Shown here piece by piece: positions 1 through 64,000 of a stretch of DNA of 64,000 nucleotides; within the stretch, counting starts at the first letter, position 1, and each line of letters begins with the position of its first letter. This stretch comes from an uncultured Clostridia bacterium (GTDB lineage Bacteria > Bacillota > Clostridia > Oscillospirales > Acutalibacteraceae): the NCBI GenBank assembly GCA_927362715.1, contig CAKMIX010000008.1:1-64000 (forward strand). The letters run 5' to 3'. The translations under genes were made by a program, and so were the position numbers. The notes below the pieces were generated by a model, which was not told the DNA's origin, did not search any database, and was given only the letters and a program-made list of their open reading frames with translations.

Positions 1-672
1 AAACACTGTAACCTCTGTTGAGAGGTCATAATTTACTGATATTCAAATTAGGATTTATATTACAATAATAGCAGGGTCTTGATAAAAAATAAAGCGTTTT
101 TTGTGAGAATGCAGCTACTGTCAGATGAGATTTTATTTGAGTCGTGCTGAAAGGGGTTTGCGCAATACACACAAGCGATTATACAAAATTAATATTTTGT
201 ATAATATAGGGGAGCGCATTTACTTTATTACCGTGGAAATAGACGGATTTTATAGTACAGACGTCTATTTTATTGCGCCTTTTGCTTTTGTCTCACTTTG
301 TTGTATTTTCTATGATGTATTAACTTTTCATTGTTTTACCTTTGCAAAGTTTCGTTATACGCATGCTTTAATTATTTCTCCTTTACTGATTCCTCATTTT
401 TGGTAAAAGTCATTCATTCCTTTTACTGCGAATGGTCTAATCTCTGTTAAAAAAATTTCTATCGTCTGTATTTGTCTTTGGTTTTGCATACTCGGATAAT
501 TTTAATTATATTTTTAATTATATTTGGTTTTAAAAGTCGCACGTGGAAAGCCTGTTTAGGTACGTATAGATTTTTTGCAAAAAACTTCAATGCATTTTTG
601 CATATGCAACATAAATGAAATATCAAGCTTATGCATGGTTTGCCTTTTCTATGATCGTCCGGAGTTTGTTTA
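1..672. other. AT-rich stretch without a supported gene
   Basis: This stretch is clearly richer in A and T than the rest of the window. The open frames in it (125-406 plus, 459-680 minus) have no recognisable motif, no convincing Shine-Dalgarno and a composition typical of chance frames. It holds a small GC hairpin at 11-26 (ACCTCT/AGAGGT) and an AT palindrome at 178-205. I see no tRNA or rRNA. It may be the end of a regulatory or repeat region that continues to the left of the window. Confidence 0.5.
178..205. repeat. AT-rich perfect inverted repeat
   Basis: Two 12-bp arms, ATTATACAAAAT at 178-189 and its exact reverse complement at 194-205, are separated by TAAT. It is not followed by a GC stem or T-run that would make it a terminator. 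It could be an operator, or a chance palindrome in AT-rich DNA; no gene for it to control is evident immediately downstream. Confidence 0.4.
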
Positions 673-673
673 G

Positions 674-702
674 ATGACAAAATGTAAAAATAGTGGTATT
701 AT
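674..702 (+). promoter_or_regulatory. possible sigma-A promoter for the Xer recombinase gene
   Basis: ATGACA at 674-679 and TATTAT at 697-702 are separated by exactly 17 bp, about 60 bp upstream of the recombinase start. The hexamers are imperfect and the background is AT-rich, so this is a weak call. Confidence 0.4.
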
Positions 703-762
703 ACTTTAAGAAAAAATATATCACATATTGTGAAACAGTTTCACGAACGTGGAGGTGAAATA

Positions 763-1779
763 ATGCCCTTAAAATATGCAAATTCGCCGGACCTTCCGCC
801 GCTTTTACGCGATTTTGTAAATCATGAATACGCCATCCGCAATAAATCCGCTTTAACTGTAGACGAATATGTATTGGATCTGTCTCTGTTTTTCCGTTAT
901 TTAAAGAACCAAAGATCTGGTGCTTCCCCTGCCCTTTCGCTTGAAAAAACAGATATTTCCGATTTAGATATTTCTTTCTTCCGTTCTATAACGCTCGGCG
1001 ACGCCTATGCTTTCCTGTCCTATTGTAAAATGGAACGCGATAACGATGCCGCTGCCCGCGCGCGCAAAACCAGCAGCATTCGTGCGTTTTTCAAATATCT
1101 TGCTGTGCAGAGAAAGCTTTTGGATGAAAACCCCATGCAGGAGCTGGAAACCCCGAAGCTCAAAAAAACGCAGCCGAAGTACCTTACTTTAGAAGAAAGC
1201 CTCCGACTGCTGGATTCGGTGGATGGAAAATATAAAGAACGTGATTACTGTATTTTAACTTTGTTTTTGAATTGCGGCCTTCGGTTAGCGGAACTGGTTT
1301 CCATCAATTACACGGACATCAAAGATAATAACACCTTGGTCGTGACCGGTAAGGGCAATAAACAGCGCACCATTTATCTAAACGACGCGTGCACAGCGGC
1401 GATCAAAAATTATATGGCAGTGCGCCCCGTGGACGGCGTGGCGGCAGCCGACAAAACGGCTTTGTTTTTAAGCAGCCGCAAAAAGCGCATCAGCCCGAAA
1501 ACCGTACAGCATATGGTATATGACTATTTGGAAAAATGCGGACTCGGCGACCGCGGGCTTTCCGTACATAAGCTGCGCCATACGGCGGCGACGCTGATGT
1601 ATCGCTACGGCGATGTGGATGTCATGATCCTTAAAGAGATCTTAGGGCATGAGAATCTCGGTACAACGCAGATCTACACGCATGTGGTAGACGAGCAGCT
1701 GCAGGAAGCCTCTAAAGCAAATCCGCTTGCCAAAGTGCGGCAGAAGCCGAAAACGGATGCGCCTAAAGAAGAAGGGTGA
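763..1779 (+). CDS. xerC: tyrosine recombinase XerC/XerD
   Basis: Predicted 338-residue site-specific tyrosine recombinase of the Xer type, which resolves chromosome dimers at dif. The start at 763 is preferred over the upstream GTG at 730 because GGAGGTG sits at 751-757. An N-terminal SAM-like DNA-binding domain covers about residues 10-115. The catalytic domain shows the family residues in order: Arg in GLRLAEL, Lys in TGKGNKQR, HKLRH, LGHENLGTTQ and the Tyr nucleophile in IYTHV. It is somewhat longer than the usual 295-305 residues, with an insertion near residues 60-80 and a charged C-terminal tail. Its neighbour spoIIM and the absence of phage genes argue for a housekeeping Xer protein rather than an integrase. 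XerC and XerD cannot be told apart here. Confidence 0.85.
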   Translation: MPLKYANSPDLPPLLRDFVNHEYAIRNKSALTVDEYVLDLSLFFRYLKNQRSGASPALSLEKTDISDLDISFFRSITLGDAYAFLSYCKMERDNDAAARARKTSSIRAFFKYLAVQRKLLDENPMQELETPKLKKTQPKYLTLEESLRLLDSVDGKYKERDYCILTLFLNCGLRLAELVSINYTDIKDNNTLVVTGKGNKQRTIYLNDACTAAIKNYMAVRPVDGVAAADKTALFLSSRKKRISPKTVQHMVYDYLEKCGLGDRGLSVHKLRHTAATLMYRYGDVDVMILKEILGHENLGTTQIYTHVVDEQLQEASKANPLAKVRQKPKTDAPKEEG

Positions 1780-2425
1780 TCCTTTCGGAGAAGAAGGCAG
1801 CAAGCACCGCGCCGAGCGCAGCGGAAAATACAAAACTTGCAAACAGTACCGTATACCGCAGGAAATACAGGCGCAGCATTTCACCGTCCGCGCCTGCATT
1901 TTCATTTTTTAGAAGGATGCGGTTCAGATCCCGCGTCATCAAAATGCTCTCGTTGCAGCAAAATAGGAAGCTTGCCGCAGCGATGACGGATGGCAATAAA
2001 TAAACCGCAGAAAAATACAACATACCGTTGATCGTGTAGGTTTTATATAAATAGGCAGCAATCAGCCCGACCCCCATGCCCTTAACAAGCGGCAGCGCCC
2101 AAAGCAGCGGCTCACCCGCGACGCAAAGCCCGGAAACAAGGGCAATCAGCATATACAGGGTCTCCGTACCGAGGGTGGAGAGAAATTTTTTCCAGATCGG
2201 CTGGCCTGCCCCGGTTTGTATTTCGTTTTCTATCACGGTGCGCAGGGCATCTGCGAGCTGTTCATTTGGGTTGCGTACCGTCATGGCGCCTAAAACCAAG
2301 CCGCAGATCAAAACGGCGGTCAGCAAAATCAGCTTTGGATGATTTTTTAAAATCGGCGATTTAGCGCGGCTTCTGCGATGCAGCCCGGTTGCAATGATGG
2401 TGGCACGTCTTTTCTTTCGCCTCAT
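1763..2425 (-). CDS. spoIIM: stage II sporulation protein M-like membrane protein
   Basis: A 220-residue protein with a basic N-terminus followed by a membrane segment near residues 32-48 and several more hydrophobic segments (about 90-110, 118-135, 140-160 and 195-215). Length and layout fit SpoIIM, the mother-cell protein that works with SpoIID and SpoIIP to hydrolyse peptidoglycan during engulfment. In Bacillus subtilis spoIIM lies close to a xer gene (xerD/ripX), which supports the call. The start has GGGAG about 11 bases upstream. The last 17 bases overlap the 3' end of the convergent recombinase gene, and no terminator separates the two. Identification rests on topology and context, with no sharp motif. 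Confidence 0.7.
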   Translation of the reverse strand: MRRKKRRATIIATGLHRRSRAKSPILKNHPKLILLTAVLICGLVLGAMTVRNPNEQLADALRTVIENEIQTGAGQPIWKKFLSTLGTETLYMLIALVSGLCVAGEPLLWALPLVKGMGVGLIAAYLYKTYTINGMLYFSAVYLLPSVIAAASFLFCCNESILMTRDLNRILLKNENAGADGEMLRLYFLRYTVLFASFVFSAALGAVLAAFFSERITLLL

Positions 2426-2516
2426 ATACTTTTGCTCCCTTGCTTTTCACTTTCAGGCTCGTACAAGCCCGTTCAAAGCATATATATGCACCGATTTTAC
2501 CGAACATGCAAAGCGA

Positions 2517-2930
2517 TCATAGCCTCTTGCCGAGTAAGCCTCCCGCAATCGGTAAAAACAGCGCAAAGCCGAGCACGATGAGTACATATAAAGAAAGCGT
2601 GCCTTTCGATAGAATAAGCAGAATGCCAAGTATAATAAGAAGCAGGAACAGCGAAGCAAGCAGCCCGACCTGCGCAACCGGAAAAGTGTTTTTCCGGCAG
2701 GCAAAGACGCCGCAAAGGAAAAATGCGAGGGCGCAGCATACGAATGCCGCGATTTGCAAAAACAGATCCGTTGGTTGGCGTTTCAAATAGATGGCAGCGA
2801 TCAAAAGTACCAGCAGCAAAAAGGCGACCAGTGAAATTGCAGCGGCACGCAGCGCGCAAATCAGCATCGGGCGAAGGCCTTTGTTCGCTTCTCTGCTTTG
2901 TACTGCCCGTTTTCTTCTTTTTTTCGGCAT
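2517..2930 (-). CDS. small four-helix membrane protein (TIGR04086-like)
   Basis: A 137-residue protein with a highly basic N-terminus and four hydrophobic segments (about residues 27-47, 56-76, 84-104 and 106-128). It resembles the TIGR04086 family of small clostridial membrane proteins of unknown function that commonly lie downstream of yajC, as here. The ATG at 2930 is preferred over the GTG at 2939 because GGGGGTG lies just upstream. That ribosome binding site is the 3' arm of a terminator-like hairpin (2933-2974), so expression may depend on readthrough. No function is assigned. Confidence 0.65.
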   Translation of the reverse strand: MPKKRRKRAVQSREANKGLRPMLICALRAAAISLVAFLLLVLLIAAIYLKRQPTDLFLQIAAFVCCALAFFLCGVFACRKNTFPVAQVGLLASLFLLLIILGILLILSKGTLSLYVLIVLGFALFLPIAGGLLGKRL

Positions 2931-2932
2931 AA

Positions 2933-2974
2933 AAAACACCCCCGTAACCTACTAATCGGTATGCGGGGGTGTTT
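2933..2974 (-). terminator. intrinsic terminator overlapping the downstream ribosome binding site
   Basis: Arms AAACACCCCCG (2933-2943) and CGGGGGTGTTT (2964-2974) pair over 11 bp. Read on the minus strand, the second arm runs straight into six T residues and then the ATG of the small membrane protein at 2930. The GGGGGTG that should serve as its Shine-Dalgarno lies in that second arm. Confidence 0.75.
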
Positions 2975-2990
2975 ATATTTATGCCGTTTG

Positions 2991-3416
2991 TTAAGCCTTG
3001 TCAGAGTTGTCCTTTTTGCTCTTCTTTTTCTTTGCGGCGGCCTTTTCCTCGCGTTCTTTTGCGGCTGCAGCCTTGGCAGCTTCCTGCTCCGCACGCATTT
3101 TTTCCGTAGCGGTGTTGTTCACCTGGATCGCCCAGCGCGCGATTTTCATTTTGTTGCGGTCGGCGCCGGTTTCAATGATCAAGGAATCTTCTTTAACCGT
3201 AACAACACGGCCCATGATGCCGCCGATGGTGGTGATCTCATCTCCGACCTGTGTGCTTTCGCGCATTTCCTGATCCTTTTTCTGCTGCTTGCGCTGCGGA
3301 CGGATCATCAGAAAATACATACCGGCAACCATCACGACCAACAGCACGATCATGCCGATATTGCTGCGAGAACCGGTTGCAGAGGTTGCAGCCTCCAGGG
3401 TAAGTAAGTCAAACAT
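2991..3416 (-). CDS. yajC: preprotein translocase subunit YajC
   Basis: A 141-residue YajC, the accessory single-span membrane protein of the Sec/SecDF translocase. The start at 3416 follows GGAGG at 3424-3428; the longer frame to 3482 adds residues unlike the family. A short N-terminal segment precedes one transmembrane helix (about residues 21-39), then the family motif MIRPQRKQQKK and a small beta domain with GDEITTIGGIMGRV. The tail from about residue 105 is almost entirely Ala, Lys and Glu, longer and more basic than usual. It follows tgt, the common queA-tgt-yajC order. Confidence 0.95.
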   Translation of the reverse strand: MFDLLTLEAATSATGSRSNIGMIVLLVVMVAGMYFLMIRPQRKQQKKDQEMRESTQVGDEITTIGGIMGRVVTVKEDSLIIETGADRNKMKIARWAIQVNNTATEKMRAEQEAAKAAAAKEREEKAAAKKKKSKKDNSDKA

Positions 3417-3523
3417 AGTTTTTCCTCCAAAATTGAATTCAACGAATGTATTATACATAGAATTTGTCCGATTTGCAAGCAAAATGCAAAAATTAACAGT
3501 TTATACACACCTGTTTAGAAAAA

Positions 3524-4663
3524 TCATATCCGCGTGTCAAGAATTTCCACATACCGCTGCTTATATTCGGTAAAGGTTCCTGCTTGCAGTGCGTCGCGAA
3601 TTTCTGCCAACAGCGTATTATAAAACCAGAGGTTGTGCATGACACACAGCCGCATAGCAAGCATTTCACCTGCTTTGAACAAATGGCGGATAAAGGCACG
3701 GGAATGACGTTGACAGGTTGGGCAGCCACAGCTTTCGTCGATCGGTAACAGGTCTGCTTTATAACGTTCGTTGTTTATATTGATAATACCGCTTTTAGTA
3801 AAAAGGTGTCCGTGCCGTGCGTTGCGGCTGGGCATAACGCAGTCAAACAGGTCGACACCTCGGCTGACAGCCTCTAAAATATTGCCCGGTGTGCCTACGC
3901 CCATCAGATACCGCGGTTTATTCTGCGGCATATAAGGCGTCACAGCGGAAATAATGCGGTACATATCCTCTTTCGGTTCACCGACTGCAAGCCCGCCGAT
4001 CGCGTAGCCGTCCAAGTCAAGTTCGGCGATCTGCTGCATATGCGCGACACGCAGATCGTCATACACAGAACCTTGATTGATCCCAAATAAAAGCTGGTGG
4101 GGATTGATCGTGTCAGGCAGAGCATTGAGCCGCTGCATTTCCGTTTTGCAGCGTTCCAGCCAGCGCACGGTGCGCGCACAGGAATTTTTCGCATAATTGT
4201 ACTCCGCCGGATTCTGCATGCATTCATCAAACGCCATGGCGATCGTTGAACCGAGATTGGACTGGATGCGCATACTCTCTTCCGGTCCCATGAAAATTTT
4301 TCTACCGTCTACATGGGAGTTAAAGTATACGCCCTCTTCTCGAATTTGGCGAAGCTTTGCAAGGGAAAAAACTTGAAACCCGCCGCTGTCTGTCAAAATG
4401 GGGCCGTCAAAACCTGTAAAACGGTGCAGACCGCCAAGGGATTTAATCAGCTCATCCCCGGGACGCACATGCAAATGATACGTGTTGCAAAGCTGCACCT
4501 GACAGCCGATTTCTTTTAAGTCATACGCAGAAAGCCCGCCCTTGATCGCGCCGGCCGTGGCGACGTTCATGAAAGCCGGCGTTTGCACCTCACCGTGTAC
4601 GGTGACGAATCTGCCAAGCCGTGCATCGCCCTGGGTTTTCAAGACTTGAAAAAATTGCTCCAT
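3524..4663 (-). CDS. tgt: queuine tRNA-ribosyltransferase
   Basis: A 379-residue tRNA-guanine transglycosylase. It exchanges guanine at wobble position 34 of GUN-anticodon tRNAs for the queuosine precursor preQ1. The TIM-barrel motifs are visible: the DSGGFQVFSL segment with the catalytic Asp, GINQGSVYDDLR, GGLAVGEPKE and YLMGVGTP. The C-terminal zinc site CGCPTCQR is followed by a His about 28 residues later. The start at 4663 has AGGAGAAGG just upstream and lies 14 bases after the queA stop, indicating co-transcription. Confidence 0.97.
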   Translation of the reverse strand: MEQFFQVLKTQGDARLGRFVTVHGEVQTPAFMNVATAGAIKGGLSAYDLKEIGCQVQLCNTYHLHVRPGDELIKSLGGLHRFTGFDGPILTDSGGFQVFSLAKLRQIREEGVYFNSHVDGRKIFMGPEESMRIQSNLGSTIAMAFDECMQNPAEYNYAKNSCARTVRWLERCKTEMQRLNALPDTINPHQLLFGINQGSVYDDLRVAHMQQIAELDLDGYAIGGLAVGEPKEDMYRIISAVTPYMPQNKPRYLMGVGTPGNILEAVSRGVDLFDCVMPSRNARHGHLFTKSGIININNERYKADLLPIDESCGCPTCQRHSRAFIRHLFKAGEMLAMRLCVMHNLWFYNTLLAEIRDALQAGTFTEYKQRYVEILDTRI

Positions 4664-4676
4664 ACCTTCTCCTGTA

Positions 4677-5705
4677 TTATAACAACAGCATCGCGTCGCC
4701 GAGCGAGAAAAACCGATAGTTTTCATCTACGGCAGTTTTGTATGCTGCTAAGATCTTTTCACGGTCATAAAAAGCGGATACGAGCATAATGAGCGTGCTT
4801 TCCGGTAAATGAAAATTGGTAAGCAGAGCGTCAATGCACCGAAATGTATAACCGGGATAAATAAAAATGCTCGTCCAGCCGTCCGCAGACTGTATATTGC
4901 CGTATAGCGTAGCTACGCTTTCCAATGTACGGCAGGCCGTTGTGCCGACCGCGACCACACGCCCGCCGTTTGCCTTGGTGTCTTGAATCAGCTTTGCGGT
5001 TTCAACGGAAATGTGGTAATGCTCGGAATGCATTTTATGGTCTTCAATGTTTTCCGCCTTAACGGGGCGGAACGTCCCGATGCCGACATGTAACGTGACA
5101 TAACCAATTTTTACACCCTTATCAGCGATTTTTTGTAAAAGTTCCTTTGTAAAATGCAGCCCAGCCGTGGGCGCCGCCGCTGAACCGAGCTCCTTGGAAT
5201 ATACCGTCTGGTAGCGCTCACTATCTTCAAGCTTCTTTGTGATATAGTGCGGCAGCGGCATCTCGCCGATCTTTTCAAGCACAGGGAAGATACTGTCGCC
5301 GTCATATTGAAATTTCGCGATTCGGTTGCCGTTCTCCAACACCTCCAGGATCTCTGCGTGCAGCAACCCGTCGCCGAAAGAAAATCGCGCGCCTGACTTT
5401 GCACGTCTGCCGGGCCCTGTGATGACTTCCCAAACATCATTTTCTTTTTGATTTAACAGCAAAAACTCTACATGTGCGCCGGTATCCTGCTTAACGCCGT
5501 ACAGCCGTGCAGGAAGCACACGAGTATTGTTGAGGATCAAGCAGTCCCCGGGGTTTAGATAATCTAAAATATCATAAAAATGACGATGTTCAAAGTTTCC
5601 TGTGTCGCGGTGCACCACCATCAACCGTGAGCTGTCACGCGGTTCTGCGGGCGTCTGCGCAATGCGCTCTTTTGGTAAATCATAATAAAAATCCTGCTTT
5701 TTCAT
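4677..5705 (-). CDS. queA: S-adenosylmethionine:tRNA ribosyltransferase-isomerase
   Basis: A 342-residue QueA, which transfers and isomerises the ribosyl group of S-adenosylmethionine onto preQ1-modified tRNA to make epoxyqueuosine. The N-terminus has the family pattern [12 protein letters not shown] and then PRDSSRLMV. Further family blocks are [29 protein letters not shown] and [10 protein letters not shown]. Length is normal. AGGAG lies 7 bases before the ATG. It is the first gene of queA-tgt-yajC and diverges from the riboswitch-controlled asd operon. Confidence 0.97.
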
Positions 5706-5755
5706 GTCGATTCTCCTGACAAACGGCGCGTTCTATACAAATCTTCGGAAAAAGA

Positions 5756-5784
5756 TTGACGAACGCGCATAAAAATGCTATGAT
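5756..5784 (+). promoter_or_regulatory. sigma-A promoter of the asd-dap operon
   Basis: TTGACG at 5756-5761 and TATGAT at 5779-5784 are separated by 17 bp. Transcription would begin near 5791, right at the first helix of the lysine riboswitch. Confidence 0.85.
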
Positions 5785-5793
5785 GACAGTACT

Positions 5794-6027
5794 GCGATAG
5801 AGGTGCGAAATGCATCAGTAGCGCGTTTTAGGCAGCCGACTGCCGCAAGAGCGTGTGAAAGGGCATTTTGCCGAAGACCGTGCATGTCGGTTGTGCGGCG
5901 GTTTGGGGGCGCATTGCGAAAGCTGCGTCACTGTCATCAGAATTTGGTGGAGTGCTATCGCAATCACAAAACGATTGCTGTGATTGCATCCCCTTTTCTG
6001 ATGACCGGTTTTTGACCGGTCTTTTTT
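5794..6027 (+). promoter_or_regulatory. lysine riboswitch (L box) with terminator
   Basis: The aptamer is closed by GCGATAG (5794-5800) pairing with CTATCGC (5955-5961). Inside it are the conserved L-box blocks AGAGGTGCGA at the 5' side, GCCGAAG near 5870 and TGGAGTGCTATC at the 3' side. It is followed by a hairpin at 5960-5987 that shares two bases with P1, then an intrinsic terminator: GACCGGT (6003-6009), ACCGGTC (6015-6021) and T6 at 6022-6027. Known L boxes stop transcription when lysine is bound. The element lies between a strong promoter and asd, so it should shut off the whole diaminopimelate/lysine operon when lysine is abundant. Confidence 0.93.
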
Positions 6028-6067
6028 GTGCAGGAAATAGAATAACACGTTTTGGAGGGAAACTCAA

Positions 6068-7150
6068 GTGAAAAAAACGTATAAAGTCGGTGTGATCGGA
6101 GCAACGGGTATGGTTGGGCAGCGGTTTTTGACGCTGCTTTGCGATCATCCGTGGTTCCAAGTAGAAGTTGTTGCCGCGTCGCCGCGTTCTGCCGGCAAGC
6201 CGTATCATGAAGCGGTCGGCAAAAAATGGTGCATGGATGTGGAAATCCCTGAAAATGTCCGTGACATGATCGTGATGGATGCAACGGGTGATGTGGAAAA
6301 GATCGCATCCATGGTAGATTTTGTGTTCTGCGCCGTGGATATGAAGAAGGATGAGATCAAAGCGCTTGAAGAGCGTTATGCAAAGGCGGAATGCCCCGTT
6401 GTGTCGAACAACAGTGCGCACCGCCATACGCCTGACGTGCCCATGGTCATCCCGGAGCTCAATGCCGAGCACATTGGGATCATCCCTGCGCAGAGAAAGC
6501 GCCTTGGTACGAAGCGCGGCTTTATTGCCGTTAAATCCAACTGCTCGCTGCAAAGCTATGTGCCCGCCCTCTATCCCCTGTCCTCGTTCGGCGTGCAGGA
6601 CGTTTTGGTCTGCACCTATCAGGCGATCTCCGGTGCTGGCAAAACGTTTGAGACCTGGCCTGAAATGGTGGATAACGTCATCCCTTACATCGGCGGTGAA
6701 GAGGAAAAGAGCGAACAGGAGCCGCTCAAGATCTGGGGCAGGATCGACGGCGATGTGATCAAGCCGGCAGCTTCTCCGAATTTTACGGCTCAGTGTCTGC
6801 GTGTGCCGGTCTCCAACGGGCATATGGGTGCGGTGTTTGTACGTTTCCAGAACAAGCCGAGCAAAGAAGAGATCCTCTCGGTTTGGAAAAACTTCAAAGG
6901 CAGAGCACAGGAATTGGAGCTTCCGAGCGCCCCCAAGCAGTTCCTGCACTATTTTGAAGAAGATAACATGCCGCAGACGAGACTGAACCGTATGCTTGAA
7001 AACGGCATGGCGATCTCCATCGGCAGACTGCGTGAGGATACGCAGTTTGATTACAAGTTTGTATGCCTTTCGCACAATACGCTGCGCGGCGCGGCGGGCG
7101 GCGCAGTTCTGCTCGCAGAGCTGCTGTGCGCAGAAGGATATATGGATTGA
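6068..7150 (+). CDS. asd: aspartate-semialdehyde dehydrogenase (archaeal/fungal type)
   Basis: A 360-residue enzyme that reduces aspartyl phosphate to aspartate semialdehyde with NADPH, the branch point to lysine, threonine and methionine. The nucleotide-binding motif GVIGATGMVGQRF is at the N-terminus. The catalytic cysteine lies in KSNCSLQSYVPAL and the substrate region in SGAGKTFETWP. The conserved His block is PVSNGHMGAVFV. These blocks and the length match the archaeal/fungal form that many clostridia use rather than the enterobacterial form. It starts with GTG, with GGAGGG 8 bases upstream. It is the first gene after the lysine riboswitch. Confidence 0.95.
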   Translation: MKKTYKVGVIGATGMVGQRFLTLLCDHPWFQVEVVAASPRSAGKPYHEAVGKKWCMDVEIPENVRDMIVMDATGDVEKIASMVDFVFCAVDMKKDEIKALEERYAKAECPVVSNNSAHRHTPDVPMVIPELNAEHIGIIPAQRKRLGTKRGFIAVKSNCSLQSYVPALYPLSSFGVQDVLVCTYQAISGAGKTFETWPEMVDNVIPYIGGEEEKSEQEPLKIWGRIDGDVIKPAASPNFTAQCLRVPVSNGHMGAVFVRFQNKPSKEEILSVWKNFKGRAQELELPSAPKQFLHYFEEDNMPQTRLNRMLENGMAISIGRLREDTQFDYKFVCLSHNTLRGAAGGAVLLAELLCAEGYMD

Positions 7151-7164
7151 CAGGAGGCGGCAAT

Positions 7165-8052
7165 ATGAAGCAACCGATCTTTACAGGTGCGGGTGTTGCA
7201 ATCATTACACCGTTTACAACGGACAACAAGGTGAATTACCCCGCCCTAAAGACCATTTTAGAATATCAGATCGAGCACGGCACGGATGCGATCGTCATCT
7301 GCGGTACGACCGGTGAAAGCGCTACGCTTTCGCATGAGGAGCATACAGAAGCGATCCGCTTTACGGTGGAGACCGTTGCACATCGTATCCCCGTCATCGC
7401 GGGGACAGGCAGCAACGACACCGCTTATGCCCTGCACCTTTCTAACGAAGCGGAAAAAATCGGCGTAGACGGTCTTTTGATGGTCACGCCGTATTACAAC
7501 AAAGCGTCGCAGGAAGGGCTTGTGCGCCATTACACCTACTTGGCTGACCGCGTTTCAACACCCATCATTATTTATAATGTGCCCAGCCGCACCGGCTGCA
7601 ATGTGCAGCCCGAAACCTATGCCGAGCTTTCGAAACACAAAATGATCTATGGTGCAAAAGAGGCTTCCGGGAATATTTCATCGATCGCTAAGACCGTTTC
7701 GCTTTGCGAACCTGACTTTTCAGTGTATTCCGGCAACGACGACCAGATCACGGCAATCATGTCGCTTGGCGGTAAAGGCGTGATCTCGGTGCTCTCGAAC
7801 GTCGCGCCGCAGGTTGCACACGACATCGCCGCAACGGCGCTGGCCGGGGATTTTGAAGCAAGCCGCAAGCTCCAGATAGAGTATTTAGAGCTCTGCAATG
7901 CACTGTTTATGGATGTAAATCCCATCCCTGTGAAACAGGCGATGCGCATGATGGGCTTTGATGCAGGCCCGCTGCGTATGCCGCTTTGCGATATGTCGGA
8001 GGCCAATACCGAAAAGCTGCGTGCGGTTATGCAGAAATATAAGCTGATTTAA
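7165..8052 (+). CDS. dapA: 4-hydroxy-tetrahydrodipicolinate synthase
   Basis: A 295-residue class I aldolase that condenses pyruvate with aspartate semialdehyde, the first committed step of diaminopimelate synthesis. The motifs GTTGESATLS, ITPYYNKASQEGL-like and YNVPSRTGCN are present, with the Schiff-base lysine in IYGAKEASG. The start at 7165 has AGGAGGCGG upstream; the frame extends back to 7063 but those codons overlap asd. It follows asd by 14 bases and is in the riboswitch operon. Confidence 0.96.
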   Translation: MKQPIFTGAGVAIITPFTTDNKVNYPALKTILEYQIEHGTDAIVICGTTGESATLSHEEHTEAIRFTVETVAHRIPVIAGTGSNDTAYALHLSNEAEKIGVDGLLMVTPYYNKASQEGLVRHYTYLADRVSTPIIIYNVPSRTGCNVQPETYAELSKHKMIYGAKEASGNISSIAKTVSLCEPDFSVYSGNDDQITAIMSLGGKGVISVLSNVAPQVAHDIAATALAGDFEASRKLQIEYLELCNALFMDVNPIPVKQAMRMMGFDAGPLRMPLCDMSEANTEKLRAVMQKYKLI

Positions 8053-8085
8053 GTTTTTTCGAATGCAACGGGATGTGAAAAGAAA

Positions 8086-8841
8086 ATGACGAGAATAATA
8101 CTGAGCGGCTGTTTCGGCCGTATGGGCGGTGTAATCACGGGCTGCGTGAAAGAACGCAGCGACTGTGAGATCGTCGCGGGTGTGGACATCGGCAGCGGCA
8201 CAGCGGATTTTCCTGTATATAAAAGCTTTGCCGATGTGCAGGAATCGGCGGATGTGCTGATCGATTTCTCGCATCCGTCCGCACTTGACGGGATCCTCAG
8301 CTATGTGACCGAGAAAAAGATTCCTGCCGTTATGGCAACTACGGGTTATACGCCTGCGCAGGTCGAGAAGCTTAAAGCAACGTCCGGTGTGATTCCCCTG
8401 TTTTTCTCGGCGAACATGTCGATCGGAGTCAATTTGATTGCGGAGCTTGCGGCAAAAGCTGCACGTGTGCTGGAGGGCTCGTTTGACGTGGAAATTGTGG
8501 AAATGCACCACAATCAGAAGATCGACGCACCCAGCGGTACGGCATTGATGCTGGCGGACACGATTTCAGATGCAATGCAGTCAAAGCCGCATTATGAATT
8601 TGACCGCCATTCCAAGCGTGCCAAACGAGATAAAAACGAGATTGGGATTCACGCCGTGCGCGGCGGCACGATCGTCGGCGAGCATCAGGTGATTTTTGCG
8701 GGGCTTGACGAGATCATCACGATCTCGCATTCTGCGCGCTCCAAAGAACTGTTTGCCGTAGGTGCGCTCAACGCCGCCCTGTTTTTGCAGGGAAAAGCAC
8801 CCGGCTTATACTCCATGCGTGAACTGATCGCTGAAAAATAA
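8086..8841 (+). CDS. dapB: 4-hydroxy-tetrahydrodipicolinate reductase
   Basis: A 251-residue NAD(P)H-dependent reductase for the second step of diaminopimelate synthesis. The N-terminal Rossmann motif is ILSGCFGRMGGVI. The catalytic HHNQKIDAPSGTA block lies near residues 143-156 and IHAVRGGTIVGEHQV near 186-200. Length is normal for the short Firmicutes type. The ribosome binding site is weak (GGGATGTGAAAAG) and the gene lies 33 bases after dapA. Confidence 0.95.
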   Translation: MTRIILSGCFGRMGGVITGCVKERSDCEIVAGVDIGSGTADFPVYKSFADVQESADVLIDFSHPSALDGILSYVTEKKIPAVMATTGYTPAQVEKLKATSGVIPLFFSANMSIGVNLIAELAAKAARVLEGSFDVEIVEMHHNQKIDAPSGTALMLADTISDAMQSKPHYEFDRHSKRAKRDKNEIGIHAVRGGTIVGEHQVIFAGLDEIITISHSARSKELFAVGALNAALFLQGKAPGLYSMRELIAEK

Positions 8842-8855
8842 ACGGAGGGCTTATT

Positions 8856-9317
8856 ATGAAAACCGTTCAAAGCATATCCGTCGTGGAAGACGTCACCCTG
8901 GTCTCTTTGCACGATTCCCCTGTAGATATTGGTGCGGTAGCTGATATTTTTGAAAAGCTTGCAGCTGCAGGTGTGGATGTGGATATGATCTCACAGACAC
9001 CGCCGCATCGCAACATCCCCGACATTTCCTTTACAGTTTCCGGTGAGGATATGGGGCGTGTTATGACGGTTTCCGCAGAGCTTCGTGCACAGCATCCTGA
9101 TCTTAAGCTGTCTGTAAGCGGCGGGCACTGCAAGATTTCCGTTTTCGGCGAAGCCATGCGCGGCTGTCCCGGTATTGCGAGCCGTGTGTTCGCGGCAGTT
9201 GCCGAGACAAAAGCGGATATCATTATGATCACAACTTCCGAAGTGGATATTTCTCTGCTTGTTGCAAAAGAGGATATGGAGAACACGGTGGCTGCGATTG
9301 AAAAAGCCTTTGCATAA
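8856..9317 (+). CDS. free-standing tandem ACT-domain protein, aspartokinase regulatory half
   Basis: A 153-residue protein made of two ACT domains (about residues 5-75 and 85-152). The first carries GVDVDMISQ and DISFTVSGED. The second carries CKISVFGEAMRGCPGIASRV and MITTSEVDISLLV. These are the signature blocks of the C-terminal regulatory part of lysine-sensitive aspartokinases. No kinase domain precedes it: the gene has its own GGAGGG and ATG, 14 bases after dapB. It is the last gene of the lysine-riboswitch operon. By inference it binds lysine or threonine and may act on an aspartokinase encoded elsewhere, like the beta subunit of Bacillus aspartokinase II. A kinase-independent sensor role is possible. 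Confidence 0.8.
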   Translation: MKTVQSISVVEDVTLVSLHDSPVDIGAVADIFEKLAAAGVDVDMISQTPPHRNIPDISFTVSGEDMGRVMTVSAELRAQHPDLKLSVSGGHCKISVFGEAMRGCPGIASRVFAAVAETKADIIMITTSEVDISLLVAKEDMENTVAAIEKAFA

Positions 9318-9337
9318 CAGATAACGTTAGACAAATA

Positions 9338-9380
9338 AAGAACGGTGCAGGTACAAAGCGTATCCGCACCGTTCTTGTTT
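9338..9380. terminator. bidirectional terminator after the lysine operon
   Basis: AAGAACGGTGC (9338-9348) pairs with GCACCGTTCTT (9366-9376), followed on the plus strand by a T-rich run. It separates the asd-dap operon from the convergent flavin-binding protein gene. Confidence 0.85.
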
Positions 9381-9385
9381 TGTTT

Positions 9386-9874
9386 TCAACCGTCTGAGAT
9401 CAGTTCCTTTGCCTGTTTGCCCGTTAAATGCTCGATCTGCATTTCGATAATGCGTACATTTTGGAGAAAACGATCGATCTCCGTTTCAGTCCCCTGTGGG
9501 TCTCGGGGCATGTATTTTTTACCAAGCAGGCGAAGCGCCGGGATGATTTCCGATTCAGTTTCTAATATCCGCGCTTTCCCGAAAGCGATCACGCTTTTGT
9601 AATAAGACGTAAATTCCGACGGGTGCACATCGTCCTGTGCAATTACGCAAAACGAAACCTTTGGTTCGTTTTGGATCGCATCCAGCTTGTGCCCGGAGAC
9701 TGCACAGTGAAAATACAGCCGGTCTTTCCCGTCAAAGACGAAGCTAAGCGGCACGGCATACGGATAACCGTCATCACCTAAAACAGCCAGCACGCCGGAG
9801 GAAGCATCAGACAAAATTTTACGGCTTTCCTGGTCGCTTAACGCCTGTTTGCCGCGGCGCATCGGTCGAAACAT
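9386..9874 (-). CDS. pyridoxamine 5'-phosphate oxidase-like flavin-binding protein
   Basis: A 162-residue protein of the PNPOx-like split-barrel fold, related to NimA-type proteins. Family features are the N-terminal MRRGKQALSDQESRKIL, then GVLAVLGDDGYPYAVPLSFV and LYFHCAVSGHKLDAI, with the conserved GHK that helps bind FMN phosphate. VSFCVIAQDDVHP and YYKSVIAFGKARIL follow. The substrate is unknown; relatives bind flavin and reduce small molecules, and some have been linked to nitroimidazole resistance. It lies 13 bases after tyrS, has AAAGGAGG upstream of its ATG, and is probably transcribed from the tyrS T-box promoter. Confidence 0.8.
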   Translation of the reverse strand: MFRPMRRGKQALSDQESRKILSDASSGVLAVLGDDGYPYAVPLSFVFDGKDRLYFHCAVSGHKLDAIQNEPKVSFCVIAQDDVHPSEFTSYYKSVIAFGKARILETESEIIPALRLLGKKYMPRDPQGTETEIDRFLQNVRIIEMQIEHLTGKQAKELISDG

Positions 9875-9887
9875 CGAAAATCCTCCT

Positions 9888-11114
9888 TTATGCGAGCGTT
9901 ACGCGATAGAACACCTTTTTCCCCTTTTTAAGAATCAGATCACCGTCGGCAAACGCATCGGCGGAAATCGTATACAGCGGATCGGTGATTTTTTCATCCT
10001 GCAGGGAGACACCGCCTTGCTGGATGAGTCTCCTCCCCTCGCCCTTGGACTTGATAAGCCCTGCGCGAAGCATCACGTCAAGCAGTTGGATCTTACCGTC
10101 TGTAAACGCGTCTTTCGGCAGCTCGACAAACGGCATATTCTCGCTGCTGCCCGAGCCTGCAAACAGAGCACGCGCCGCCTCCTGCGCCTTCTGCGCTTTC
10201 TCTTCGCCGTGGACGAGCGCCGTTAACTCATACGCCAGGATCTCTTTGGCGCGGTTGAGCTCACTGCCCTGCCAAGCCTCCATCTTTTCGATTTCCTCCA
10301 GCGGCAGGAACGTCAGCATCCGAATGCACTTGAGCACGTCTGCATCGTCCACATTTCGCCAATATTGATAAAACTCAAACGGCGAGGTCTTGTTTTCATC
10401 CAGCCAGACTGCCCCCGCCTGCGTCTTGCCCATCTTTTTGCCTTCAGAATTTAAAAGCAGTGTGATGGTCATGGCGTATGCGTCCTTGCCGAGCTTTTTG
10501 CGGATGAGCTCGGTGCCCGCGAGCATATTGCTCCACTGATCGTCTCCGCCGAACTGCATATTGCAGCCGTATTTTTGGAACAGCTCATAGAAATCGTAGC
10601 TTTGCATGATCATGTAGTTGAACTCGAAAAAGCTCAAACCCTTTTCCATACGCTGCTTATAGCACTCAGCACGCAACATATTATTGACGGAAAAGCATGC
10701 GCCGACCTCGCGTAAAAGATCAATATAATTGAGATCTAAAAGCCAGTCCGCATTATTGACCATCAGCGCCTTGCCGTCGGAGAAGTCAATAAATCGGCTC
10801 ATCTGCTTTTTAAAGCAATCGCAGTTGTGCTGAATGGTCTCCGGCGTCATCATCTGGCGCATGTCGCTTCTGCCGGACGGGTCGCCGATCATCCCCGTGC
10901 CGCCGCCGATGAGCGCAATTGGCTTATTGCCGGCCATTTGAAGCCGTTTCATTAAGCAGAGCGCCATAAAATGCCCAACGTGTAAACTGTCCGCAGTGGG
11001 ATCAAAACCGATATAGAAAGTTGCCTTTCCGTTGTTGACAAGCTCCCGGATTTCCGGCTCGTCCGTGACCTGTGCGATCAGCCCGCGTGCCTGCAGTTCT
11101 TCGTAAACTCCCAT
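9888..11114 (-). CDS. tyrS: tyrosyl-tRNA synthetase
   Basis: A 408-residue class I synthetase that charges tRNA-Tyr. The start MGVYEELQARGL at 11114 has GGAGGA upstream; the longer frame to 11186 runs through the T-box terminator and is not coding. The HIGH-like motif appears in DSLHVGHFMAL and the KMSKS-like loop as GKKMGKTQAG. QFGGDDQWSNMLAG forms part of the active site. The C-terminal S4-like RNA-binding domain covers about residues 340-408. Transcription is controlled by a tyrosine T-box leader immediately upstream. Confidence 0.97.
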   Translation of the reverse strand: MGVYEELQARGLIAQVTDEPEIRELVNNGKATFYIGFDPTADSLHVGHFMALCLMKRLQMAGNKPIALIGGGTGMIGDPSGRSDMRQMMTPETIQHNCDCFKKQMSRFIDFSDGKALMVNNADWLLDLNYIDLLREVGACFSVNNMLRAECYKQRMEKGLSFFEFNYMIMQSYDFYELFQKYGCNMQFGGDDQWSNMLAGTELIRKKLGKDAYAMTITLLLNSEGKKMGKTQAGAVWLDENKTSPFEFYQYWRNVDDADVLKCIRMLTFLPLEEIEKMEAWQGSELNRAKEILAYELTALVHGEEKAQKAQEAARALFAGSGSSENMPFVELPKDAFTDGKIQLLDVMLRAGLIKSKGEGRRLIQQGGVSLQDEKITDPLYTISADAFADGDLILKKGKKVFYRVTLA

Positions 11115-11140
11115 TTTTCTTCCTCCAAATATAAAAAATA

Positions 11141-11396
11141 AAACGCCCTCTGTTTGAACAGAGGGCGTAAATATACGCGGTACCACCTCATTCGCCGTTT
11201 CCTCACGAAAACGACCTTAGCGAGTGACCAACATCACTCTGCGACTAACGCTCGCGCACGGCAGGGCTTACTTGCTAATGCTTTTTTCCCCGCAGCTCAG
11301 GGATGTATTTCGAACAGGGCTTCGCGCTTTCTTACACCGACCGAAAGCTCTCTTTGCCGAAACGTCTGTTTTACTTCTTCCCGTCACAGCCGATAG
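11141..11396 (-). promoter_or_regulatory. T-box leader with tyrosine specifier, upstream of tyrS
   Basis: On the minus strand the leader carries the T-box sequence AGGTGGTACCGCG (11188-11176), whose bulge pairs with the uncharged tRNA end. It is followed by a terminator: ACGCCCTCTGTT/AACAGAGGGCGT at 11143-11168 plus a T-rich run. In stem I the context GAAATACAT places the specifier codon TAC (Tyr) at 11307-11305. Known T-boxes read through when the matching tRNA is uncharged, so tyrS rises on tyrosine starvation. Confidence 0.92.
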
Positions 11397-11400
11397 CAGG

Positions 11401-11429
11401 ATTATAGCGGCTTTTTTTTGTTTTGTCAA
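11401..11429 (-). promoter_or_regulatory. consensus sigma-A promoter of the tyrS T-box leader
   Basis: On the minus strand TTGACA (11429-11424), a 17-bp spacer and TATAAT (11406-11401) match both hexamers exactly. The -35 hexamer overlaps the recN stop codon. Confidence 0.93.
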
Positions 11430-13108
11430 CGGTTTTTTAGCAATTTGGCATTTTCGAGCATTTCCTGTGCGTTTTGTAACTGAAGCTCGGTTACGGTAAG
11501 ACCGCCGAGGATCCGCGCCAGCTCATGCTTTCTGCCAATGTCGTCCAGCGCTGCAACGTCTGTAAAGGTCTGCCCGTCATGCTCTGTTTTTTCAATGCGG
11601 AAGTGCGTGTCGGCAAATGCGGCAAGCTGCGCAAGATGCGTTACACACAAAATCTGATGGGACTTGGCAAGCTCTGCCAGCTTGATGGCGATCTTCTGTG
11701 CGGCACGCCCGCTCACACCCGTATCCACCTCATCAAAAATCAAGGTCTCGACCTCGTCCTTTTCGGCGAGCACGCTTTTGATGGCGAGCATAATACGCGA
11801 AAGTTCGCCTCCCGAAGCAATTTTCGCGAGCGGCTTTGGCGCTTCGCCTGCGTTAGCAGATAAAAGGAATTCCAGATTATCCGTACCGTTTTCCGTAAGC
11901 TCGCCGGGTGTATTTTGTACTAAAAACTGAACAGAAGGCATATCCAGAAAGTGCAGTTCTTTGCGAACGTTCTCACAAAACAGATCTGCCGCCTTTTTGC
12001 GGGAATCGGAAAGCGCTGCGGCAATTTCGGAGGCTTCCGCCTTTGTTTTTGAAACGAATTCGGTCAGCTCCTCGCGGATCTCGTCGGACATCTCGATCTG
12101 TTCACGCTCCTGCCTGGCATTTTCGAGAAAAGCAAGCATGTCCGCTTCTGTTTCACCGTATTTGCGTCGCAGTGTATATAGTGTGTCCAGACGTTCCTCG
12201 ATCGCATCCGCAGCAGCGGAATCAAAATCGTCGGAATACAAAGCATTTCGCAGTGTGTCCGCGTATTCCGAAAGCGCATAGGCAGCTTCCCGCACGCCGG
12301 AAGCGGCTTCGGAGAATTCAGCAGAAAAAGCGGCGGCGCGATTCAGCGCATCAGCAGCCGAAAAAGCAAGTGAAGACGCACCGCCCTCTCCCTCCGCGCC
12401 GTTCAACGCCGCGTAGGATTGCTGCAAAAGCTCGGAAATACGTTCCGCATTGCGCAGGACATTTAAGCGCTCTTCAAGCTGCGCGGTCTCGCCCTCGGTG
12501 ATTTCCGCAGCCTCCAGCTCTGCAATTTGGTAGTTTAAAATATCCAGCCGTCTTTGCTTTTCACTTTCATCGGTATTGAGCGCAGAAAGCCGGCGCTTTG
12601 CATCCATATATGCGTCATACGCTGTTTTATAGCGTGCGCGCAGCGCCTCGTTTTGCGCAAGACTGTCGATATAGCCGCAGTGGTACTCAGGAGAGAGCAG
12701 GGTTTGGTTATCTGACTGCCCGTGAATGCTCACAAGGAATCTTGCAAGCTGACGAATGGCGGAAACCGTGACCGTAACGCCGTTGATTTTGCAGCTGTTG
12801 CGGCCGTCGGCAAACATGCGCCGCTGGATCAGTACGCTTCCGTCCTCCTCCGCAGGGACATCGAGCGTTTGCAGCATATCTGTGATACGAAGGTTATTTG
12901 TGTAGAAAAGTGCAGAGACAAATGCACTGTCGCATCCTGTGCGGATAAGTTCGCGTGAAATACGGCAGCCAAGCACGGCGTTGATCGCATCGATAACGAT
13001 CGATTTTCCCGCGCCGGTTTCGCCGGTCATCACGTTAAAGCCGTCCGTAAAGGTAAGAACAGCTTCCTTGATAACGGCTATATTTTGGATTTGCAGTTCA
13101 CTGAGCAT
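11426..13108 (-). CDS. recN: DNA repair protein RecN
   Basis: A 560-residue SMC-like ATPase that acts early in double-strand break repair. Walker A is TGETGAGKSIVIDAI near residues 27-41. A long coiled coil covers about residues 150-350. The ABC signature lies in KIASGGELSRIMLAI and Walker B is TLIFDEVDTGVSG. The ATG at 13108 has GGTGAG just before it and overlaps the argR stop by 11 bases. It closes the asp23-recN operon, and argR-recN adjacency is typical of Firmicutes. Confidence 0.96.
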   Translation of the reverse strand: MLSELQIQNIAVIKEAVLTFTDGFNVMTGETGAGKSIVIDAINAVLGCRISRELIRTGCDSAFVSALFYTNNLRITDMLQTLDVPAEEDGSVLIQRRMFADGRNSCKINGVTVTVSAIRQLARFLVSIHGQSDNQTLLSPEYHCGYIDSLAQNEALRARYKTAYDAYMDAKRRLSALNTDESEKQRRLDILNYQIAELEAAEITEGETAQLEERLNVLRNAERISELLQQSYAALNGAEGEGGASSLAFSAADALNRAAAFSAEFSEAASGVREAAYALSEYADTLRNALYSDDFDSAAADAIEERLDTLYTLRRKYGETEADMLAFLENARQEREQIEMSDEIREELTEFVSKTKAEASEIAAALSDSRKKAADLFCENVRKELHFLDMPSVQFLVQNTPGELTENGTDNLEFLLSANAGEAPKPLAKIASGGELSRIMLAIKSVLAEKDEVETLIFDEVDTGVSGRAAQKIAIKLAELAKSHQILCVTHLAQLAAFADTHFRIEKTEHDGQTFTDVAALDDIGRKHELARILGGLTVTELQLQNAQEMLENAKLLKNR

Positions 13109-13565
13109 GCGTCTCACCGCTTAACATGGTATCGATCTGTTCTTTCAGATGTACAGCCTCCTCCGGTGTGCGGCAAAGCACAAAAACCGTATCGTCTCCC
13201 GCGAGCGTGCCAACGACGCCGGGAAGATCCATGGAATCAATAGCGGCGCCTGCCGCGTTGCCGGTGCCCGCATAGCACTTCACGGCACAAAGGTTGCCAG
13301 CACTGTCTGTAGAAAGTACGGAATGCGCAAATATTTCGTAAAACTTTTGAAAGCTGTCATTTGTCTTTGATGCATTGACCGCATATTTTGCCGGACCGTT
13401 GCCGGAGGGCGCTTTAACCAAACGCAGCTCCTTGATATCGCGGGAAACGGTGGCCTGTGTCACGTCAAATCCGTTTTGCCGCAGAAGCTCGAGCAGCTCC
13501 TCCTGTGTAGTGATATCGTGTGCTTGTACAAGCTGTAGAATCAGCGCATGGCGTTTCTTTTTCAA
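13098..13565 (-). CDS. argR: arginine repressor ArgR
   Basis: A 155-residue transcription factor that senses arginine. The N-terminal winged helix is about residues 1-70, with ITTQEELLELLRQNGFDVTQATVSRDI-type spacing; its TQATVSRDIKELRL block is the recognition helix. The C-terminal hexamerisation and arginine-binding domain includes GTLAGDDTVFVLCRT. The proposed start is TTG at 13565, because GGAGGG lies 9 bases upstream and the family begins near KKKRH; the longer frame to 13610 has no better signal. It sits 5 bases after nadK. Confidence 0.9.
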   Translation of the reverse strand: MKKKRHALILQLVQAHDITTQEELLELLRQNGFDVTQATVSRDIKELRLVKAPSGNGPAKYAVNASKTNDSFQKFYEIFAHSVLSTDSAGNLCAVKCYAGTGNAAGAAIDSMDLPGVVGTLAGDDTVFVLCRTPEEAVHLKEQIDTMLSGETHAQ

Positions 13566-13569
13566 GGGG

Positions 13570-14433
13570 TCATGCCCTCCTTTGCGAAAGTTTGCTGTTG
13601 AGTACGTCAATAAAGGAATCCGGCTTGATGCGGATGAACGCAGCGCTTTTCTGTGCGCGTTTTACAATCAGCGTACTGCCCGGTTCCACACGCACGGACG
13701 CATCCCCATCACAGGAAATATAAATGTCCTCACCGTCCTGCGGGATCTCCACGCAAATTTCGGCACTGCTTTCAAAGATCAGAGAACGTGCAAACAGAGA
13801 ATGTGTACAGATCGGCGTGAGCAGGATGCTTTCAATGCGCGGATCCACAACAGGGCCGCCGGCGGAAAGCGAATAAGCGGTTGAACCCGTAGGGGTGGAG
13901 AGAATGATCCCGTCCGCATAGTAACGATTTACAAGCTTTCCGTCCGCCGTAACGGTCAAGTCTATAAGCTTAATCTGTTCCCCGCGGGCAACGACCACAT
14001 CATTGATGCAATGCCCGAGATACAGCGACGTTTTATCGCCTTGCCGGCGGCAGAATACGTCAAGCATCATCCGGCGATCCGTTGTATAGTTGCCAGAGAT
14101 CAGCTCCCCAAGCAAATGCAGTTCATTTTTCTCAACCCCTGCCATAAAGGCAAGGTTGCCTGCATTTACACCGAGTACGGGCTTTCCATATTCCACCGCT
14201 TTTTTAGCGGCATGGATCAACGACCCGTCCCCACCGATGGCAATGACTGCATCCGCCTCGGAAAGCAACGTATCCGTCGGTAAAAAAATGCCGTGCGTAT
14301 CCAAATTCCCACGAAGCGTTTCTTCAAAGCCGTATGTCACGCCCAGTGAATCAAGATAGGCACAGACGTCCTTCGTGACTTGCAAAGCAAAGTGTCGGGT
14401 CAGATTGGGCAGTAATGCGATTTTCAACAGCAT
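13570..14433 (-). CDS. nadK: NAD kinase
   Basis: A 287-residue kinase that phosphorylates NAD to NADP. The motif IGGDGSLIHAAKKA carries the GGDG signature and the catalytic Asp. GVNAGNLAFMAGVE, the NDVVVARG metal/substrate region and the glycine-rich DGIILSTPTGSTAYSLSAGGP block are all present. The start has AGGTGA directly upstream. It lies between tlyA and argR, the usual Firmicutes order. Confidence 0.96.
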   Translation of the reverse strand: MLLKIALLPNLTRHFALQVTKDVCAYLDSLGVTYGFEETLRGNLDTHGIFLPTDTLLSEADAVIAIGGDGSLIHAAKKAVEYGKPVLGVNAGNLAFMAGVEKNELHLLGELISGNYTTDRRMMLDVFCRRQGDKTSLYLGHCINDVVVARGEQIKLIDLTVTADGKLVNRYYADGIILSTPTGSTAYSLSAGGPVVDPRIESILLTPICTHSLFARSLIFESSAEICVEIPQDGEDIYISCDGDASVRVEPGSTLIVKRAQKSAAFIRIKPDSFIDVLNSKLSQRRA

Positions 14434-14443
14434 TCACCTGCTT

Positions 14444-15244
14444 TTAAGTATGATGTGAACGCGCTACAAGCGCATCCAGATCCAAGTCGGCAAAGCTCGG
14501 ATCATTTTCCTTGCGGAGAAGTAAAAGGTATTCGATATTCCCCTCAGGCCCGCGGATCGGCGAAAAATCCGCACCAAGCACGGAAAACCCGCTTGAAAAA
14601 GCAAAATCAGCTATGGTTTGCAGAACCTTACAATGTACATCAGGGTCGCGCACCACGCCTTTTTTGCCGACATGCTCACGCCCTGCTTCAAACTGCGGCT
14701 TGACAAGGCAAACGCAGCTGCCTTTCTCCTTAAGCAGCGTATACAGAACGGGAAGAATGATCTTTAAGGAAATAAACGAAACGTCAACGCTTGCAAAATC
14801 CGGCGCTTCCGGGATATCCTCAGGAGTCAGATAGCGAAAATTGGTGCGCTCCATATTGACCACGCGCGCATCGGTACGCAGCTTCCACGCAAGCTGACCG
14901 TAACCGACATCAATTGAATAAACTTTCTTCGCGCCGTTTTGCAGCATACAGTCCGTAAAACCGCCGGTAGACGCCCCGATGTCCATGCAAACCAAACCCT
15001 CAAGCTGTAATGCGAATACACGGATCGCTTTGTCAAGTTTTAAACCGCCACGGCTGACAAACGGGAGCTTTTCGCCGCGCACATCGATTGTGTCCTGCGG
15101 CGTAACAGACATCCCCGCTTTGCTGGCCTTTTGCCCATTGACATAAACCTGCCCTGCCATGATAAGCGCACAGGCTTTGCTGCGGCTTTCTGCAAGCCCG
15201 CGCGCAAATACGGCTGCATCAAGGCGTTCCTTATTCTGCGCCAT
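14444..15244 (-). CDS. tlyA: TlyA-family rRNA 2'-O-methyltransferase
   Basis: A 266-residue protein with an N-terminal S4 RNA-binding domain (about residues 5-65, RLDAAVFARGLAESRSKA) and a C-terminal FtsJ-like methyltransferase fold. The SAM motif is CMDIGASTGGFTDCML. The region with SVDVSFISLKIILP and VKPQFEAGREHVGKKGVVRD is typical of TlyA. Characterised TlyA proteins methylate ribose in 16S and 23S rRNA; the old name hemolysin is misleading. The ATG at 15244 has GGAGGAG upstream and overlaps the end of dxs by 14 bases. Confidence 0.93.
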   Translation of the reverse strand: MAQNKERLDAAVFARGLAESRSKACALIMAGQVYVNGQKASKAGMSVTPQDTIDVRGEKLPFVSRGGLKLDKAIRVFALQLEGLVCMDIGASTGGFTDCMLQNGAKKVYSIDVGYGQLAWKLRTDARVVNMERTNFRYLTPEDIPEAPDFASVDVSFISLKIILPVLYTLLKEKGSCVCLVKPQFEAGREHVGKKGVVRDPDVHCKVLQTIADFAFSSGFSVLGADFSPIRGPEGNIEYLLLLRKENDPSFADLDLDALVARSHHT

Positions 15245-17093
15245 AGCCGTACTCCTCCGTAACACTGAGCATACCGGCATAATCGAGCTTATAACGCGCA
15301 AGCTGCGCATCTACAGACGCGTGCTGTACGAATTCATCGGGCACAGCGGCCAAGTGGAAACGCGGTGCATGCTCAAATTCCGCAAGACGTGCGGCAAAGC
15401 TTTCCCCGATGCCGCCCGATCGTATCCCTTCTTCAAAGAAGAAGACATCTTTCGCATGGGCGGTTTGTGTTATCGGTTCCTCCAAAAGCGGAATGATCTG
15501 CGTCAGCTTGAGCACGGCGCATGAATGTCCGCGCATGAGCAGTGTTTGACGGACTTTTAGTACTTCAGAAAGTACTCTGCCGTATGTTACAAGCACACAG
15601 GATGCATTTGTGTCCCCGATCCATTCATACGGTGTAAATGTTTCTTCCACTGAAGTTTCAAACTCGCGTTCGCGCCCACGCGGATAACGAACGGCAACTA
15701 CGCCCGAACGATGGTAAACAGCCTCAATAAACGCATGCTTTAACCCATCGTAGGTACACGGTGCAAATACGGTTATGTTTGGAATGGCATTTAAAAAGGC
15801 GGTGTCTAAAATCCCCTGATGCGAAATGCCGTCCTCACCGACAAAGCCCGCGCGATCGATTGCAAAGAGCATATGCAGCCCCTGCATGGCACCGTCGTGC
15901 ACAAGCTGATCGAAGCTGCGCTGCAAAAAGGTCGAATATACAGCAAAAATCGGAATCATCCCACCGCGCGACAGCCCTGAAGCAAAGGTGACGGCATGCT
16001 CTTCCGCAATACCGACATCAAAAAAGCGTTTTGGATAGGTCTTTCGAAAATCCTCCAGCCCCGTGCCCAAGGACATAGCGGCAGTCACAGCACAGATCCG
16101 TTTATCTTTTGCGGCGATCTCACAGAGGAACTCACCAAATTTGGAGGAAAAGTTCGCACCGGAATACAGCGGCTCGCCGGTATCAATATTGAACTCGGAA
16201 ACACCGTGGAACGTGCTTGGAGACTTTTCGGCATGGTCATAGCCCTTGCCTTTGACGGTACTGATATGCAGAAGCACGGGCGCTTTAATGGTTTTCGCAC
16301 CCTCAAGCGCTTCCATGAGAAGCGTTATGTTGTGCCCGTCAATTGGCCCCATATACCGAAAGCCGAGGTCCTCAAAAAACGTGCTCTTGTAAATCAGGTT
16401 TTTCAAACGTGTCTTGATTTGAAAAACAAATTTAGAAAGCTGCTGCCCGATCAGCGGAATCTTTTGCAAAAAGCTTTCTGTCTGCGCCTTTAAGCGGAAA
16501 TATCCGGGCTTGGTACGCAAGACGGCAAGATAACGCGCTACGGAACCGACGTTTTTGGAAATCGACATCTCATTATCATTTAAGATCACGATCAGCCGTT
16601 TGCCGGAGCGCCCTGCATTATTAAGCGCCTCATAAGCAAGCCCGCCTGTCAGCGCCCCATCGCCGATCACCGCGATCGCCGTATGCTTGTCGTTATCCAG
16701 CGCAAGCGCTGTAGCAAGGCCGAGTGCTTCGGAGACCGAAGTGCTTGAATGCCCGCTGAAAAACATATCATGCACACTCTCGCGCGGTGAAGAAAACCCG
16801 GAAAGGCCGTTTTCCTGCCGCAAGGTAGAAAAGTCCTTATAGCGCCCCGTGAGCAGCTTGTGCGTGTAAATTTGATGCCCGACGTCCCAAACGATCTTAT
16901 CCTTTGGGGAATCGAACACCCGATGCAGTGCGATCGAAAGCTCGACCACACCGAGGTTGGAGGCCAAATGCCCGCCCGTGTGCGAAACGGTGTCGATGAG
17001 CACCTGCCTGATTTCACTTGCCAGCTCGGGCAAAGCCGATTCGTCGAGCTTTTTCAGATCGGACGGCGACTGTATTTTATCCAGATACTTCAT
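15231..17093 (-). CDS. dxs: 1-deoxy-D-xylulose-5-phosphate synthase
   Basis: A 620-residue thiamine diphosphate enzyme that makes deoxyxylulose phosphate from pyruvate and glyceraldehyde 3-phosphate, the first step of the MEP isoprenoid pathway. It shows DVGHQIYTHKLLTGR, the ThDP-binding IGDGALTGGLAYEALNN and IVILNDNEMSIS. The central RFFDVGIAEEHAVTFASGL is present, and the C-terminal transketolase domain ends with the FEEGIRSGGIGESF block. Length is normal. It directly follows ispA, so isoprenoid supply and prenyl chain synthesis share a transcript. Confidence 0.97.
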   Translation of the reverse strand: MKYLDKIQSPSDLKKLDESALPELASEIRQVLIDTVSHTGGHLASNLGVVELSIALHRVFDSPKDKIVWDVGHQIYTHKLLTGRYKDFSTLRQENGLSGFSSPRESVHDMFFSGHSSTSVSEALGLATALALDNDKHTAIAVIGDGALTGGLAYEALNNAGRSGKRLIVILNDNEMSISKNVGSVARYLAVLRTKPGYFRLKAQTESFLQKIPLIGQQLSKFVFQIKTRLKNLIYKSTFFEDLGFRYMGPIDGHNITLLMEALEGAKTIKAPVLLHISTVKGKGYDHAEKSPSTFHGVSEFNIDTGEPLYSGANFSSKFGEFLCEIAAKDKRICAVTAAMSLGTGLEDFRKTYPKRFFDVGIAEEHAVTFASGLSRGGMIPIFAVYSTFLQRSFDQLVHDGAMQGLHMLFAIDRAGFVGEDGISHQGILDTAFLNAIPNITVFAPCTYDGLKHAFIEAVYHRSGVVAVRYPRGREREFETSVEETFTPYEWIGDTNASCVLVTYGRVLSEVLKVRQTLLMRGHSCAVLKLTQIIPLLEEPITQTAHAKDVFFFEEGIRSGGIGESFAARLAEFEHAPRFHLAAVPDEFVQHASVDAQLARYKLDYAGMLSVTEEYGYGAE

Positions 17094-17119
17094 TCAGTCA
17101 ACTCCAAAACGGGATAGCG

Positions 17120-17980
17120 TTAGCTCTTGCGTACTGAGAGTTCCCGTGCAAACGATGCAAGAAAGGCGGTATCACCGGGAAAATCTTCCAGCGCCCGAAT
17201 TGCGCGGTCGGTCAGCTTGTCCGCAAGCATGCGGCACTGCTCAAGTCCCAGCAAACGGACAAATGTCACCTTTTGGTTCTTCTCATCGCTGCCTGTTGGT
17301 TTGCCGAGTTGGGACACATCCCCTGTCACATCCAAGATATCATCCACGATTTGAAAAGCAAGCCCGAGACTTTGGGCATATGTGCGCGCAGAATTTAAAA
17401 GTGTTTCGTCCGTGACACCGGCCGCAATGCAGCCAAGCAAAACTGCTGCTTCCATCAGTGCACCGGTTTTGAGCCGGTCGATTTTTTCGAGCAGTGCATA
17501 GTCGGGCGTACCCTCTTCGGAAAGCAAATCAAGCACCTGCCCGCCGATCATGCCGCGTACACCTGCACAGGAAGCAAGGGTCTGCACGGCACGGCAAATA
17601 TCCACAGCCGGTAACTGAGCACTTGCAAGCGTTTCAAAAGCCAGTGTCAGAAGCCCGTCGCCGGCGAGCAGCGCATAGCTTTCCCCGAATTGCTTATGGC
17701 AGGAAGGCTTCCCGCGCCGAAAGTCATCGTCATCCATACACGGCAGATCGTCGTGGATCAGCGAATAGGTGTGTACCATTTCTATCGCGCACGCAAAAGG
17801 CAGTGCTGCTTCCGCCTCCCCGCCGCAAGCTTGGCAGAATTCCAGCGTGAGCACGGGACGCACACGCTTCCCTCCGTTTTCGACACTGTACCGCATGGCG
17901 TCCGGTACGATATCCTGCCCTTCACAGGGAATAGTTAAATATTCTGACAATGCGCGGTTGATGGCGTCAACATGCTTCAT
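17120..17980 (-). CDS. ispA: farnesyl/geranyl diphosphate synthase
   Basis: A 286-residue short-chain polyprenyl synthase. The first Asp-rich motif is DDLPCMDDDDFRRG and the second is QIVDDILDVTGD. GGKRVRPVL and SLIHDDLP are also typical. It elongates dimethylallyl diphosphate for quinone and lipid-carrier synthesis. The start codon overlaps the xseB stop in an ATGA, a sign of translational coupling. Confidence 0.96.
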   Translation of the reverse strand: MKHVDAINRALSEYLTIPCEGQDIVPDAMRYSVENGGKRVRPVLTLEFCQACGGEAEAALPFACAIEMVHTYSLIHDDLPCMDDDDFRRGKPSCHKQFGESYALLAGDGLLTLAFETLASAQLPAVDICRAVQTLASCAGVRGMIGGQVLDLLSEEGTPDYALLEKIDRLKTGALMEAAVLLGCIAAGVTDETLLNSARTYAQSLGLAFQIVDDILDVTGDVSQLGKPTGSDEKNQKVTFVRLLGLEQCRMLADKLTDRAIRALEDFPGDTAFLASFARELSVRKS

Positions 17981-18189
17981 ATCTCGTCACCTTCTGTCTC
18001 GTGCTGCACTTCAGAAAGCGTACGGATCTTCTGCTCTGCAGCGTCAAGCGTCTTACTGCAAAACGCCGCAAGGTGTGTTCCCTCTTCAAAAAGCTGGAGC
18101 GAATTATCCAGTGAAGCGGTACCGCTTTCCAGTAGCTTTACAATCTCCTCAAGTCTTGCGACCGCTTGTTCATACGTCATATTTTCCAT
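17977..18189 (-). CDS. xseB: exodeoxyribonuclease VII small subunit
   Basis: A 70-residue coiled-coil subunit that binds XseA. The signature MTYEQAVARLEEIVKLLESG, the following SLDNSLQLFEEGT and the terminal helix fit the family in sequence and length. Of two in-frame ATGs, 18189 is preferred because GAGGA is 6 bases upstream, while for 18195 it would be adjacent. It sits between xseA and ispA. Confidence 0.95.
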   Translation of the reverse strand: MENMTYEQAVARLEEIVKLLESGTASLDNSLQLFEEGTHLAAFCSKTLDAAEQKIRTLSEVQHETEGDEI

Positions 18190-18201
18190 GTACATTCCTC
18201 A

Positions 18202-19422
18202 TTAAACGTTAAGTGGGTGGATGCCCGTGATCGTGCAATCCGCCGTTCCGTCGGCAAGACGTACATACATCGGATCACCGTTATGCAGGGCGGCAACGGA
18301 CTTGATCGGTGCGCCGCTGCGGTCGCTTGCAAGCGCATAGCCGCGTGCAAGCACGGCAAGCGGGCTTAAAGATTGCAGCTTTGCAGCCAATTCGCCGAGC
18401 TTTGTGCGCGCGGCATGAAAGCTTGATTGCTGCAAACTTTGCAATGCGTTTGTAACCATAAGCAGCCGCATACGTTTTTCATCAAAGAACAACTGCGGTT
18501 GCTGAAATGCGCCGCGACTGCAGAGCACGGCAAGCGCACTGCGGCGATCGGACAGGCCGTCCAGCATTGCCGTGTTCAACCGCGCTTTGGTTTGTAAAAG
18601 CTGCGTCCCGAGCGCCGTGTGATCCGGCACGGCAAGCTCAGCGGCAGCGGAAGGCGTCGGTGCGCGCAGATCGGCAACGAAATCGCAGATCGTAAAATCC
18701 GTTTCATGCCCTACAGCGGAGATCACGGGAATTTTTGAGCGGTATACGGCGCGCGCGAGCTGCTCATCGTTAAACGCCCAAAGGTCCTCCGCAGACCCGC
18801 CGCCGCGTCCCAGGATCAGAACGTCGGCACATTTCAAACGGTTAAAGGAGTCCAACGCCTCAATGATTTGTGCGGGTGCCTCCTCACCCTGTACGGCAAC
18901 CGGTGCAAAAACGACCTGTGCCGCCGGGAAACGGCGCTGCAAAACATGCAAAATATCATGCACGGCGGCGCCCGTTTCGGAGGTGATCACACCGACGGTA
19001 TGCGGAAAACGCGGCAAAGGCCGCTTATGTGCAGGGTCAAACAAACCTTCCCGCGCGAGTTTTTCCTTCAACTGTTCAAATGCAAGACTGAGCGCACCTG
19101 CGCCGTCGGGCTGCATATCGTCCACAAAGACCTGATAGAAGCCGCCGGCTTCATATAAGGATACACGCCCGCGCACGAGCACACGCATCCCATCGGATAC
19201 TTGAAAACGAAGGCGTGCCGCTGCATTTCGAAACATTACGGCGCGCACCTGCGCTTCCTCATCTTTGAGCGTAAAATAGAGGTGCCCGGAGGTATGGTGC
19301 TTGAAATTGGAGATCTCGCCGACCAGAAAAATGTGATTCAAATTTTCATCGGCATCCATTTTAGACTTTACATAGCGGTTGAGCTGTGCGACCGACAAAA
19401 CCAACGGAGCGTCATACAGCAT
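18202..19422 (-). CDS. xseA: exodeoxyribonuclease VII large subunit
   Basis: A 406-residue catalytic subunit of exonuclease VII, which degrades single-stranded DNA to oligonucleotides. The N-terminal OB fold contains LSVAQLNRYVKSKM and FLVGEISNFKHHTSGHLYFTLK. The catalytic domain has GVITSETGAAVHDI, ILGRGGGSAEDLWAFNDE and SAVGHETDFTICDFVADLRAPTP-type blocks. The start is placed at 19422 because AAAGGA lies 10 bases before it; the ATG at 19431 is too close to that site. The gene overlaps the end of the upstream Kae1-like gene by 11 bases. Confidence 0.95.
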   Translation of the reverse strand: MLYDAPLVLSVAQLNRYVKSKMDADENLNHIFLVGEISNFKHHTSGHLYFTLKDEEAQVRAVMFRNAAARLRFQVSDGMRVLVRGRVSLYEAGGFYQVFVDDMQPDGAGALSLAFEQLKEKLAREGLFDPAHKRPLPRFPHTVGVITSETGAAVHDILHVLQRRFPAAQVVFAPVAVQGEEAPAQIIEALDSFNRLKCADVLILGRGGGSAEDLWAFNDEQLARAVYRSKIPVISAVGHETDFTICDFVADLRAPTPSAAAELAVPDHTALGTQLLQTKARLNTAMLDGLSDRRSALAVLCSRGAFQQPQLFFDEKRMRLLMVTNALQSLQQSSFHAARTKLGELAAKLQSLSPLAVLARGYALASDRSGAPIKSVAALHNGDPMYVRLADGTADCTITGIHPLNV

Positions 19423-20362
19423 GTGTTTCATATCCTTTGTGATACAGCGCGGCAAGTACGGCGACGCCTGCGGCATTATCCGCAGAGAAAGCGGGTTCGG
19501 CAAACTTCGCACCGTAATTTTCAGAAAAATAGCTTTGCAGCGTGCGGTTGGAGGAAACCCCGCCGGAAAACAGAACGGGAAGATTTCCGTATTCGCATAA
19601 GAGTGCCTGCAGCATTCCGTCAAGCGCTGCGCGGATGCTTTCTATGCAGAATTTTGCGATATCTGCCGCCGGTTCTCCAGCGGAAAACATGGCCAGACAT
19701 CGGTTTTCCACACCCGAAAGGCAGCAATTTACGCCTTTCATCGTCGGCTTAACCGAAAAAGCACGAGTGCTTTGTGCAGCAAGTTTTTCCAGGGCAGGCC
19801 CGCATGGGAAAGCAAGCCCGAGCATCACCCCGACGCGGTCGACCGCCTGGCCGGCATGGAGATCCAGCGAACGCGCAACACAACACGCTTCAAAAATGCG
19901 GCTCTCGTGCGGTGTAACGAGCAGTGCTTCTGTCGTTCCGCCTGAAGCATGAAACGCCAAAAACGGCGCTTGAATAAGCTCAAACGCATCGGCGGAATAC
20001 AGTGCCGCAGCAATATGCCCCTCTTGGTGCGATACTTCAAAGCAAGGGATCGAGCAGGCAAGACTGATCGCTTTCGCTGCCGATTTTCCGGCCAAAAAGC
20101 AGGGCATATAGGAGCCCTCCGCACGGCGCGGAAATACGGAAACACCGACACCGTCCAAATGCACGGGATCGCCGCTCAGCAGCTTTTCAAGCACTTGCGG
20201 CAGCTGTACCGTGTGGTGAAATACCGCGTCGCTCTGCCGAAGCCCTCTCGCTCCTTTTTTTACGGGCAGCGGCATCTTCTGCTGTACCACGGTGCCATTT
20301 TCACTGTCATACAGGGCGGCGGAAGTGGTGTAATTGCTCGTATCAATCCCGAGGTACAGCAT
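19412..20362 (-). CDS. Kae1/TsaD-like protein (peptidase M22 family paralogue)
   Basis: A 316-residue ASKHA-fold protein related to TsaD/Kae1, the threonylcarbamoyl transferase for tRNA t6A. It begins MLYLGIDTSNYTTS. It keeps the metal-binding HQEGH, the HASGGTTEALLV loop, GQAVDRVGVMLGLAFPCGP, LFSGGVSSNRTLQ and SADNAAGVAVLA. All catalytic landmarks look intact. Clostridia often carry this second M22-type gene in the nusB-xseA neighbourhood in addition to a true tsaD, so a paralogue is more likely than tsaD itself. No tsaB or tsaE lies nearby. It overlaps nusB by 20 bases and xseA by 11. Confidence 0.75.
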   Translation of the reverse strand: MLYLGIDTSNYTTSAALYDSENGTVVQQKMPLPVKKGARGLRQSDAVFHHTVQLPQVLEKLLSGDPVHLDGVGVSVFPRRAEGSYMPCFLAGKSAAKAISLACSIPCFEVSHQEGHIAAALYSADAFELIQAPFLAFHASGGTTEALLVTPHESRIFEACCVARSLDLHAGQAVDRVGVMLGLAFPCGPALEKLAAQSTRAFSVKPTMKGVNCCLSGVENRCLAMFSAGEPAADIAKFCIESIRAALDGMLQALLCEYGNLPVLFSGGVSSNRTLQSYFSENYGAKFAEPAFSADNAAGVAVLAALYHKGYETHAV

Positions 20363-20762
20363 CTTGTTCCCTGCTTCTGATAAAAGTGCCGAGTATGCCG
20401 TTGATGAAAGCGGCATCATCCGTTGTGGCGTATTTTTTTGCAAGCTCTACCGCCTCGTTGGCAGAAACGCCGCTTGGCACGGAATCAATAAATAAAATCT
20501 CGCAAATGGCGAGCCGTAAAACAGAAAGCGCCACCTTGGAAATCCGTTCTTTTTTCCATCCAATGGCATATTGCTCGATCACAGCGTCTATCTCTGCGAG
20601 CTTTTCGTACACCTGCTTAAAAAGATAAGTAGAAAATACAGTCGGTTCCATAAGCCGCGCTTCAGCCGCAAATCCGATGATGTCATCCTCGGGTACATCC
20701 ATATTGAATGCTTTTTCAAATATCAAGATGAACGCCTGTTCTCTTTCTTCGCTCCTTGTCAT
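20343..20762 (-). CDS. nusB: transcription antitermination factor NusB
   Basis: A 139-residue all-helical RNA-binding protein that joins NusE/S10 on boxA RNA to promote antitermination of rRNA transcription. It begins MTRSEEREQAFILIFEKAF. It has the C-terminal block SVPSGVSANEAVELAKKYATT and AAFINGILGTF. The ATG at 20762 has GGAGGA upstream; the longer frame overlaps the Asp23 gene. Confidence 0.93.
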   Translation of the reverse strand: MTRSEEREQAFILIFEKAFNMDVPEDDIIGFAAEARLMEPTVFSTYLFKQVYEKLAEIDAVIEQYAIGWKKERISKVALSVLRLAICEILFIDSVPSGVSANEAVELAKKYATTDDAAFINGILGTFIRSREQDAVPRD

Positions 20763-20791
20763 ATGTTCCTCCCGTAAAAGCCAAACAAGCC

Positions 20792-20811
20792 CTCCGCCCG
20801 AACTTGCGGAG
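20792..20811 (-). terminator. possible attenuator hairpin between asp23 and nusB
   Basis: CTCCGC (20792-20797) pairs with GCGGAG (20806-20811) with an 8-base loop, followed on the minus strand by a T-rich but interrupted stretch. It could reduce readthrough from the Asp23 gene into the nusB operon. The stem is short. Confidence 0.35.
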
Positions 20812-20826
20812 AGCCGAATGTTTGGT

Positions 20827-21198
20827 TTATGCTCCGGCGGTGGTGTCGGCGTCAAAGTCGATCCCCTGCACGCTGACGTTCACCTCGCCTACGACCTTGC
20901 CTGTCATGCTTTGCACGGCGTTTTTGACGCTGCGCTGTACGGCGCTGCTGACCGTTTGAATATTCGTGCCGCTTTTCACACGCAAATAGATGTGAATACG
21001 CACACTGCCGTCGAGGTTAAACACACGAACCGCTTTCTCGCCGCACTCGCTTTTGCGCAGACGGGAAATCAGATCCGGCGTTTTGGGAACAAAAGCGCTT
21101 ACGCCCTCCACGTCTTTCGCGGCATTGAGCGCGATCGAGGCGATCACATCATTGGAAATTACGATCTCGCCGCCGGCGGTTTTCTCATTTGTGTTCAT
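20827..21198 (-). CDS. Asp23/Gls24 family envelope-stress protein
   Basis: A 123-residue protein of the Asp23/Gls24 (DUF322) family. It shows GEIVISNDVIASIALNAAKDVEGV near the N-terminus and VRIHIYLRVKSGTNI in the middle. The C-terminal AVQSMTGKVVGEVNVSVQGI is also typical. Family members are small cytoplasmic or membrane-associated proteins linked to alkaline or envelope stress; the molecular role is unclear. It leads the nusB-recN gene set, as in many Firmicutes, and has its own sigma-A-like promoter. Confidence 0.88.
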   Translation of the reverse strand: MNTNEKTAGGEIVISNDVIASIALNAAKDVEGVSAFVPKTPDLISRLRKSECGEKAVRVFNLDGSVRIHIYLRVKSGTNIQTVSSAVQRSVKNAVQSMTGKVVGEVNVSVQGIDFDADTTAGA

Positions 21199-21224
21199 AG
21201 GGAAAGCCCACCTTTCTTTCCCTT

Positions 21225-21252
21225 ATTATACCACAAACTGCAAAATACTCAA
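21225..21252 (-). promoter_or_regulatory. sigma-A promoter of the asp23-nusB-recN operon
   Basis: On the minus strand TTGAGT (21252-21247), a 16-bp spacer and TATAAT (21230-21225). It lies in the gap between spoIIIAH and the Asp23 gene and would separate the vegetative operon from the sporulation operon. Confidence 0.75.
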
Positions 21253-21780
21253 CTATTTTGCTTCAACTATCGTAATTTTTTCTGCGGGAAGCCCCGTTTT
21301 GTTGATCACAATCTCCTTGACCTGTACGGCAGTTGTATCGTTGAGCGTACCTGCCGCCAAAATCACTTCCGCCGTCTCTCCAAGCGAAACAAGCGCTTTT
21401 CCGCCGGTTTTGGCGGTGATGAGATTCTCTATCTCGGATTGGATTTTGATGTTTTCCGAAAGAGCTTCCAGCGCAGCCTGTGCTTCTTGTTTGCTTTCGG
21501 CATCTGCCGCAGAATCATCAATTACCGCCTGCAAGGTTGCCTTTGCTTCATCTAACGATTTGGAGCGATTGAGTTCCGCCGTTGCAAAATAATCCTCCCC
21601 GCCTTCGGCATTGACATATTGGGCCTGCCCGAGATTTGCCTCGGCTGTTGTTTGAGCCTGCACGCTTTGCTGGATCTCGTTGACGGGACGCGTATAATAC
21701 CAATTCACATACAGCGCCGCGCCGAGCGCGATAACCAGCCCGAAAAAGACGATTTGACGTTTGCTGACGGTTTTAGACAT
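21253..21780 (-). CDS. spoIIIAH: stage III sporulation protein AH
   Basis: A 175-residue mother-cell membrane protein. A short basic N-terminus (MSKTVSKRQIVFFGLVIALG) leads into one transmembrane helix ending with YVNWYY. An Ala/Gln-rich linker follows, then the C-terminal ring-forming EscJ/FliF-like domain with ITAKTGGKALVSLGE and EIVINKTGLPAEKITIVE. In known systems this domain forms a ring across the intermembrane space with forespore SpoIIQ. It is the last gene of the spoIIIA operon. Confidence 0.93.
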   Translation of the reverse strand: MSKTVSKRQIVFFGLVIALGAALYVNWYYTRPVNEIQQSVQAQTTAEANLGQAQYVNAEGGEDYFATAELNRSKSLDEAKATLQAVIDDSAADAESKQEAQAALEALSENIKIQSEIENLITAKTGGKALVSLGETAEVILAAGTLNDTTAVQVKEIVINKTGLPAEKITIVEAK

Positions 21781-21782
21781 AT

Positions 21783-22325
21783 TTATTCCTCCTCAGGTTT
21801 CATTTTTAATACGCTTACTCGGTCCGTCCCCACGCCAAGCGCAGTGCTGACCGCCTGGGTTATTGCGCTTGCGACCTCCGGCAGGTTTGCTCCGTCGCAA
21901 ACAACGATCACGCCCTGTACTTCCGGCGTCTGCGTGCGCAGAACCATGCCTGCATCGCCGCCGGTGCCGTCAATAAGTACATATTCCGAATCTCTGCTTT
22001 CCGAAACGGCGCCGTCGTCGCGGTCGCTTTGTACGCTGACATCGGTAGCATAAACCGTCTCGGAGGAACTTTCCAGTGTAAGCAGCACACGTACACGCCC
22101 GGCGTTTTCTACCTCTGAGATTAGAGCTGCCAACCGGCTTTCCATCGCCTCGCAATAGGCATCTTCACTGTCGGCACTGACCGTGTTTTTCGTATTTGCA
22201 TTCTCCCCCTGCGGCAGGAATTCGGAAAGCGCCAGCAAAAAAATCGCAAGGATACCGATGCAAACGGGGATCCAAACCTTTTTTTCGGTTTTTAAGCGTG
22301 CTTTTATTCTTTGCAGCGCCTCCAT
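21783..22325 (-). CDS. spoIIIAG: stage III sporulation protein AG
   Basis: A 180-residue single-span membrane protein: about 20 basic residues, a transmembrane helix (about 20-37), then a periplasmic-side domain. The domain contains ENAGRVRVLLTLESSSETVYA and VLRTQTPEVQGVIVVCDGA, the ring-building motif shared with SpoIIIAH. In B. subtilis SpoIIIAG forms a large ring in the feeding-tube channel. The stop is 2 bases before spoIIIAH. Confidence 0.93.
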   Translation of the reverse strand: MEALQRIKARLKTEKKVWIPVCIGILAIFLLALSEFLPQGENANTKNTVSADSEDAYCEAMESRLAALISEVENAGRVRVLLTLESSSETVYATDVSVQSDRDDGAVSESRDSEYVLIDGTGGDAGMVLRTQTPEVQGVIVVCDGANLPEVASAITQAVSTALGVGTDRVSVLKMKPEEE

Positions 22326-22329
22326 ACAC

Positions 22330-22779
22330 TCACCTTTCGATCGTTATGATTTCAGCCGGTATTCCGAGAGCCTCCTCCAAACAGGCGCAGATCTCATCAT
22401 CACTTTTGTCGGAAGCGGTCACAAGACGCACCGAAGAAAGCACCAAATAGTTTTCTTCGTCAAGCTCCGTTTGCAGCGTGAGTTCCTCCACTTCGATGCC
22501 GGAGGCGGAAAGCTGTTCGGAGATCGTTATTTCCAGAGTGTGCGCATAGACCTGCTCCTGACCGACGTCGTAGATGTCCTCCTCCCGTATCTGGGGAAAA
22601 GACAGCTCGCCGCTGCTTAACAAATCGGCAAAAGGTGAGATCAGCATAAAGACCATTAAAAGCGAAATAAGGGTCTCCCCCGCTTTCTTTACGTTGCCTG
22701 AGGGGAACAGCATCCGAAACAGTAAGACTAAAACGGAAAAAACACAGATCGTTACAGCCCAGCTTTGAATGGTATCCAT
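22330..22779 (-). CDS. spoIIIAF: stage III sporulation protein AF
   Basis: A 149-residue protein starting MDTIQSWAVTICVFSVLVLL. There are two transmembrane helices (about 8-22 and 32-52), the second in the family block ISLLMVFMLISPFADLL. A soluble C-terminal domain follows, ending with IPAEIITIER, which resembles the channel ring domains. The start at 22779 has AAAGGAT upstream and lies 2 bases after spoIIIAE; the longer frame lies inside spoIIIAE. Confidence 0.9.
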   Translation of the reverse strand: MDTIQSWAVTICVFSVLVLLFRMLFPSGNVKKAGETLISLLMVFMLISPFADLLSSGELSFPQIREEDIYDVGQEQVYAHTLEITISEQLSASGIEVEELTLQTELDEENYLVLSSVRLVTASDKSDDEICACLEEALGIPAEIITIER

Positions 22780-22781
22780 TT

Positions 22782-23921
22782 CTATCCTTTGAATTGTAAA
22801 ATTACGCCTGTGGAAATGACCAGCAGAAAACCGTTGAATATCACAAAAATATTGACAAGCGACACGGTAGCAGCGATCCCTTCCAACAGCTTCTTGATTT
22901 GTGTCTGACCGAGCATTCCGCCGATTGCTGCTGCGAACATAAGCGCAAGGTACCACAAAAGCAATTCAAGAATAACGGGAAGATGCATTAGAACGATCAC
23001 GACGATCCCAAAAACACCGACCGCATTTTGGATAAGCCCGATGGAACCGAGCACGGATGTATATGCCTCCGAAAGCGTACTGCCGACAACGGGCAGTGTT
23101 CCGCTGACGAGCATTTTGACGCCGCGCACCGACACGCTGTCCCCGGAAGCGGCAAGCGCTCCCTTGATTGATAACAGACCCGTAAAAATCGTGGAGCCAA
23201 ACCCAAGTACGATGCAGACGGCGCGTTTTAGAAAAGCTGCAATGGCATCAAAGGTATACTTTTCATGCAAAGATGAAACAATGTGCAGCATGAAAAATGC
23301 CTGCACCAACGGCAGCAATGCCTTGCCGTTGATAAAGGAAAGCAGATTAGAAAGTCCCAGCATCACGGAACTGTATGCCGCAGAAAGCAGCGGTTTGCCG
23401 CTCATGGCAATAACGCCTGCAAAGACAGGTATGTAAGCGAGCAGAAAATCCGCGCCAAGTTCCACGGCAGACAGGGCCTGTGCCATGCTTTCCGTGATCG
23501 GCTGCAAAACGGTCAGAACGATCCAAAGTATGCAAAACAGAGAAAACACCGTGCGTATGGTCTCTTTTTTCTCTAAAAAGCCGTCTGCTGCCGCACCAAG
23601 TACCAAAAAGGCACAGACCAAACCGACGCAGCGAAGCGGCTGCACTGCTTTTCCGCTCAGGATATCCAAAATCGCCGTTACGACTTTTCGCGGCGATAGA
23701 GAGGCGAGCTCTTCATAGCTTCCGGAGGTGACGCCGATCTCTTCAAGCGCTTCTTCCGTTTCATCGTCTAACACATCATAAAGCTCCGAATAAGCCGCCT
23801 CTGCTTCGCTTAAATCACTTTCAGCCGCAAAAGCGGGTACAATGCCCACCAAACAGAACACACTGACCAAAGCCACAAGAAGTATATATTTCCGGATTCT
23901 TGGTTTTATACGTCTATCCAT
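22782..23921 (-). CDS. spoIIIAE: stage III sporulation protein AE
   Basis: A 379-residue polytopic membrane protein. It has a cleavable signal-like N-terminus ending near VPAFAAES, a short extracytoplasmic region, and then seven or so transmembrane helices. Family blocks include SGKAVQPLRCVGLVCAFL, GADFLLAYIPVFAGVIAMSG and FGSTIFTGLLSIKGALAASG-type segments. SpoIIIAE is the main membrane component of the spoIIIA channel apparatus. It overlaps the end of spoIIIAD by 16 bases. Confidence 0.95.
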   Translation of the reverse strand: MDRRIKPRIRKYILLVALVSVFCLVGIVPAFAAESDLSEAEAAYSELYDVLDDETEEALEEIGVTSGSYEELASLSPRKVVTAILDILSGKAVQPLRCVGLVCAFLVLGAAADGFLEKKETIRTVFSLFCILWIVLTVLQPITESMAQALSAVELGADFLLAYIPVFAGVIAMSGKPLLSAAYSSVMLGLSNLLSFINGKALLPLVQAFFMLHIVSSLHEKYTFDAIAAFLKRAVCIVLGFGSTIFTGLLSIKGALAASGDSVSVRGVKMLVSGTLPVVGSTLSEAYTSVLGSIGLIQNAVGVFGIVVIVLMHLPVILELLLWYLALMFAAAIGGMLGQTQIKKLLEGIAATVSLVNIFVIFNGFLLVISTGVILQFKG

Positions 23922-24289
23922 GTCAGGCTCCAGGAGATCAATTGTGCTGCAAGCGGCAGCGCCATTAAAAGGATCGCACCGCGTCCCAAAAGTTCCACAG
24001 CAGAAGCCAAAGCCGACTCACCGCTGTCCTGACAGAGATTCGCTGCAAGCTGCGCGGTCAGACAGATTCCGAGCGCTTTGACCAACAGCTTGAGTACATC
24101 ACTGTCGATACCTGCTTGCGCACTTAAGGCTTGCAGCTGGCTGATCGCCTCAGCGGCAAGACCGACCACTGGCACGCCGATCAGCAGCAGCACAGCAAGT
24201 TTTAGAAAAAAGGCGTACTCCGACCGCACATTTTTCAAGACGATGATAGCGGCAAGCGCCGCTGTGCACAGCCCTACGATCTTCAGCAT
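23906..24289 (-). CDS. spoIIIAD: stage III sporulation protein AD
   Basis: A 127-residue membrane protein with about four helices. It opens MLKIVGLCTAALAAIIVLKN. It continues with the conserved LLVKALGICLTAQLAANLCQ, then GESALASAVELLGRGAILLM. It is a paralogue of SpoIIIAC with the same fold extended at the C-terminus. It lies 2 bases after spoIIIAC. Confidence 0.94.
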   Translation of the reverse strand: MLKIVGLCTAALAAIIVLKNVRSEYAFFLKLAVLLLIGVPVVGLAAEAISQLQALSAQAGIDSDVLKLLVKALGICLTAQLAANLCQDSGESALASAVELLGRGAILLMALPLAAQLISWSLTWIDV

Positions 24290-24291
24290 CG

Positions 24292-24486
24292 TTATAAGTC
24301 AAACGTCGATCGAACAATATCGTACAGACTGCTTAGCTGCGGAAGAAGCATGACGGCAATCAGAATGATCCCCGCAAGGACAGTCAGCATGGCGTATTCC
24401 TCCCGTCCTGATTTAGACAACACCTGGTTGAGCAGTGCGACGATGATGCCGATCGCGGCTATTTTGAAAATAAACTCAATTTCCAT
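24292..24486 (-). CDS. spoIIIAC: stage III sporulation protein AC
   Basis: A 64-residue two-helix membrane protein. It begins MEIEFIFKIAAIGIIVALLN and has QVLSKSGREEYAMLTVLAGI at the centre. Length and sequence match the SpoIIIAC family, which shares a fold with SpoIIIAD. Confidence 0.95.
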   Translation of the reverse strand: MEIEFIFKIAAIGIIVALLNQVLSKSGREEYAMLTVLAGIILIAVMLLPQLSSLYDIVRSTFDL

Positions 24487-24507
24487 ATTTCCTCCGTCCG
24501 TCCGCTG

Positions 24508-25020
24508 CTACAAAAAGAGAATCACAAGAAAAATGCCGCCAAGCACGCCGAGTGTACGGTAAAGTCCGCCCTTTTTTCGACTTGCCGAGAGCGCAGTAGC
24601 CTCAACCGTCTCCAACTGAGCAATGAAATACGTACAATTCGCACGCTGTCCGGCTCGATCCGTATTGCCGAAAGCAGAGCAAAAAGACCGGATGAGCGTT
24701 ATCTCCTCTTGCTGCAGTGCACCGGAATTTTGCAGTTCCTCAGCGGCTTGCTCCCATGCATACTGCAGGGATTCGCCGCTTTGAAACAGTCGATTTACCG
24801 TCTGTAAAAAACGAAAATCTGAAAATTCATTTTGCGCTGCCAATTTATTAAGTAACGCATCTGTTGGGCGTAATGCAAATTCAATTTCACTTTGAATCGC
24901 GGTGAACAGCCGGATAAATCGATTGATTTCACGCGGACGTCTGCGCACCCGAGCCGAATAGTATGCGCCCGTCCATACGCATATTGCCAGAATCAGCAAA
25001 AGCCCGATCATTTTGAGCAT
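24508..25020 (-). CDS. spoIIIAB: stage III sporulation protein AB
   Basis: A 170-residue protein with one N-terminal transmembrane segment (about residues 3-19) and a helical cytoplasmic domain. RRRPREINRFIRLFTAIQSE near residues 25-45 is the SpoIIIAB signature. The C-terminus ends in a second hydrophobic stretch, GVLGGIFLVILFL. The start at 25020 (GGTGA upstream) lies inside the 3' end of spoIIIAA, giving a 92-base overlap. The overlap is unusually long for this gene pair and seems to come from an extended spoIIIAA. Confidence 0.92.
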   Translation of the reverse strand: MLKMIGLLLILAICVWTGAYYSARVRRRPREINRFIRLFTAIQSEIEFALRPTDALLNKLAAQNEFSDFRFLQTVNRLFQSGESLQYAWEQAAEELQNSGALQQEEITLIRSFCSAFGNTDRAGQRANCTYFIAQLETVEATALSASRKKGGLYRTLGVLGGIFLVILFL

Positions 25021-25966
25021 CCCGTTCACCAACCCGAACCGTTTTGCGGATCCTGCCGACGTTTGCACCTGTTCCTAAAAATAGGACGGTTGTTATGCAC
25101 CCATCGGCAAGCAGCTCCCGTATCCCGACCCGTCTTTCCAGATCTTCCGGCGAATCAGCATGCGCCGTAGCCGCAAAATGCACCCCGCAGCGGCAGCCCT
25201 CTAAAATCGCCTTAGCATCGTCACTTGAGCCGATCTCGTCGCAAAAAACCATGTCCGGTGACAGTGTCCGCACGGCCTGCGCGATACCCTCCGCTTTTTC
25301 ATACCCATACAGTACATCACCCAAAAAAGCAGCGGAAAGCGCACCGTCATGGCTTGCAGGGAACAACTCATAGCGCGCATCGATCACGGCACAGGTGTAA
25401 AGCCTGCCCGAAAAGCCCTGCGAAATTTGGATTGCCAGATCGCGCAGAACGGTTGTCTTCCCACTCATCGGCGGACCTGCTAAAAGGATGTTTTGCAAAC
25501 CGGCTTGAAAACAGGTGTTCAATACTTCGTGCGCTGCACCTCGGATTCTTCTTGCAATGCGAATATTCAGTGCAGTCGGACTGCGGATCCCCGCAACACA
25601 ACCGTTTTGCCGCACGGCGGTACCGCAAACGCCGATACGATGTCCGCCCGGCAGTGTCAGGAAGCCGTTTTTCAGTTCATCCTGATGGCTGTGCACCGAA
25701 AACCCGCAGGCGCGTGCTACAATATCCGAAATCTCGGATTCCGAAATTGTCGGCAAATTATCAGAACAAATACAAGTCGTCTTGCCGGTCTTTGTCAAAA
25801 AATATGTGTTTTGCGGCGTGACTAGTACAATGGGACGACCGCTGCGCAGACGGATCTCTGAAAGCGCGTCAGCCGTCTTTTCGTTGACGCGACACAGCAT
25901 TTCCTGCAAATGTAACGGCAAAACAGAAAGCACCTGTGAAAGCTCCGTTCCTTCTTGGCATTGCAT
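24929..25966 (-). CDS. spoIIIAA: stage III sporulation protein AA (ATPase)
   Basis: A 345-residue secretion-type ATPase of the spoIIIA channel. Walker A is AGPPMSGKTTVLRDLA near residues 159-173. Walker B-like MVFCDEIGSSDDAKAI lies near 236-250, and ATAHADSPEDLERR follows. An N-terminal domain contains LSEIRLRSGRPIVLV and SEISDIVARACGFSVHSH. The family core seems to end near GRIRKTVRVGE; about 30 further residues run through the start of spoIIIAB in another frame, making it longer than the roughly 307 residues of the Bacillus protein. GAGGTG lies before the ATG. Confidence 0.94.
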   Translation of the reverse strand: MQCQEGTELSQVLSVLPLHLQEMLCRVNEKTADALSEIRLRSGRPIVLVTPQNTYFLTKTGKTTCICSDNLPTISESEISDIVARACGFSVHSHQDELKNGFLTLPGGHRIGVCGTAVRQNGCVAGIRSPTALNIRIARRIRGAAHEVLNTCFQAGLQNILLAGPPMSGKTTVLRDLAIQISQGFSGRLYTCAVIDARYELFPASHDGALSAAFLGDVLYGYEKAEGIAQAVRTLSPDMVFCDEIGSSDDAKAILEGCRCGVHFAATAHADSPEDLERRVGIRELLADGCITTVLFLGTGANVGRIRKTVRVGERDAQNDRAFADSGNMRMDGRILFGSGAQTSA

Positions 25967-25984
25967 TCTCGTTCACCTCACTTC

Positions 25985-26013
25985 AATATATGGTTACTTG
26001 TCCCGAAATAGAA
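25985..26013 (-). promoter_or_regulatory. possible sigma-E promoter of the spoIIIA operon
   Basis: On the minus strand TTCTATT (26013-26007) and CATATATT (25992-25985) are 14 bp apart, close to the sigma-E pattern known for this operon in Bacillus. The predicted transcript start leaves only about 12 bases before the spoIIIAA ATG, which is tight for its Shine-Dalgarno. Confidence 0.35.
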
Positions 26014-26023
26014 CAAGAATTTG

Positions 26024-26052
26024 TTGCATGACCTTACCGCCTGTGGTATACT
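26024..26052 (+). promoter_or_regulatory. sigma-A promoter of the YfhO-like gene
   Basis: TTGCAT at 26024-26029 and TATACT at 26047-26052 with a 17-bp spacer. It lies about 40 bases before the start codon and diverges from spoIIIAA. Confidence 0.75.
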
Positions 26053-26090
26053 AAATATAAATTTTTTGACAGATTTCAAAGGATAAAGCT

Positions 26091-28916
26091 ATGGCGAAAG
26101 AGAATGTAAAAACCATTAACTCCGTTTTTTACCGCAACCGTTTCGTATATCTTGCGGGACTTTGCGCCGCAGGCATCATGGTGCTTGTCTTTTTTTGCTA
26201 TGATTTGGTGCCTTTCGGGGATATGACGATCCTGCGCATGGATCTGTATCATCAGTACGGCCCGCTGTTTGCGGAATTATATGACCGCGTTACCGAGGGC
26301 GGTTCGCTTTTGTATTCATGGCAATCGGGGCTGGGTGGGAATTTTCTCGGCAATTTTCTGAATTATCTTTCCAGCCCCTTTACCCTTTTGATTTTTGTTT
26401 TCGGGCATGAAAATATCACGGAAGCGATCTCTGTGATGATCCTGCTCAAATCCGTTGCGTCTGCCTGCACTTTCGCGTACTATCTGAAAGCAAGCATGGG
26501 CCGCAACGACGCAAGCATCGCCGCATTCGGTGTGTTATATGCGTTTTGCGGTTACTTTGTGGCGTACTATTGGAACGTGATGTGGATCGACGCCATGTAC
26601 CTGTTCCCGCTGGTGATCTTGGGGATCGAGAATATCATCCGTCACGGCAAACCGGGACTTTACTGTGTTTCTTTAGCGCTTTGCTTCATCACAAATTACT
26701 ATATGGCGTATATGGTCTGCATTTTCGCCGTCCTGTACTTTTTGACTTTTTATTATTCCAAATACGCACTCACCGAAAAATTCCGCCCGATCGTCGAAGG
26801 GGAACCGAAGCCGTCGATCGTAAAACGGCTTAAAAATTCCGTATTCTTTTGTGCCGGTTGGCAGTTTGCTTTTTACTCCGTTCTTGCCGTTTCTTTATGC
26901 TGCGTGCTGTTGTTCCCGCTTATTGAGGTTCTGTCATCCAGCTCTGCGACTTCGGGCAGCGCACCGGAAAGCCTGCAAAAGTATTTTTCCGTTTTTGATT
27001 TTCTTGCCAATCACCTTGCGGCGACGGAACCGACGATCCGCAGCAGCGGCACGGATGTCCTACCGAATGTATATTGTGGTATTTTAACGCTTATCCTTGT
27101 GCCGCTATATCTGTTTTGCAAAACCATTCCCGCGCGCGAAAAAGCGGCGCATATCTGTCTGCTTGGTATTCTTTACCTGAGTTTTGACTTGAACGTCTTA
27201 AACTTCTTTTGGCACGGTCTGCATTTTCCGAACGATTTGCCGTACCGCTTTTCTTTCATGTATTCCTTTATCCTGCTTCGCATGGCATACCGTGCATTCA
27301 CGCAGCTCAAAGCCTTTTCCGCGCGTCAGATCCTCGGCGCGGGCGTTGCACTTGTGGTGTTTATCATTTTTGTTGAAGAACTGACCTCCAAAAATGTGGA
27401 TGACATTTCGCTGCTTTTGAGCCTTGTATTTGCGGTAGGGTATGTCGTGATCCTGCATATCTTCAAAAATAAAAAGTACACGGCATCCGCTGTATCTGTA
27501 CTGCTGCTGTGCACGGTGCTCTCGGAGATCGCGCTTGCCGATACCAATAAATATTCCATGAACCAGTCGAAAACCAATTACACGTCGGATTATCAGGATT
27601 TCCGCGAATTGAAAGCGAAGCTTGACGAATATGACAGCGGCTTTTATCGCATGGAACTGACAAATTTGCGTACGCGCATGGATCCGAGCTGGTACAATTA
27701 CAACGGCGTTTCCGTATTCTCCTCCATGGCGTATGAAAAAACAGCAAATCTGCAAAGCGATGTCGGGCTGTTCAGCAATTATATCAACAGCTATACCTAC
27801 AATCTGCAAACGCCTGTATACAATGCTATGTTCGGGCTGAAGTACATTGTGGATAACGATAACAGCAACATGAGCACACAGTTCTACCGCCGGCTGTTCT
27901 CGACGGATGGGTTTGTCGCCTATGAAAATCTATATGATCTGCCTGTCGCCTTCACCTGCAATTCGGCAGTTGCCTCTTGGGACGCGGGTGTAACGACGGA
28001 TCCGTTTATGGCGCAGGAAAACTGGTTTGCAGCGGCTACAGGTATCCCCTCTGTCTTCGAAAGACTCAATGTGGACTACATCAGCTACAACAATATCGCG
28101 GAATTTTTAGAAGGCGAAGTGGAAAGCGGCTCTGTTTCCTTCCAAAAACTCGACGCAAACGCGGGCGCAAGCTTTACGATGGAATTTTCGCCGCAGACAA
28201 CCGGCAATGTGTATGTCTACATTCAGTCAGACGAAGCTGAAACCGTCACCTTTTCTTCCAATCTGTTTTCAAAATCCGTCACACCGTCTGACGGCTATAT
28301 CCTTGACCTCGGAACACATAACGCGGGTGAAACCATTTATGTGGATGTCGCCTTAAAAAGTACGGCGCAAAACGGAACGATGGAATTTTACGCCTATACC
28401 ATAGATACAGCTGCGTTTGAGACAGGGTATGAAATGCTTGCCGACGGCGGGCTGACCATAGACGCATACAGCGATACCTACCTGCACGGAACGCTGACCG
28501 CCGGCGAAGACGAGATCGTTTACACCTCCATCCCCTATGACGAAAATTGGCAGATCTATGTGGATGGACAGCCGATTTATTCGGAGGATGTTTTTGCGAT
28601 TTCCGAAGGGCTTTTGGGCTTTAGAATCGGTGCGGGCGAGCACGAGATCACGCTGCGGTATGTTTCAGCTGGACTTTATACAGGCGCAATCGTGACCTGC
28701 ATCGCGATCCTTTTCGGAACATTCCTCGTGATCTGCCGCAGGCGTGAATGGCTTTGGTATAAACCCAAATACACAAAGAAATGGACGACGCTTACAAGCG
28801 AAGAGACACTGCCGATACCGGCTGCAAAAACCAAGCCACAGGATAATTTCATTGCGGAATATTTAGATTTGGATATCATCGTAGAAGACCGTAAAAAGGA
28901 TTCGGATTCCAAATAA
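26091..28916 (+). CDS. YfhO family multi-pass membrane protein
   Basis: A 941-residue integral membrane protein. The first 480 residues or so carry about a dozen hydrophobic helices. Between the first helices lies LRMDLYHQYGPLFAELYDRV, a family-typical segment with acidic residues facing the outside. SWQSGLGGNFLGNFLNYLSSPF follows. The middle and C-terminal part (about 490-880) is an extracytoplasmic region with beta-rich stretches and NWFAAATGIPSVFERLNV. One last transmembrane helix and a short cytoplasmic tail close it. YfhO proteins are GT-C-like and have been linked to glycosylation of lipoteichoic acid in Bacillus and Listeria. The substrate here is unknown and the gene appears monocistronic. 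Confidence 0.88.
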   Translation: MAKENVKTINSVFYRNRFVYLAGLCAAGIMVLVFFCYDLVPFGDMTILRMDLYHQYGPLFAELYDRVTEGGSLLYSWQSGLGGNFLGNFLNYLSSPFTLLIFVFGHENITEAISVMILLKSVASACTFAYYLKASMGRNDASIAAFGVLYAFCGYFVAYYWNVMWIDAMYLFPLVILGIENIIRHGKPGLYCVSLALCFITNYYMAYMVCIFAVLYFLTFYYSKYALTEKFRPIVEGEPKPSIVKRLKNSVFFCAGWQFAFYSVLAVSLCCVLLFPLIEVLSSSSATSGSAPESLQKYFSVFDFLANHLAATEPTIRSSGTDVLPNVYCGILTLILVPLYLFCKTIPAREKAAHICLLGILYLSFDLNVLNFFWHGLHFPNDLPYRFSFMYSFILLRMAYRAFTQLKAFSARQILGAGVALVVFIIFVEELTSKNVDDISLLLSLVFAVGYVVILHIFKNKKYTASAVSVLLLCTVLSEIALADTNKYSMNQSKTNYTSDYQDFRELKAKLDEYDSGFYRMELTNLRTRMDPSWYNYNGVSVFSSMAYEKTANLQSDVGLFSNYINSYTYNLQTPVYNAMFGLKYIVDNDNSNMSTQFYRRLFSTDGFVAYENLYDLPVAFTCNSAVASWDAGVTTDPFMAQENWFAAATGIPSVFERLNVDYISYNNIAEFLEGEVESGSVSFQKLDANAGASFTMEFSPQTTGNVYVYIQSDEAETVTFSSNLFSKSVTPSDGYILDLGTHNAGETIYVDVALKSTAQNGTMEFYAYTIDTAAFETGYEMLADGGLTIDAYSDTYLHGTLTAGEDEIVYTSIPYDENWQIYVDGQPIYSEDVFAISEGLLGFRIGAGEHEITLRYVSAGLYTGAIVTCIAILFGTFLVICRRREWLWYKPKYTKKWTTLTSEETLPIPAAKTKPQDNFIAEYLDLDIIVEDRKKDSDSK

Positions 28917-28932
28917 TATATAAGCATAAATA

Positions 28933-28966
28933 AAAGCACCTTCGATCGAATCGGAGGTGCTTTTTG
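28933..28966. terminator. bidirectional terminator between yfhO-like gene and the liv-side operon
   Basis: AAAGCACCT pairs with AGGTGCTTT, with additional inner CGAT/ATCG pairing, at about 28933-28963. A T-run follows on the plus strand and an A-rich stretch precedes it. It serves the plus-strand membrane protein gene and the convergent kinase-like gene. Confidence 0.85.
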
Positions 28967-28982
28967 TATAGCTTATGAACTT

Positions 28983-29612
28983 TTATAAATTTCTTCCGAG
29001 CTTGAGCTCAGCAAACTGCCGAATCGCCTGGGCGGTCTTTTGGAACCCGATGCGCCCACTGTTGATGCACAAAGAATAGTTGCGCACATCGTTCCAGTCA
29101 TGCCCGGTATAATAGCGATAGTAATCGCTTCTGTGTTTATCGATCTTTTTGATCTTGCGCTCGGCGTCCTTCTCGCTCAAGCCTTCGATCTCCACAATAT
29201 TCTGCACGCAGGTTTCAGGCGGCGCCCAAACAAGCACGTCTACGAGATTCTCGAAGTCCCGCAGCACATAATCCGCACAGCGTCCAACGATCACGCAGGA
29301 TCGACTTTCGGCAAGTTCCCGAATGATCTTTGCCTGATAGTTAAATAAGTTCTCATCGGAAACAAAGTCGCTGCTTTCGGGTGGGATCAATTCACCCGTG
29401 TATTTATGTGTGGTCGGTGAGAAGATCCCTTTTTTGATCTTTTCGTCGGATTCCCCGAACAGTGAAAGGTTGATGCCGCTGTCCTCGGAAGCCAAATAGA
29501 AGAGCTCGCGATCATAAAACGGAATATCCAGCTCTTTCGCGAGCATTTTACCCACGGTCCTGCCGCCGCTGCCGTAGCCGCGCGCAATGGTGATCACATA
29601 ATTTTCGCCCAT
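28983..29612 (-). CDS. cytidylate kinase-like protein
   Basis: A 209-residue P-loop protein of the cytidylate-kinase-like family common in Firmicutes. It begins with ITIARGYGSGGRTVGKMLAK, a P-loop in which the usual GKST is replaced by GGRTVGK. It continues with PFYDRELFYLASEDSGI and SCVIVGRCADYVLRD. A basic lid-like segment AERKIKKIDKHRSDYYRYY and a TGHDWNDVRNYSLCINSG block close it. The substrate is not known; the family is distinct from housekeeping Cmk. It follows livF by 21 bases and may belong to the liv transcript. Confidence 0.82.
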   Translation of the reverse strand: MGENYVITIARGYGSGGRTVGKMLAKELDIPFYDRELFYLASEDSGINLSLFGESDEKIKKGIFSPTTHKYTGELIPPESSDFVSDENLFNYQAKIIRELAESRSCVIVGRCADYVLRDFENLVDVLVWAPPETCVQNIVEIEGLSEKDAERKIKKIDKHRSDYYRYYTGHDWNDVRNYSLCINSGRIGFQKTAQAIRQFAELKLGRNL

Positions 29613-29633
29613 ATTTACCCTGCCTTTCCGAAA

Positions 29634-30344
29634 TTACTCCCCCAAATAGGCTTTTTGTACGGACGGGTCATGCATCAGATCCGAGGCTTTGCCGGAAAGC
29701 GTGATGGAACCCGTTTCTAAAACATAGGCGCGGTCTGCAATGGTAAGCGCCTTTTTGGCATTTTGCTCGACCAACAGAACGGTCGTGCCGCTTTCGCTGA
29801 TGACACGGATAATGTCAAAAATTTCCGAGACAAGCAGCGGCGAGAGGCCCATGGAAGGCTCATCCATTAAAATGATGCGGGGATTGCTCATCAAAGCCCT
29901 GCCCATGGCAAGCATCTGCTGTTCACCGCCGGAAAGCGTGCCTGCGATCTGGTTCTTGCGTTCTTCCAATCGCGGGAAACGTGCATAAACCTTTTCAAGG
30001 GATTCGCGGATACCGGCTTTATCCTTTCGTGTATATGCGCCGAGACGCAGGTTTTCCAGCACGCTCAGCTGTTGAAAAACGCGCCTGCCTTCCGGGACAT
30101 GTGCCATTCCCATGCCTACGATCTTATGCGCAGGCGTTTTGGTAAGCTCTTTTCCCTCGAAAACGACACTGCCGCTTTTTGCCGGGATAAGCCCCGTAAT
30201 GGTGTGCAGGATCGTCGTTTTACCTGCCCCGTTTGCGCCGATCAGGGCAATAACCTCACCTTTTTCAACAGAAAACGAAACGCCTTTTACCGCACGGATA
30301 ACGCCGTAGCAGACTTCCAGATCTTTGACTTCAAGCATTGCCAT
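29634..30344 (-). CDS. livF: branched-chain amino acid ABC transporter ATP-binding protein LivF
   Basis: A 236-residue ATPase. Walker A is GANGAGKTTILHT, the Q-loop region is GMGMAHVPEGRRVFQQLSV, the ABC signature is LSGGEQQMLAMGRAL and Walker B is IILMDEPSMGLSP. The VPEGR motif is typical of LivF. It couples ATP hydrolysis to uptake through LivH/LivM. GGAGGG precedes the ATG; it is the last transporter gene of the operon. Confidence 0.94.
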   Translation of the reverse strand: MAMLEVKDLEVCYGVIRAVKGVSFSVEKGEVIALIGANGAGKTTILHTITGLIPAKSGSVVFEGKELTKTPAHKIVGMGMAHVPEGRRVFQQLSVLENLRLGAYTRKDKAGIRESLEKVYARFPRLEERKNQIAGTLSGGEQQMLAMGRALMSNPRIILMDEPSMGLSPLLVSEIFDIIRVISESGTTVLLVEQNAKKALTIADRAYVLETGSITLSGKASDLMHDPSVQKAYLGE

Positions 30345-30358
30345 GCCGTTACCCTCCT

Positions 30359-31117
30359 TTACTCTCCGAGATATGCGGTAATGACTTCCGGATTTTTCAG
30401 AACTTCTGCGGTATCGCCGCAGGCGAGCACCTTGCCGAAATTCAAGACAGTCAGTTTTTCACAGATGCCGGAGACCAAATGCATATCGTGTTCAATCAGT
30501 AAGATCGTCATGCGGAATTCATCCCGCACGAATCGAATTGTATCCATAAGCTCAGAGGTCTCATTCGGGTTCATCCCTGCCGCCGGTTCATCCAATAGCA
30601 AAAGCTTCGGGTTGGTTGCCAGCGCGCGTGCGATCTCCAGCTTGCGCTGTTTTCCGTAAGGCAGGTTAGAGGAAAGCAATTCGGCATCGTCCTGCAAGCC
30701 GAACACAGACAGCAGTTCCATGGCGCGGTCGTCCATTTCCCGCTCTTTTTTAAAGTAAGACGGCAGCTTGAGCACACCGGCAAGCGTGCTGTATTTGATC
30801 TGGTTATGCAGACCGACTTTTACATTGTCAAGCACAGACATCTGCCGAAACAAGCGAATGTTCTGAAAGGTTCTTGCGATCCCCATGCGGTTGATCTCAA
30901 TTTGTTTCTTTCCGACAATGTTTTTGCCGTCCAGAAAGATCTTGCCTTCCGTCGGCTTATAAACACCGGTGAGCATATTGAATACCGTCGTTTTACCTGC
31001 GCCGTTCGGACCGATCAGGCCGTAAAGCTCCCCTGCCTCAATCTGCATTGAGAAATCGTCCACAGCACGAAGCCCGCCGAACTGGATACCGAGGTTTTTT
31101 ACTTCCAGCAATGCCAT
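30359..31117 (-). CDS. livG: branched-chain amino acid ABC transporter ATP-binding protein LivG
   Basis: A 252-residue ATPase. Walker A is GPNGAGKTTVFNMLTG, followed by MGIARTFQNIRLFRQMSV (LivG-type Q-loop). The signature-like LPYGKQRKLEIARAL replaces LSGGQ, which is usual for LivG. Walker B is LLLLDEPAAGMNPNE. The ATG overlaps the livM stop by one base, with GGAGG upstream. Confidence 0.95.
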   Translation of the reverse strand: MALLEVKNLGIQFGGLRAVDDFSMQIEAGELYGLIGPNGAGKTTVFNMLTGVYKPTEGKIFLDGKNIVGKKQIEINRMGIARTFQNIRLFRQMSVLDNVKVGLHNQIKYSTLAGVLKLPSYFKKEREMDDRAMELLSVFGLQDDAELLSSNLPYGKQRKLEIARALATNPKLLLLDEPAAGMNPNETSELMDTIRFVRDEFRMTILLIEHDMHLVSGICEKLTVLNFGKVLACGDTAEVLKNPEVITAYLGE

Positions 31118-32214
31118 CAGGAATTCGCCTCCTTATCCAATCTGTTGCCCCGCTTTTTGTTCTGCAGCAGGTTCATAATGGAGATCTTCTCTTTGAAAAG
31201 ATTGATCTTCTCATTGTTGTTCGCAAGCATCATCAAAATCAATACGATCGAATAAATCAGCATGCGATAGCTGTCCATCCCGCGCAGGAGCTCGGGCAAC
31301 GCGGTCAGAATGATCGCGGCAATAATCGAGCCGCGTGTGCTACCGATGCCACCGAGCACGACAAAGACCAGAATTGTAATAGACATGTTATATCCGAAGT
31401 TCTTGGTCGTTGCAGTTAAAGAGGACAAATTATGCGCATATAAAACGCCTGCGATCCCGGCAAAAAACGCGGACACGGTAAATACGACCAGTTTATATTT
31501 TGTAATGTTGATCCCAACGCTTTCAGCGGCAATACGGTTGTCACGGATGGACATGACCGCGCGCCCGGTGCGGGAATGGATCAGGTTAAGTGAGACAAAC
31601 ACCGTGATCAGCAGCATTAAAAAGCCAATCAAAAACGTGGAGTCCCGCGGTGTGCCTGTGATGCCGAGTGCTCCCTTAATAATTACACGGCCGTTTTCCG
31701 TCAAACCTAACGCGCTGGTATTCTGCATGGAAACGTGCAGCCCGTTTTCGTCGATGCCGACATACAAAATGCTGACAATATTTTTAATGATCTCCCCGAA
31801 AGCAAGGGTCACAATGGCAAGGTAGTCGCCTTTTAATCGCAGAACGGGGATTCCAATCAACAGCCCGGCAAGGCCTGCGCAAACGCCGCCCAAAATCAAG
31901 GCGAGCAAAAACCGAAACCAGTCCGGCTGAATCATATCTTCAAACGTAACCGAGAAAAACGCGCTTGCATATGCACCGACACACATGAAGCCGGCATGCC
32001 CCAGCGACAGGTCGCCCAAAATTCCGACGACAAGGTTCAGAGAGACCGCCATGATGGAGTAGGTGCAAAGCGGCACCAAAAGACCTTCAAAAAGATTGGA
32101 AATATTGCCGGTCGCCGTCAGAATTTGCACCAAGACAAACATCACGGCAAGCATGGCATAGGTAATCAGGTCGTTTTTGGTCGACGCCTTAAGCGTTCTT
32201 TTTTTTGTAGCCAC
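31117..32214 (-). CDS. livM: branched-chain amino acid ABC transporter permease LivM
   Basis: A 365-residue polytopic permease. A basic N-terminus (ATKKRTLKAS) precedes about ten transmembrane helices. The family block GDLSLGHAGFMCVGAYASAF is near residue 80 and the EAA-like loop RAVMSIRDNRIAAESVGIN near 245. The proposed start is GTG at 32214, 6 bases after GAGGTGA; that Shine-Dalgarno contains the livH stop. A longer frame to 32253 is possible but overlaps livH. Confidence 0.92.
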   Translation of the reverse strand: MATKKRTLKASTKNDLITYAMLAVMFVLVQILTATGNISNLFEGLLVPLCTYSIMAVSLNLVVGILGDLSLGHAGFMCVGAYASAFFSVTFEDMIQPDWFRFLLALILGGVCAGLAGLLIGIPVLRLKGDYLAIVTLAFGEIIKNIVSILYVGIDENGLHVSMQNTSALGLTENGRVIIKGALGITGTPRDSTFLIGFLMLLITVFVSLNLIHSRTGRAVMSIRDNRIAAESVGINITKYKLVVFTVSAFFAGIAGVLYAHNLSSLTATTKNFGYNMSITILVFVVLGGIGSTRGSIIAAIILTALPELLRGMDSYRMLIYSIVLILMMLANNNEKINLFKEKISIMNLLQNKKRGNRLDKEANS

Positions 32215-32224
32215 GGCGTTCACC

Positions 32225-33106
32225 TCAAACTTTCTCACTGATCTTTTTCCCAAGAAGCCCGGTCGGCTTAACGAGAAGCACCAAAATCAGCACGGCAAAT
32301 ACGATCGCATCAGACAATTGTGTCGAAATATACCCTTTACTCAAATTCTCAACAATTCCCAAAAGCACGCCGCCGAGCATCGCGCCGGGTATAGAACCGA
32401 TCCCGCCAAATACGGCAGCCGTAAAGGCCTTGATACCGGGCATTGCACCTGTTGTCGGCGAAAGCGACGGATAGGCCGAGCACAGCAGCGCCCCTGCGAC
32501 CGCAGCCAACGCAGAACCGATGGCAAAAGTCAGCGTGATGGTAGCGTTGACGTTAATGCCCATAAGCTGTGCCGCACCGCGATCCTCCGAAACCGCGCGC
32601 ATCGCACGGCCGGGCTTTGTTTTATTGATGAACAGCGTCAAAGCGATCATCAGAACAACGGAAACCACAATGGTCGCCATCGTTTCCCCCGAAATATGCA
32701 GCTGGCCGTCAAACAGCGACAGCGCCGGCAGAGAAATAACGGAAGAAAAGCTTTTTGTGTCCGAGCCAAAAATCAAAAGTGCAGCGTTTTGCAGCAGGTA
32801 GCTGACACCGATCGCCGTAATCAGAACCGCCAGGGACGAAGCGTTGCGCAGCGGCTTATAAGCAACGCGTTCGATTACAACACCGACGACCGTACAAACC
32901 AAAATAGCCGCCAGAACGCTGACAAAAGCCGGCACACCAAGCGAAGTGCTGCAAATGAAAATAATATACGCGCCGACCATAATCACATCGCCGTGCGCGA
33001 AATTGAGCATTTTTGCAATGCCGTACACCATGGTATACCCCAAAGCGATCAGCGCGTAGATACTGCCAAGGCTGATGCCGGATACCAAATAGGAAATAAA
33101 CTCCAT
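32225..33106 (-). CDS. livH: branched-chain amino acid ABC transporter permease LivH
   Basis: A 293-residue permease with about eight helices. It begins MEFISYLVSGISLGSIYALI and continues with LGYTMVYGIAKMLNFAHGD, the LivH signature. The EAA-like loop RAMRAVSEDRGAAQLMGIN lies near 195. The ATG at 33106 is chosen because GGGAGG is 6 bases upstream; the ATG at 33112 would touch that site. A 17-bp hairpin ends within the Shine-Dalgarno, so translation may be modulated. Confidence 0.94.
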   Translation of the reverse strand: MEFISYLVSGISLGSIYALIALGYTMVYGIAKMLNFAHGDVIMVGAYIIFICSTSLGVPAFVSVLAAILVCTVVGVVIERVAYKPLRNASSLAVLITAIGVSYLLQNAALLIFGSDTKSFSSVISLPALSLFDGQLHISGETMATIVVSVVLMIALTLFINKTKPGRAMRAVSEDRGAAQLMGINVNATITLTFAIGSALAAVAGALLCSAYPSLSPTTGAMPGIKAFTAAVFGGIGSIPGAMLGGVLLGIVENLSKGYISTQLSDAIVFAVLILVLLVKPTGLLGKKISEKV

Positions 33107-33117
33107 AGCCATCCTCC

Positions 33118-33168
33118 CATATGTGCTTTGAAAAGGCGCAAAAGCTGCGATTTTTCAAAGCACATATG
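33118..33168 (-). repeat. long hairpin abutting the livH ribosome binding site
   Basis: CATATGTGCTTTGAAAA (33118-33134) and its exact reverse complement (33152-33168) form 17 bp around a 17-base loop that can itself pair CGCA/TGCG. On the minus strand the 3' arm ends inside GGGAGG of livH. There is no T-run, so it is not a simple terminator. Confidence 0.85.
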
Positions 33169-33184
33169 CTGTCGAAAATCCCAA

Positions 33185-33220
33185 AGTATGCCGTATGGAG
33201 AGTTCTCCATACGGCATACT
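33185..33220 (-). repeat. near-perfect hairpin just after livK
   Basis: AGTATGCCGTATGGAGA (33185-33201) and its exact reverse complement (33204-33220) are separated by 2 bases. The hairpin lies 17 bases after the livK stop on the minus strand. Without a T-run it is better explained as an mRNA 3'-end stabiliser that keeps livK message high relative to livHMGF. Confidence 0.85.
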
Positions 33221-33237
33221 CGAATGCAAATCAAGTG

Positions 33238-34428
33238 TTACTGAAGCACGGTATATGCGCCGTTTTCAATGCGGACCACAATGGGGGGCTTTTGGGGTTC
33301 GCCGTCCGGACCCCAGGTGATCCCCTTGCCGGTCACGCCGGTGTAGGTGATCGAGGTGATCGCCGCCTTCAGCGCTTCGCAGGTGTCGGAAACCGACATA
33401 TCCGGCGTAACGCCCGCCTGCTCGCAAGCCTGCTTGATGATATAGACAGCATCATATGCGTCAGCCGCAAACTGGTTGAGCGTGGACGCCTGATCCGGAT
33501 ATTTTGCCTCATACGCCTTAACGAAGTTCTGCGTATTTTCATCCGTTGCGTTCGGCGTGAACGGGGTCAGCAACATAACGCCTTCGACCAGTGAATAATC
33601 AAAGTTCTCAATACGAAGCAAACCGTCTAAGCCGTCGCAGCCGAACCACTGTACATCAAGGCCGGCCGTATTCGCCTGCTGGATGATCTTGGAAGCTTCC
33701 GTATAATAGATCGGCAGGAAAACAAGTTCCGCGCCCGAAGATTTGACGGACTGAATCTGCGCGGAGAAATCCGTGTTGCTGTCCGCAGTGAAAGATTCGT
33801 CCGCAACGATTTGCAGACCTTTCGCCTGCGCTTCCGCAGAGAAGCTGTCGCGGATGCCGGACGAATACGTATCGGAAGCATCATAGATGATGGCGACCTT
33901 TGAAGCAAGGCTGTTTTCCGAAATATAGTCCGCCGCCTCAACGCCCTGCTGCGGGTCGGAGAAGCACACGCGGAACGCATTGTCGCCTTCAATCGCGTCC
34001 ACTGCCGTCGCCGAGGGCGTCAGCAGGAACATATTATCCTCTTTAGCACGGCCCTGGAAGGAGACACAAGCGCCGGACGTAACCGTACCGAGCGAGATCT
34101 GCATACCCCAGTCCATCAAATTTGCATAGGCGTTCGCAGCCTTTTCGGGGTCAGATTCATCGTCTTCCATCTCCAGCTCTACGGTGTAGCCGTTGATGCC
34201 GCCCGCCGCATTGATTTCATCAACCGCGAGCTGCGCACCGTTTTGAACGCCGATACCGTACTGCGCGTTGTTACCGGTCAGCGGGCCGCTCAGACCGATT
34301 TTGATGGTCTTTTCGCCCGTGGTGCTGCCACCAGCAGCGCCCTCGTTCTCGGAAGAACCACACGCCGCAAAGCACAAAACCACAAGGGTCAGCGCCATAA
34401 GCACGGCAAGAACCTTTTTCATTTTCAT
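33238..34428 (-). CDS. livK: branched-chain amino acid ABC transporter substrate-binding lipoprotein
   Basis: A 396-residue type I periplasmic-binding fold protein. The start MKMKKVLAVLMAL at 34428 has GGGAGG upstream. A signal peptide ends in a lipobox-like CFAAC, so the mature protein is probably a membrane-anchored lipoprotein. Ligand-site blocks of the leucine/isoleucine/valine family are present: GLSGPLTGNNAQYG, LAVDEINAAGGINGY and TPSATAVDAIEGDNAFRVCF. DSFSAEAQAKGLQIVADES then LNQFAADAYDAVYII follow. It leads the livKHMGF operon under a strong promoter. Confidence 0.94.
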   Translation of the reverse strand: MKMKKVLAVLMALTLVVLCFAACGSSENEGAAGGSTTGEKTIKIGLSGPLTGNNAQYGIGVQNGAQLAVDEINAAGGINGYTVELEMEDDESDPEKAANAYANLMDWGMQISLGTVTSGACVSFQGRAKEDNMFLLTPSATAVDAIEGDNAFRVCFSDPQQGVEAADYISENSLASKVAIIYDASDTYSSGIRDSFSAEAQAKGLQIVADESFTADSNTDFSAQIQSVKSSGAELVFLPIYYTEASKIIQQANTAGLDVQWFGCDGLDGLLRIENFDYSLVEGVMLLTPFTPNATDENTQNFVKAYEAKYPDQASTLNQFAADAYDAVYIIKQACEQAGVTPDMSVSDTCEALKAAITSITYTGVTGKGITWGPDGEPQKPPIVVRIENGAYTVLQ

Positions 34429-34504
34429 AGAAAAGCCTCCCAATATAGTTTTGCAGGAAAGAACATCTAGTCCTGCATATTGGACATTGATTAAGAACGG
34501 AAAC

Positions 34505-34533
34505 AGTATATATGGTTTTCACTGATTTGTCAA
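34505..34533 (-). promoter_or_regulatory. strong sigma-A promoter of the liv operon
   Basis: On the minus strand TTGACA (34533-34528), a 17-bp spacer and TATACT (34510-34505). The transcript would have a leader of about 70 bases before livK. Confidence 0.9.
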
Positions 34534-34634
34534 GAAAAATTGCGCATTTTCGGAAATGATTTTATGAGATTTGCAGTATATGACACATTGGTTTTTATGC
34601 AATTTGTCAATTAGAACACTGCGTATAAGCGGAA

Positions 34635-35528
34635 CTATGCCGCTCCCTGCATCAAAAGATCCTCATATGCCGCGTCAAATCCGTCCACCGCGCCGTCACC
34701 GTTGACGTCCATACGAAAATGCGTTTCCTCTGAAAGCTCCGCACGTACCGCCGACTGTTCGGCGATTTGCTCAAAATCAACGGAATTCACGTCATTGTCC
34801 GCGTCCACGTCCCCCTTGAGCACGATCACAACAGAAAAGTAAACACGGTTTTTCCCGCTGCGAACGGTAACTGTCGTCATACCCGGAACGTCGGATTGAA
34901 ATCCGCTTAAAGCATATTCCGAAAGCACCTCCTGCGCGCCGCCGGGATAAGCTGCTGTTACGCGCAGTCCTTCTGTATTCAGCGCATCCCCGCAAAAATA
35001 AAATTTTTGAGTCGGCGCGCTTTCCAATATAAGTGAGGTTTGGGAAATGTCGACATAAACCGGGTCTGCGGTAAGACCCCCGATTGGATCATCGTTTGTG
35101 TCGATAGCTTCACATACCTCCAAAGAAAACGCCGCCGTGCCGACCGCACCCTCCGCGATTTGGAAAACAATTTCACAAATCGGTTCATCATTGGTCAGTA
35201 TATCTTCCGCAACGGTCGCAAAAGCGATCGCTACGCTTCCGTTCCCGGTAGGTTCCGCCAAAGCAATACCACCGCAGTCGGAAACCGAACTGCTGTCATA
35301 CCGCAAAAGCGTATCATCGTAATGCAGCAAAAGCGAAAAGCCGCCGAAATTTCTGTTTTCTTCCGCGTAAACACGCAGGCGTACGATCCCGCCGTCTTCA
35401 ACAGCGCCCACAGAAAGGGAAAAACCGTTGTCAGCCGCGCCCGAGGGAAAAAGACAGGCAAAACACAAAATCAAGATACAAAGAAAAAAAGCGGTCAACG
35501 CTGCAAAGCCTTTTCGAAAACGCGCCAT
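34635..35528 (-). CDS. secreted cohesin-Ig-dockerin protein
   Basis: A 297-residue exported protein. The signal peptide (about 1-32, MARFRKGFAALTAFFLCILI) is followed by a cohesin-like beta domain (about 35-160) with LRVYAEENRNFGGFSLLLHY and ICEIVFQIAEGAVGTAAFSL. A bacterial Ig-like segment (about 165-235) has LRVTAAYPGGAQEVLSEYAL. A C-terminal type I dockerin (about 238-295) shows two calcium-loop repeats, GDVDADNDVNSVDFEQI and DVNGDGAVDGFDAAYED. There is no catalytic domain, so it looks like an adaptor that can both bind a dockerin and be bound by a cohesin. AGGAGAAG lies before the ATG. Confidence 0.78.
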   Translation of the reverse strand: MARFRKGFAALTAFFLCILILCFACLFPSGAADNGFSLSVGAVEDGGIVRLRVYAEENRNFGGFSLLLHYDDTLLRYDSSSVSDCGGIALAEPTGNGSVAIAFATVAEDILTNDEPICEIVFQIAEGAVGTAAFSLEVCEAIDTNDDPIGGLTADPVYVDISQTSLILESAPTQKFYFCGDALNTEGLRVTAAYPGGAQEVLSEYALSGFQSDVPGMTTVTVRSGKNRVYFSVVIVLKGDVDADNDVNSVDFEQIAEQSAVRAELSEETHFRMDVNGDGAVDGFDAAYEDLLMQGAA

Positions 35529-35559
35529 AATTGCTTCTCCTACGCTGCAAAATAAAAAA

Positions 35560-36048
35560 TCAATACCCTTTCGCACCACTCAAGGATTCATCATTCTCGA
35601 TCCATTTCTGAACATTGATGATGCGGTATTCGTCTTTGGTGTCTCGAATGATCACGTGCATAATGCCGGCATTGATGACCTGCCGCTTGCACATGGGGCA
35701 GCTGCTGGCGCTTGCCACATATTCACCGGAGTCGCACTCTTTCCCGACAAGATACAAGGTACTTCCGAGCATCTCTTTTCGAGAGGCACTGATGATCGCA
35801 TTGGCTTCGGCGTGAACGCTGCGGCACAGCTCATACCGCTCGCCGCGCGGGACATTGAGCTGCTGACGCACGCAGTAATTGAGATCAGTGCAGTTTTTTC
35901 TGCCGCGCGGCGTGCCGTTGTACCCCGTTGAGATCACTTCATCGTTTTGTACGATCACAGCGCCGAAGTGTCGGCGCAGGCAGGTGCTCCGCTGAGAAAC
36001 CATTTCTGCAAGGTCAAGATAGTAATTGATTTTGTCCCGTCTCTCCAT
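35560..36048 (-). CDS. dCMP deaminase family protein (ComEB-like)
   Basis: A 162-residue zinc-dependent cytidine/deoxycytidylate deaminase. The zinc and catalytic motif is RSVHAEANAIISA (His-Ala-Glu) and the second zinc site is SSCPMCKRQVINAG. The GYNGTPRGRKNC block is typical of the dCMP deaminase/ComEB group. It makes dUMP for thymidylate synthesis. The ATG at 36048 follows GGGAGTGA; an upstream ATG at 36057 is less well placed. Confidence 0.92.
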   Translation of the reverse strand: MERRDKINYYLDLAEMVSQRSTCLRRHFGAVIVQNDEVISTGYNGTPRGRKNCTDLNYCVRQQLNVPRGERYELCRSVHAEANAIISASRKEMLGSTLYLVGKECDSGEYVASASSCPMCKRQVINAGIMHVIIRDTKDEYRIINVQKWIENDESLSGAKGY

Positions 36049-36118
36049 GCTTTTCACTCCCGAAGCTATTTTTTATTATTGTAGCATATCTAAGCCTGCG
36101 GCACAAGCAAAATTTCAC

Positions 36119-36146
36119 AAAAAAGGACGCTCTAAACAGAGCGCCC
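36119..36146 (-). terminator. terminator downstream of the tandem rpoD genes
   Basis: On the minus strand GGGCGCTCT (36146-36138) pairs with AGAGCGTCC (36133-36125), with one G-U pair, and runs into a T6 tract. It closes the rpmE-to-rpoD transcription unit. Confidence 0.85.
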
Positions 36147-36154
36147 GTTGGAAA

Positions 36155-37252
36155 TCAATCTAAATAATCTTTTAGCTTTTTGCTGCGGCTTGGGTGGCGC
36201 AGCTTGCGCAGCGCTTTTGCTTCGATCTGCCGGATGCGCTCGCGCGTGACGCCAAACGCACTGCCAACTTCTTCAAGTGTGCGCGGATGCCCGTCCTCTA
36301 AGCCGAACCGCAGGGAAAGTACCTTGGCTTCCCGCCGCGTCAGCGTTTTGAGCACCTCGGAAAGCTGTTCCTTTAAAAGTGTCATGGAGGCTGCATCTGC
36401 AGGCGCCAGCGCGTCTTCATCCGGGATAAAGTCGCCGAGATGGCTGTCCTCCTCCTCGCCGATGGGCGTTTGCAGGGAAACCGGTTCCTGCGAAACGCGC
36501 AGAATCTCACGCACCTTGTCCACCGGCATATTCAGCTCTGCTGCGATCTCCTCCGCCGTCGGGTCGCGCCCGTTTTTGTGCAGCAGCTGCGTGTTCGTCT
36601 TTTTGACCTTGTTGATCGTTTCAACCATGTGTACGGGGATGCGGATGGTACGCGCTTGATCGGCTATGGCACGTGTAATCGCCTGACGGATCCACCACGT
36701 TGCGTAGGTCGAGAATTTGAACCCCTTTGTGTAGTCGAACTTGTCCACAGCTTTAATAAGCCCCAAATTCCCCTCCTGGATCAGATCGAGAAACTGCATG
36801 CCGCGCCCGACGTACCGTTTTGCAATGCTTACGACCAGTCGAAGATTCGCTTCCGCGAGACGCTGCTTGGCCTGCTGGTCGTTTTCACTGATGCGCATGG
36901 CAAGCTCGATTTCTTCCTCCGGCGTCAGCAGCGGCACGCGGCCGATCTCTTTGAGATAGACCTTAACGGGATCGTCCATGGCGGCCGTGCGGTTTTCCGA
37001 CTCGGCAGCGGCAGCCTCCTGCCCTTTGGGCATCTCGCTGTCGAAATTCAGATCTTCCAGCACCGAATCGCCCATGTCATCCACGATTTCGATATTCTGT
37101 GCTTCGATGGTCTCATACAGGCGGTCGAGGTCTTCCATATCGACGTCCATTTCCATAATGACTGCGTCGATTTCCTGTGTCGTCAGTTTGCCGGCTGCTT
37201 TCCCCTTCTCTAAAAGCGTCTGCAAAGACGTTTTCTTATCGTTCTTATCCAT
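36155..37252 (-). CDS. rpoD: RNA polymerase sigma factor RpoD, downstream copy
   Basis: A 365-residue principal sigma factor with a short clostridial-type region 1. Region 1.2 is [17 protein letters not shown]. Region 2 includes [20 protein letters not shown] and [19 protein letters not shown]. Region 4.2 is [20 protein letters not shown]. All core-binding and promoter-recognition blocks are intact, so it should be functional. It is the second of two rpoD genes in tandem after dnaG. The copies are identical through a 791-bp core but differ in the first 16 residues and at several region 3.2-4 positions: PADAASMT here against [13 protein letters not shown] against THREA, SAFG against SEFG, and the end [12 protein letters not shown]. 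Confidence 0.95.
36405..37195. repeat. 791-bp exact direct repeat, copy in the downstream rpoD
   Basis: This block is identical base for base, as read by eye, to 37528-38318 (offset 1123). It covers most of the coding region between residue 20 and region 3.2. Outside it the two genes differ at many positions, including synonymous ones. Confidence 0.9.
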
Positions 37253-37268
37253 ATTATCTCCTTACACC

Positions 37269-38375
37269 TTATGTAAAATTATCCACATAATCCTTCAGCT
37301 TTTTGCTTCGAGTCGGGTGGCGCAGCTTGCGCAGCGCTTTTGCTTCAATCTGCCGGATTCGCTCACGTGTGACACCGAATTCACTGCCGACCTCCTCGAG
37401 CGTGCGCGGATGCCCATCCTCTAAGCCGAACCGCAGGGAAAGCACCTTGGCTTCCCGATGCGTCAGCGTTTTGAGCACCTCGGAAAGCTGCTCTTTCAAC
37501 AGCATGCGCGAAGCGGCATCCTCAGGAGCCAGCGCGTCTTCATCCGGGATAAAGTCGCCGAGATGGCTGTCCTCCTCCTCGCCGATGGGCGTTTGCAGGG
37601 AAACCGGTTCCTGCGAAACGCGCAGAATCTCACGCACCTTGTCCACCGGCATATTCAGCTCTGCTGCGATCTCCTCCGCCGTCGGGTCGCGCCCGTTTTT
37701 GTGCAGCAGCTGCGTGTTCGTCTTTTTGACCTTGTTGATCGTTTCAACCATGTGTACGGGGATGCGGATGGTACGCGCTTGATCGGCTATGGCACGTGTA
37801 ATCGCCTGACGGATCCACCACGTTGCGTAGGTCGAGAATTTGAACCCCTTTGTGTAGTCGAACTTGTCCACAGCTTTAATAAGCCCCAAATTCCCCTCCT
37901 GGATCAGATCGAGAAACTGCATGCCGCGCCCGACGTACCGTTTTGCAATGCTTACGACCAGTCGAAGATTCGCTTCCGCGAGACGCTGCTTGGCCTGCTG
38001 GTCGTTTTCACTGATGCGCATGGCAAGCTCGATTTCTTCCTCCGGCGTCAGCAGCGGCACGCGGCCGATCTCTTTGAGATAGACCTTAACGGGATCGTCC
38101 ATGGCGGCCGTGCGGTTTTCCGACTCGGCAGCGGCAGCCTCCTGCCCTTTGGGCATCTCGCTGTCGAAATTCAGATCTTCCAGCACCGAATCGCCCATGT
38201 CATCCACGATTTCGATATTCTGTGCTTCGATGGTCTCATACAGGCGGTCGAGGTCTTCCATATCGACGTCCATTTCCATAATGACTGCGTCGATTTCCTG
38301 TGTCGTCAGTTTGCCGGCAGCCTTACCTCTTTCCAAAAGTGCAGTGACAACTGATTTTTTATTCGTATTCTCCAT
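37269..38375 (-). CDS. rpoD: RNA polymerase sigma factor RpoD, upstream copy
   Basis: A 368-residue principal sigma factor, the first of two tandem copies, 34 bases after dnaG and 16 bases before the second rpoD. Its N-terminus [18 protein letters not shown] differs from [18 protein letters not shown] in the other copy. Regions 1.2, 2 and 3 are identical to the other copy. Region 4 has [20 protein letters not shown] and [20 protein letters not shown], and the protein ends [19 protein letters not shown] sits at the start of the helix-turn-helix that contacts the -35 element, so the promoter preference of the copies could differ slightly. Position in dnaG-rpoD makes this the likelier ancestral gene. 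Confidence 0.95.
37528..38318. repeat. 791-bp exact direct repeat, copy in the upstream rpoD
   Basis: Partner of 36405-37195. Identity begins at GCCAGCG and ends at GCCGGC in both copies, then falls off sharply on both sides. Confidence 0.9.
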
Positions 38376-38409
38376 ATTCTGTCCTCACACAAAATAATAA
38401 GCTCCGAAA

Positions 38410-40176
38410 TCAGTTCGGGCGAAAGAGCTTTAAGAAATCAGCATCGGAAAGCGCCGCCGGATCTTCAAGCCCGGACTTAGCCTTTTCCTGCGCCAACACG
38501 CGGATACAATCCAGACACTCCTCGGGCGTGTCGGCAAGATTCGGGATGAGCGTCTGAATGGCGGCGACAGCGCTTTTTTCTTCAGCGGTGAACGAATCCT
38601 CCAACATGGAAAGCGAAAAATGCCCATGTTGTGAAATACAGCCCGCAACAGCATCAAACACGCGTGCGTTAAAGGCTGTCACGAAATTTTCAGTCTTTAC
38701 TTCTTCCTTAATTTGACTGAAAAACTCCGGATTATGCATAAAAGACGCCAGCAGCGTTTCTTCCGCTTTTGCTGCGCGCAAATGCTTTGCACGTTCGGGA
38801 TTCACCGTATCCACCGCTTTTTGTGCGGGAGCGGAAAGCTCGCGGATGTCACGCAGTCGGTTTTGGGTTTTACGCTTCACATTGCCGCTGCGGATCGTCT
38901 TTGTTCTTGACAGGATCGCATCTTTAGAGACAGAAGTTTCTTCCGCAAGACGCGCGGCATAAATATCGCGTTCTACAGGACTTGCTACGTCGGCAAGCAC
39001 TTGGCAGGCATCCTCCAAAAAAGCGGATTTCCCGTCCGAGGTGGAAACATCGTGTGCGGAACGCGCCTGCAAAATACGATATTCCACATCGTTTGCCGCA
39101 TCATTCAACAGCGCGCGGAAACGTTCAGGCCCATGCGTTTTAATGATCTCATCAGGATCTTTGCCGCCCTGCATACGGATGACTTTCACATGAAGCGTCG
39201 TCTTTTCAAACACGGAAAGCGCACGGCGTACTGCCTTTTGACCGGCCTCATCATTGTCGTAGCAAAGCAGGACTTCTGAGGTGTACCGAGACAGCAGTGA
39301 CGCCTGCTGCTCGGTCAACGCCGTACCCAAGCCTGCAACAGCATTGTCAAAACCCGCCTGGTGGAGCGCCACCACGTCCATGTTCCCCTCACACAAGATC
39401 AGGTTTCCGGCTTTGGACTTGCGTGCAAAATTCAGGGCAAACAGGTTTTCACCTTTTTTGTAGATCAGCGTATCGCTTGTATTAACGTACTTGCGCGGCG
39501 CACCGCTGACAAGCGCACGCCCGCTGAAAGCCAAAACATTGCCGCGCAAATCTATGATCGGGAACATGACACGTTCGGAGAAAGCATCATAATAGCTTTT
39601 GGAGCCGCCGCGCTCACGCATACGCAGCAAATTGGCTTCATACAGTTCACGGTCGGAAAATCCCTCATGGTTTAAGTACCGGCGCAGGTTTTCCCAACCG
39701 GGGGGCGCAAACCCAAGCCCGAATTTTCGAATTATTTTATCCGTTAACCCGCGTTCGTGAAAATAGGCAAGCCCCGCCTCACCCAAAGGAGAATACAGGG
39801 TATTATGAAAATAGCGCGCGGCAAGGCGGTTCGCCTCAAACATCCTGCGCCGCTTTTCATACAGCCCCGCGTCATAACCGCTGTCCTGCGGAACGGCCAG
39901 CCCGACACGGTCCGCAAGCAAACGGACCGCCTCGGTGTAATCTAAATTTTCGATATTTTTAATAAAGGTGATCACATCGCCGCCGTTACCGCAGCCGAAG
40001 CAATAATACGACTGTGTTTCGGGGTAAACGGTGAAGGACGGCGTTTTCTCATTGTGAAACGGACAAAGCCCCGTTAAGATTCGTCCGCGGCGTTTAAGGG
40101 TCACATAAGACGACGCCACGGACTCCATATCTGCACGCGTGCGAAGCTCCGACAGAAAATCCTCCGAAAAAGCCAT
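38410..40176 (-). CDS. dnaG: DNA primase
   Basis: A 588-residue primase that makes RNA primers for replication. The N-terminal CHC2 zinc site is CPFHNEKTPSF with YYCFGCGNGGD (residues about 36-66). The RNA polymerase/Toprim core has ALNFARKSKAGNLILCEGNM, LTEQQASLLSRY and LCYDNDEAGQKA. The C-terminal helicase-binding region follows about residue 430. The ATG at 40176 has AGAGGTGA upstream; the alternative GTG at 40185 lies in that site. It precedes rpoD, the classic macromolecular synthesis gene order. Confidence 0.95.
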   Translation of the reverse strand: MAFSEDFLSELRTRADMESVASSYVTLKRRGRILTGLCPFHNEKTPSFTVYPETQSYYCFGCGNGGDVITFIKNIENLDYTEAVRLLADRVGLAVPQDSGYDAGLYEKRRRMFEANRLAARYFHNTLYSPLGEAGLAYFHERGLTDKIIRKFGLGFAPPGWENLRRYLNHEGFSDRELYEANLLRMRERGGSKSYYDAFSERVMFPIIDLRGNVLAFSGRALVSGAPRKYVNTSDTLIYKKGENLFALNFARKSKAGNLILCEGNMDVVALHQAGFDNAVAGLGTALTEQQASLLSRYTSEVLLCYDNDEAGQKAVRRALSVFEKTTLHVKVIRMQGGKDPDEIIKTHGPERFRALLNDAANDVEYRILQARSAHDVSTSDGKSAFLEDACQVLADVASPVERDIYAARLAEETSVSKDAILSRTKTIRSGNVKRKTQNRLRDIRELSAPAQKAVDTVNPERAKHLRAAKAEETLLASFMHNPEFFSQIKEEVKTENFVTAFNARVFDAVAGCISQHGHFSLSMLEDSFTAEEKSAVAAIQTLIPNLADTPEECLDCIRVLAQEKAKSGLEDPAALSDADFLKLFRPN

Positions 40177-40206
40177 GGCCGTCACCTCTTTTCCAAATCA
40201 ACAAAA

Positions 40207-41220
40207 TCAGCCGAGACCCTTTTCCAGCCAAGCGGCCGGAATAAACAAGTGCTGATACACGCTTAACACATAGCTGTCCGACATGCTGGCAACATAATCG
40301 CACGCCGCGCGTGCAGCACCCTCTTCGATGACCGTCTGCCAGCAGGATGACGGCATGAGGTTCGGATTCTCCGAAAAATATGTATACAGGCTCTTGATCA
40401 GCGCTTCGGCCTTTTTTTCTTCACCTTTGCAAACAGGATTCGTATACACATTTTTAAACATAAAGCGGTTTAGCTCGGAAAGCGCCTGTTCCACATCGAG
40501 CGCCATAGCGATCGTGTCCGTACTGTTGTCGATGACGGAACGCACCAGCGTGTCGATGCGCTTGGATTTGCTTTCGCCGAGCGTTGTGCGCACGTCCAGC
40601 GGAATGTCGCTTTCCGCCATGACGCCTGCACGCACCGCATCGTCAATATCGTGGTTTAAATAGGCGATCTTATCCGCCAAGCGGACAATGCGGCCTTCCA
40701 GTGTAACAGCCTGCTCACCGGTTGTATGACGGAAGATGCCGTCACGCACTTCAAAGGTCAGGTTCAACCCCCGGCCGCCTTTTTCGAGCTTGTCCACCAC
40801 GCGCAGACTGTGTTCATAATGGCGAAAACCGCCGTCGTATATTTCGTTCAGCGCGCGTTCACCCGCGTGACCGAACGGCGTATGCCCAAGATCATGCCCA
40901 AGTGCGATCGCCTCGGTCAGATCCTCGTTTAAGCGCAGTGCCCGCGCGATCGTGCGCGCGATTTGGGAAACCTCCAGCGTGTGTGTCAGGCGGGTACGAT
41001 AGTGGTCGCCCTCAGGAGAAAGGAAGACTTGCGTTTTGTGCTTGAGCCTGCGAAATGCATTGCAATGGAGGATTCTGTCCCGATCACGCTGAAACGCCGT
41101 ACGGATATCACATTCCGGCTCTTCACGCAGTCTGCCGCGCGTATTTGCACAATGACAGGCGTTCTCGGAAAGCGTAAGTTCTTCGATCTCCAGCGTTCTT
41201 TCCCGAATGGATTGCGCCAA
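40207..41220 (-). CDS. dgt: deoxyguanosinetriphosphate triphosphohydrolase-like protein
   Basis: A 337-residue HD-domain protein that hydrolyses dNTPs to nucleoside and triphosphate. DRDRILHCNAFRRLKHKTQV is the family signature. The HD metal site is TRLTHTLEVSQIARTI plus ALGHDLGHTPFGHAGE. Downstream ADKIAYLNHDIDDA supplies another metal ligand. The proposed start is TTG at 41220, 7 bases after AAGGAGGT; the frame stays open to 41391 but without a comparable site. It lies between yigZ and dnaG. Confidence 0.93.
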   Translation of the reverse strand: MAQSIRERTLEIEELTLSENACHCANTRGRLREEPECDIRTAFQRDRDRILHCNAFRRLKHKTQVFLSPEGDHYRTRLTHTLEVSQIARTIARALRLNEDLTEAIALGHDLGHTPFGHAGERALNEIYDGGFRHYEHSLRVVDKLEKGGRGLNLTFEVRDGIFRHTTGEQAVTLEGRIVRLADKIAYLNHDIDDAVRAGVMAESDIPLDVRTTLGESKSKRIDTLVRSVIDNSTDTIAMALDVEQALSELNRFMFKNVYTNPVCKGEEKKAEALIKSLYTYFSENPNLMPSSCWQTVIEEGAARAACDYVASMSDSYVLSVYQHLFIPAAWLEKGLG

Positions 41221-41278
41221 GCACACGACCTCCTTAAAGTCATCTGTTTCTTTATACGCAAAAGAAAGGATATTCCCT

Positions 41279-41902
41279 TTATTTTTCGGCAAATTTTTCG
41301 CCGATTTTTTCAAGCCTAACCTTTCCTGCAGAAAGGTCGAAAACTTTTTCATAAAGCAGGGTCGCTTTTTCCCCGGGCAGGACGATCTCAAGCGTTACAT
41401 CCTCTGCAAAATCAGTTTTGGTCACCTTGGCGTCAAAGCTCTCCAGCAGCTTCATAAGCTTTCCGTGAAAAGCATACTCCACCCGTGCGCGAAAGAGCGT
41501 CTGGCGCTCCATTAAAACGATTTTACCCGCTTCTAAAGCCAAATGCGCCGTATGAGAATAAGCGCGTACAAGTCCCCCGCCGCCGAGCAGAATGCCGCCG
41601 AAATAGCGTGTAACGACGATGACGGCATCCTGAACGTCCGCTTTTTCTAAAACATCTAAAACAGGAACGCCTGCCGTGCCCTGCGGTTCGCCGTCATCGC
41701 TGTACCGCTTCACGCCGCCGGCTCTGAGCCGATAGGCAAACACATTGTGCCGCGCGTCGCGATGCTGACGGCGGATCTCCGCGATAAATGCCTGCGCCTG
41801 TAATTCATCTCTGACGGGTGCAACCGCGCCGATGAAGCGCGACCGCTTTTCCGTGAATTCTGCAACGGCGTTTTGATGTACGGTTTTATAGGTTTCGCTC
41901 AC
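41279..41902 (-). CDS. yigZ: YigZ/IMPACT family protein
   Basis: A 207-residue protein of the IMPACT/YigZ family. The N-terminal domain (about 1-125) has FTEKRSRFIGAVAPV, YSDDGEPQGTAGVPVLDVLE and VVTRYFGGILLGGGGLVRAY. The C-terminal EF-G-like domain (about 135-205) is shorter. The biochemical role in bacteria is not settled; the eukaryotic relative modulates translation. GTG at 41902 is the likely start, with GGGGTGA 5 bases upstream. A terminator separates it from rpmE. Confidence 0.9.
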   Translation of the reverse strand: MSETYKTVHQNAVAEFTEKRSRFIGAVAPVRDELQAQAFIAEIRRQHRDARHNVFAYRLRAGGVKRYSDDGEPQGTAGVPVLDVLEKADVQDAVIVVTRYFGGILLGGGGLVRAYSHTAHLALEAGKIVLMERQTLFRARVEYAFHGKLMKLLESFDAKVTKTDFAEDVTLEIVLPGEKATLLYEKVFDLSAGKVRLEKIGEKFAEK

Positions 41903-41918
41903 AAGGTCACCCCAAAGA

Positions 41919-41948
41919 AAAAAGCGGCACAAACCTGCACCGCTTTTT
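41919..41948 (-). terminator. terminator between rpmE and yigZ
   Basis: AAAAAGCGG (41919-41927) and CCGCTTTTT (41940-41948) form the stem; read on the minus strand it ends in a T-rich run. It should make rpmE largely monocistronic, with some readthrough into yigZ. Confidence 0.8.
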
Positions 41949-41950
41949 GC

Positions 41951-42160
41951 TTATTTCTTTGCGTCCAGATTGAATCTTCTGTTGAAGCGATCCACACGCC
42001 CGCCGGTATCTACAAGCTTTTGCTTGCCGGTGAAGAAAGGATGGCATTTGGAACAAATGTCCACGCGCAGCTCCGATTTCGTGGAGCGGGTCTCAAATTC
42101 ATTGCCGCAGGCGCATTTCACAGTCGCGGTTTTGTATTCGGGATGAACACCCTGTTTCAT
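41951..42160 (-). CDS. rpmE: 50S ribosomal protein L31
   Basis: A 69-residue zinc-binding (C+) form of L31. It begins [19 protein letters not shown]. The cysteines are CAC and CSKC, and [18 protein letters not shown] is the conserved C-terminal block. The ATG at 42160 is preferred over 42166 because GAGGTGA is then 6-7 bases away. It has its own promoter at 42203-42231. Confidence 0.97.
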
Positions 42161-42202
42161 TTTCATTCACCTCTTTCGGGATTCCATCAAATCAGCATAG
42201 GG

Positions 42203-42231
42203 ATTTTACCACAACGCCGAAAAAAAAGCAA
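42203..42231 (-). promoter_or_regulatory. sigma-A promoter of rpmE
   Basis: On the minus strand TTGCTT (42231-42226), a 17-bp spacer and TAAAAT (42208-42203). Just upstream, A-rich and T-rich arms around GGCTTG may terminate addA. Confidence 0.65.
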
Positions 42232-42250
42232 GCCCTTTTTTCTAAAAGCG

Positions 42251-45200
42251 CTAAATATTTACACGAACGGCTTGCCCGAGCGCAAAAGAATACAGATATG
42301 CCTCCCGCACATCCGCTTCAAAGATCTGCTTCGCAGCATAAGCATAAACGCTGAGCTGCGTTTTGTAACGTGCAGCAAGCTCTTCGGGCGCACGGACACG
42401 GTCTGTCTTATAATCCACCAGCACGATGTCACCGTTTTCGCCAAAAGCACAGTCAATTATACCCTGCAGCAGCACTTGCTCGTTTTCATATGCTTGATTT
42501 ACTTTTCCGACTGCTTCTTTCGCGGGCAAAAATACGGTAAACTTCTGTTCTCGGCAGATAAAATCTGCTTTTTCCATGCGCGCAAGCAGCGGAGAATGCA
42601 AAAAATCTGTCAGTGCCGTGCGGTCAAGCACTTCACAGGCATCCTGCGTCAGCTTGCCGATTTGACAAAGACGGCGGATCTCTGCTTCCAGATCCTGCTT
42701 TGCAGCTGCAAAATCACAATACTGGGCAAAGGTGTGGGGCGCCGTGCCGCGCATGGCGGGCGTCATGCCGCCTTTACCGAGAAAAGCGGGTCGCGCCTCG
42801 GCGAAGAAGGAAAACGCATCATCGCGCGCGTTGAGCGCAGAAGCGCTGATTTTTGCCGGACACGCGCGCAAAGGCAGGAAAGGATAAATATATTCGATTC
42901 TTTCTTTTATCGTCTGCATGAGCACGGGATCCACTTCTGCACATATCGGCGTTGTTTCCACGAATGACTCTTCCTGCGCTGCTTCTCGCGGTACGATGAC
43001 ACGCAAACGGAATTCGGTCTTCACCTCTTTTTCCCCTGTATAATCTGCCAGTGTGCGCAGCGCTTGGGCGTCAGGGTGTTTCATATATGCAGCGCAGATC
43101 CATGAAAGATAGTTATTCACGCCTTGCACATATGCAGTCGAAACGCTCGTCTCACCGAGCACATCCTCTGCCGCTTTTTGGGCGATGCGGGCCGTGCCGG
43201 TTTGACCGTTTCCGGATCCTACAAGGATCAGCCGTTCTTTGGCACGTGTCAGCGCAACATACAGCACACGCAGCTCTTCCGCCTGTGCGTCCGCCTGTAT
43301 ACCGAGTTTTGCCGCCACATACGGAACGGACGGGAAACTTCGCCGCCCATTCGGATCATATATTTTCAATCCGAGTTTCATCTTCGGGTGGATCAGCAGC
43401 GGCTTCCTTTGATCGGAGGCGTTGAAAGCTGCGCCGCATTTTGCAAGAAATACCACCGGGAACTCCAAACCTTTGCTCTTGTGGATCGTCATAATACGCA
43501 CAACGTCGGCATATTCGGAAACGCCCGTTGCCGCTTCCACATTTGCTTCATTGTCCTGCAGACGATTCAAGTACCGCAAGAATCCGGAAAGGCTGTTATT
43601 GCCGATTTCGGCATAGCTTTCCGCATAGCGCAGCAAAAGCTGTAAATTCAGTTTTCGGTTTTCGCCGCCCGGCATTGCGCCGACGATCGCCATAAAGCCC
43701 GTCGTCTCATACACGCTGCGCAGCAGCGCTGCGGGCGTAAGCACGGTGGAAAGCGCATGCAGTTCGCGATAATCCGCCAAAAATCGGCGGCATTTGTCCA
43801 GATCCGCGCGTGAAAGCTTACAAAACAGAGGCTCATCATGCGAGAGCATTTTAATTTCAGTAAGCTCGTCGGGCGTAAAGCCCCAGATTGGTGAAAACAG
43901 ACAGGCGCACAGCGGGACATCGTCATACGGGTTGTTGAGCGCTTTCAGAAGAGAAACCATGGTGCGAATTTCCCGCATGGCAAAAAAGCCGCCTTTTTTT
44001 TGAAAAAATGCCGGAATTCCTGCTTCCTCAAGTGCGTCAAAATACTGTTCGCCACCCGTAAGCGAGCGCATCAGGATGCAGATGTCCCCATAGCGCACGG
44101 GGCGGGTGCCGCCGTTTCCATTCGAGACGGGCGTCTTATCGGCGATCATGGTTTGAATACACTGCGCAATATGCGCCGCCTCAGGCGAAATGCGATCAGC
44201 GCTTCCGGCGCTTTCGGGCAGCAAATGCAGCTCTACAGGGGCGTCTTCTGCCGAATCATAAGCGGCAGAGGCATATAAACGCTCCGTCTCACCGTATTCC
44301 ACACCACAGATCTCTTCGGTCATTAACTGTTCAAATAGGTAGTTGATGCCGTTTGCCACCGTTTTACGGGAACGAAAGTTATTTCCAAGCGTAATGCGCG
44401 CGGGAAAATGTATGCCGTCATAATCCGCGCTCGCCGCTCTGCGACGCAGGAAGATCTCAGGCATGGCAAGACGGAAGCCGTAGATGCTCTGTTTTACGTC
44501 ACCGACGCAAAAGAGGTTCCGTTCATTATCGGAGAGCGCCGTAAAAAGCAGTTCCTGCGCTTCATTGGTATCCTGATATTCGTCAAGCAGGATTTCTTTG
44601 TACTGTGTGCGCAGCGATTCGGCAAGCGGCGTGCGCGAAACGCCGCCGTCTGTATCCCTTTGTACGAGCAGGCGCAGCGCCGTATGTGAAATATCGCTGA
44701 AGTCATAAGCGTTTTCTGAGCGTTTGGCTTCCAGAAGCCGCGCAGAAAAATCCAGCACCGTATCAATGAGCACCTGCACCATCGGGCGCAGGGTGTGCAT
44801 ATCTTCCCGATGCTCCGTCTCTGTCGCAGGGAACAAATCTTGCAGCTTTCCGAAATTGCTTTTCACCTTTTTGCGCAGCGCGGCAACGATCTCCTTGGTA
44901 CGGTTCCCTGTATACCCTTTCGGAGCACGGCGAAAAGCATCAGCCGAATAAGAGTCGGTCAAGCGCTTCGCTGCGTCCCACTCGGGCGTACAAACAGCAT
45001 CCAGCAGCTTTTGTGCGAAAAAGAGGTCCGATTGCAGCGCAGGTGCATAAGCGTCAGAAAGCGGCGGCTCCATCTCCAAAAGCTGTAGGGCTTTTTTTAA
45101 TAACCGCACGCAGTCTCGCACGCGAACCGCTGCACTCTCAAGGATCCGTTTCCCCCAAGCGCTTTCGGCAAGCGGCGTTTTCTCGTCATAAAAAGACGGA

Positions 45201-45790
45201 ATGCTTTGCAGCCAAATCTCAGGATCCGGATAGGCCTGCGCATAGCGGTATAAGTCTAAAACCGCATCTGTAAGCCGTCGGTCATTTGCGCCCTGCATCA
45301 GAAGGCCCGAAAGCATTTGAAAGGCAGGACTGTTATCCTCATAAAGCTTTTGCAGACAGGCTTGTGCAGTTTCCTCCTCCATAGCGCGGCGTTCGCTGTC
45401 ATCCAGAATACGAAAATCCGGCGATATGTCTGCCTCATGGAAATAGGTCTTGACAAGCGTGCTGCAAAAGCTGTCCATGGTGCAGATCTGCGCAGAAGAA
45501 AGCAGCATCTGCTGCCGCAGCAGATATGTGCTGTTCGGTTTTTTTGCAAGCTCCGCTTCCAGCGCCTTGCCGATACGCTCGCGCATCTCGGACGCTGCCG
45601 CCTTGGTAAAGGTCACGACAAGCAGCCGGTCAAGCGGGCACGGCGCGGTCTCATCACAGACTAAGCGGATCACACGTTCAACAAGCACTGCCGTCTTGCC
45701 GGAGCCCGCGGCCGCAGAGACGAGCAGCCCGCCGCCGCGCGCAGATATGGCGTTTTGCTGTTCTGGTGTCCAAGTTCGAACGGTACTCAT
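42251..45790 (-). CDS. addA: ATP-dependent helicase/nuclease subunit A
   Basis: An 1179-residue subunit of the AddAB (RexAB) helicase-nuclease, the Firmicutes counterpart of RecBCD, which processes double-strand breaks for recombination. Walker A is SAAAGSGKTAVLVERV near residues 25-40. The UvrD-type motif II is ILLDEYQDTNEAQ, and TIHKSKGLEFPVVFLAKCG and LRVLYVALTRAKERLILVGS are motifs V-VI. The C-terminal RecB-like nuclease is LLQGIIDCAFGENGDIVLVD with the YKTDR catalytic Lys. The start has GGGAGGAACAGGG upstream and overlaps the addB stop by 4 bases. Confidence 0.96.
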   Translation of the reverse strand: MSTVRTWTPEQQNAISARGGGLLVSAAAGSGKTAVLVERVIRLVCDETAPCPLDRLLVVTFTKAAASEMRERIGKALEAELAKKPNSTYLLRQQMLLSSAQICTMDSFCSTLVKTYFHEADISPDFRILDDSERRAMEEETAQACLQKLYEDNSPAFQMLSGLLMQGANDRRLTDAVLDLYRYAQAYPDPEIWLQSIPSFYDEKTPLAESAWGKRILESAAVRVRDCVRLLKKALQLLEMEPPLSDAYAPALQSDLFFAQKLLDAVCTPEWDAAKRLTDSYSADAFRRAPKGYTGNRTKEIVAALRKKVKSNFGKLQDLFPATETEHREDMHTLRPMVQVLIDTVLDFSARLLEAKRSENAYDFSDISHTALRLLVQRDTDGGVSRTPLAESLRTQYKEILLDEYQDTNEAQELLFTALSDNERNLFCVGDVKQSIYGFRLAMPEIFLRRRAASADYDGIHFPARITLGNNFRSRKTVANGINYLFEQLMTEEICGVEYGETERLYASAAYDSAEDAPVELHLLPESAGSADRISPEAAHIAQCIQTMIADKTPVSNGNGGTRPVRYGDICILMRSLTGGEQYFDALEEAGIPAFFQKKGGFFAMREIRTMVSLLKALNNPYDDVPLCACLFSPIWGFTPDELTEIKMLSHDEPLFCKLSRADLDKCRRFLADYRELHALSTVLTPAALLRSVYETTGFMAIVGAMPGGENRKLNLQLLLRYAESYAEIGNNSLSGFLRYLNRLQDNEANVEAATGVSEYADVVRIMTIHKSKGLEFPVVFLAKCGAAFNASDQRKPLLIHPKMKLGLKIYDPNGRRSFPSVPYVAAKLGIQADAQAEELRVLYVALTRAKERLILVGSGNGQTGTARIAQKAAEDVLGETSVSTAYVQGVNNYLSWICAAYMKHPDAQALRTLADYTGEKEVKTEFRLRVIVPREAAQEESFVETTPICAEVDPVLMQTIKERIEYIYPFLPLRACPAKISASALNARDDAFSFFAEARPAFLGKGGMTPAMRGTAPHTFAQYCDFAAAKQDLEAEIRRLCQIGKLTQDACEVLDRTALTDFLHSPLLARMEKADFICREQKFTVFLPAKEAVGKVNQAYENEQVLLQGIIDCAFGENGDIVLVDYKTDRVRAPEELAARYKTQLSVYAYAAKQIFEADVREAYLYSFALGQAVRVNI

Positions 45791-48700
45791 CCCTGTTCCT
45801 CCCCTTTCAGCAATTTTTTCACATCGTCAAACTTGCCGTAATGCATCAGGTCGCGTGCGTCATCCCCGACTTCATAGCCGCAGACACAAGCGTAATCGCA
45901 GTAAGAGCAGGCAATATTTTTGCCGTTTTGCACGGCGGGCAGAATAGATATACGCCCGTTTTGCAGAGACAAGGCCATACTGCACAGATTATCATTGACC
46001 TTATTTTTCAGAGCATCAAATTCCGGGCGGTCCAAAAGCTTCCCCACAAATTGTTCGCCGCGAGCGCTTACCGGTATAAAGCGGGCGGAAACGTCGCGGT
46101 CCATACCGAGGATCACATCCGTGTCATCAAGCACCACGCCGTTCATGCGGCTGTTTTGCAGCCTGGCTTTCTCGATCTCTGCTTCGTCAGCATTGCGTTC
46201 AAGTTTGTCCTCCACGGATTTTGCAGGCAGGTACAGCACGCCGGACGGCACGATCTCGCCAAATTTTTCCGTCCCGTTTTCCTGAATGGCATACAAATAA
46301 ATGAGCATTTGCATATTTAAGCCCGACAGTACCTCAGAAAGATCAAAGGTCTTGCCGCCGGATTTGTAGTCAACGACACGCAAATACGTCTTCCCGTTTT
46401 TTTTCATGGTGTCCACGCGGTCTACGGAGCCGACAATGCGAAGCGAGCCGCCGTTTTCAAGCGGGAGACGGTAGGGCGCGATCTCACCGTCCGGGGCGAT
46501 CGAAAGCTCAAAGGCAGCCGGCACAAAATCACTGACCGCAAATTCGCTGACAAGCCGCAGCAGAACATCTGTTACCGTGTCCGTGAGACGGTCCAACATG
46601 CGCGCAAAGCGCGCATCTTTCCCCTCGAGCCCGCCGAGTCGGCTTTCGGCATATTCGGAGAGAGTGTCTTTCACGGCCGCTCGCAGTTGTTCGGCAGACA
46701 TGGCGGCAAGCGTGTCCCTGTCATAACAGGAAAGCACGTTTTCAAGGCAATAGTGGATGACCGTACCGCTTTGCGCGGGGTCAAGTTCTGCCTTCTTCAG
46801 CGGCTTGAGTTTCAAACCATATTTGCAGAAATAGGAGAAAGGACATTTATAATAGGTCTCCGCGCGCGAAGCGGAAATGACCATATCCTTTCCGAACAGC
46901 TTTTCGGAAACCGTTCGGTCGGAAAACGCAGCTTGCCTGTCGGAAACCGTTCGCTCCAGTGCGGAAAGTCGGGCAGCAAAAGCAGGATCGTCTCGAAAAT
47001 ACGCGCGCAGCGTTTCGGAAAGCGTATCCTGCTGTAAAAATTCCTCTGCAAGCGTCTCGAAAGCGGCGGCAGGGCTTTGCACGCGGTCGATCGGGGCGGT
47101 CAGTGCATCATCCTTTACACACATGGAAGGAAAAATATCCTGAATTTCCCGCACAAGCGAAGACGGTCGCAAAGAACCGCCGTGAAAATCAGCAACCGAC
47201 CACGAAACGCACAGCCGTTCGCGCGGGAGGGTGAGCGCGTCGTAGACAAAGCTGCGTTCGTCCACCGTTTTATATTCCGCTGTATCCGACAGTTCCACGC
47301 CAAGTGCGGACAGCGTTTTTCTATCCGCGTCACTTAAAACACCATCGGTCGGCGGGTTCTCAGGGAAAACCTCGTCATTTGCACCGACGACGAATACAAC
47401 GCGCGGCGCATCAATTCGAATACGGTCTGCCGTCCCGACAGTCACCGTGTCCAAGCCCTGCGGCAGATGCCCGATGTCGGCGCTGTCCAGCAGAATACGG
47501 AACAGTTCATAAAATCGAGCGGGCGTGATTTCCCCCGTTCCGCAAGCAGCGGCGAGCGCATCGAGCATTTGCATAAGCAATTCCCAAACTGTGTTCTGCT
47601 GCTCGGCAAGTTCGTAAAATTCAGCGTCCAACAGTTCTTTTGCAAGTTTTTTAAGCGCGGCGGGTACTTCCATGCGTATTAGAAAATCATAAAGCACACG
47701 AGCCTTTGCAGCGCCGTCGCCCTCGGCAAAACCCTTTCTGAAACGCAGAACGGGTGCAACAGCGCGCTGCCGCAATTCGTTAAGATATTGCAGACGCTCC
47801 GCGTCACCGTCCTGCATGGCAACACCCAGACCGGACGGATTCTCCGTAAAATCGGATCTCCATTGCGCGCGTTCAATGCCCCACAGCACAGTATAGCTTT
47901 CCAAAGCAGCGATTTCCTCAGCGGTCAGCCCGCAAAGCCCCGTTTTCAAATAGCGAAGCAGCGCTTCCGTGGTGATCCCCTTTACGGTCATGCCAAGCAA
48001 ACAGTCGGTAAACTGCATCAAAGGCTGCGCAGCGACCGGCTGGCGACGATCTTCAAAGTACGGCACACCATACTTACGAAATGCAGCGCGAAGCGCCGTG
48101 TCATACGTGTCTTTTCGCCGTTGGATCACGGCAATATCACGTGCGCGAAAACCGTAGTCCCGTAAAAGCACACGGATCTGCCGCGCCACATAATCGCTCT
48201 CCTGTGCGCGGTTTGGCGCGGCGCAAAGCGAAATACAGTCGGTCTTTTCCAAAAACGGTTTTTTCGTACAGCAATACAGATTGCGCTCCAAATGCAAAAG
48301 TGCCGCCGGCTTGCTGTCCCTTGCTGCGGAAAACCAAATTGGCTTTGCTACCTGTACGGATTGCCGCGCGGCTGCCGCTTTGAGCATTTGCATTTCCCGG
48401 TCGATATTGTCAAATACACAGGCGTTGATTTCTTCTCCGTCCTCCGGTTTCGGCAGACAAAGTGTAATATACACGTCGCGGCAGACGCGCATCAGCGCTT
48501 CAAGCACGTTACGCTCCTGTTTTGTAAAACCGGCAAACGCATCTACAAATACGGTTTTATCTGAGAAATACGACCCGGTCAAAATCACATCCGTTAGTCT
48601 CGTAAGCTTGTCCGCGTCATCGTCAAAGCGTTCGTGCAAAAGTGCTTCATACATCTGCACAAGTAAGGAAAGCTCAGAAACCTTTTCTTTCAGCGCGCCG

Positions 48701-49137
48701 TTTTCCAAGTGCTCGCCCGCCGCCTGCAACTCAGGGACGGATACAGCACATTGCTTAAGCTCTTTGGCAAACGCAACGAGCGTGTGTAAAAGGTTCGGCC
48801 GCTTTGCATAACGTCTGTATATGCGCGTGTGCTCACCCAGCGCATCAAGCGCTAATCGCATCAGCACTGCGCGCATACCGTCGTCTATCTCGAGTTTGGC
48901 GGAAGAGGGCTCGTTTTCCAGCGCCGTTTCGGCAAGGCGGGTAAAACTGAGGATTTCAAGTTCCTGCATATGCTTTGCGCCCACGCGAGCGAGCATGGCG
49001 CGTTCCGACGCATAAGAAAACTGCTCGGGAACAAGAAGAATAAATCCCTTTTCCCCCGCCTGCAACCGATCTGCCAGCGTGTCGCGTACATACTTGGTTT
49101 TCCCGCTGCCGTTTCTGCCAAGTAAAAAACGAAGCAT
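45787..49137 (-). CDS. addB: ATP-dependent helicase/nuclease subunit B
   Basis: An 1116-residue partner of AddA with an inactive-helicase-like N-terminal part and a C-terminal nuclease. LLGRNGSGKTKYVRDTLADR is the N-terminal P-loop. The C-terminal nuclease domain has RVDTMKKNGKTYLRVVDYKS. An iron-sulfur cluster is suggested by CPFSYFCKYGLKL and the terminal CSYCDYACVC group. AAAGGAGG precedes the ATG. Order addB-addA and the ATGA overlap are typical. Confidence 0.95.
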   Translation of the reverse strand: MLRFLLGRNGSGKTKYVRDTLADRLQAGEKGFILLVPEQFSYASERAMLARVGAKHMQELEILSFTRLAETALENEPSSAKLEIDDGMRAVLMRLALDALGEHTRIYRRYAKRPNLLHTLVAFAKELKQCAVSVPELQAAGEHLENGALKEKVSELSLLVQMYEALLHERFDDDADKLTRLTDVILTGSYFSDKTVFVDAFAGFTKQERNVLEALMRVCRDVYITLCLPKPEDGEEINACVFDNIDREMQMLKAAAARQSVQVAKPIWFSAARDSKPAALLHLERNLYCCTKKPFLEKTDCISLCAAPNRAQESDYVARQIRVLLRDYGFRARDIAVIQRRKDTYDTALRAAFRKYGVPYFEDRRQPVAAQPLMQFTDCLLGMTVKGITTEALLRYLKTGLCGLTAEEIAALESYTVLWGIERAQWRSDFTENPSGLGVAMQDGDAERLQYLNELRQRAVAPVLRFRKGFAEGDGAAKARVLYDFLIRMEVPAALKKLAKELLDAEFYELAEQQNTVWELLMQMLDALAAACGTGEITPARFYELFRILLDSADIGHLPQGLDTVTVGTADRIRIDAPRVVFVVGANDEVFPENPPTDGVLSDADRKTLSALGVELSDTAEYKTVDERSFVYDALTLPRERLCVSWSVADFHGGSLRPSSLVREIQDIFPSMCVKDDALTAPIDRVQSPAAAFETLAEEFLQQDTLSETLRAYFRDDPAFAARLSALERTVSDRQAAFSDRTVSEKLFGKDMVISASRAETYYKCPFSYFCKYGLKLKPLKKAELDPAQSGTVIHYCLENVLSCYDRDTLAAMSAEQLRAAVKDTLSEYAESRLGGLEGKDARFARMLDRLTDTVTDVLLRLVSEFAVSDFVPAAFELSIAPDGEIAPYRLPLENGGSLRIVGSVDRVDTMKKNGKTYLRVVDYKSGGKTFDLSEVLSGLNMQMLIYLYAIQENGTEKFGEIVPSGVLYLPAKSVEDKLERNADEAEIEKARLQNSRMNGVVLDDTDVILGMDRDVSARFIPVSARGEQFVGKLLDRPEFDALKNKVNDNLCSMALSLQNGRISILPAVQNGKNIACSYCDYACVCGYEVGDDARDLMHYGKFDDVKKLLKGEEQG

Positions 49138-49159
49138 AAGCCCGCCTCCTTTCTGAAAT

Positions 49160-49188
49160 ATTTTACCACAGGGCTACACGTTTGACAA
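49160..49188 (-). promoter_or_regulatory. sigma-A promoter of addBA
   Basis: On the minus strand TTGTCA (49188-49183), a 17-bp spacer and TAAAAT (49165-49160), about 20 bases before the addB start codon. Confidence 0.75.
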
Positions 49189-49244
49189 CCGCGTACAACA
49201 GCATAAGTCCAAAAAAGCGTACATACTATTGCATCGGCAAGACA

Positions 49245-49273
49245 TTGCAAACGGTACGGATTTGTGCTATATT
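49245..49273 (+). promoter_or_regulatory. promoter-like sequence of the amidase gene
   Basis: TTGCAA at 49245-49250 and TATATT at 49268-49273, with a 17-bp spacer. The predicted transcript start near 49280 leaves only a few bases before the start codon. Confidence 0.55.
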
Positions 49274-49289
49274 GAACGCGGTGATGCGG

Positions 49290-49985
49290 ATGCGAAAACG
49301 GTTGAAAATAAAGTCAAAAAAAATACTGCGGCTGCTGCTTATCGGTTGTTTTTCGGCGGTGCTTGTGCTGTTCTGTGTCACAGCGGTATATTGGCAATCA
49401 CAGAAAGAGGAGATTTCCGTTTGTCTTGACGCAGGGCACGGCGCGCACGATGTCGGCGCCGTAAACGGCGAACGCTACGAAAAAAACGATAATCTGCGCC
49501 TTGCCCTGCTTGTACGGGATGCCTTGGAGGAAAAAGGCGTTAAAGTGTATATGACCCGTTCGGACGACACCTTTCTTTCGCTTCAGGAACGATGCGACTA
49601 TGCCAACCGCCGCAACTGCACGCTGTTCGTAGCCCTGCACCGAAACAGCGCCGAAAGCGGAAAAGGCGTGGAGATCTGGGTACAAAATACGCCGGGCAAA
49701 ATCGATTGGGCGCTGGCGGAAAACATTTTGTTTCAAATGGAAAGCGCGGGTATTTCCGAGAACCGCGGTGTAAAAACAGGATATGTCCATAATCCTGACG
49801 GCAACTACTATGTAAACGCCCACACAAAAATGCCCAGCTGCCTTGTGGAAGCGGGATTTGTGACCAGCGACGAGGACAACGCTTTGTTTGATGAAAATTT
49901 GGACGCATACGCACAGGCGATCGCGCTCGGCATCTATGAGACGCTGACGGATATGCAGTCCGGCGTTTTGCCTGCGGAAGAATAA
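49290..49985 (+). CDS. N-acetylmuramoyl-L-alanine amidase (CwlD-like, Amidase_3)
   Basis: A 231-residue zinc amidase with an N-terminal membrane anchor or signal (about residues 12-32). The zinc ligands fit the Amidase_3 family: His in CLDAGHGAHDVGAV, Glu in GERYEKNDNLRL and His in VALHRNSAES. The catalytic Glu is in SCLVEAGFVTSDEDN. Size and anchor resemble CwlD, which makes muramic lactam in spore cortex, and bofA nearby fits a sporulation role, but a vegetative amidase is possible. The start is 49290 or 49284; GGTG lies just upstream of both. Confidence 0.85.
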   Translation: MRKRLKIKSKKILRLLLIGCFSAVLVLFCVTAVYWQSQKEEISVCLDAGHGAHDVGAVNGERYEKNDNLRLALLVRDALEEKGVKVYMTRSDDTFLSLQERCDYANRRNCTLFVALHRNSAESGKGVEIWVQNTPGKIDWALAENILFQMESAGISENRGVKTGYVHNPDGNYYVNAHTKMPSCLVEAGFVTSDEDNALFDENLDAYAQAIALGIYETLTDMQSGVLPAEE

Positions 49986-49996
49986 CGGCAGATGCG

Positions 49997-50035
49997 AACA
50001 GACGCTGTGAGGAAATCCTCACAGCGTCTGTTTTT
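49997..50035. terminator. strong terminator between the amidase gene and bofA
   Basis: AACAGACGCTGTGAGG (49997-50012) pairs perfectly over 16 bp with 50017-50032 around AAAT, followed by a T-run on the plus strand. It lies between convergent genes. Confidence 0.93.
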
Positions 50036-50045
50036 CTCGAATTTG

Positions 50046-50306
50046 CTACGGCAGACGACAGATCGTTTGCACGAGCAGCAGCAGGATCACGCCCGGTGTA
50101 CCGCCGAGCGCGGCAACGGCAAGGCTCGGCAAATTTAACGGGAGAGACACGCCGAAAAATCCACCCAAAAAGTTCGCTGCAAAAAATGCTGCTGCGCCCT
50201 GCACGATGGTCAATAACAGTGCAGAAACAAACCGCCCGCTGCGTATCATAGCGATCAAAATACATGCGCCGCAGAGTCCCAGCGCGGCATAGATCCATCC
50301 TGTCAA
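50046..50306 (-). CDS. bofA: pro-sigma-K processing inhibitor BofA family protein
   Basis: An 86-residue membrane protein with two or three hydrophobic segments (about 6-20, 26-46 and 64-82). It contains AAAFFAANFLGGFFGVSLPL and ends AALGGTPGVILLLLVQTI, the typical BofA C-terminus. In B. subtilis BofA inhibits the protease SpoIVFB until sigma-K is to be activated. The start appears to be TTG at 50306 with GGGAGA upstream. There is no recognisable spoIVF in the window. Confidence 0.85.
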   Translation of the reverse strand: MTGWIYAALGLCGACILIAMIRSGRFVSALLLTIVQGAAAFFAANFLGGFFGVSLPLNLPSLAVAALGGTPGVILLLLVQTICRLP

Positions 50307-50366
50307 TTCAATCGTCTCCCGTGCGTTTTGTACATTTTATGAAAGACGAAAAATGATTTATTCCGA

Positions 50367-50396
50367 TTGTTTATTTCTTTTTTAAAGGAATATACT
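50367..50396 (+). promoter_or_regulatory. possible promoter of the small Cys-rich protein gene
   Basis: TTGTTT at 50367-50372 and TATACT at 50391-50396 with an 18-bp spacer, about 30 bases before the start codon. Confidence 0.5.
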
Positions 50397-50425
50397 TAAA
50401 TGAGACAAATTTGCGGAGGGATCTT

Positions 50426-50620
50426 ATGCGAAAAGCGATCGTAACGTACGAGCAGTTTTGTGTATCCAAAAATCAAAACGTACTTTTGGAGGAACACCAT
50501 TATGAGGACGGCACTTATGCCATCTACTGCAAACACAGGGATACCTGTGATGATACAGAGTGCCGATGCATCCGACAACTGCAAAAAAGCCTGAAAATTT
50601 CTAAAACTTTGCAAAAATAA
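50426..50620 (+). CDS. small cysteine/histidine-rich protein of unknown function
   Basis: A 64-residue protein starting MRKAIVTYEQFCVSKNQNVL, with GGAGGG 5 bases before the ATG. A compact cysteine/histidine cluster CKHRDTCDDTECRC lies at about residues 35-48, and EEHHY lies upstream of it. The spacing suggests a small metal (zinc) site, but no named family is recognised. It has its own promoter-like sequence and a good ribosome binding site, so it is likely real. The next gene begins about 90 bases downstream. Confidence 0.6.
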   Translation: MRKAIVTYEQFCVSKNQNVLLEEHHYEDGTYAIYCKHRDTCDDTECRCIRQLQKSLKISKTLQK

Positions 50621-50710
50621 CTGCAAACGGTTGACCGAATATAAAAAATTTAGTAGAATAAATAAGAAATACTTAAATTTTCTGCTTTTTATATATATTC
50701 GGTGAGAAAC

Positions 50711-51391
50711 ATGAAGAGAATCCTTGACTTTGAAAAGATCGAAATTATTGACATTATCCCTTTTTCCTGCGGCATTCTGTTCCCAAGAAAAGAAATTTTA
50801 CCTGACGATAAATGTAAAGTCACGTTTTACGGCTTTGATATGGAAAAAATGCGCAACGCACCGGTGACCCGAAGCGTGTACATGCTCAACAAGTTTGGAA
50901 ACGGCTACCAACGCATTGTCGATGAGGTCGGTGATTATCTCAACTGTGATGCGGACAGCTTTTCCGGGAACGGAACCGTGATTGTATATCCTACAGGGGA
51001 AACCGGCGTCTTCGATTATGAGGGGAAGCCCATTTGGGCAGGCGATCTGCTCTACCATGACTGCCCCGTACAGGACGTCGCCTCCGATGGGAACCAGATC
51101 TGGTGCACCGTGCCCGACCAGAATGCGATCATCAGTTATTCCGTTGCGCACAAAAAGTTTTATATGCGCATCGGCGGCGAAAACTCTGCGGCGTTCAGCC
51201 GTCCGGTTTCTCTCTCTAAATACGGAAATGAATTGTTTATCTGCAACGCAGGCTCTTACAAAATCCGCACGGTCAATTTGAAAGATTATTCCGTACGTGA
51301 TTTCCGCACATTTGACGAACCCGTTCGCCGCTATGTGCGTACCTGCGGCAAGGAGATTGTCCAGCTGGATTCCGGCGTCTATATTTTATAA
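50711..51391 (+). CDS. unrecognised protein, possible partial beta-propeller
   Basis: A 226-residue soluble protein with no signal peptide. Repeating short segments such as GNGTVIVYPTGETGVFDYEG, ASDGNQIWCTVPDQNAIISY, YGNELFICNAGSYKIRTVNL and GKEIVQLDSGVYIL look like beta-propeller blades of about 40-45 residues. I do not recognise the family. The ATG at 50711 has GGTGAG upstream. A terminator follows. The small Cys-rich gene upstream is on the same strand but has its own promoter-like sequence. Confidence 0.65.
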   Translation: MKRILDFEKIEIIDIIPFSCGILFPRKEILPDDKCKVTFYGFDMEKMRNAPVTRSVYMLNKFGNGYQRIVDEVGDYLNCDADSFSGNGTVIVYPTGETGVFDYEGKPIWAGDLLYHDCPVQDVASDGNQIWCTVPDQNAIISYSVAHKKFYMRIGGENSAAFSRPVSLSKYGNELFICNAGSYKIRTVNLKDYSVRDFRTFDEPVRRYVRTCGKEIVQLDSGVYIL

Positions 51392-51408
51392 TTTTGCAGA
51401 TCAAGCTA

Positions 51409-51442
51409 AAAACCGCGGAAAGCACAGGCTTTCCGCGGTTTT
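51409..51442. terminator. bidirectional terminator
   Basis: AAAACCGCGGAAAGC (51409-51423) pairs perfectly with 51428-51442 around ACAG, with A and T runs on the outer sides. It separates the convergent propeller-like and mannosidase genes. Confidence 0.92.
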
Positions 51443-51451
51443 CTTATATGC

Positions 51452-54397
51452 TTATTCCAGCGGGATGCCGATCGTCAAGATCTCAAAGGGTTTATATGCG
51501 ATGCAATCGGACTCGCCTTCTTCATCCTCCAGCATATTCAAAAGCCGTACCTTTTTCGGCAAGCGCAGCGTACCGCGATGCCCCTCGGTCTCGGTCAGGC
51601 GGACAACCACCATTTTGCCGTCCTCCGACAGCTTCATCGCCTGCAAAAACAGCCCGGGGAAGGTGTTCTGGCATGATACGTCTGCTTTCACGATCGGGAT
51701 GTTGTATTCAAGCGCGATGCGGTTGATATGTGCCGACACCGCGTCGCCGGCGTGCGGCAGAATCATATAGCAGAAGTGGTGCAGCCCCATATCACTCGTC
51801 GGATCGGGGCGGATCGTCGCGCGTAAAAGGCTTAATGATATTTTATTTTCATCAAAGCCAACACCGTATTTGCAGTCGTTTAAGAGCGCAATACCGCCGT
51901 CCGTTTCAGCAAGATCGCACCATTTGTGGTGGCAGACTTCAAACCGGGCCTGCTGCCAGCTTGTATTCTTGTGTGTCTCGCGGCGGATAAAGCCTGCGCC
52001 GATGTCGCAAAGTGCTTCCCGCGCAAGCACATTGCAGGAAAACTCCGCCTTTGCAAGCCTGTGCTTTTCCCGCCAGTCCACGACATTTTCCACTTCGATG
52101 CCGCGGGAAAGACGAAACAGCCGAATCAACCGTTTCCAAGTGCTTTGCCCGATTTTTAACTCCGTTTCAAATACGGCGACCTCATCGTTCTTCTCGGCAA
52201 GGTGCAGTGGTGTTGCGACCTCGACCGCCACACGGCGGTCTTTGTAATTGGGCAGGATGTCCCATGCGTCATACACGCCGGGCTTATCCTCATACACGCA
52301 AAGCTCGTTGAACGCGCCGTCCACCCATTCCCGGGACAGCTCTTTGTCATACAAACTGCGCATACTGCCGTCATCGGCAAAATCGACCACATAAAACGGT
52401 GTTTCTACCCGTTCACCGACAAAGCACCATTCCTCAGCCGTGCCGACGCTGCGGCGGATCTCGCCGTGTCCGAGCGCAGGGAGGTTCGGAAGGCACCAAT
52501 ACCCTTTTTTGCCGTACCGCGTGCTGTCGCCGTTTTCATTTTCGATAAAGGTCAGCTGTGTCCGCGGGAAGTTCAGCGAATTGAAATACTGCTCGCCGCT
52601 ACCGATGATCGCATCAAGTTTTTCTTCGATCTCCGAATAATCCGCCATGGTATCGCGATAAACGGGCGTGATATGGCTGCCGGGCAGAATATCATGGAAC
52701 TGATTGATGAGCAGCTTTTTCCAGCAGTCTTTTAACGCCTGTGCCGGGTACGTCTCGCCGCCGAGCGCGCGAAGCGTGGAGATGATCTCCGCCTCACGCA
52801 GCTTAAACTCCAGCCGGCGGTTCGCTTTTTTGATCTCCGCTTTCGTTGTGAATGTGCCCCGGTGCATTTCCAAATACAACTCGCCGTCCCATTTGGCGAG
52901 TTTACGGTTGCCCTTTAAATTCTTTTCCAAAAATTCCTGCGCACCCACATGCTCGGTCTTCGGCATCACGGAGACTTTTTCAAAGCGGCGCATAAGCTCC
53001 AGCATTTCCTCCGTACAACCGCTGCCGCCGTCGCCGTAGCCGAACATGGAAAGCGTCTGCCCGCCCGTATTTTTATCTTGATACGCCTCCCAATTCTCCT
53101 GGATCTGGGACGGCATGTTCCAAGTAATGAAATGCGTCGGCGGTACGCAGGCATATACCTCGCTGCCGTCTATCCCGCGCCAAATAAAGTTGTTGTGCGG
53201 GAAACGGTTCGTATCATTCCAGGTGGACATTTTGTTGGAGACAAAATACTCCACACCGCTTTTTTTGAGGATCTGCGGCAAGATCCAGCTGTTGCCGAAT
53301 ACATCCGGAAGCCAGCAGTTGTTTACCGTTTTGCCGAATTTTTTACGAAAATAGGTTTGTCCGTACAGGCACTGACGAATGAGGCTTTCCGCCGCGGGAA
53401 TGTTGCAGTCAGGCTCTACGTACATTGCGCCTACAGGTTCAAACCGCCCTTCGGCGATACGTGTTTTGAGTTCCGCAAACACTTCGGGATAATACTTTTC
53501 CAGCGTTTCGTAGGTAAACGCCTGCGTGTGCGTATACTTAAATTCCGGATAACGATCCATCAAACGCAGTTGAATGAGCACCGTGCGCAAATTTTTCTGC
53601 ACGGCATGGATGCGCCGCCAATAGTAGGCAATATCCAGATGCGAGTGCGCAAGCAAAGCTACGTCGCCGCTGCCCTTATAGTCATCGTTTGCGTAGATGA
53701 CCTCGTCCACATACCGTTTCGCATCCGCAAGCCCGGGCAGCGTGTCGTCCTCGAAATCGATGAGATTGAGGGCGTTGTTCAGCTCGCGGTTGAGGAAAGC
53801 GCGATAATCCTCTGAAAACAATTCGCAGTCTGCAATGTTCAGGAACAGCTCCAAGTCGTAAACCAGATCCTGCACGGCGTGATCCACCACGGCAAGATAC
53901 GCACCTTCAAAAATCTGACGGCACCCGCGCACGGAAAGCGACTCCGGATTGCGTTCATCGTCGGGCTTGGAACGGTTGTACCCCTGCATCTCAAAATGCA
54001 GCTTTTCTGTATTCGGCGCAAGATAGGGCGTGAGCAAAATGCGCTCACGGTTCGGGTCGACGCCGCCGACATATTTGCCGTTGACCTTGACAATGATCTC
54101 CGCTGCGGTTTTAAGCGTCAGCCAAAGCTCCTCGCCGCGATAATCATCGGGGATGACGACATCCCCGCGAATAAACGCCGTGCCGTCAGGGGTAAAATAC
54201 ATGTCCCCTTTGCAAAGCGGAGCATAATCGTCGGAATAATATTCAAATTCCATTTCCGAGATCTGCCGCGCCTCACGGATCTGAAGTGTTTTGATCTCAT
54301 ATTTCTTTTTATAAATATGCCGTTTCAGCCAGCCGAAGCGAAGCCTTGTCCACTCCTCGGGGCGCATACTGCGGCGGACAACCTGTATATGTGCCAT
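51452..54397 (-). CDS. GH38 alpha-mannosidase
   Basis: A 981-residue glycoside hydrolase family 38 enzyme, expected to be cytoplasmic as no signal peptide is seen. An N-terminal accessory domain (about 1-210) precedes the catalytic barrel. ALLAHSHLDIAYYWR holds metal ligands and NCWLPDVFGNSWILPQIL holds the predicted nucleophile Asp. THTQAFTYETLEKYYPEVF and PVGAMYVEPDCNIPAAESLI are typical. The C-terminal beta domains follow after about residue 600. It removes alpha-mannose from oligosaccharides. The ATG at 54397 has AGGAGGTAGCT upstream. It is probably co-transcribed with the NifU-like and phosphohexomutase genes. Confidence 0.93.
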   Translation of the reverse strand: MAHIQVVRRSMRPEEWTRLRFGWLKRHIYKKKYEIKTLQIREARQISEMEFEYYSDDYAPLCKGDMYFTPDGTAFIRGDVVIPDDYRGEELWLTLKTAAEIIVKVNGKYVGGVDPNRERILLTPYLAPNTEKLHFEMQGYNRSKPDDERNPESLSVRGCRQIFEGAYLAVVDHAVQDLVYDLELFLNIADCELFSEDYRAFLNRELNNALNLIDFEDDTLPGLADAKRYVDEVIYANDDYKGSGDVALLAHSHLDIAYYWRRIHAVQKNLRTVLIQLRLMDRYPEFKYTHTQAFTYETLEKYYPEVFAELKTRIAEGRFEPVGAMYVEPDCNIPAAESLIRQCLYGQTYFRKKFGKTVNNCWLPDVFGNSWILPQILKKSGVEYFVSNKMSTWNDTNRFPHNNFIWRGIDGSEVYACVPPTHFITWNMPSQIQENWEAYQDKNTGGQTLSMFGYGDGGSGCTEEMLELMRRFEKVSVMPKTEHVGAQEFLEKNLKGNRKLAKWDGELYLEMHRGTFTTKAEIKKANRRLEFKLREAEIISTLRALGGETYPAQALKDCWKKLLINQFHDILPGSHITPVYRDTMADYSEIEEKLDAIIGSGEQYFNSLNFPRTQLTFIENENGDSTRYGKKGYWCLPNLPALGHGEIRRSVGTAEEWCFVGERVETPFYVVDFADDGSMRSLYDKELSREWVDGAFNELCVYEDKPGVYDAWDILPNYKDRRVAVEVATPLHLAEKNDEVAVFETELKIGQSTWKRLIRLFRLSRGIEVENVVDWREKHRLAKAEFSCNVLAREALCDIGAGFIRRETHKNTSWQQARFEVCHHKWCDLAETDGGIALLNDCKYGVGFDENKISLSLLRATIRPDPTSDMGLHHFCYMILPHAGDAVSAHINRIALEYNIPIVKADVSCQNTFPGLFLQAMKLSEDGKMVVVRLTETEGHRGTLRLPKKVRLLNMLEDEEGESDCIAYKPFEILTIGIPLE

Positions 54398-54407
54398 AGC
54401 TACCTCC

Positions 54408-54641
54408 TTATGTGTCCCAGAAGAACGGCTTTTTACGAATCGCGCGTACAGAAACACGTTCACCGAGATCCTTTAGGATCTCCGCCTCGATCCAATGCAC
54501 ACAGCGGTCCAAGATCAGGCATTTAGAGCACTCGCCTTGAAAAACGAGCGTCAGTTCGTCGCCGCGGCGCTCTGCAAAGCGCACCTCGCCGCCGTCCCCT
54601 TGGATCTTCGGGCGAATAACGGTTTCGATATATTGTTCCAT
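54408..54641 (-). CDS. stand-alone NifU-like domain protein
   Basis: A 77-residue protein similar to the C-terminal NifU domain. It shows IETVIRPKIQGDGGEVRF, then LTLVFQGECSKCLILDRC with the CxxC motif, and WIEAEILKDLG at the end. Such domains hold transient iron-sulfur clusters; here the CxxC is followed by a third Cys five residues later. The ATG at 54641 is preferred over 54647 for ribosome-site spacing. It sits between a phosphohexomutase and a mannosidase gene with gaps of 2 and 10 bases, an unusual setting for an Fe-S protein. Confidence 0.75.
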   Translation of the reverse strand: MEQYIETVIRPKIQGDGGEVRFAERRGDELTLVFQGECSKCLILDRCVHWIEAEILKDLGERVSVRAIRKKPFFWDT

Positions 54642-54643
54642 GC

Positions 54644-56284
54644 TCATTCCCCTATCGCCTCATGAATCGCAGCACGTAATACGTTTAACCTCTCCTGTGC
54701 CACCGCTTTGTCTGCTCCGCGAACAGAATAATATATTTTCAGCTTTGGCTCCGTCCCCGACGGGCGGATCGCAAGCCAGCTTTCGTCCTCGAACAAATAT
54801 TTCAGCACATTTTCTTTCGGAAGCGCGCCGATACCGACCGAATAATCCAAAATTTCCCGTACCCCGTCAAAGGCAGCCGTCCCCGCCTCACGAAACGCCT
54901 GCATGATCGAACGGATGCAGCTCGCGCCGTCCTTGCCCTTGAGCGTTACGGAATCCAGCGCATCCAAATAGTAACCATATTCCGTGTAAAGCGCCTCCAA
55001 GGCGTCAATAAGCGTTCTGCCGTTTGCTTTATGATAGGCAGTCATTTCACAGATGAGCATGGAGGCAACGACGGCATCTTTATCGCGTGCATGCGTGCCC
55101 GCAAGATACCCGTAGCTTTCCTCATAACCAAAAACAAAATAACGATCGCCGCTTTGCTCAAATTTCGTGATCTGATCGCCGATGTATTTAAATCCTGTAA
55201 GCGTTTCCACGATCTCCAGCCCGCATTTGCGCCCGATATTTGCGCCGAGGTCGTTGGTCACAATGGTTTTTACGAGTGTCGCGCCCGGGCGCAGGGTGTC
55301 TTTCTTAAAACGAAGAATGAAATCCGCAAGCAGTGCGCCGACCTGGTTGCCCGTGAGCTGCACATAGTCGCCGTCGTGGCGTACCGCGATGCCCACGCGG
55401 TCACAGTCGGGATCTGTTCCGAGCACGAGATCCGCCTGTTCTTTACGCGCCTGTTCGAGCGCGAGGGTCAGTGCGTCGCGCTCTTCCGGGTTCGGAGAAC
55501 GCACGGTGGAAAAGTCGCCGTCCGGCATTTCCTGCTCGGGCACGACGGATACAGCATAGTCGGCAAGAATGCGTCGCACAGGGACATTCCCCGTGCCGTG
55601 CAACGGTGTATAGACCACCTTGATGTCATGGCTTTCCGTATAGAGCGACTGTGTTTTTACAGCGTCCAAAAAGGCGTCGAGCACTTCGGGGCTGATGAAG
55701 CGCACAAGCCCGCTGGATTTTGCGACTTCAAAGTCCAGACGCGGCACCGCGCGAAGGTCGGTAACAGCATTAACGCAGGCGATGACCTCATTTGCAAGTG
55801 CGGGTACAAGCTGGCAACCGTGCTCGTCATAAACCTTATAGCCGTTATACTCTTTGGGATTGTGGCTTGCCGTGATCACGATTCCTGCACAGCAGTGCAA
55901 ATACCGAACGGCAAAAGACAATACGGGTGTCGGCGTGATCTCGCGGAACAGATGCACCGTGATGCCCTTAGCGGCCAGCACCTGCGCCGCACATTCGGCA
56001 AACACACGTGAATTTCGCCTTGAATCATAGGCGATGACAACGTGCTTTTCCCCGTCAAAATGCGCAAGCAGATAAACGGCCAGCCCAAGCGTTGCCTTTG
56101 CGACCGTATACGAATTCATGCGGTTCGGCCCTGCGCCCATAATGCCGCGCAAACCACCGGTGCCGAATTCCAAATCTTTATAAAAACGATCCTCTAATTC
56201 CTTTTCATCCGTGATTTTCAAAAGCTCCTGTTTGGTTTCATCATCAAACAGCAGCCATTCATTATAACGCTCTGAATACTGCAT
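54644..56284 (-). CDS. phosphoglucomutase/phosphomannomutase
   Basis: A 546-residue alpha-D-phosphohexomutase. The catalytic serine is in GIVITASHNPKEYNGYKVY. The metal loop is LGTDPDCDRVGIAV. The sugar-binding loop is FGYEESYGYLAGTHARDKD. The phosphate-binding loop is LAIRPSGTEPKLKIY. The N-terminal GTGGLRGIMGAGPNRMN block is present. It interconverts hexose 1- and 6-phosphates; substrate preference cannot be read. The size fits the PgcA-like Firmicutes group. GAGGTG lies before the ATG at 56284. Confidence 0.93.
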   Translation of the reverse strand: MQYSERYNEWLLFDDETKQELLKITDEKELEDRFYKDLEFGTGGLRGIMGAGPNRMNSYTVAKATLGLAVYLLAHFDGEKHVVIAYDSRRNSRVFAECAAQVLAAKGITVHLFREITPTPVLSFAVRYLHCCAGIVITASHNPKEYNGYKVYDEHGCQLVPALANEVIACVNAVTDLRAVPRLDFEVAKSSGLVRFISPEVLDAFLDAVKTQSLYTESHDIKVVYTPLHGTGNVPVRRILADYAVSVVPEQEMPDGDFSTVRSPNPEERDALTLALEQARKEQADLVLGTDPDCDRVGIAVRHDGDYVQLTGNQVGALLADFILRFKKDTLRPGATLVKTIVTNDLGANIGRKCGLEIVETLTGFKYIGDQITKFEQSGDRYFVFGYEESYGYLAGTHARDKDAVVASMLICEMTAYHKANGRTLIDALEALYTEYGYYLDALDSVTLKGKDGASCIRSIMQAFREAGTAAFDGVREILDYSVGIGALPKENVLKYLFEDESWLAIRPSGTEPKLKIYYSVRGADKAVAQERLNVLRAAIHEAIGE

Positions 56285-56427
56285 GGAACACCTCACTAAG
56301 CTTGTTTAATGAACATATTTTACTGCATGCATGCTGCAAAATCAACAAAAAACTGGAAATAAATTTGGGTGCATTCCACGACGTTTTATGGTATACTTTG
56401 GTTACAATTCTCTTTGAGGAGGTTATC

Positions 56428-58074
56428 ATGGAAAAATTCAAGCTGTTTGTCGAATATCAGGTCGCAAAAACCACCTATGTGACCAACCTGTTTGAAACCG
56501 AGCATTTCCGTATGCACTGCAAGGCGTTTCGCGATCACATCAAGCTGACTATGCAGACGCCTGTACCCGTGCGTATCCACAAGCTGCAAATCACCATCCC
56601 CTATACGTTTGATCGTGATGACAGGCTTTTTTTGAACGGTTATCAGTCCTGGACGGACTGCCGCGAACTGTTCGTGGACGATAAGCCTTCTTACTTGCAG
56701 CCGTATTTTAAGCCCTTTATCATGGCTTCGTCGTTCCGTTCCTCCGGCGACTATACTTTTACGAAGTACGGCACAAGAGCCGGGTATTTCCACGGTTTCT
56801 CTTACGCCTATGTTCGCAGAAACGAACAGTATGACCTGTTTGCTTCGCTTTGCGAGCGTACAGGTTACACGGTTTTCCGTTTCAACTGCCCGGAAAATAC
56901 GATCACCGTGGAAAAGGATCTGGACGGCATCGCGATCGACGGGGAATACGATGTGCTCGATATTGTGAATCTGCAGGGCACCATGGACGAGGTCTTTGAC
57001 CGCTGGTTTACGCTGCTCGGAATTCCCAAAGCAACCGCGCCCGTTCGCAACGGTTACACCACCTGGTACAACTATTATCCAAATATCAACGAGAAGATCG
57101 TGACCGACGACCTCGAAGCGTTATCCAAGGTGGACGCGGATATTGATATTTTCCAGATAGACGACGGCTACCAAACGAATGTCGGCGACTGGCTTTCCGT
57201 GGACCCAAAAAAGTTCCCCTGTGGGATGAAAGTGATTGCAGACAAGATCCATCAGAAAGGGATGCAGGCAGGTCTCTGGCTGGCGCCTTTCGGCGCGCAG
57301 TACATGTCCGAAGTCGCAAAGGCGCACCCGGATTGGATCATCCGTCATCCGAACGGCAAGCCCGTGCGCTGCGGATTGAATTGGGGCGGCTTTTACGCGC
57401 TGGATATTGAACACCCGGAAGCGCGCGCATACATCCGTAACTTCTTTGACGTGATCCTCAACGATTGGGGCTACGATCTCGTTAAGCTCGATTTCCTGTA
57501 TGCAGCCGCGATCATTCCGAACCACGGCAAAACACGCGGCCAGCTGATGTGTGAGGCAATGGATTTCCTGCGGGAGTGTGTCGGAGATAAGCAGATCCTT
57601 GGCTGCGGCGTTCCCCTCTTCCCTGCATTCGGCAAAGTGGAATACTGCCGAATCGGCGCGGATATGGGCCTTCGCTGGAACTGCCCGACCTTCAGCCATC
57701 GTGAAAACGTTTCCACGATCAATACCCTGGGCAACACGATCTTCCGCCGCGCGCTGGACGGCCGTGCGTTCCGCAACGACCCGGATGTTTTCCTGCTGCG
57801 GGAAAACAACATGCACTGCACCTTTGAGCAGCGAGAGATCATCGCGACGGTCAACAAGCTGTTCGGAAGTGTGTTGTTCACCTCCGACAACGTCGGGGAT
57901 TACAATACGCAGCAGATGCAGCTTCTGCTCAAAACGTTCGCAAAGGATGACATTCAGGTGCAGCGTGCGGAATTCCGACCGTCTGCGCGCCGCATAATTG
58001 ATATTGATTACACTGAAAACGGCGCGCAGAAGCATTTCAGCTTTGATATGGATAAAGGTAAAATTATTCTGTAA
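56428..58074 (+). CDS. alpha-galactosidase-like GH36 family glycosidase
   Basis: A 548-residue enzyme with a divergent N-terminal beta domain (about 1-200) and a clan GH-D barrel. FQIDDGYQTNVGDWL and GMQAGLWLAPFGAQYMSEVA are typical. The predicted nucleophile is the Asp in YDLVKLDFLYAAAI and the acid/base is the Asp in YCRIGADMGLRWNC. There is no signal peptide. It should release alpha-linked galactose or a related sugar inside the cell. GAGGAGG lies just before the ATG, and an extended -10 (TGGTATACT) lies about 40 bases upstream. Confidence 0.9.
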   Translation: MEKFKLFVEYQVAKTTYVTNLFETEHFRMHCKAFRDHIKLTMQTPVPVRIHKLQITIPYTFDRDDRLFLNGYQSWTDCRELFVDDKPSYLQPYFKPFIMASSFRSSGDYTFTKYGTRAGYFHGFSYAYVRRNEQYDLFASLCERTGYTVFRFNCPENTITVEKDLDGIAIDGEYDVLDIVNLQGTMDEVFDRWFTLLGIPKATAPVRNGYTTWYNYYPNINEKIVTDDLEALSKVDADIDIFQIDDGYQTNVGDWLSVDPKKFPCGMKVIADKIHQKGMQAGLWLAPFGAQYMSEVAKAHPDWIIRHPNGKPVRCGLNWGGFYALDIEHPEARAYIRNFFDVILNDWGYDLVKLDFLYAAAIIPNHGKTRGQLMCEAMDFLRECVGDKQILGCGVPLFPAFGKVEYCRIGADMGLRWNCPTFSHRENVSTINTLGNTIFRRALDGRAFRNDPDVFLLRENNMHCTFEQREIIATVNKLFGSVLFTSDNVGDYNTQQMQLLLKTFAKDDIQVQRAEFRPSARRIIDIDYTENGAQKHFSFDMDKGKIIL

Positions 58075-58093
58075 GCGAGTCAATTTTAACGTG

Positions 58094-58131
58094 AACGAGC
58101 TTCCCTGTATATGAAGGGAAGCTCGTTTTTT
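58094..58131. terminator. bidirectional terminator after the galactosidase-like gene
   Basis: AACGAGCTTCCCT (58094-58106) pairs perfectly with 58115-58127, and a T-run follows on the plus strand. The convergent alkyltransferase-like gene ends 2 bases away. Confidence 0.92.
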
Positions 58132-58132
58132 A

Positions 58133-58444
58133 TCATTCCAAAAACTGCCAGCGGTATTTTTTCAGGTCTACATATCCTTCGTCACTGACCGCCACGCCCT
58201 CTTCGCGCAGCAGCTCGATCTGTCGGTTTTTGCCGCCGAACACAAAGGCGTCGGACACTTTGCCGAACCGGTTGACCACACGATGGCATTTGATGGTCTG
58301 CGGATCGGGATTGGCATGCAGTGCGTAGCCGACGACACGTGCCAAACGAGGGTTCCCGACGGCAAAGGCGATGTCACCGTATGTGGAAACATATCCTTTC
58401 GGGATCTTTTTGACGGTTTCATAGATTTTATCAAAAACAGGCAT
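58133..58444 (-). CDS. MGMT-like DNA alkyltransferase domain protein
   Basis: A 103-residue protein corresponding to only the C-terminal domain of O6-alkylguanine-DNA alkyltransferases. IYETVKKIPKGYVSTYGDIA, then NPRLARVVGYALHANPDPQ and IKCHRVVNRFGKVS are family blocks. The active-site Cys is present in KCHRV where the full family has PCHRV; alkyltransferase-like ATL proteins lack it. It could be a minimal repair enzyme or a damage sensor. Its ATG at 58444 has GGTG nearby. It lies downstream of the gerA operon on the same strand. Confidence 0.8.
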   Translation of the reverse strand: MPVFDKIYETVKKIPKGYVSTYGDIAFAVGNPRLARVVGYALHANPDPQTIKCHRVVNRFGKVSDAFVFGGKNRQIELLREEGVAVSDEGYVDLKKYRWQFLE

Positions 58445-58494
58445 CGAATCACCGCTTTTATCATACCGAAAAAAGCGCAGATTTGCAAGGACTA

Positions 58495-59643
58495 TTACAG
58501 ATTTTCCACGCCGTTGCCGACACGTTCCACTGAAACGTCCGCTTGCGTCTCTACCTCTACAGTCGGCAGCGTGTCTTGCCAATGCACAATGTCTGATTTG
58601 AACTGCGCAGGATGCCTTTGCCAAAAGCGCTGCCCGAACCCGAACGGGTCTGAGTTTTGCTCCAGAAAACAGCGGCGTACAGTAGCTTCAATCATTTCGC
58701 AAATACGCTGCTGCGCCAAGGCTTCGGTTTGCAGCAGATATGCTTCATCCAAAGAAAAAGGTGTCTCGGAATGAGTTTCCGAAATATCGACCGTCATCTT
58801 GACTTGTACATTGAACAAAATTTTTCCGTTCACCATCTCGTTTTGGATCTTTGTGCCGGTTTTTTTGATTTTCAAAACGGTCTGCGCCGCATACGTTTCG
58901 TTGTCCACAGAGAAGTATCCACTCTGGGCTTTATCAGTCAGCAGCATAAGCGCAGTCACATCGTCCGAAGACAATTCATACGTCATGCGGTCGTCTTGAA
59001 AGACGCCGACACTGTACATGGAAATTTTGCTCACTCCCTCCTCTTCTTCCGTACGTACTACCGGGATATAAGCATCTGTCAGATCCGAGGAAATCTGATT
59101 GACAAATTCGTAGAGAGCCTGCGACACAATGTTCGTATTATAACGTGCACCGTCTAAGATATCGGTGATGCTGTCCGCTGTCAAAACGTTTTCGCCGAGG
59201 CTTGCGGATACAAGCTCTTCTGCTGTCGTATCTGATACAGCGACCGGAACGGTTAAACGTGTCGCCGCATTGCGGACAAAATAGTCCAAATGCGTATAAA
59301 GCCCGTTTTGAGCCGTCTCACGGCCGAATACGATCAATCGGTTTTGCGAAAGCAGCGGCTGCTTTCCTTCGCTTTTTGCCGCATTGGATATGGCTTCCGA
59401 AACGGTCGCACCCTCTACAGTCAGACAACGCGTTACCTCTCCGAGATTGGCGCCGCTGTTGGGATTGCCCGCCATTTCGGTATTGAGTGTTTGCAGCGTG
59501 ACACGCACACCGTTCTTCGTTTCATCAATGCCAATCGCCTGCACGATCAGTCGATTTTTTAATTCCAAGCCAGGTGTGCCGCAGCTGCTCAAAAGGAGCG
59601 CGATCAACAGAACAAGGAGTAACAATTTACCCGTTTTGCGCAT
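58495..59643 (-). CDS. gerAC: spore germination lipoprotein, Ger(x)C family
   Basis: A 382-residue lipoprotein subunit of a germinant receptor. The signal peptide MRKTGKLLLLVLLIALLLSS ends in a lipobox at SSC, and LKNRLIVQAIGIDETKNGV follows, as in GerAC proteins. VARSL-type repeats are replaced by SEAISNAAKSEGKQPLLSQN and RLIVFGRETAQNGL. The start at 59643 follows GGGGGTG and overlaps gerAB by 17 bases. Confidence 0.92.
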   Translation of the reverse strand: MRKTGKLLLLVLLIALLLSSCGTPGLELKNRLIVQAIGIDETKNGVRVTLQTLNTEMAGNPNSGANLGEVTRCLTVEGATVSEAISNAAKSEGKQPLLSQNRLIVFGRETAQNGLYTHLDYFVRNAATRLTVPVAVSDTTAEELVSASLGENVLTADSITDILDGARYNTNIVSQALYEFVNQISSDLTDAYIPVVRTEEEEGVSKISMYSVGVFQDDRMTYELSSDDVTALMLLTDKAQSGYFSVDNETYAAQTVLKIKKTGTKIQNEMVNGKILFNVQVKMTVDISETHSETPFSLDEAYLLQTEALAQQRICEMIEATVRRCFLEQNSDPFGFGQRFWQRHPAQFKSDIVHWQDTLPTVEVETQADVSVERVGNGVENL

Positions 59644-60724
59644 GCGCACACCCCCTTTTTCGCTTGATAAGTGCTGCTGCTATGATCACACTCGGAACAA
59701 CGACGACAAAAACAATATATAATCCGGCGCGTACGGCAAGGCCGGTCGTAAAATAATAATCCGTGACCGTGCCCGCAAAAAACACCTGTATCACCAAAAC
59801 CACAAGCCCTGCAAGCAGGATATAAAGCTTATTCCATTTGCGGGAAAAGTATTTTTGCAATAGTTCGGACTGCAAATATAAAAGCAGGCTGATTTTAATA
59901 AAAGCTGAGAGGATCCAAACGCCTGTCAGCAGTACGTCGAACCGGCGAAACACACTGAATTCGGAAAGTACGGCGACAGCGTGCACCGGGAACATTTGGG
60001 TCTGCGCAAAATCACCTAACCCCGCAAAGACAAAAAACAGGATCATCTCCGTAAAGCAAGTGAACGCCAAAAGGCCGACTGCAAAGGCCCTTCCCACTTT
60101 TCCGTTGGCACGCGGGAGCAAAACAGCAGCAAAAGCAAGTTCCACCGTTCGTGTCGCCGCATCCAGCGCGGCAGTGAGCGACGGCGCAACGCCATCATAA
60201 AACATTGGAGAAAGATTGACCGTCTCCACCTTATCCGCCATGGCGATCATAATAAATACGAATGCACCCGTAAACAGCACAAGGCTGATCGTGCCGACAC
60301 GCCCGATGGCTTCCAACCCCAAAGTTGCAGCGTAGCAAGCGGCAGCAATACAAAGAATAATAAATAAGGCGCTGTCGCTGTCCGGAAACACGATCGTTCC
60401 GACAAACATTTCCAGCCTTGCCACGGCGACCAGTGTAAAAAATAAAAAACACAGTACATAGCTTATACTGCTTGCTTTGGAAAGCAAGGGAGAAACCGTA
60501 TAGGCAATATCCGTGATGTCTTTTTCCGGGAAATAGTGCTTTTGCAGCATGAGCGGTACGGAAAACAGCAGGATCATCATTGCAGCGAAAATCACGGAGG
60601 GAAAATAATCCGAAGAATTTATCCTTTCCGCACCGACCGGTGAAAAGGTCAGCGTTGTCAGAAGTCTGGACAACAGCAGCACGCAGCAAAGCTGCCAAAC
60701 GCCGATTTTTGCGCTGCCTTTCAT
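59627..60724 (-). CDS. gerAB: spore germination permease, GerAB family
   Basis: A 365-residue APC-type transporter-like subunit with about ten transmembrane helices. It begins MKGSAKIGVWQLCCVLLLSR and shows FPDSDSALFIILCIAAACYA in the middle. Blocks AFIKISLLLYLQSELLQKYF and LVVLVIQVFFAGTVTDYY are typical of the family C-terminal half. It is proposed to bind the germinant. It follows gerAA by 20 bases. Confidence 0.9.
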   Translation of the reverse strand: MKGSAKIGVWQLCCVLLLSRLLTTLTFSPVGAERINSSDYFPSVIFAAMMILLFSVPLMLQKHYFPEKDITDIAYTVSPLLSKASSISYVLCFLFFTLVAVARLEMFVGTIVFPDSDSALFIILCIAAACYAATLGLEAIGRVGTISLVLFTGAFVFIMIAMADKVETVNLSPMFYDGVAPSLTAALDAATRTVELAFAAVLLPRANGKVGRAFAVGLLAFTCFTEMILFFVFAGLGDFAQTQMFPVHAVAVLSEFSVFRRFDVLLTGVWILSAFIKISLLLYLQSELLQKYFSRKWNKLYILLAGLVVLVIQVFFAGTVTDYYFTTGLAVRAGLYIVFVVVVPSVIIAAALIKRKRGCAHAQNG

Positions 60725-60744
60725 GGCGTCACCCCGTATACAAA

Positions 60745-62250
60745 TTATTTTTCCAAACTATGGATCTGTAACTCACGTTTCCCAAGCGTTTTCCATCCGA
60801 GTCTCCAAAAAGAATCCCGCCATAAAGCGCCGAGATGCATCGGGGAAAAGGGCGCGACATAGGGCGTACCATATGCGGTTACAGCGCACATGTTAAAAAG
60901 TACGACACCAAAGCCCAGCACAATGCCATAGAAACCGGCTAACCCGCCAATGATCATAAAAGCAAAACGCAGAACGGAAACGGGATAGTAAATTTTTGAC
61001 ACAACAAACGAGCTGATCGCCGTCATGGCGACTACGATCAGCATGGGGGCTGCGATCAAGCCCGCTGAAACCGCTGTGTCGCCAATGACCAGCGCGCCGA
61101 CGATGCTGACAGCATGACCGACCGATTTCGGCATACGAAGTCCCGCTTCACGCACGATTTCATACAGAAAGTGAATGAATATCGCCTCTGCCATAACGGG
61201 AAGCGGTGTGATGCTCTCCTGCACAGCCGTATCATACAGCATGGACGCCGGCAAAATTTCCTGATGAAATGTGCAGACTGCCACATAAAGTCCCGGCAAA
61301 AATACGCTGATGAGAAACGAAAAGAACTTCAAGACACGGATAAACAGCGCATAATACGGCCGGTGGTTATAGTCATCCATGGACTGGAAGTTCTCTGTGA
61401 ACAGATACGGTACGATCATAGCAAACGGCGTGCCGTCCACTAATATGACAGCCCTGCCCTCTGCCATTTCGGCGCAGGCAATATCCGGGCGTTCCGTTGT
61501 ACCGACGCTCGTAAAAATTGCGGTCACGTCCGACTCCAAAAACGGGCGCAGATACCCGGCACCGAGCACCATGTCGAGTTTTGCTTTTTTCAGCCGGCTT
61601 TTGATCTCATCGATCATCTGCTTGTCGGCTCTGTCCGCAAAATAACAGATACATACACGCGTTTTGCTTGTCGCACCGAGTTCCTGCAATTCAAACCTTG
61701 CAACAGGTGACCGCACGCGGCGGCGAATAAGTGCGACATTGTCCTTAAAGCTTTCCACAAACGCTTCCTGTGCGCCGCGTTCCTGCACTTCGGTCTGTGC
61801 ATTATCTATGGCGCGCTTCGGGAACCCCTGTACGCCAAACGCTTCGCAAAACGGTGCTCCGTCTATAAACAGGATCACAAGCCCGGAAACAACATCTGTC
61901 ACGGCGTCATCGAGACTGTAATTTTCCTTTTGGTCGATCCCCGACGAAATACAGTCACGGATATACGCCATTTGCTCGGACGGATCATCGGGCACATCGC
62001 GCATTTCCATAATAGGACCGACAACTTGCTGTGTTACCAAAAGATTGTCGCACATGCCGTCATCCATAATCAGGAACGCTTTGTTCTTCCCGATATATGT
62101 CTGCTTATATAAAATATCAAAGCTTGCGCCGAGCTTTTCTTTCATATACAAAATATTTTTTTCAATTTCCGCGTACACGCGCGTCGGCGGTTCCTCGGGC
62201 GGGATCGAGCGCGTCACGCGGTTTTCTTCCTTTTTCAACCAGTTCCACAT
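60745..62250 (-). CDS. gerAA: spore germination protein, GerAA family
   Basis: A 501-residue protein with an N-terminal cytoplasmic domain (about 1-280) and a C-terminal membrane domain with about five helices. Family blocks are VVSGLVILFIDGAPFCEAFG, FPKRAIDNAQTEVQERGAQE, EAFVESFKDNVALIRRR and NHRPYYALFIRVLKFFSFLI. PASMLYDTAVQESITPLPVM, then LRMPKSVGHAVSIVGALVIG follow. GerA receptors sense nutrients in spores. The ATG at 62250 has AAAGGTGA upstream. A GAATA and A/T-rich -10-like box near 62260-62295 could be a sigma-G promoter, but I am not sure. Confidence 0.95.
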   Translation of the reverse strand: MWNWLKKEENRVTRSIPPEEPPTRVYAEIEKNILYMKEKLGASFDILYKQTYIGKNKAFLIMDDGMCDNLLVTQQVVGPIMEMRDVPDDPSEQMAYIRDCISSGIDQKENYSLDDAVTDVVSGLVILFIDGAPFCEAFGVQGFPKRAIDNAQTEVQERGAQEAFVESFKDNVALIRRRVRSPVARFELQELGATSKTRVCICYFADRADKQMIDEIKSRLKKAKLDMVLGAGYLRPFLESDVTAIFTSVGTTERPDIACAEMAEGRAVILVDGTPFAMIVPYLFTENFQSMDDYNHRPYYALFIRVLKFFSFLISVFLPGLYVAVCTFHQEILPASMLYDTAVQESITPLPVMAEAIFIHFLYEIVREAGLRMPKSVGHAVSIVGALVIGDTAVSAGLIAAPMLIVVAMTAISSFVVSKIYYPVSVLRFAFMIIGGLAGFYGIVLGFGVVLFNMCAVTAYGTPYVAPFSPMHLGALWRDSFWRLGWKTLGKRELQIHSLEK

Positions 62251-62315
62251 AGAATCACCTTTTATATTTTTGCCGCCTATACGCACAATATTCTCAAAAG
62301 GTAAAGGTGAACACT

Positions 62316-62993
62316 ATGTTGATTATTCTGTTTCGCACAGCAATTTTATATGTGCTTGTACTGCTGACCTTTCGAATTTTAGGCAAACGGCAAGTCGGCG
62401 AGCTGCAGCCCGTGGATCTGGTTTTGACATTTCTGCTTTCGGAATTCCTTTCCATATCCATCCAGGACACGCAGGCCCCTCTGATTAACACATTGATCCC
62501 GGTCATGCTGCTGATCGGTTTGGAGATCCTTGTATCCGTACTTTCTATGAAAAGCATCCGGCTGCGCACGCTTGTACAGGGAAATCCCCTGCCGGTTATC
62601 CGCAACGGAAAGCTCGACCAGAAACAGCTAAAACAGCTTCGATTTACGGTAGACGACCTTTTAGAAGCGCTGCGCAAAAAAGATATTTTCGACATATCCG
62701 AGGTACAGTACGCCATCGTAGAAACAGACGGTACCCTGAGTGTGCTGTTAAAACCCGAATCCCGTGCGCCGCAAAATTCAGATCTACAGACTACGCCTGC
62801 GGACAACGGCATGCCCTGTCTTGTCATCAGTGACGGACAAGTGATCCACACCCATTTTAAACTCTGTGATATGACGGATCAAAAGCTTGAAAATATCTTG
62901 AAAAAAAACAAGATCCGCGCCGAGCACATTCTGCTCATGACTGCGGATCGAGGCGGGAACTATTATTGGATTGAAAAGGCGGAAAAGAAATGA
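62316..62993 (+). CDS. DUF421 (YetF-like) membrane protein
   Basis: A 225-residue protein with three N-terminal transmembrane helices (about 1-20, 35-50 and 58-75) and a soluble C-terminal alpha/beta domain. Family blocks are YVLVLLTFRILGKRQVGELQ, then DLVLTFLLSEFLSISIQDT and LVQGNPLPVIRNGKLDQ. LRFTVDDLLEALRKKDIFDI precedes EVQYAIVETDGTLSVLLKPE. Function is unknown; relatives occur in spore formers. The ATG at 62316 has AAAGGTGA upstream. It diverges from gerAA and overlaps the next gene by 4 bases. Confidence 0.9.
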   Translation: MLIILFRTAILYVLVLLTFRILGKRQVGELQPVDLVLTFLLSEFLSISIQDTQAPLINTLIPVMLLIGLEILVSVLSMKSIRLRTLVQGNPLPVIRNGKLDQKQLKQLRFTVDDLLEALRKKDIFDISEVQYAIVETDGTLSVLLKPESRAPQNSDLQTTPADNGMPCLVISDGQVIHTHFKLCDMTDQKLENILKKNKIRAEHILLMTADRGGNYYWIEKAEKK

Positions 62994-63376
62994 AACGGGT
63001 CATAATCGCGGTGGTCTCCACGGCGTTGGCTGTTACAATTGCCTGTTTCGGCTATTGGCGTTTTGTACGCATCTGCGACCGGTTGGAATCAGACGTTCTG
63101 CTATTGCTTGAGGTTGCCGAAACAGAAAACGCCGATCCGGAACAGTTGAAGGAGCATGCAGCCCGATTGGCGGAAGATTGGGGCAACGCAGAGAAGCATT
63201 TGGATATCCTGATCCAGCACGCCGAGACAGATGAACTGGATATTATGATGCGCGCACTCGGGCAGCTTTCCGAAACGGAATCCGCCGAAGCGCGCGCAGA
63301 ATATCTGCATGAAATTCTGTATCGCATTCAACACCTGCGTGAAACGGAAGCGCCGAACCTGCGAAATATTTTATGA
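62990..63376 (+). CDS. DUF4363 family protein
   Basis: A 128-residue protein with an N-terminal signal or anchor helix (MKRVIIAVVSTALAVTIACF) and a helical extracytoplasmic domain. CDRLESDVLLLLEVAETENA and LAEDWGNAEKHLDILIQHAE are typical. It is usually paired with a DUF421 gene, as here, with an ATGA overlap that implies translational coupling. Function is unknown. Confidence 0.85.
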   Translation: MKRVIIAVVSTALAVTIACFGYWRFVRICDRLESDVLLLLEVAETENADPEQLKEHAARLAEDWGNAEKHLDILIQHAETDELDIMMRALGQLSETESAEARAEYLHEILYRIQHLRETEAPNLRNIL

Positions 63377-63412
63377 TCCGGGCTTTCATATGCTTGCTTT
63401 GTTAAGAAGCAT

Positions 63413-63982
63413 TCATCCGATCACGCCGAGATGCTCCAGCAGGATCTTAAGCCCTATGCCGATGAGAATGATCCCGCCCGCAAGCTCCGCTTTGTTCTTG
63501 AACTTTGAGCCGAATTTTTGACCGATGAGCACGCCCACAAAGGAAAGCAGCAGGGTCGTCACGGCAATGAGCGTTACGGAAGGCAAAATCTTCACCTGTA
63601 AAAAGGCGAACGTGATCCCGACAGCCAGTGCATCGATGCTCGTAGCGATCGCGAGCACAAGCAGCTCCTTATAGGAAAAATCAGCGCCGGCATCCTCTGC
63701 TTCCGAAGTTTTTTTGAAGGATTCCACGATCATTTTTCCACCGATGATCGCCAGCAAAACAAATGCGACCCAATGGTCTATGCTTGTGATGTATGCCTCG
63801 AACTGCCTGCCGAGCAGCCAGCCGATCAGTGGCATCAGCCCCTGAAAGCCGCCGAAAAATACAGCGATGATCCACGCACGCCGCAGCTGCAGCTTCTGCA
63901 TTTCCAAGCCCTTGCACAGCGCAACGGCGAACGCATCCATCGAAAGCCCCACCGCGATCAAAAGAAGCTCCCAGAATCCCAT
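63413..63982 (-). CDS. mntP: putative manganese efflux pump MntP
   Basis: A 189-residue protein with six transmembrane helices. The repeated motif SMDAFAVALCKGLEM and SIDALAVGITFAF (two Asp-containing half-sites) is diagnostic of MntP. GGKMIVESFKKTSEAEDAG is the central cytoplasmic loop. It exports Mn(II) in characterised bacteria. MGFWELLLIAVG at 63982 is the preferred start, with GGAGATG upstream. No manganese (yybP-ykoY) riboswitch is visible in the remaining 18 bases of the window. Confidence 0.93.
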   Translation of the reverse strand: MGFWELLLIAVGLSMDAFAVALCKGLEMQKLQLRRAWIIAVFFGGFQGLMPLIGWLLGRQFEAYITSIDHWVAFVLLAIIGGKMIVESFKKTSEAEDAGADFSYKELLVLAIATSIDALAVGITFAFLQVKILPSVTLIAVTTLLLSFVGVLIGQKFGSKFKNKAELAGGIILIGIGLKILLEHLGVIG

Positions 63983-64000
63983 ACATCCATCTCCCAACTG

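Follow-up and report, generated by a model that had tools for sequence, protein, structure and literature searches.

Tandem rpoD genes behind dnaG with a homogenised core and conserved copy-specific ends in an uncultured Clostridia bacterium and two related species

The principal sigma factor of bacteria is usually regarded as single-copy, and serves as a marker gene. In the window, that is, the whole stretch of 64,000 nucleotides analysed from the genome of an uncultured Clostridia bacterium of the family Acutalibacteraceae (G000; 2.17 Mb, 38 contigs, 98.98% complete), two complete rpoD genes follow dnaG, as originally predicted, encoding proteins of 365 aa (A) and 368 aa (B) that each contain all sigma-70 regions. 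In transcription order B is the copy adjoining dnaG and A lies downstream; the minus-strand order is dgt-dnaG-B-A-dcd, the dCMP deaminase gene (dcd) being located beyond a terminator-like hairpin. The features of the locus, together with three triple loci found in the same family, are collected in Table 1.

Table 1. Features of the dnaG-rpoD locus in the window, and triple rpoD loci of other genomes (locus coordinates).
Feature	Position	Strand	Remarks
dgt		minus	upstream of dnaG in the window
dnaG (DNA primase)	38410-40185	minus	ORF; directly 5' of rpoD in the fetched loci
leader of rpoD_B	38376-38409	minus	without the genus-typical TACATA; SD-like GTGAGGAC
rpoD_B	37269-38375	minus	copy adjoining dnaG; 368 aa; C-terminus KDYVDNFT; ORF, RpoD equivalog score
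copy-specific B head	38319-38375	minus	residues 1-19
identical core within rpoD_B	37528-38318	minus	791/791
copy-specific B tail	37269-37527	minus	end of region 3, region 4, NFT extension
leader of rpoD_A	37253-37280	minus	AATTTTACATAAGGTGTAAGGAGATAAT; overlaps the last B codons (NFT stop); duplication junction
rpoD_A	36155-37252	minus	downstream copy; 365 aa; C-terminus KDYLD; ancestral-like ends
copy-specific A head	37196-37252	minus	residues 1-19
identical core within rpoD_A	36405-37195	minus	791/791
copy-specific A tail	36155-36404	minus	
terminator-like hairpin with T run	36125-36146	minus	3' of rpoD_A
triple rpoD locus, G094	L150 5681-8993		
triple rpoD locus, G215	L148 5331-8681		
triple rpoD locus, G295	L149 5048-8380		

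With 577.7 bits (A) and 575.6 bits (B), the two proteins exceed the cut-off of 572 bits set for the NCBIfam RpoD equivalog model NF006666, and Pfam regions 1.1, 1.2, 2, 3 and 4 scored above cut-off in both; moreover, the pair occupies the position behind dnaG that rpoD has in single-copy relatives. The two genes are separated by a spacer of 16 bases, for which the terminator scan listed no minus-strand terminator-like site, and a weak site with a stem of 5 pairs lies across the dnaG stop ahead of rpoD_B (38404-38418). A hairpin-like sequence with a T run is present at the site 3' of rpoD_A in the related genomes G019, G012, G025 and G451 as well, with different letters. A sigma-70 promoter scan returned 6 sites where shuffles averaged 4.2, nothing above chance; its minus-strand sites were two overlapping ones inside dnaG (39734-39763), and it gave none in the dnaG-B or B-A spacer. 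It is likely that a single mRNA carries both rpoD_B and rpoD_A.

The original prediction of an exactly repeated core was confirmed: the two segments match at 791 of 791 bases with an offset of 1123. The N-terminal 16 residues, claimed to be divergent, differ at 10 positions, and the 3' flanks are identical at 207 of 250 bases. The statement that regions 3.2-4 differ holds for the linker and region 4, but most of region 3.2, its finger stretch, lies within the identical core; the first residue difference past the core is residue 285. Along the 365 shared codons, A and B differ only in codons 2-19 and 283-364; over the whole of region 2 and in the recognition helix stretch the two proteins are identical. 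When only codons varying between G000 and G012 were considered, the copies of G000 differed at 0/122 codons of the core and 44/74 of the ends (Fisher 3e-24). At varying codons the corresponding values were 44/138 and 48/76 in G019 (Fisher 1e-5), and 33/122 and 38/74 in G012 (Fisher 7e-4). This contrast between core and ends is far beyond chance, and the 791-base exactness of G000 alone could have been sharpened by assembly.

The leaders point to the way in which the tandem may have arisen. Among the 27 single-copy leaders of the genus examined (out of 34 single-copy genomes with an rpoD match), 20 have TACATA ahead of the ribosome site, and this leader often reads TTTACATA..GTGAAGGAG; leaders of this kind before rpoD are widespread in the genus. 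In the tandem genomes TACATA is found before A in 3/3 and before B in 0/3, and single-copy relatives have, between dnaG and rpoD, a leader similar to that of rpoD_A. In G000 the codons with which B ends, AAT TTT ACA TAA (NFT and stop), are also the beginning of the A leader, so the repeated unit appears to be leader plus rpoD, and the NFT extension would stem from translation of B continuing, after loss of its original stop codon, into the duplicated leader of A. The ribosome site is TAAGGAG for A and GAGGAC or GAGGAG for B, which suggests that B may be translated less than A.

A search of 39 genomes of the genus, 37 of which had an rpoD match at E <= 1e-100 (none in G013 and G452, and a partial one in G032), gave two rpoD matches in three, G000, G019 and G012. 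This figure is a lower bound, since the single copies come from drafts, where a near-identical tandem could collapse. The order dgt-dnaG-B-A-dcd is common to the three genomes. Had relatives shown flanks as similar as the core, the notion of a converted core would have been contradicted, and this did not occur: the A and B cores are 94.2% identical in G019 and 95.6% in G012, and the flanks 61-86%. As these cores differ between copies, the tandems of G019 and G012 cannot be the collapse of one gene. The genomes G025 and G451 have a single rpoD, A-like at both ends, and the A tail is identical to theirs at 81/83 and 82/83 residues, respectively. A species tree from dnaG, dgt and dcd (12 genomes, 3468 columns) gave ((G000,G019),G012),(G025,G451) at 100/100. 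Since G025 and G451 have one A-like rpoD, the simplest history would be one duplication on the stem of G000, G019 and G012. In the core tree G025 and G451 stand beside G000 and G019 with G012 outside (76.5/81), and in the tail tree they fall with the A copies (85.1/58); given this discordance, an older duplication followed by loss of B in G025 and G451 is an alternative history.

In the core tree, built from 15 copies, the pair of G012 grouped together (100/100), as did the four copies of G000 and G019 (99.7/99). A clade of B cores was rejected (delta lnL 199, AU p about 1e-48) and so was one of A cores (delta lnL 195, AU p about 1e-51). Thus, in the comparison of core and flank phylogenies that had been proposed, cores cluster by species and ends by copy. 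Within the core, silent divergence between A and B is 0 in G000, 0.27 in G019 and 0.17 in G012; the tail values for these genomes are 0.78, 0.87 and 0.65, respectively. Silent core divergence of G012 from G000 and G019 reaches 1.07-1.31; because divergence between species is this high, the core is not slow but homogenised within lineages. The two G012 cores are 95.6% alike against 84.0-84.4% to G000, paralogues being closer than orthologues; this relation is less sharp for G000 versus G019, as cores from these two genomes are 94.4-95.2% alike, close to the value of G019 A versus B.

Site patterns over all six copies told the same. Sites that split by copy number 15 (head 5, core 0, tail 10), so homogenisation did not extend over the whole gene, and those that split by species number 82 (head 0, core 70, tail 12; Fisher 1e-10 for ends versus core). 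With silent sites only, the ends have 2 copy and 12 species sites and the core 0 and 59, a weak contrast (p 0.035). The G000 core alternates between A-like and B-like where the G019 copies differ; since this may reflect later G019 changes only, we name no conversion donor in G000.

The private ends are strongly conserved at the protein level. From residue 283 to the end, the three species are identical at 83/83 residues in A and at 86/86 in B; A and B tails are alike at 76/83 residues in each genome, and the same 7/83 differ everywhere (A/B: 285 A/E, 290 M/R, 291 T/M, 306 R/H, 332 A/E, 355 S/T, 364 L/V). B also carries the C-terminal NFT, absent from A. H306 and V364 are absent from all the other 79 copies in the alignment. 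The structures 7ckq and 7l7b are among the three best sequence matches, and aligning with offset +6 to the 371-residue SigA of 7ckq, presumably that of B. subtilis, places the seven residues at 291, 296, 297, 312, 338, 361 and 370. The heads are less conserved, with 16-18/19 residues shared within a copy between species. Amino acid-changing sites make up 8/10 of the copy-pattern sites of the tail against 0/12 of the species-pattern ones (p 1.4e-4), or 6/8 against 0/11 by codon (p 0.001). Silent tail sites mostly follow the species (12 against 2 by copy), and amino acids track the copy; saturation of silent sites weakens the power of this test. The pattern suggests that purifying selection preserves two versions of region 4.

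The tail tree unites the three B tails (98.3/85 in one run, 92/97 in another). In AU tests on the nucleotide tail (258 columns), grouping by species was not rejected for the G012 pair (delta lnL 12, p 0.17) or for G000 with G019 (delta lnL 14, p 0.16), and neither was a single clade of the six tandem tails (p 0.36); the pairing of the two G000 copies was (p 2e-6). For this reason our argument is built on the fixed residues and the site patterns. As a separate observation, a comparison of G000 with G019 gave silent changes at 7 of some 65 sites in the B tail and at 20 of some 63 in the A tail (p 0.005); silent sites thus look better conserved in the B tail, perhaps because of an overlapping signal for A.

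The original prediction had also held a second principal sigma in tandem to be rare, which was not borne out in this family. From an even draw of 398 family genomes, 368 matched at E <= 1e-80 and at least 24 had two or more rpoD matches, a lower bound with at most five candidates scored per genome. Of the 23 besides G000, three (G117, G177 and G255) have the copies on different contigs and their loci were left unfetched; the other 20 were fetched and all (20/20) have the copies adjacent behind dnaG, making, with G000, 21/398 genomes and 12/135 genera. Tandems were also found in other families of the order, in G042 and G051 among 23 such genomes. Three near-complete rpoD genes lie in a row behind dnaG in three genomes of genus g60. 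The second copies of G252 and G148 are distant from RpoD (45-46% identical), and in G428 the copies are parted by a divergent sigma-like ORF (L139 5781-6800), 29% identical to RpoD, with Pfam regions 2 and 4 above cut-off. A literature search on tandem or duplicated principal sigmas in one open-access library did not give this locus among the matches listed.

Tandem rpoD genes of the genera g60, g69 and g114 cluster by copy, without core homogenisation, and other tandem pairs mostly cluster by genome. A core identity of 100% was found only in G000 among the compared pairs, followed by G012 and G019 and then by G346 (core 85%, tail 67%). The upstream copies of G346 (L135 5250-7466) and G145 (L137 5492-7728), from genera g39 and g111, have odd region-4 tails in common. 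Their protein tails group together (97/95), and a grouping of their upstream cores was rejected (AU p 5e-62 by nucleotide, 0.002 by protein). By nucleotide the upstream tails were ungrouped (p 0.34 when held together), as were the two G346 copies in the core (p 0.28 when held together), and the branches are long. This second case of core homogenisation is suggestive only, and the tails may be shared through convergence.

The tandem has an origin common to three species, its core has been homogenised and its tails are conserved; core trees, site patterns and tail proteins from these species support the idea that both copies were retained and that the core was converted recently. We consider it probable that an old duplication on the stem was followed by repeated homogenisation of the core, with the private ends under selection and B as a specialised second housekeeping sigma. 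According to this history, a single rpoD with its own leader would have been duplicated in tandem behind dnaG, most simply in the ancestor of the three species; downstream A would have retained the ancestral leader, head and region 4, and upstream B would have gained three residues at its end, a different head and seven substitutions spread over the linker and region 4. Recombination between the copies, either gene conversion or unequal crossing-over and loss, would have repeatedly homogenised the middle lineage by lineage, purifying selection holding both versions of the ends. Core polymerase should be bound in the same manner by both proteins, and so should a common set of -10/-35 promoters; what may set A and B apart is dose, or the partner touched by region 4 or region 1.1, which could be an anti-sigma, a regulator or the beta flap. 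Recombination readily deletes tandem repeats, so the long-term retention of this one would indicate that both copies are needed.

Conversion tracts need homology on both sides and are therefore expected to fail at the ends of a repeat; redundant copies kept for dose, with the middle converted (A/B core identity is 94-100% in the three genomes) and the ends drifting beside unique sequence, could thus give a similar picture, and this effect could account for part of the end divergence. As a full account we find it unlikely: the tail proteins are unchanged (83/83 and 86/86) over a silent divergence above 1 between G012 and the others, and a purely neutral effect is hard to sustain when silent tail sites track species (12 against 2) and amino acid-changing ones the copy (8 against 0), a point that saturation weakens. 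We regard as very unlikely that short-read collapse of the cores made the exact identity, or even the tandem, unreal in G000. The 791 identical bases exceed short-read length, assembly graph simplification can merge near-identical paths, and the G019 cores are just 94.2% alike; but a tandem with copy-specific ends and core differences is present in the assemblies of G019 and G012, so that only the exactness in G000 would be affected. Recent tandem duplications arising independently in each species would explain why core trees cluster the copies by species, and the nucleotide tail alone does not reject that grouping; nevertheless, 10 tail and 5 head copy-specific sites, NFT and the leader junction are common to the three species, so repeated identical origin is not credible and this scenario is extremely improbable.

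As for function, different promoter preference had been suggested for the two proteins, which found no support, since the recognition helix is identical, as is all of region 2; a private regulator contact, a flap contact or dose appears likelier. The genome encodes Spo0A (154 bits), a sigma that passes one NCBIfam SigG model (416 versus 372 bits) and misses another (411 versus 457), and another sigma factor that is SigF-like, under cut-off; the lineage may therefore sporulate. B could then serve in stationary phase or sporulation, with a region 4 that would be altered near the surface of sigma A used by Spo0A, as might be expected from the Spo0A and SigG-like factor and from the C. difficile SigA2, listed for stationary phase with a SigH promoter in a table of PMC7438776. 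This role is distinctly unlikely, as B lies between dnaG and A with no sigma-70 minus-strand site in either spacer and our literature search for Spo0A contact residues on sigma A gave no match; nothing links either copy to the sporulation factors of G000. Returning to a specialised housekeeping role for B, we tentatively put forward, as an idea open to considerable doubt, that a common module for polymerase binding and -10 recognition is combined with private region-4 and region-1.1 modules, giving two holoenzymes on the same promoters with different regulators, and that dnaG-rpoD is a recurrent birthplace of such pairs in the family.

Other observations were made in the window. At 36078-36106, TTGTGC-17-TACAAT was noticed by eye; it has an extended -10 (TGCTACAAT) and lies beyond the terminator, ahead of the dCMP deaminase gene. 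The TATGCTACAATAA stretch is kept in G019, G012, G025 and G451. The protein encoded at 34635-35579 has a Big_3 domain and a type I dockerin, which hints at a cellulosome-like assembly. A lysine riboswitch (plus strand, 5790-5965) and a T-box leader (minus strand, 11158-11396) scored above the gathering score.

A long-lived pair in which the core is homogenised and region 4 is frozen in two versions would point to the sigma surface that selection wants twofold, and the seven tail residues are named as candidates; the conflict between core and ends offers a natural test of conversion against selection. Besides, recurrent tandem rpoD genes behind dnaG could mislead rpoD-based phylogeny and short-read assembly.

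Among known systems, A and B are like RpoD/SigA group 1 sigmas in their sigma-70 regions, equivalog score and dnaG-adjacent site, but two complete tandem copies with a common core and copy-specific ends are present here. Several RpoD-like sigmas per genome are also found in Streptomyces (HrdA-D) and among the group 2 sigmas of cyanobacteria, which are dispersed and diverged throughout, with a single principal copy. Concerted evolution is described in PMC6053082 as a closer resemblance among paralogues of one species than among orthologues, for which recurrent gene conversion is held responsible; 26 genes are reported there, and the words 'sigma' and 'rpoD' are absent from that main text. The rpoD core resembles those cases, its paralogues being more alike than orthologues, but homogenisation is limited here to that part of the gene, each copy having its own ends. 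Another clostridial genome with two group-1 SigA proteins is that of C. difficile, where PMC7438776 gives CD1455 and CD1498, which are 65% and 56% identical to SigA of B. subtilis, and assigns SigA1 to 'exponential growth' and SigA2, with its SigH promoter, to 'stationary phase'; those genes are at separate loci, whereas the copies of G000 are adjacent in tandem, 16 bases apart, and have an identical core.
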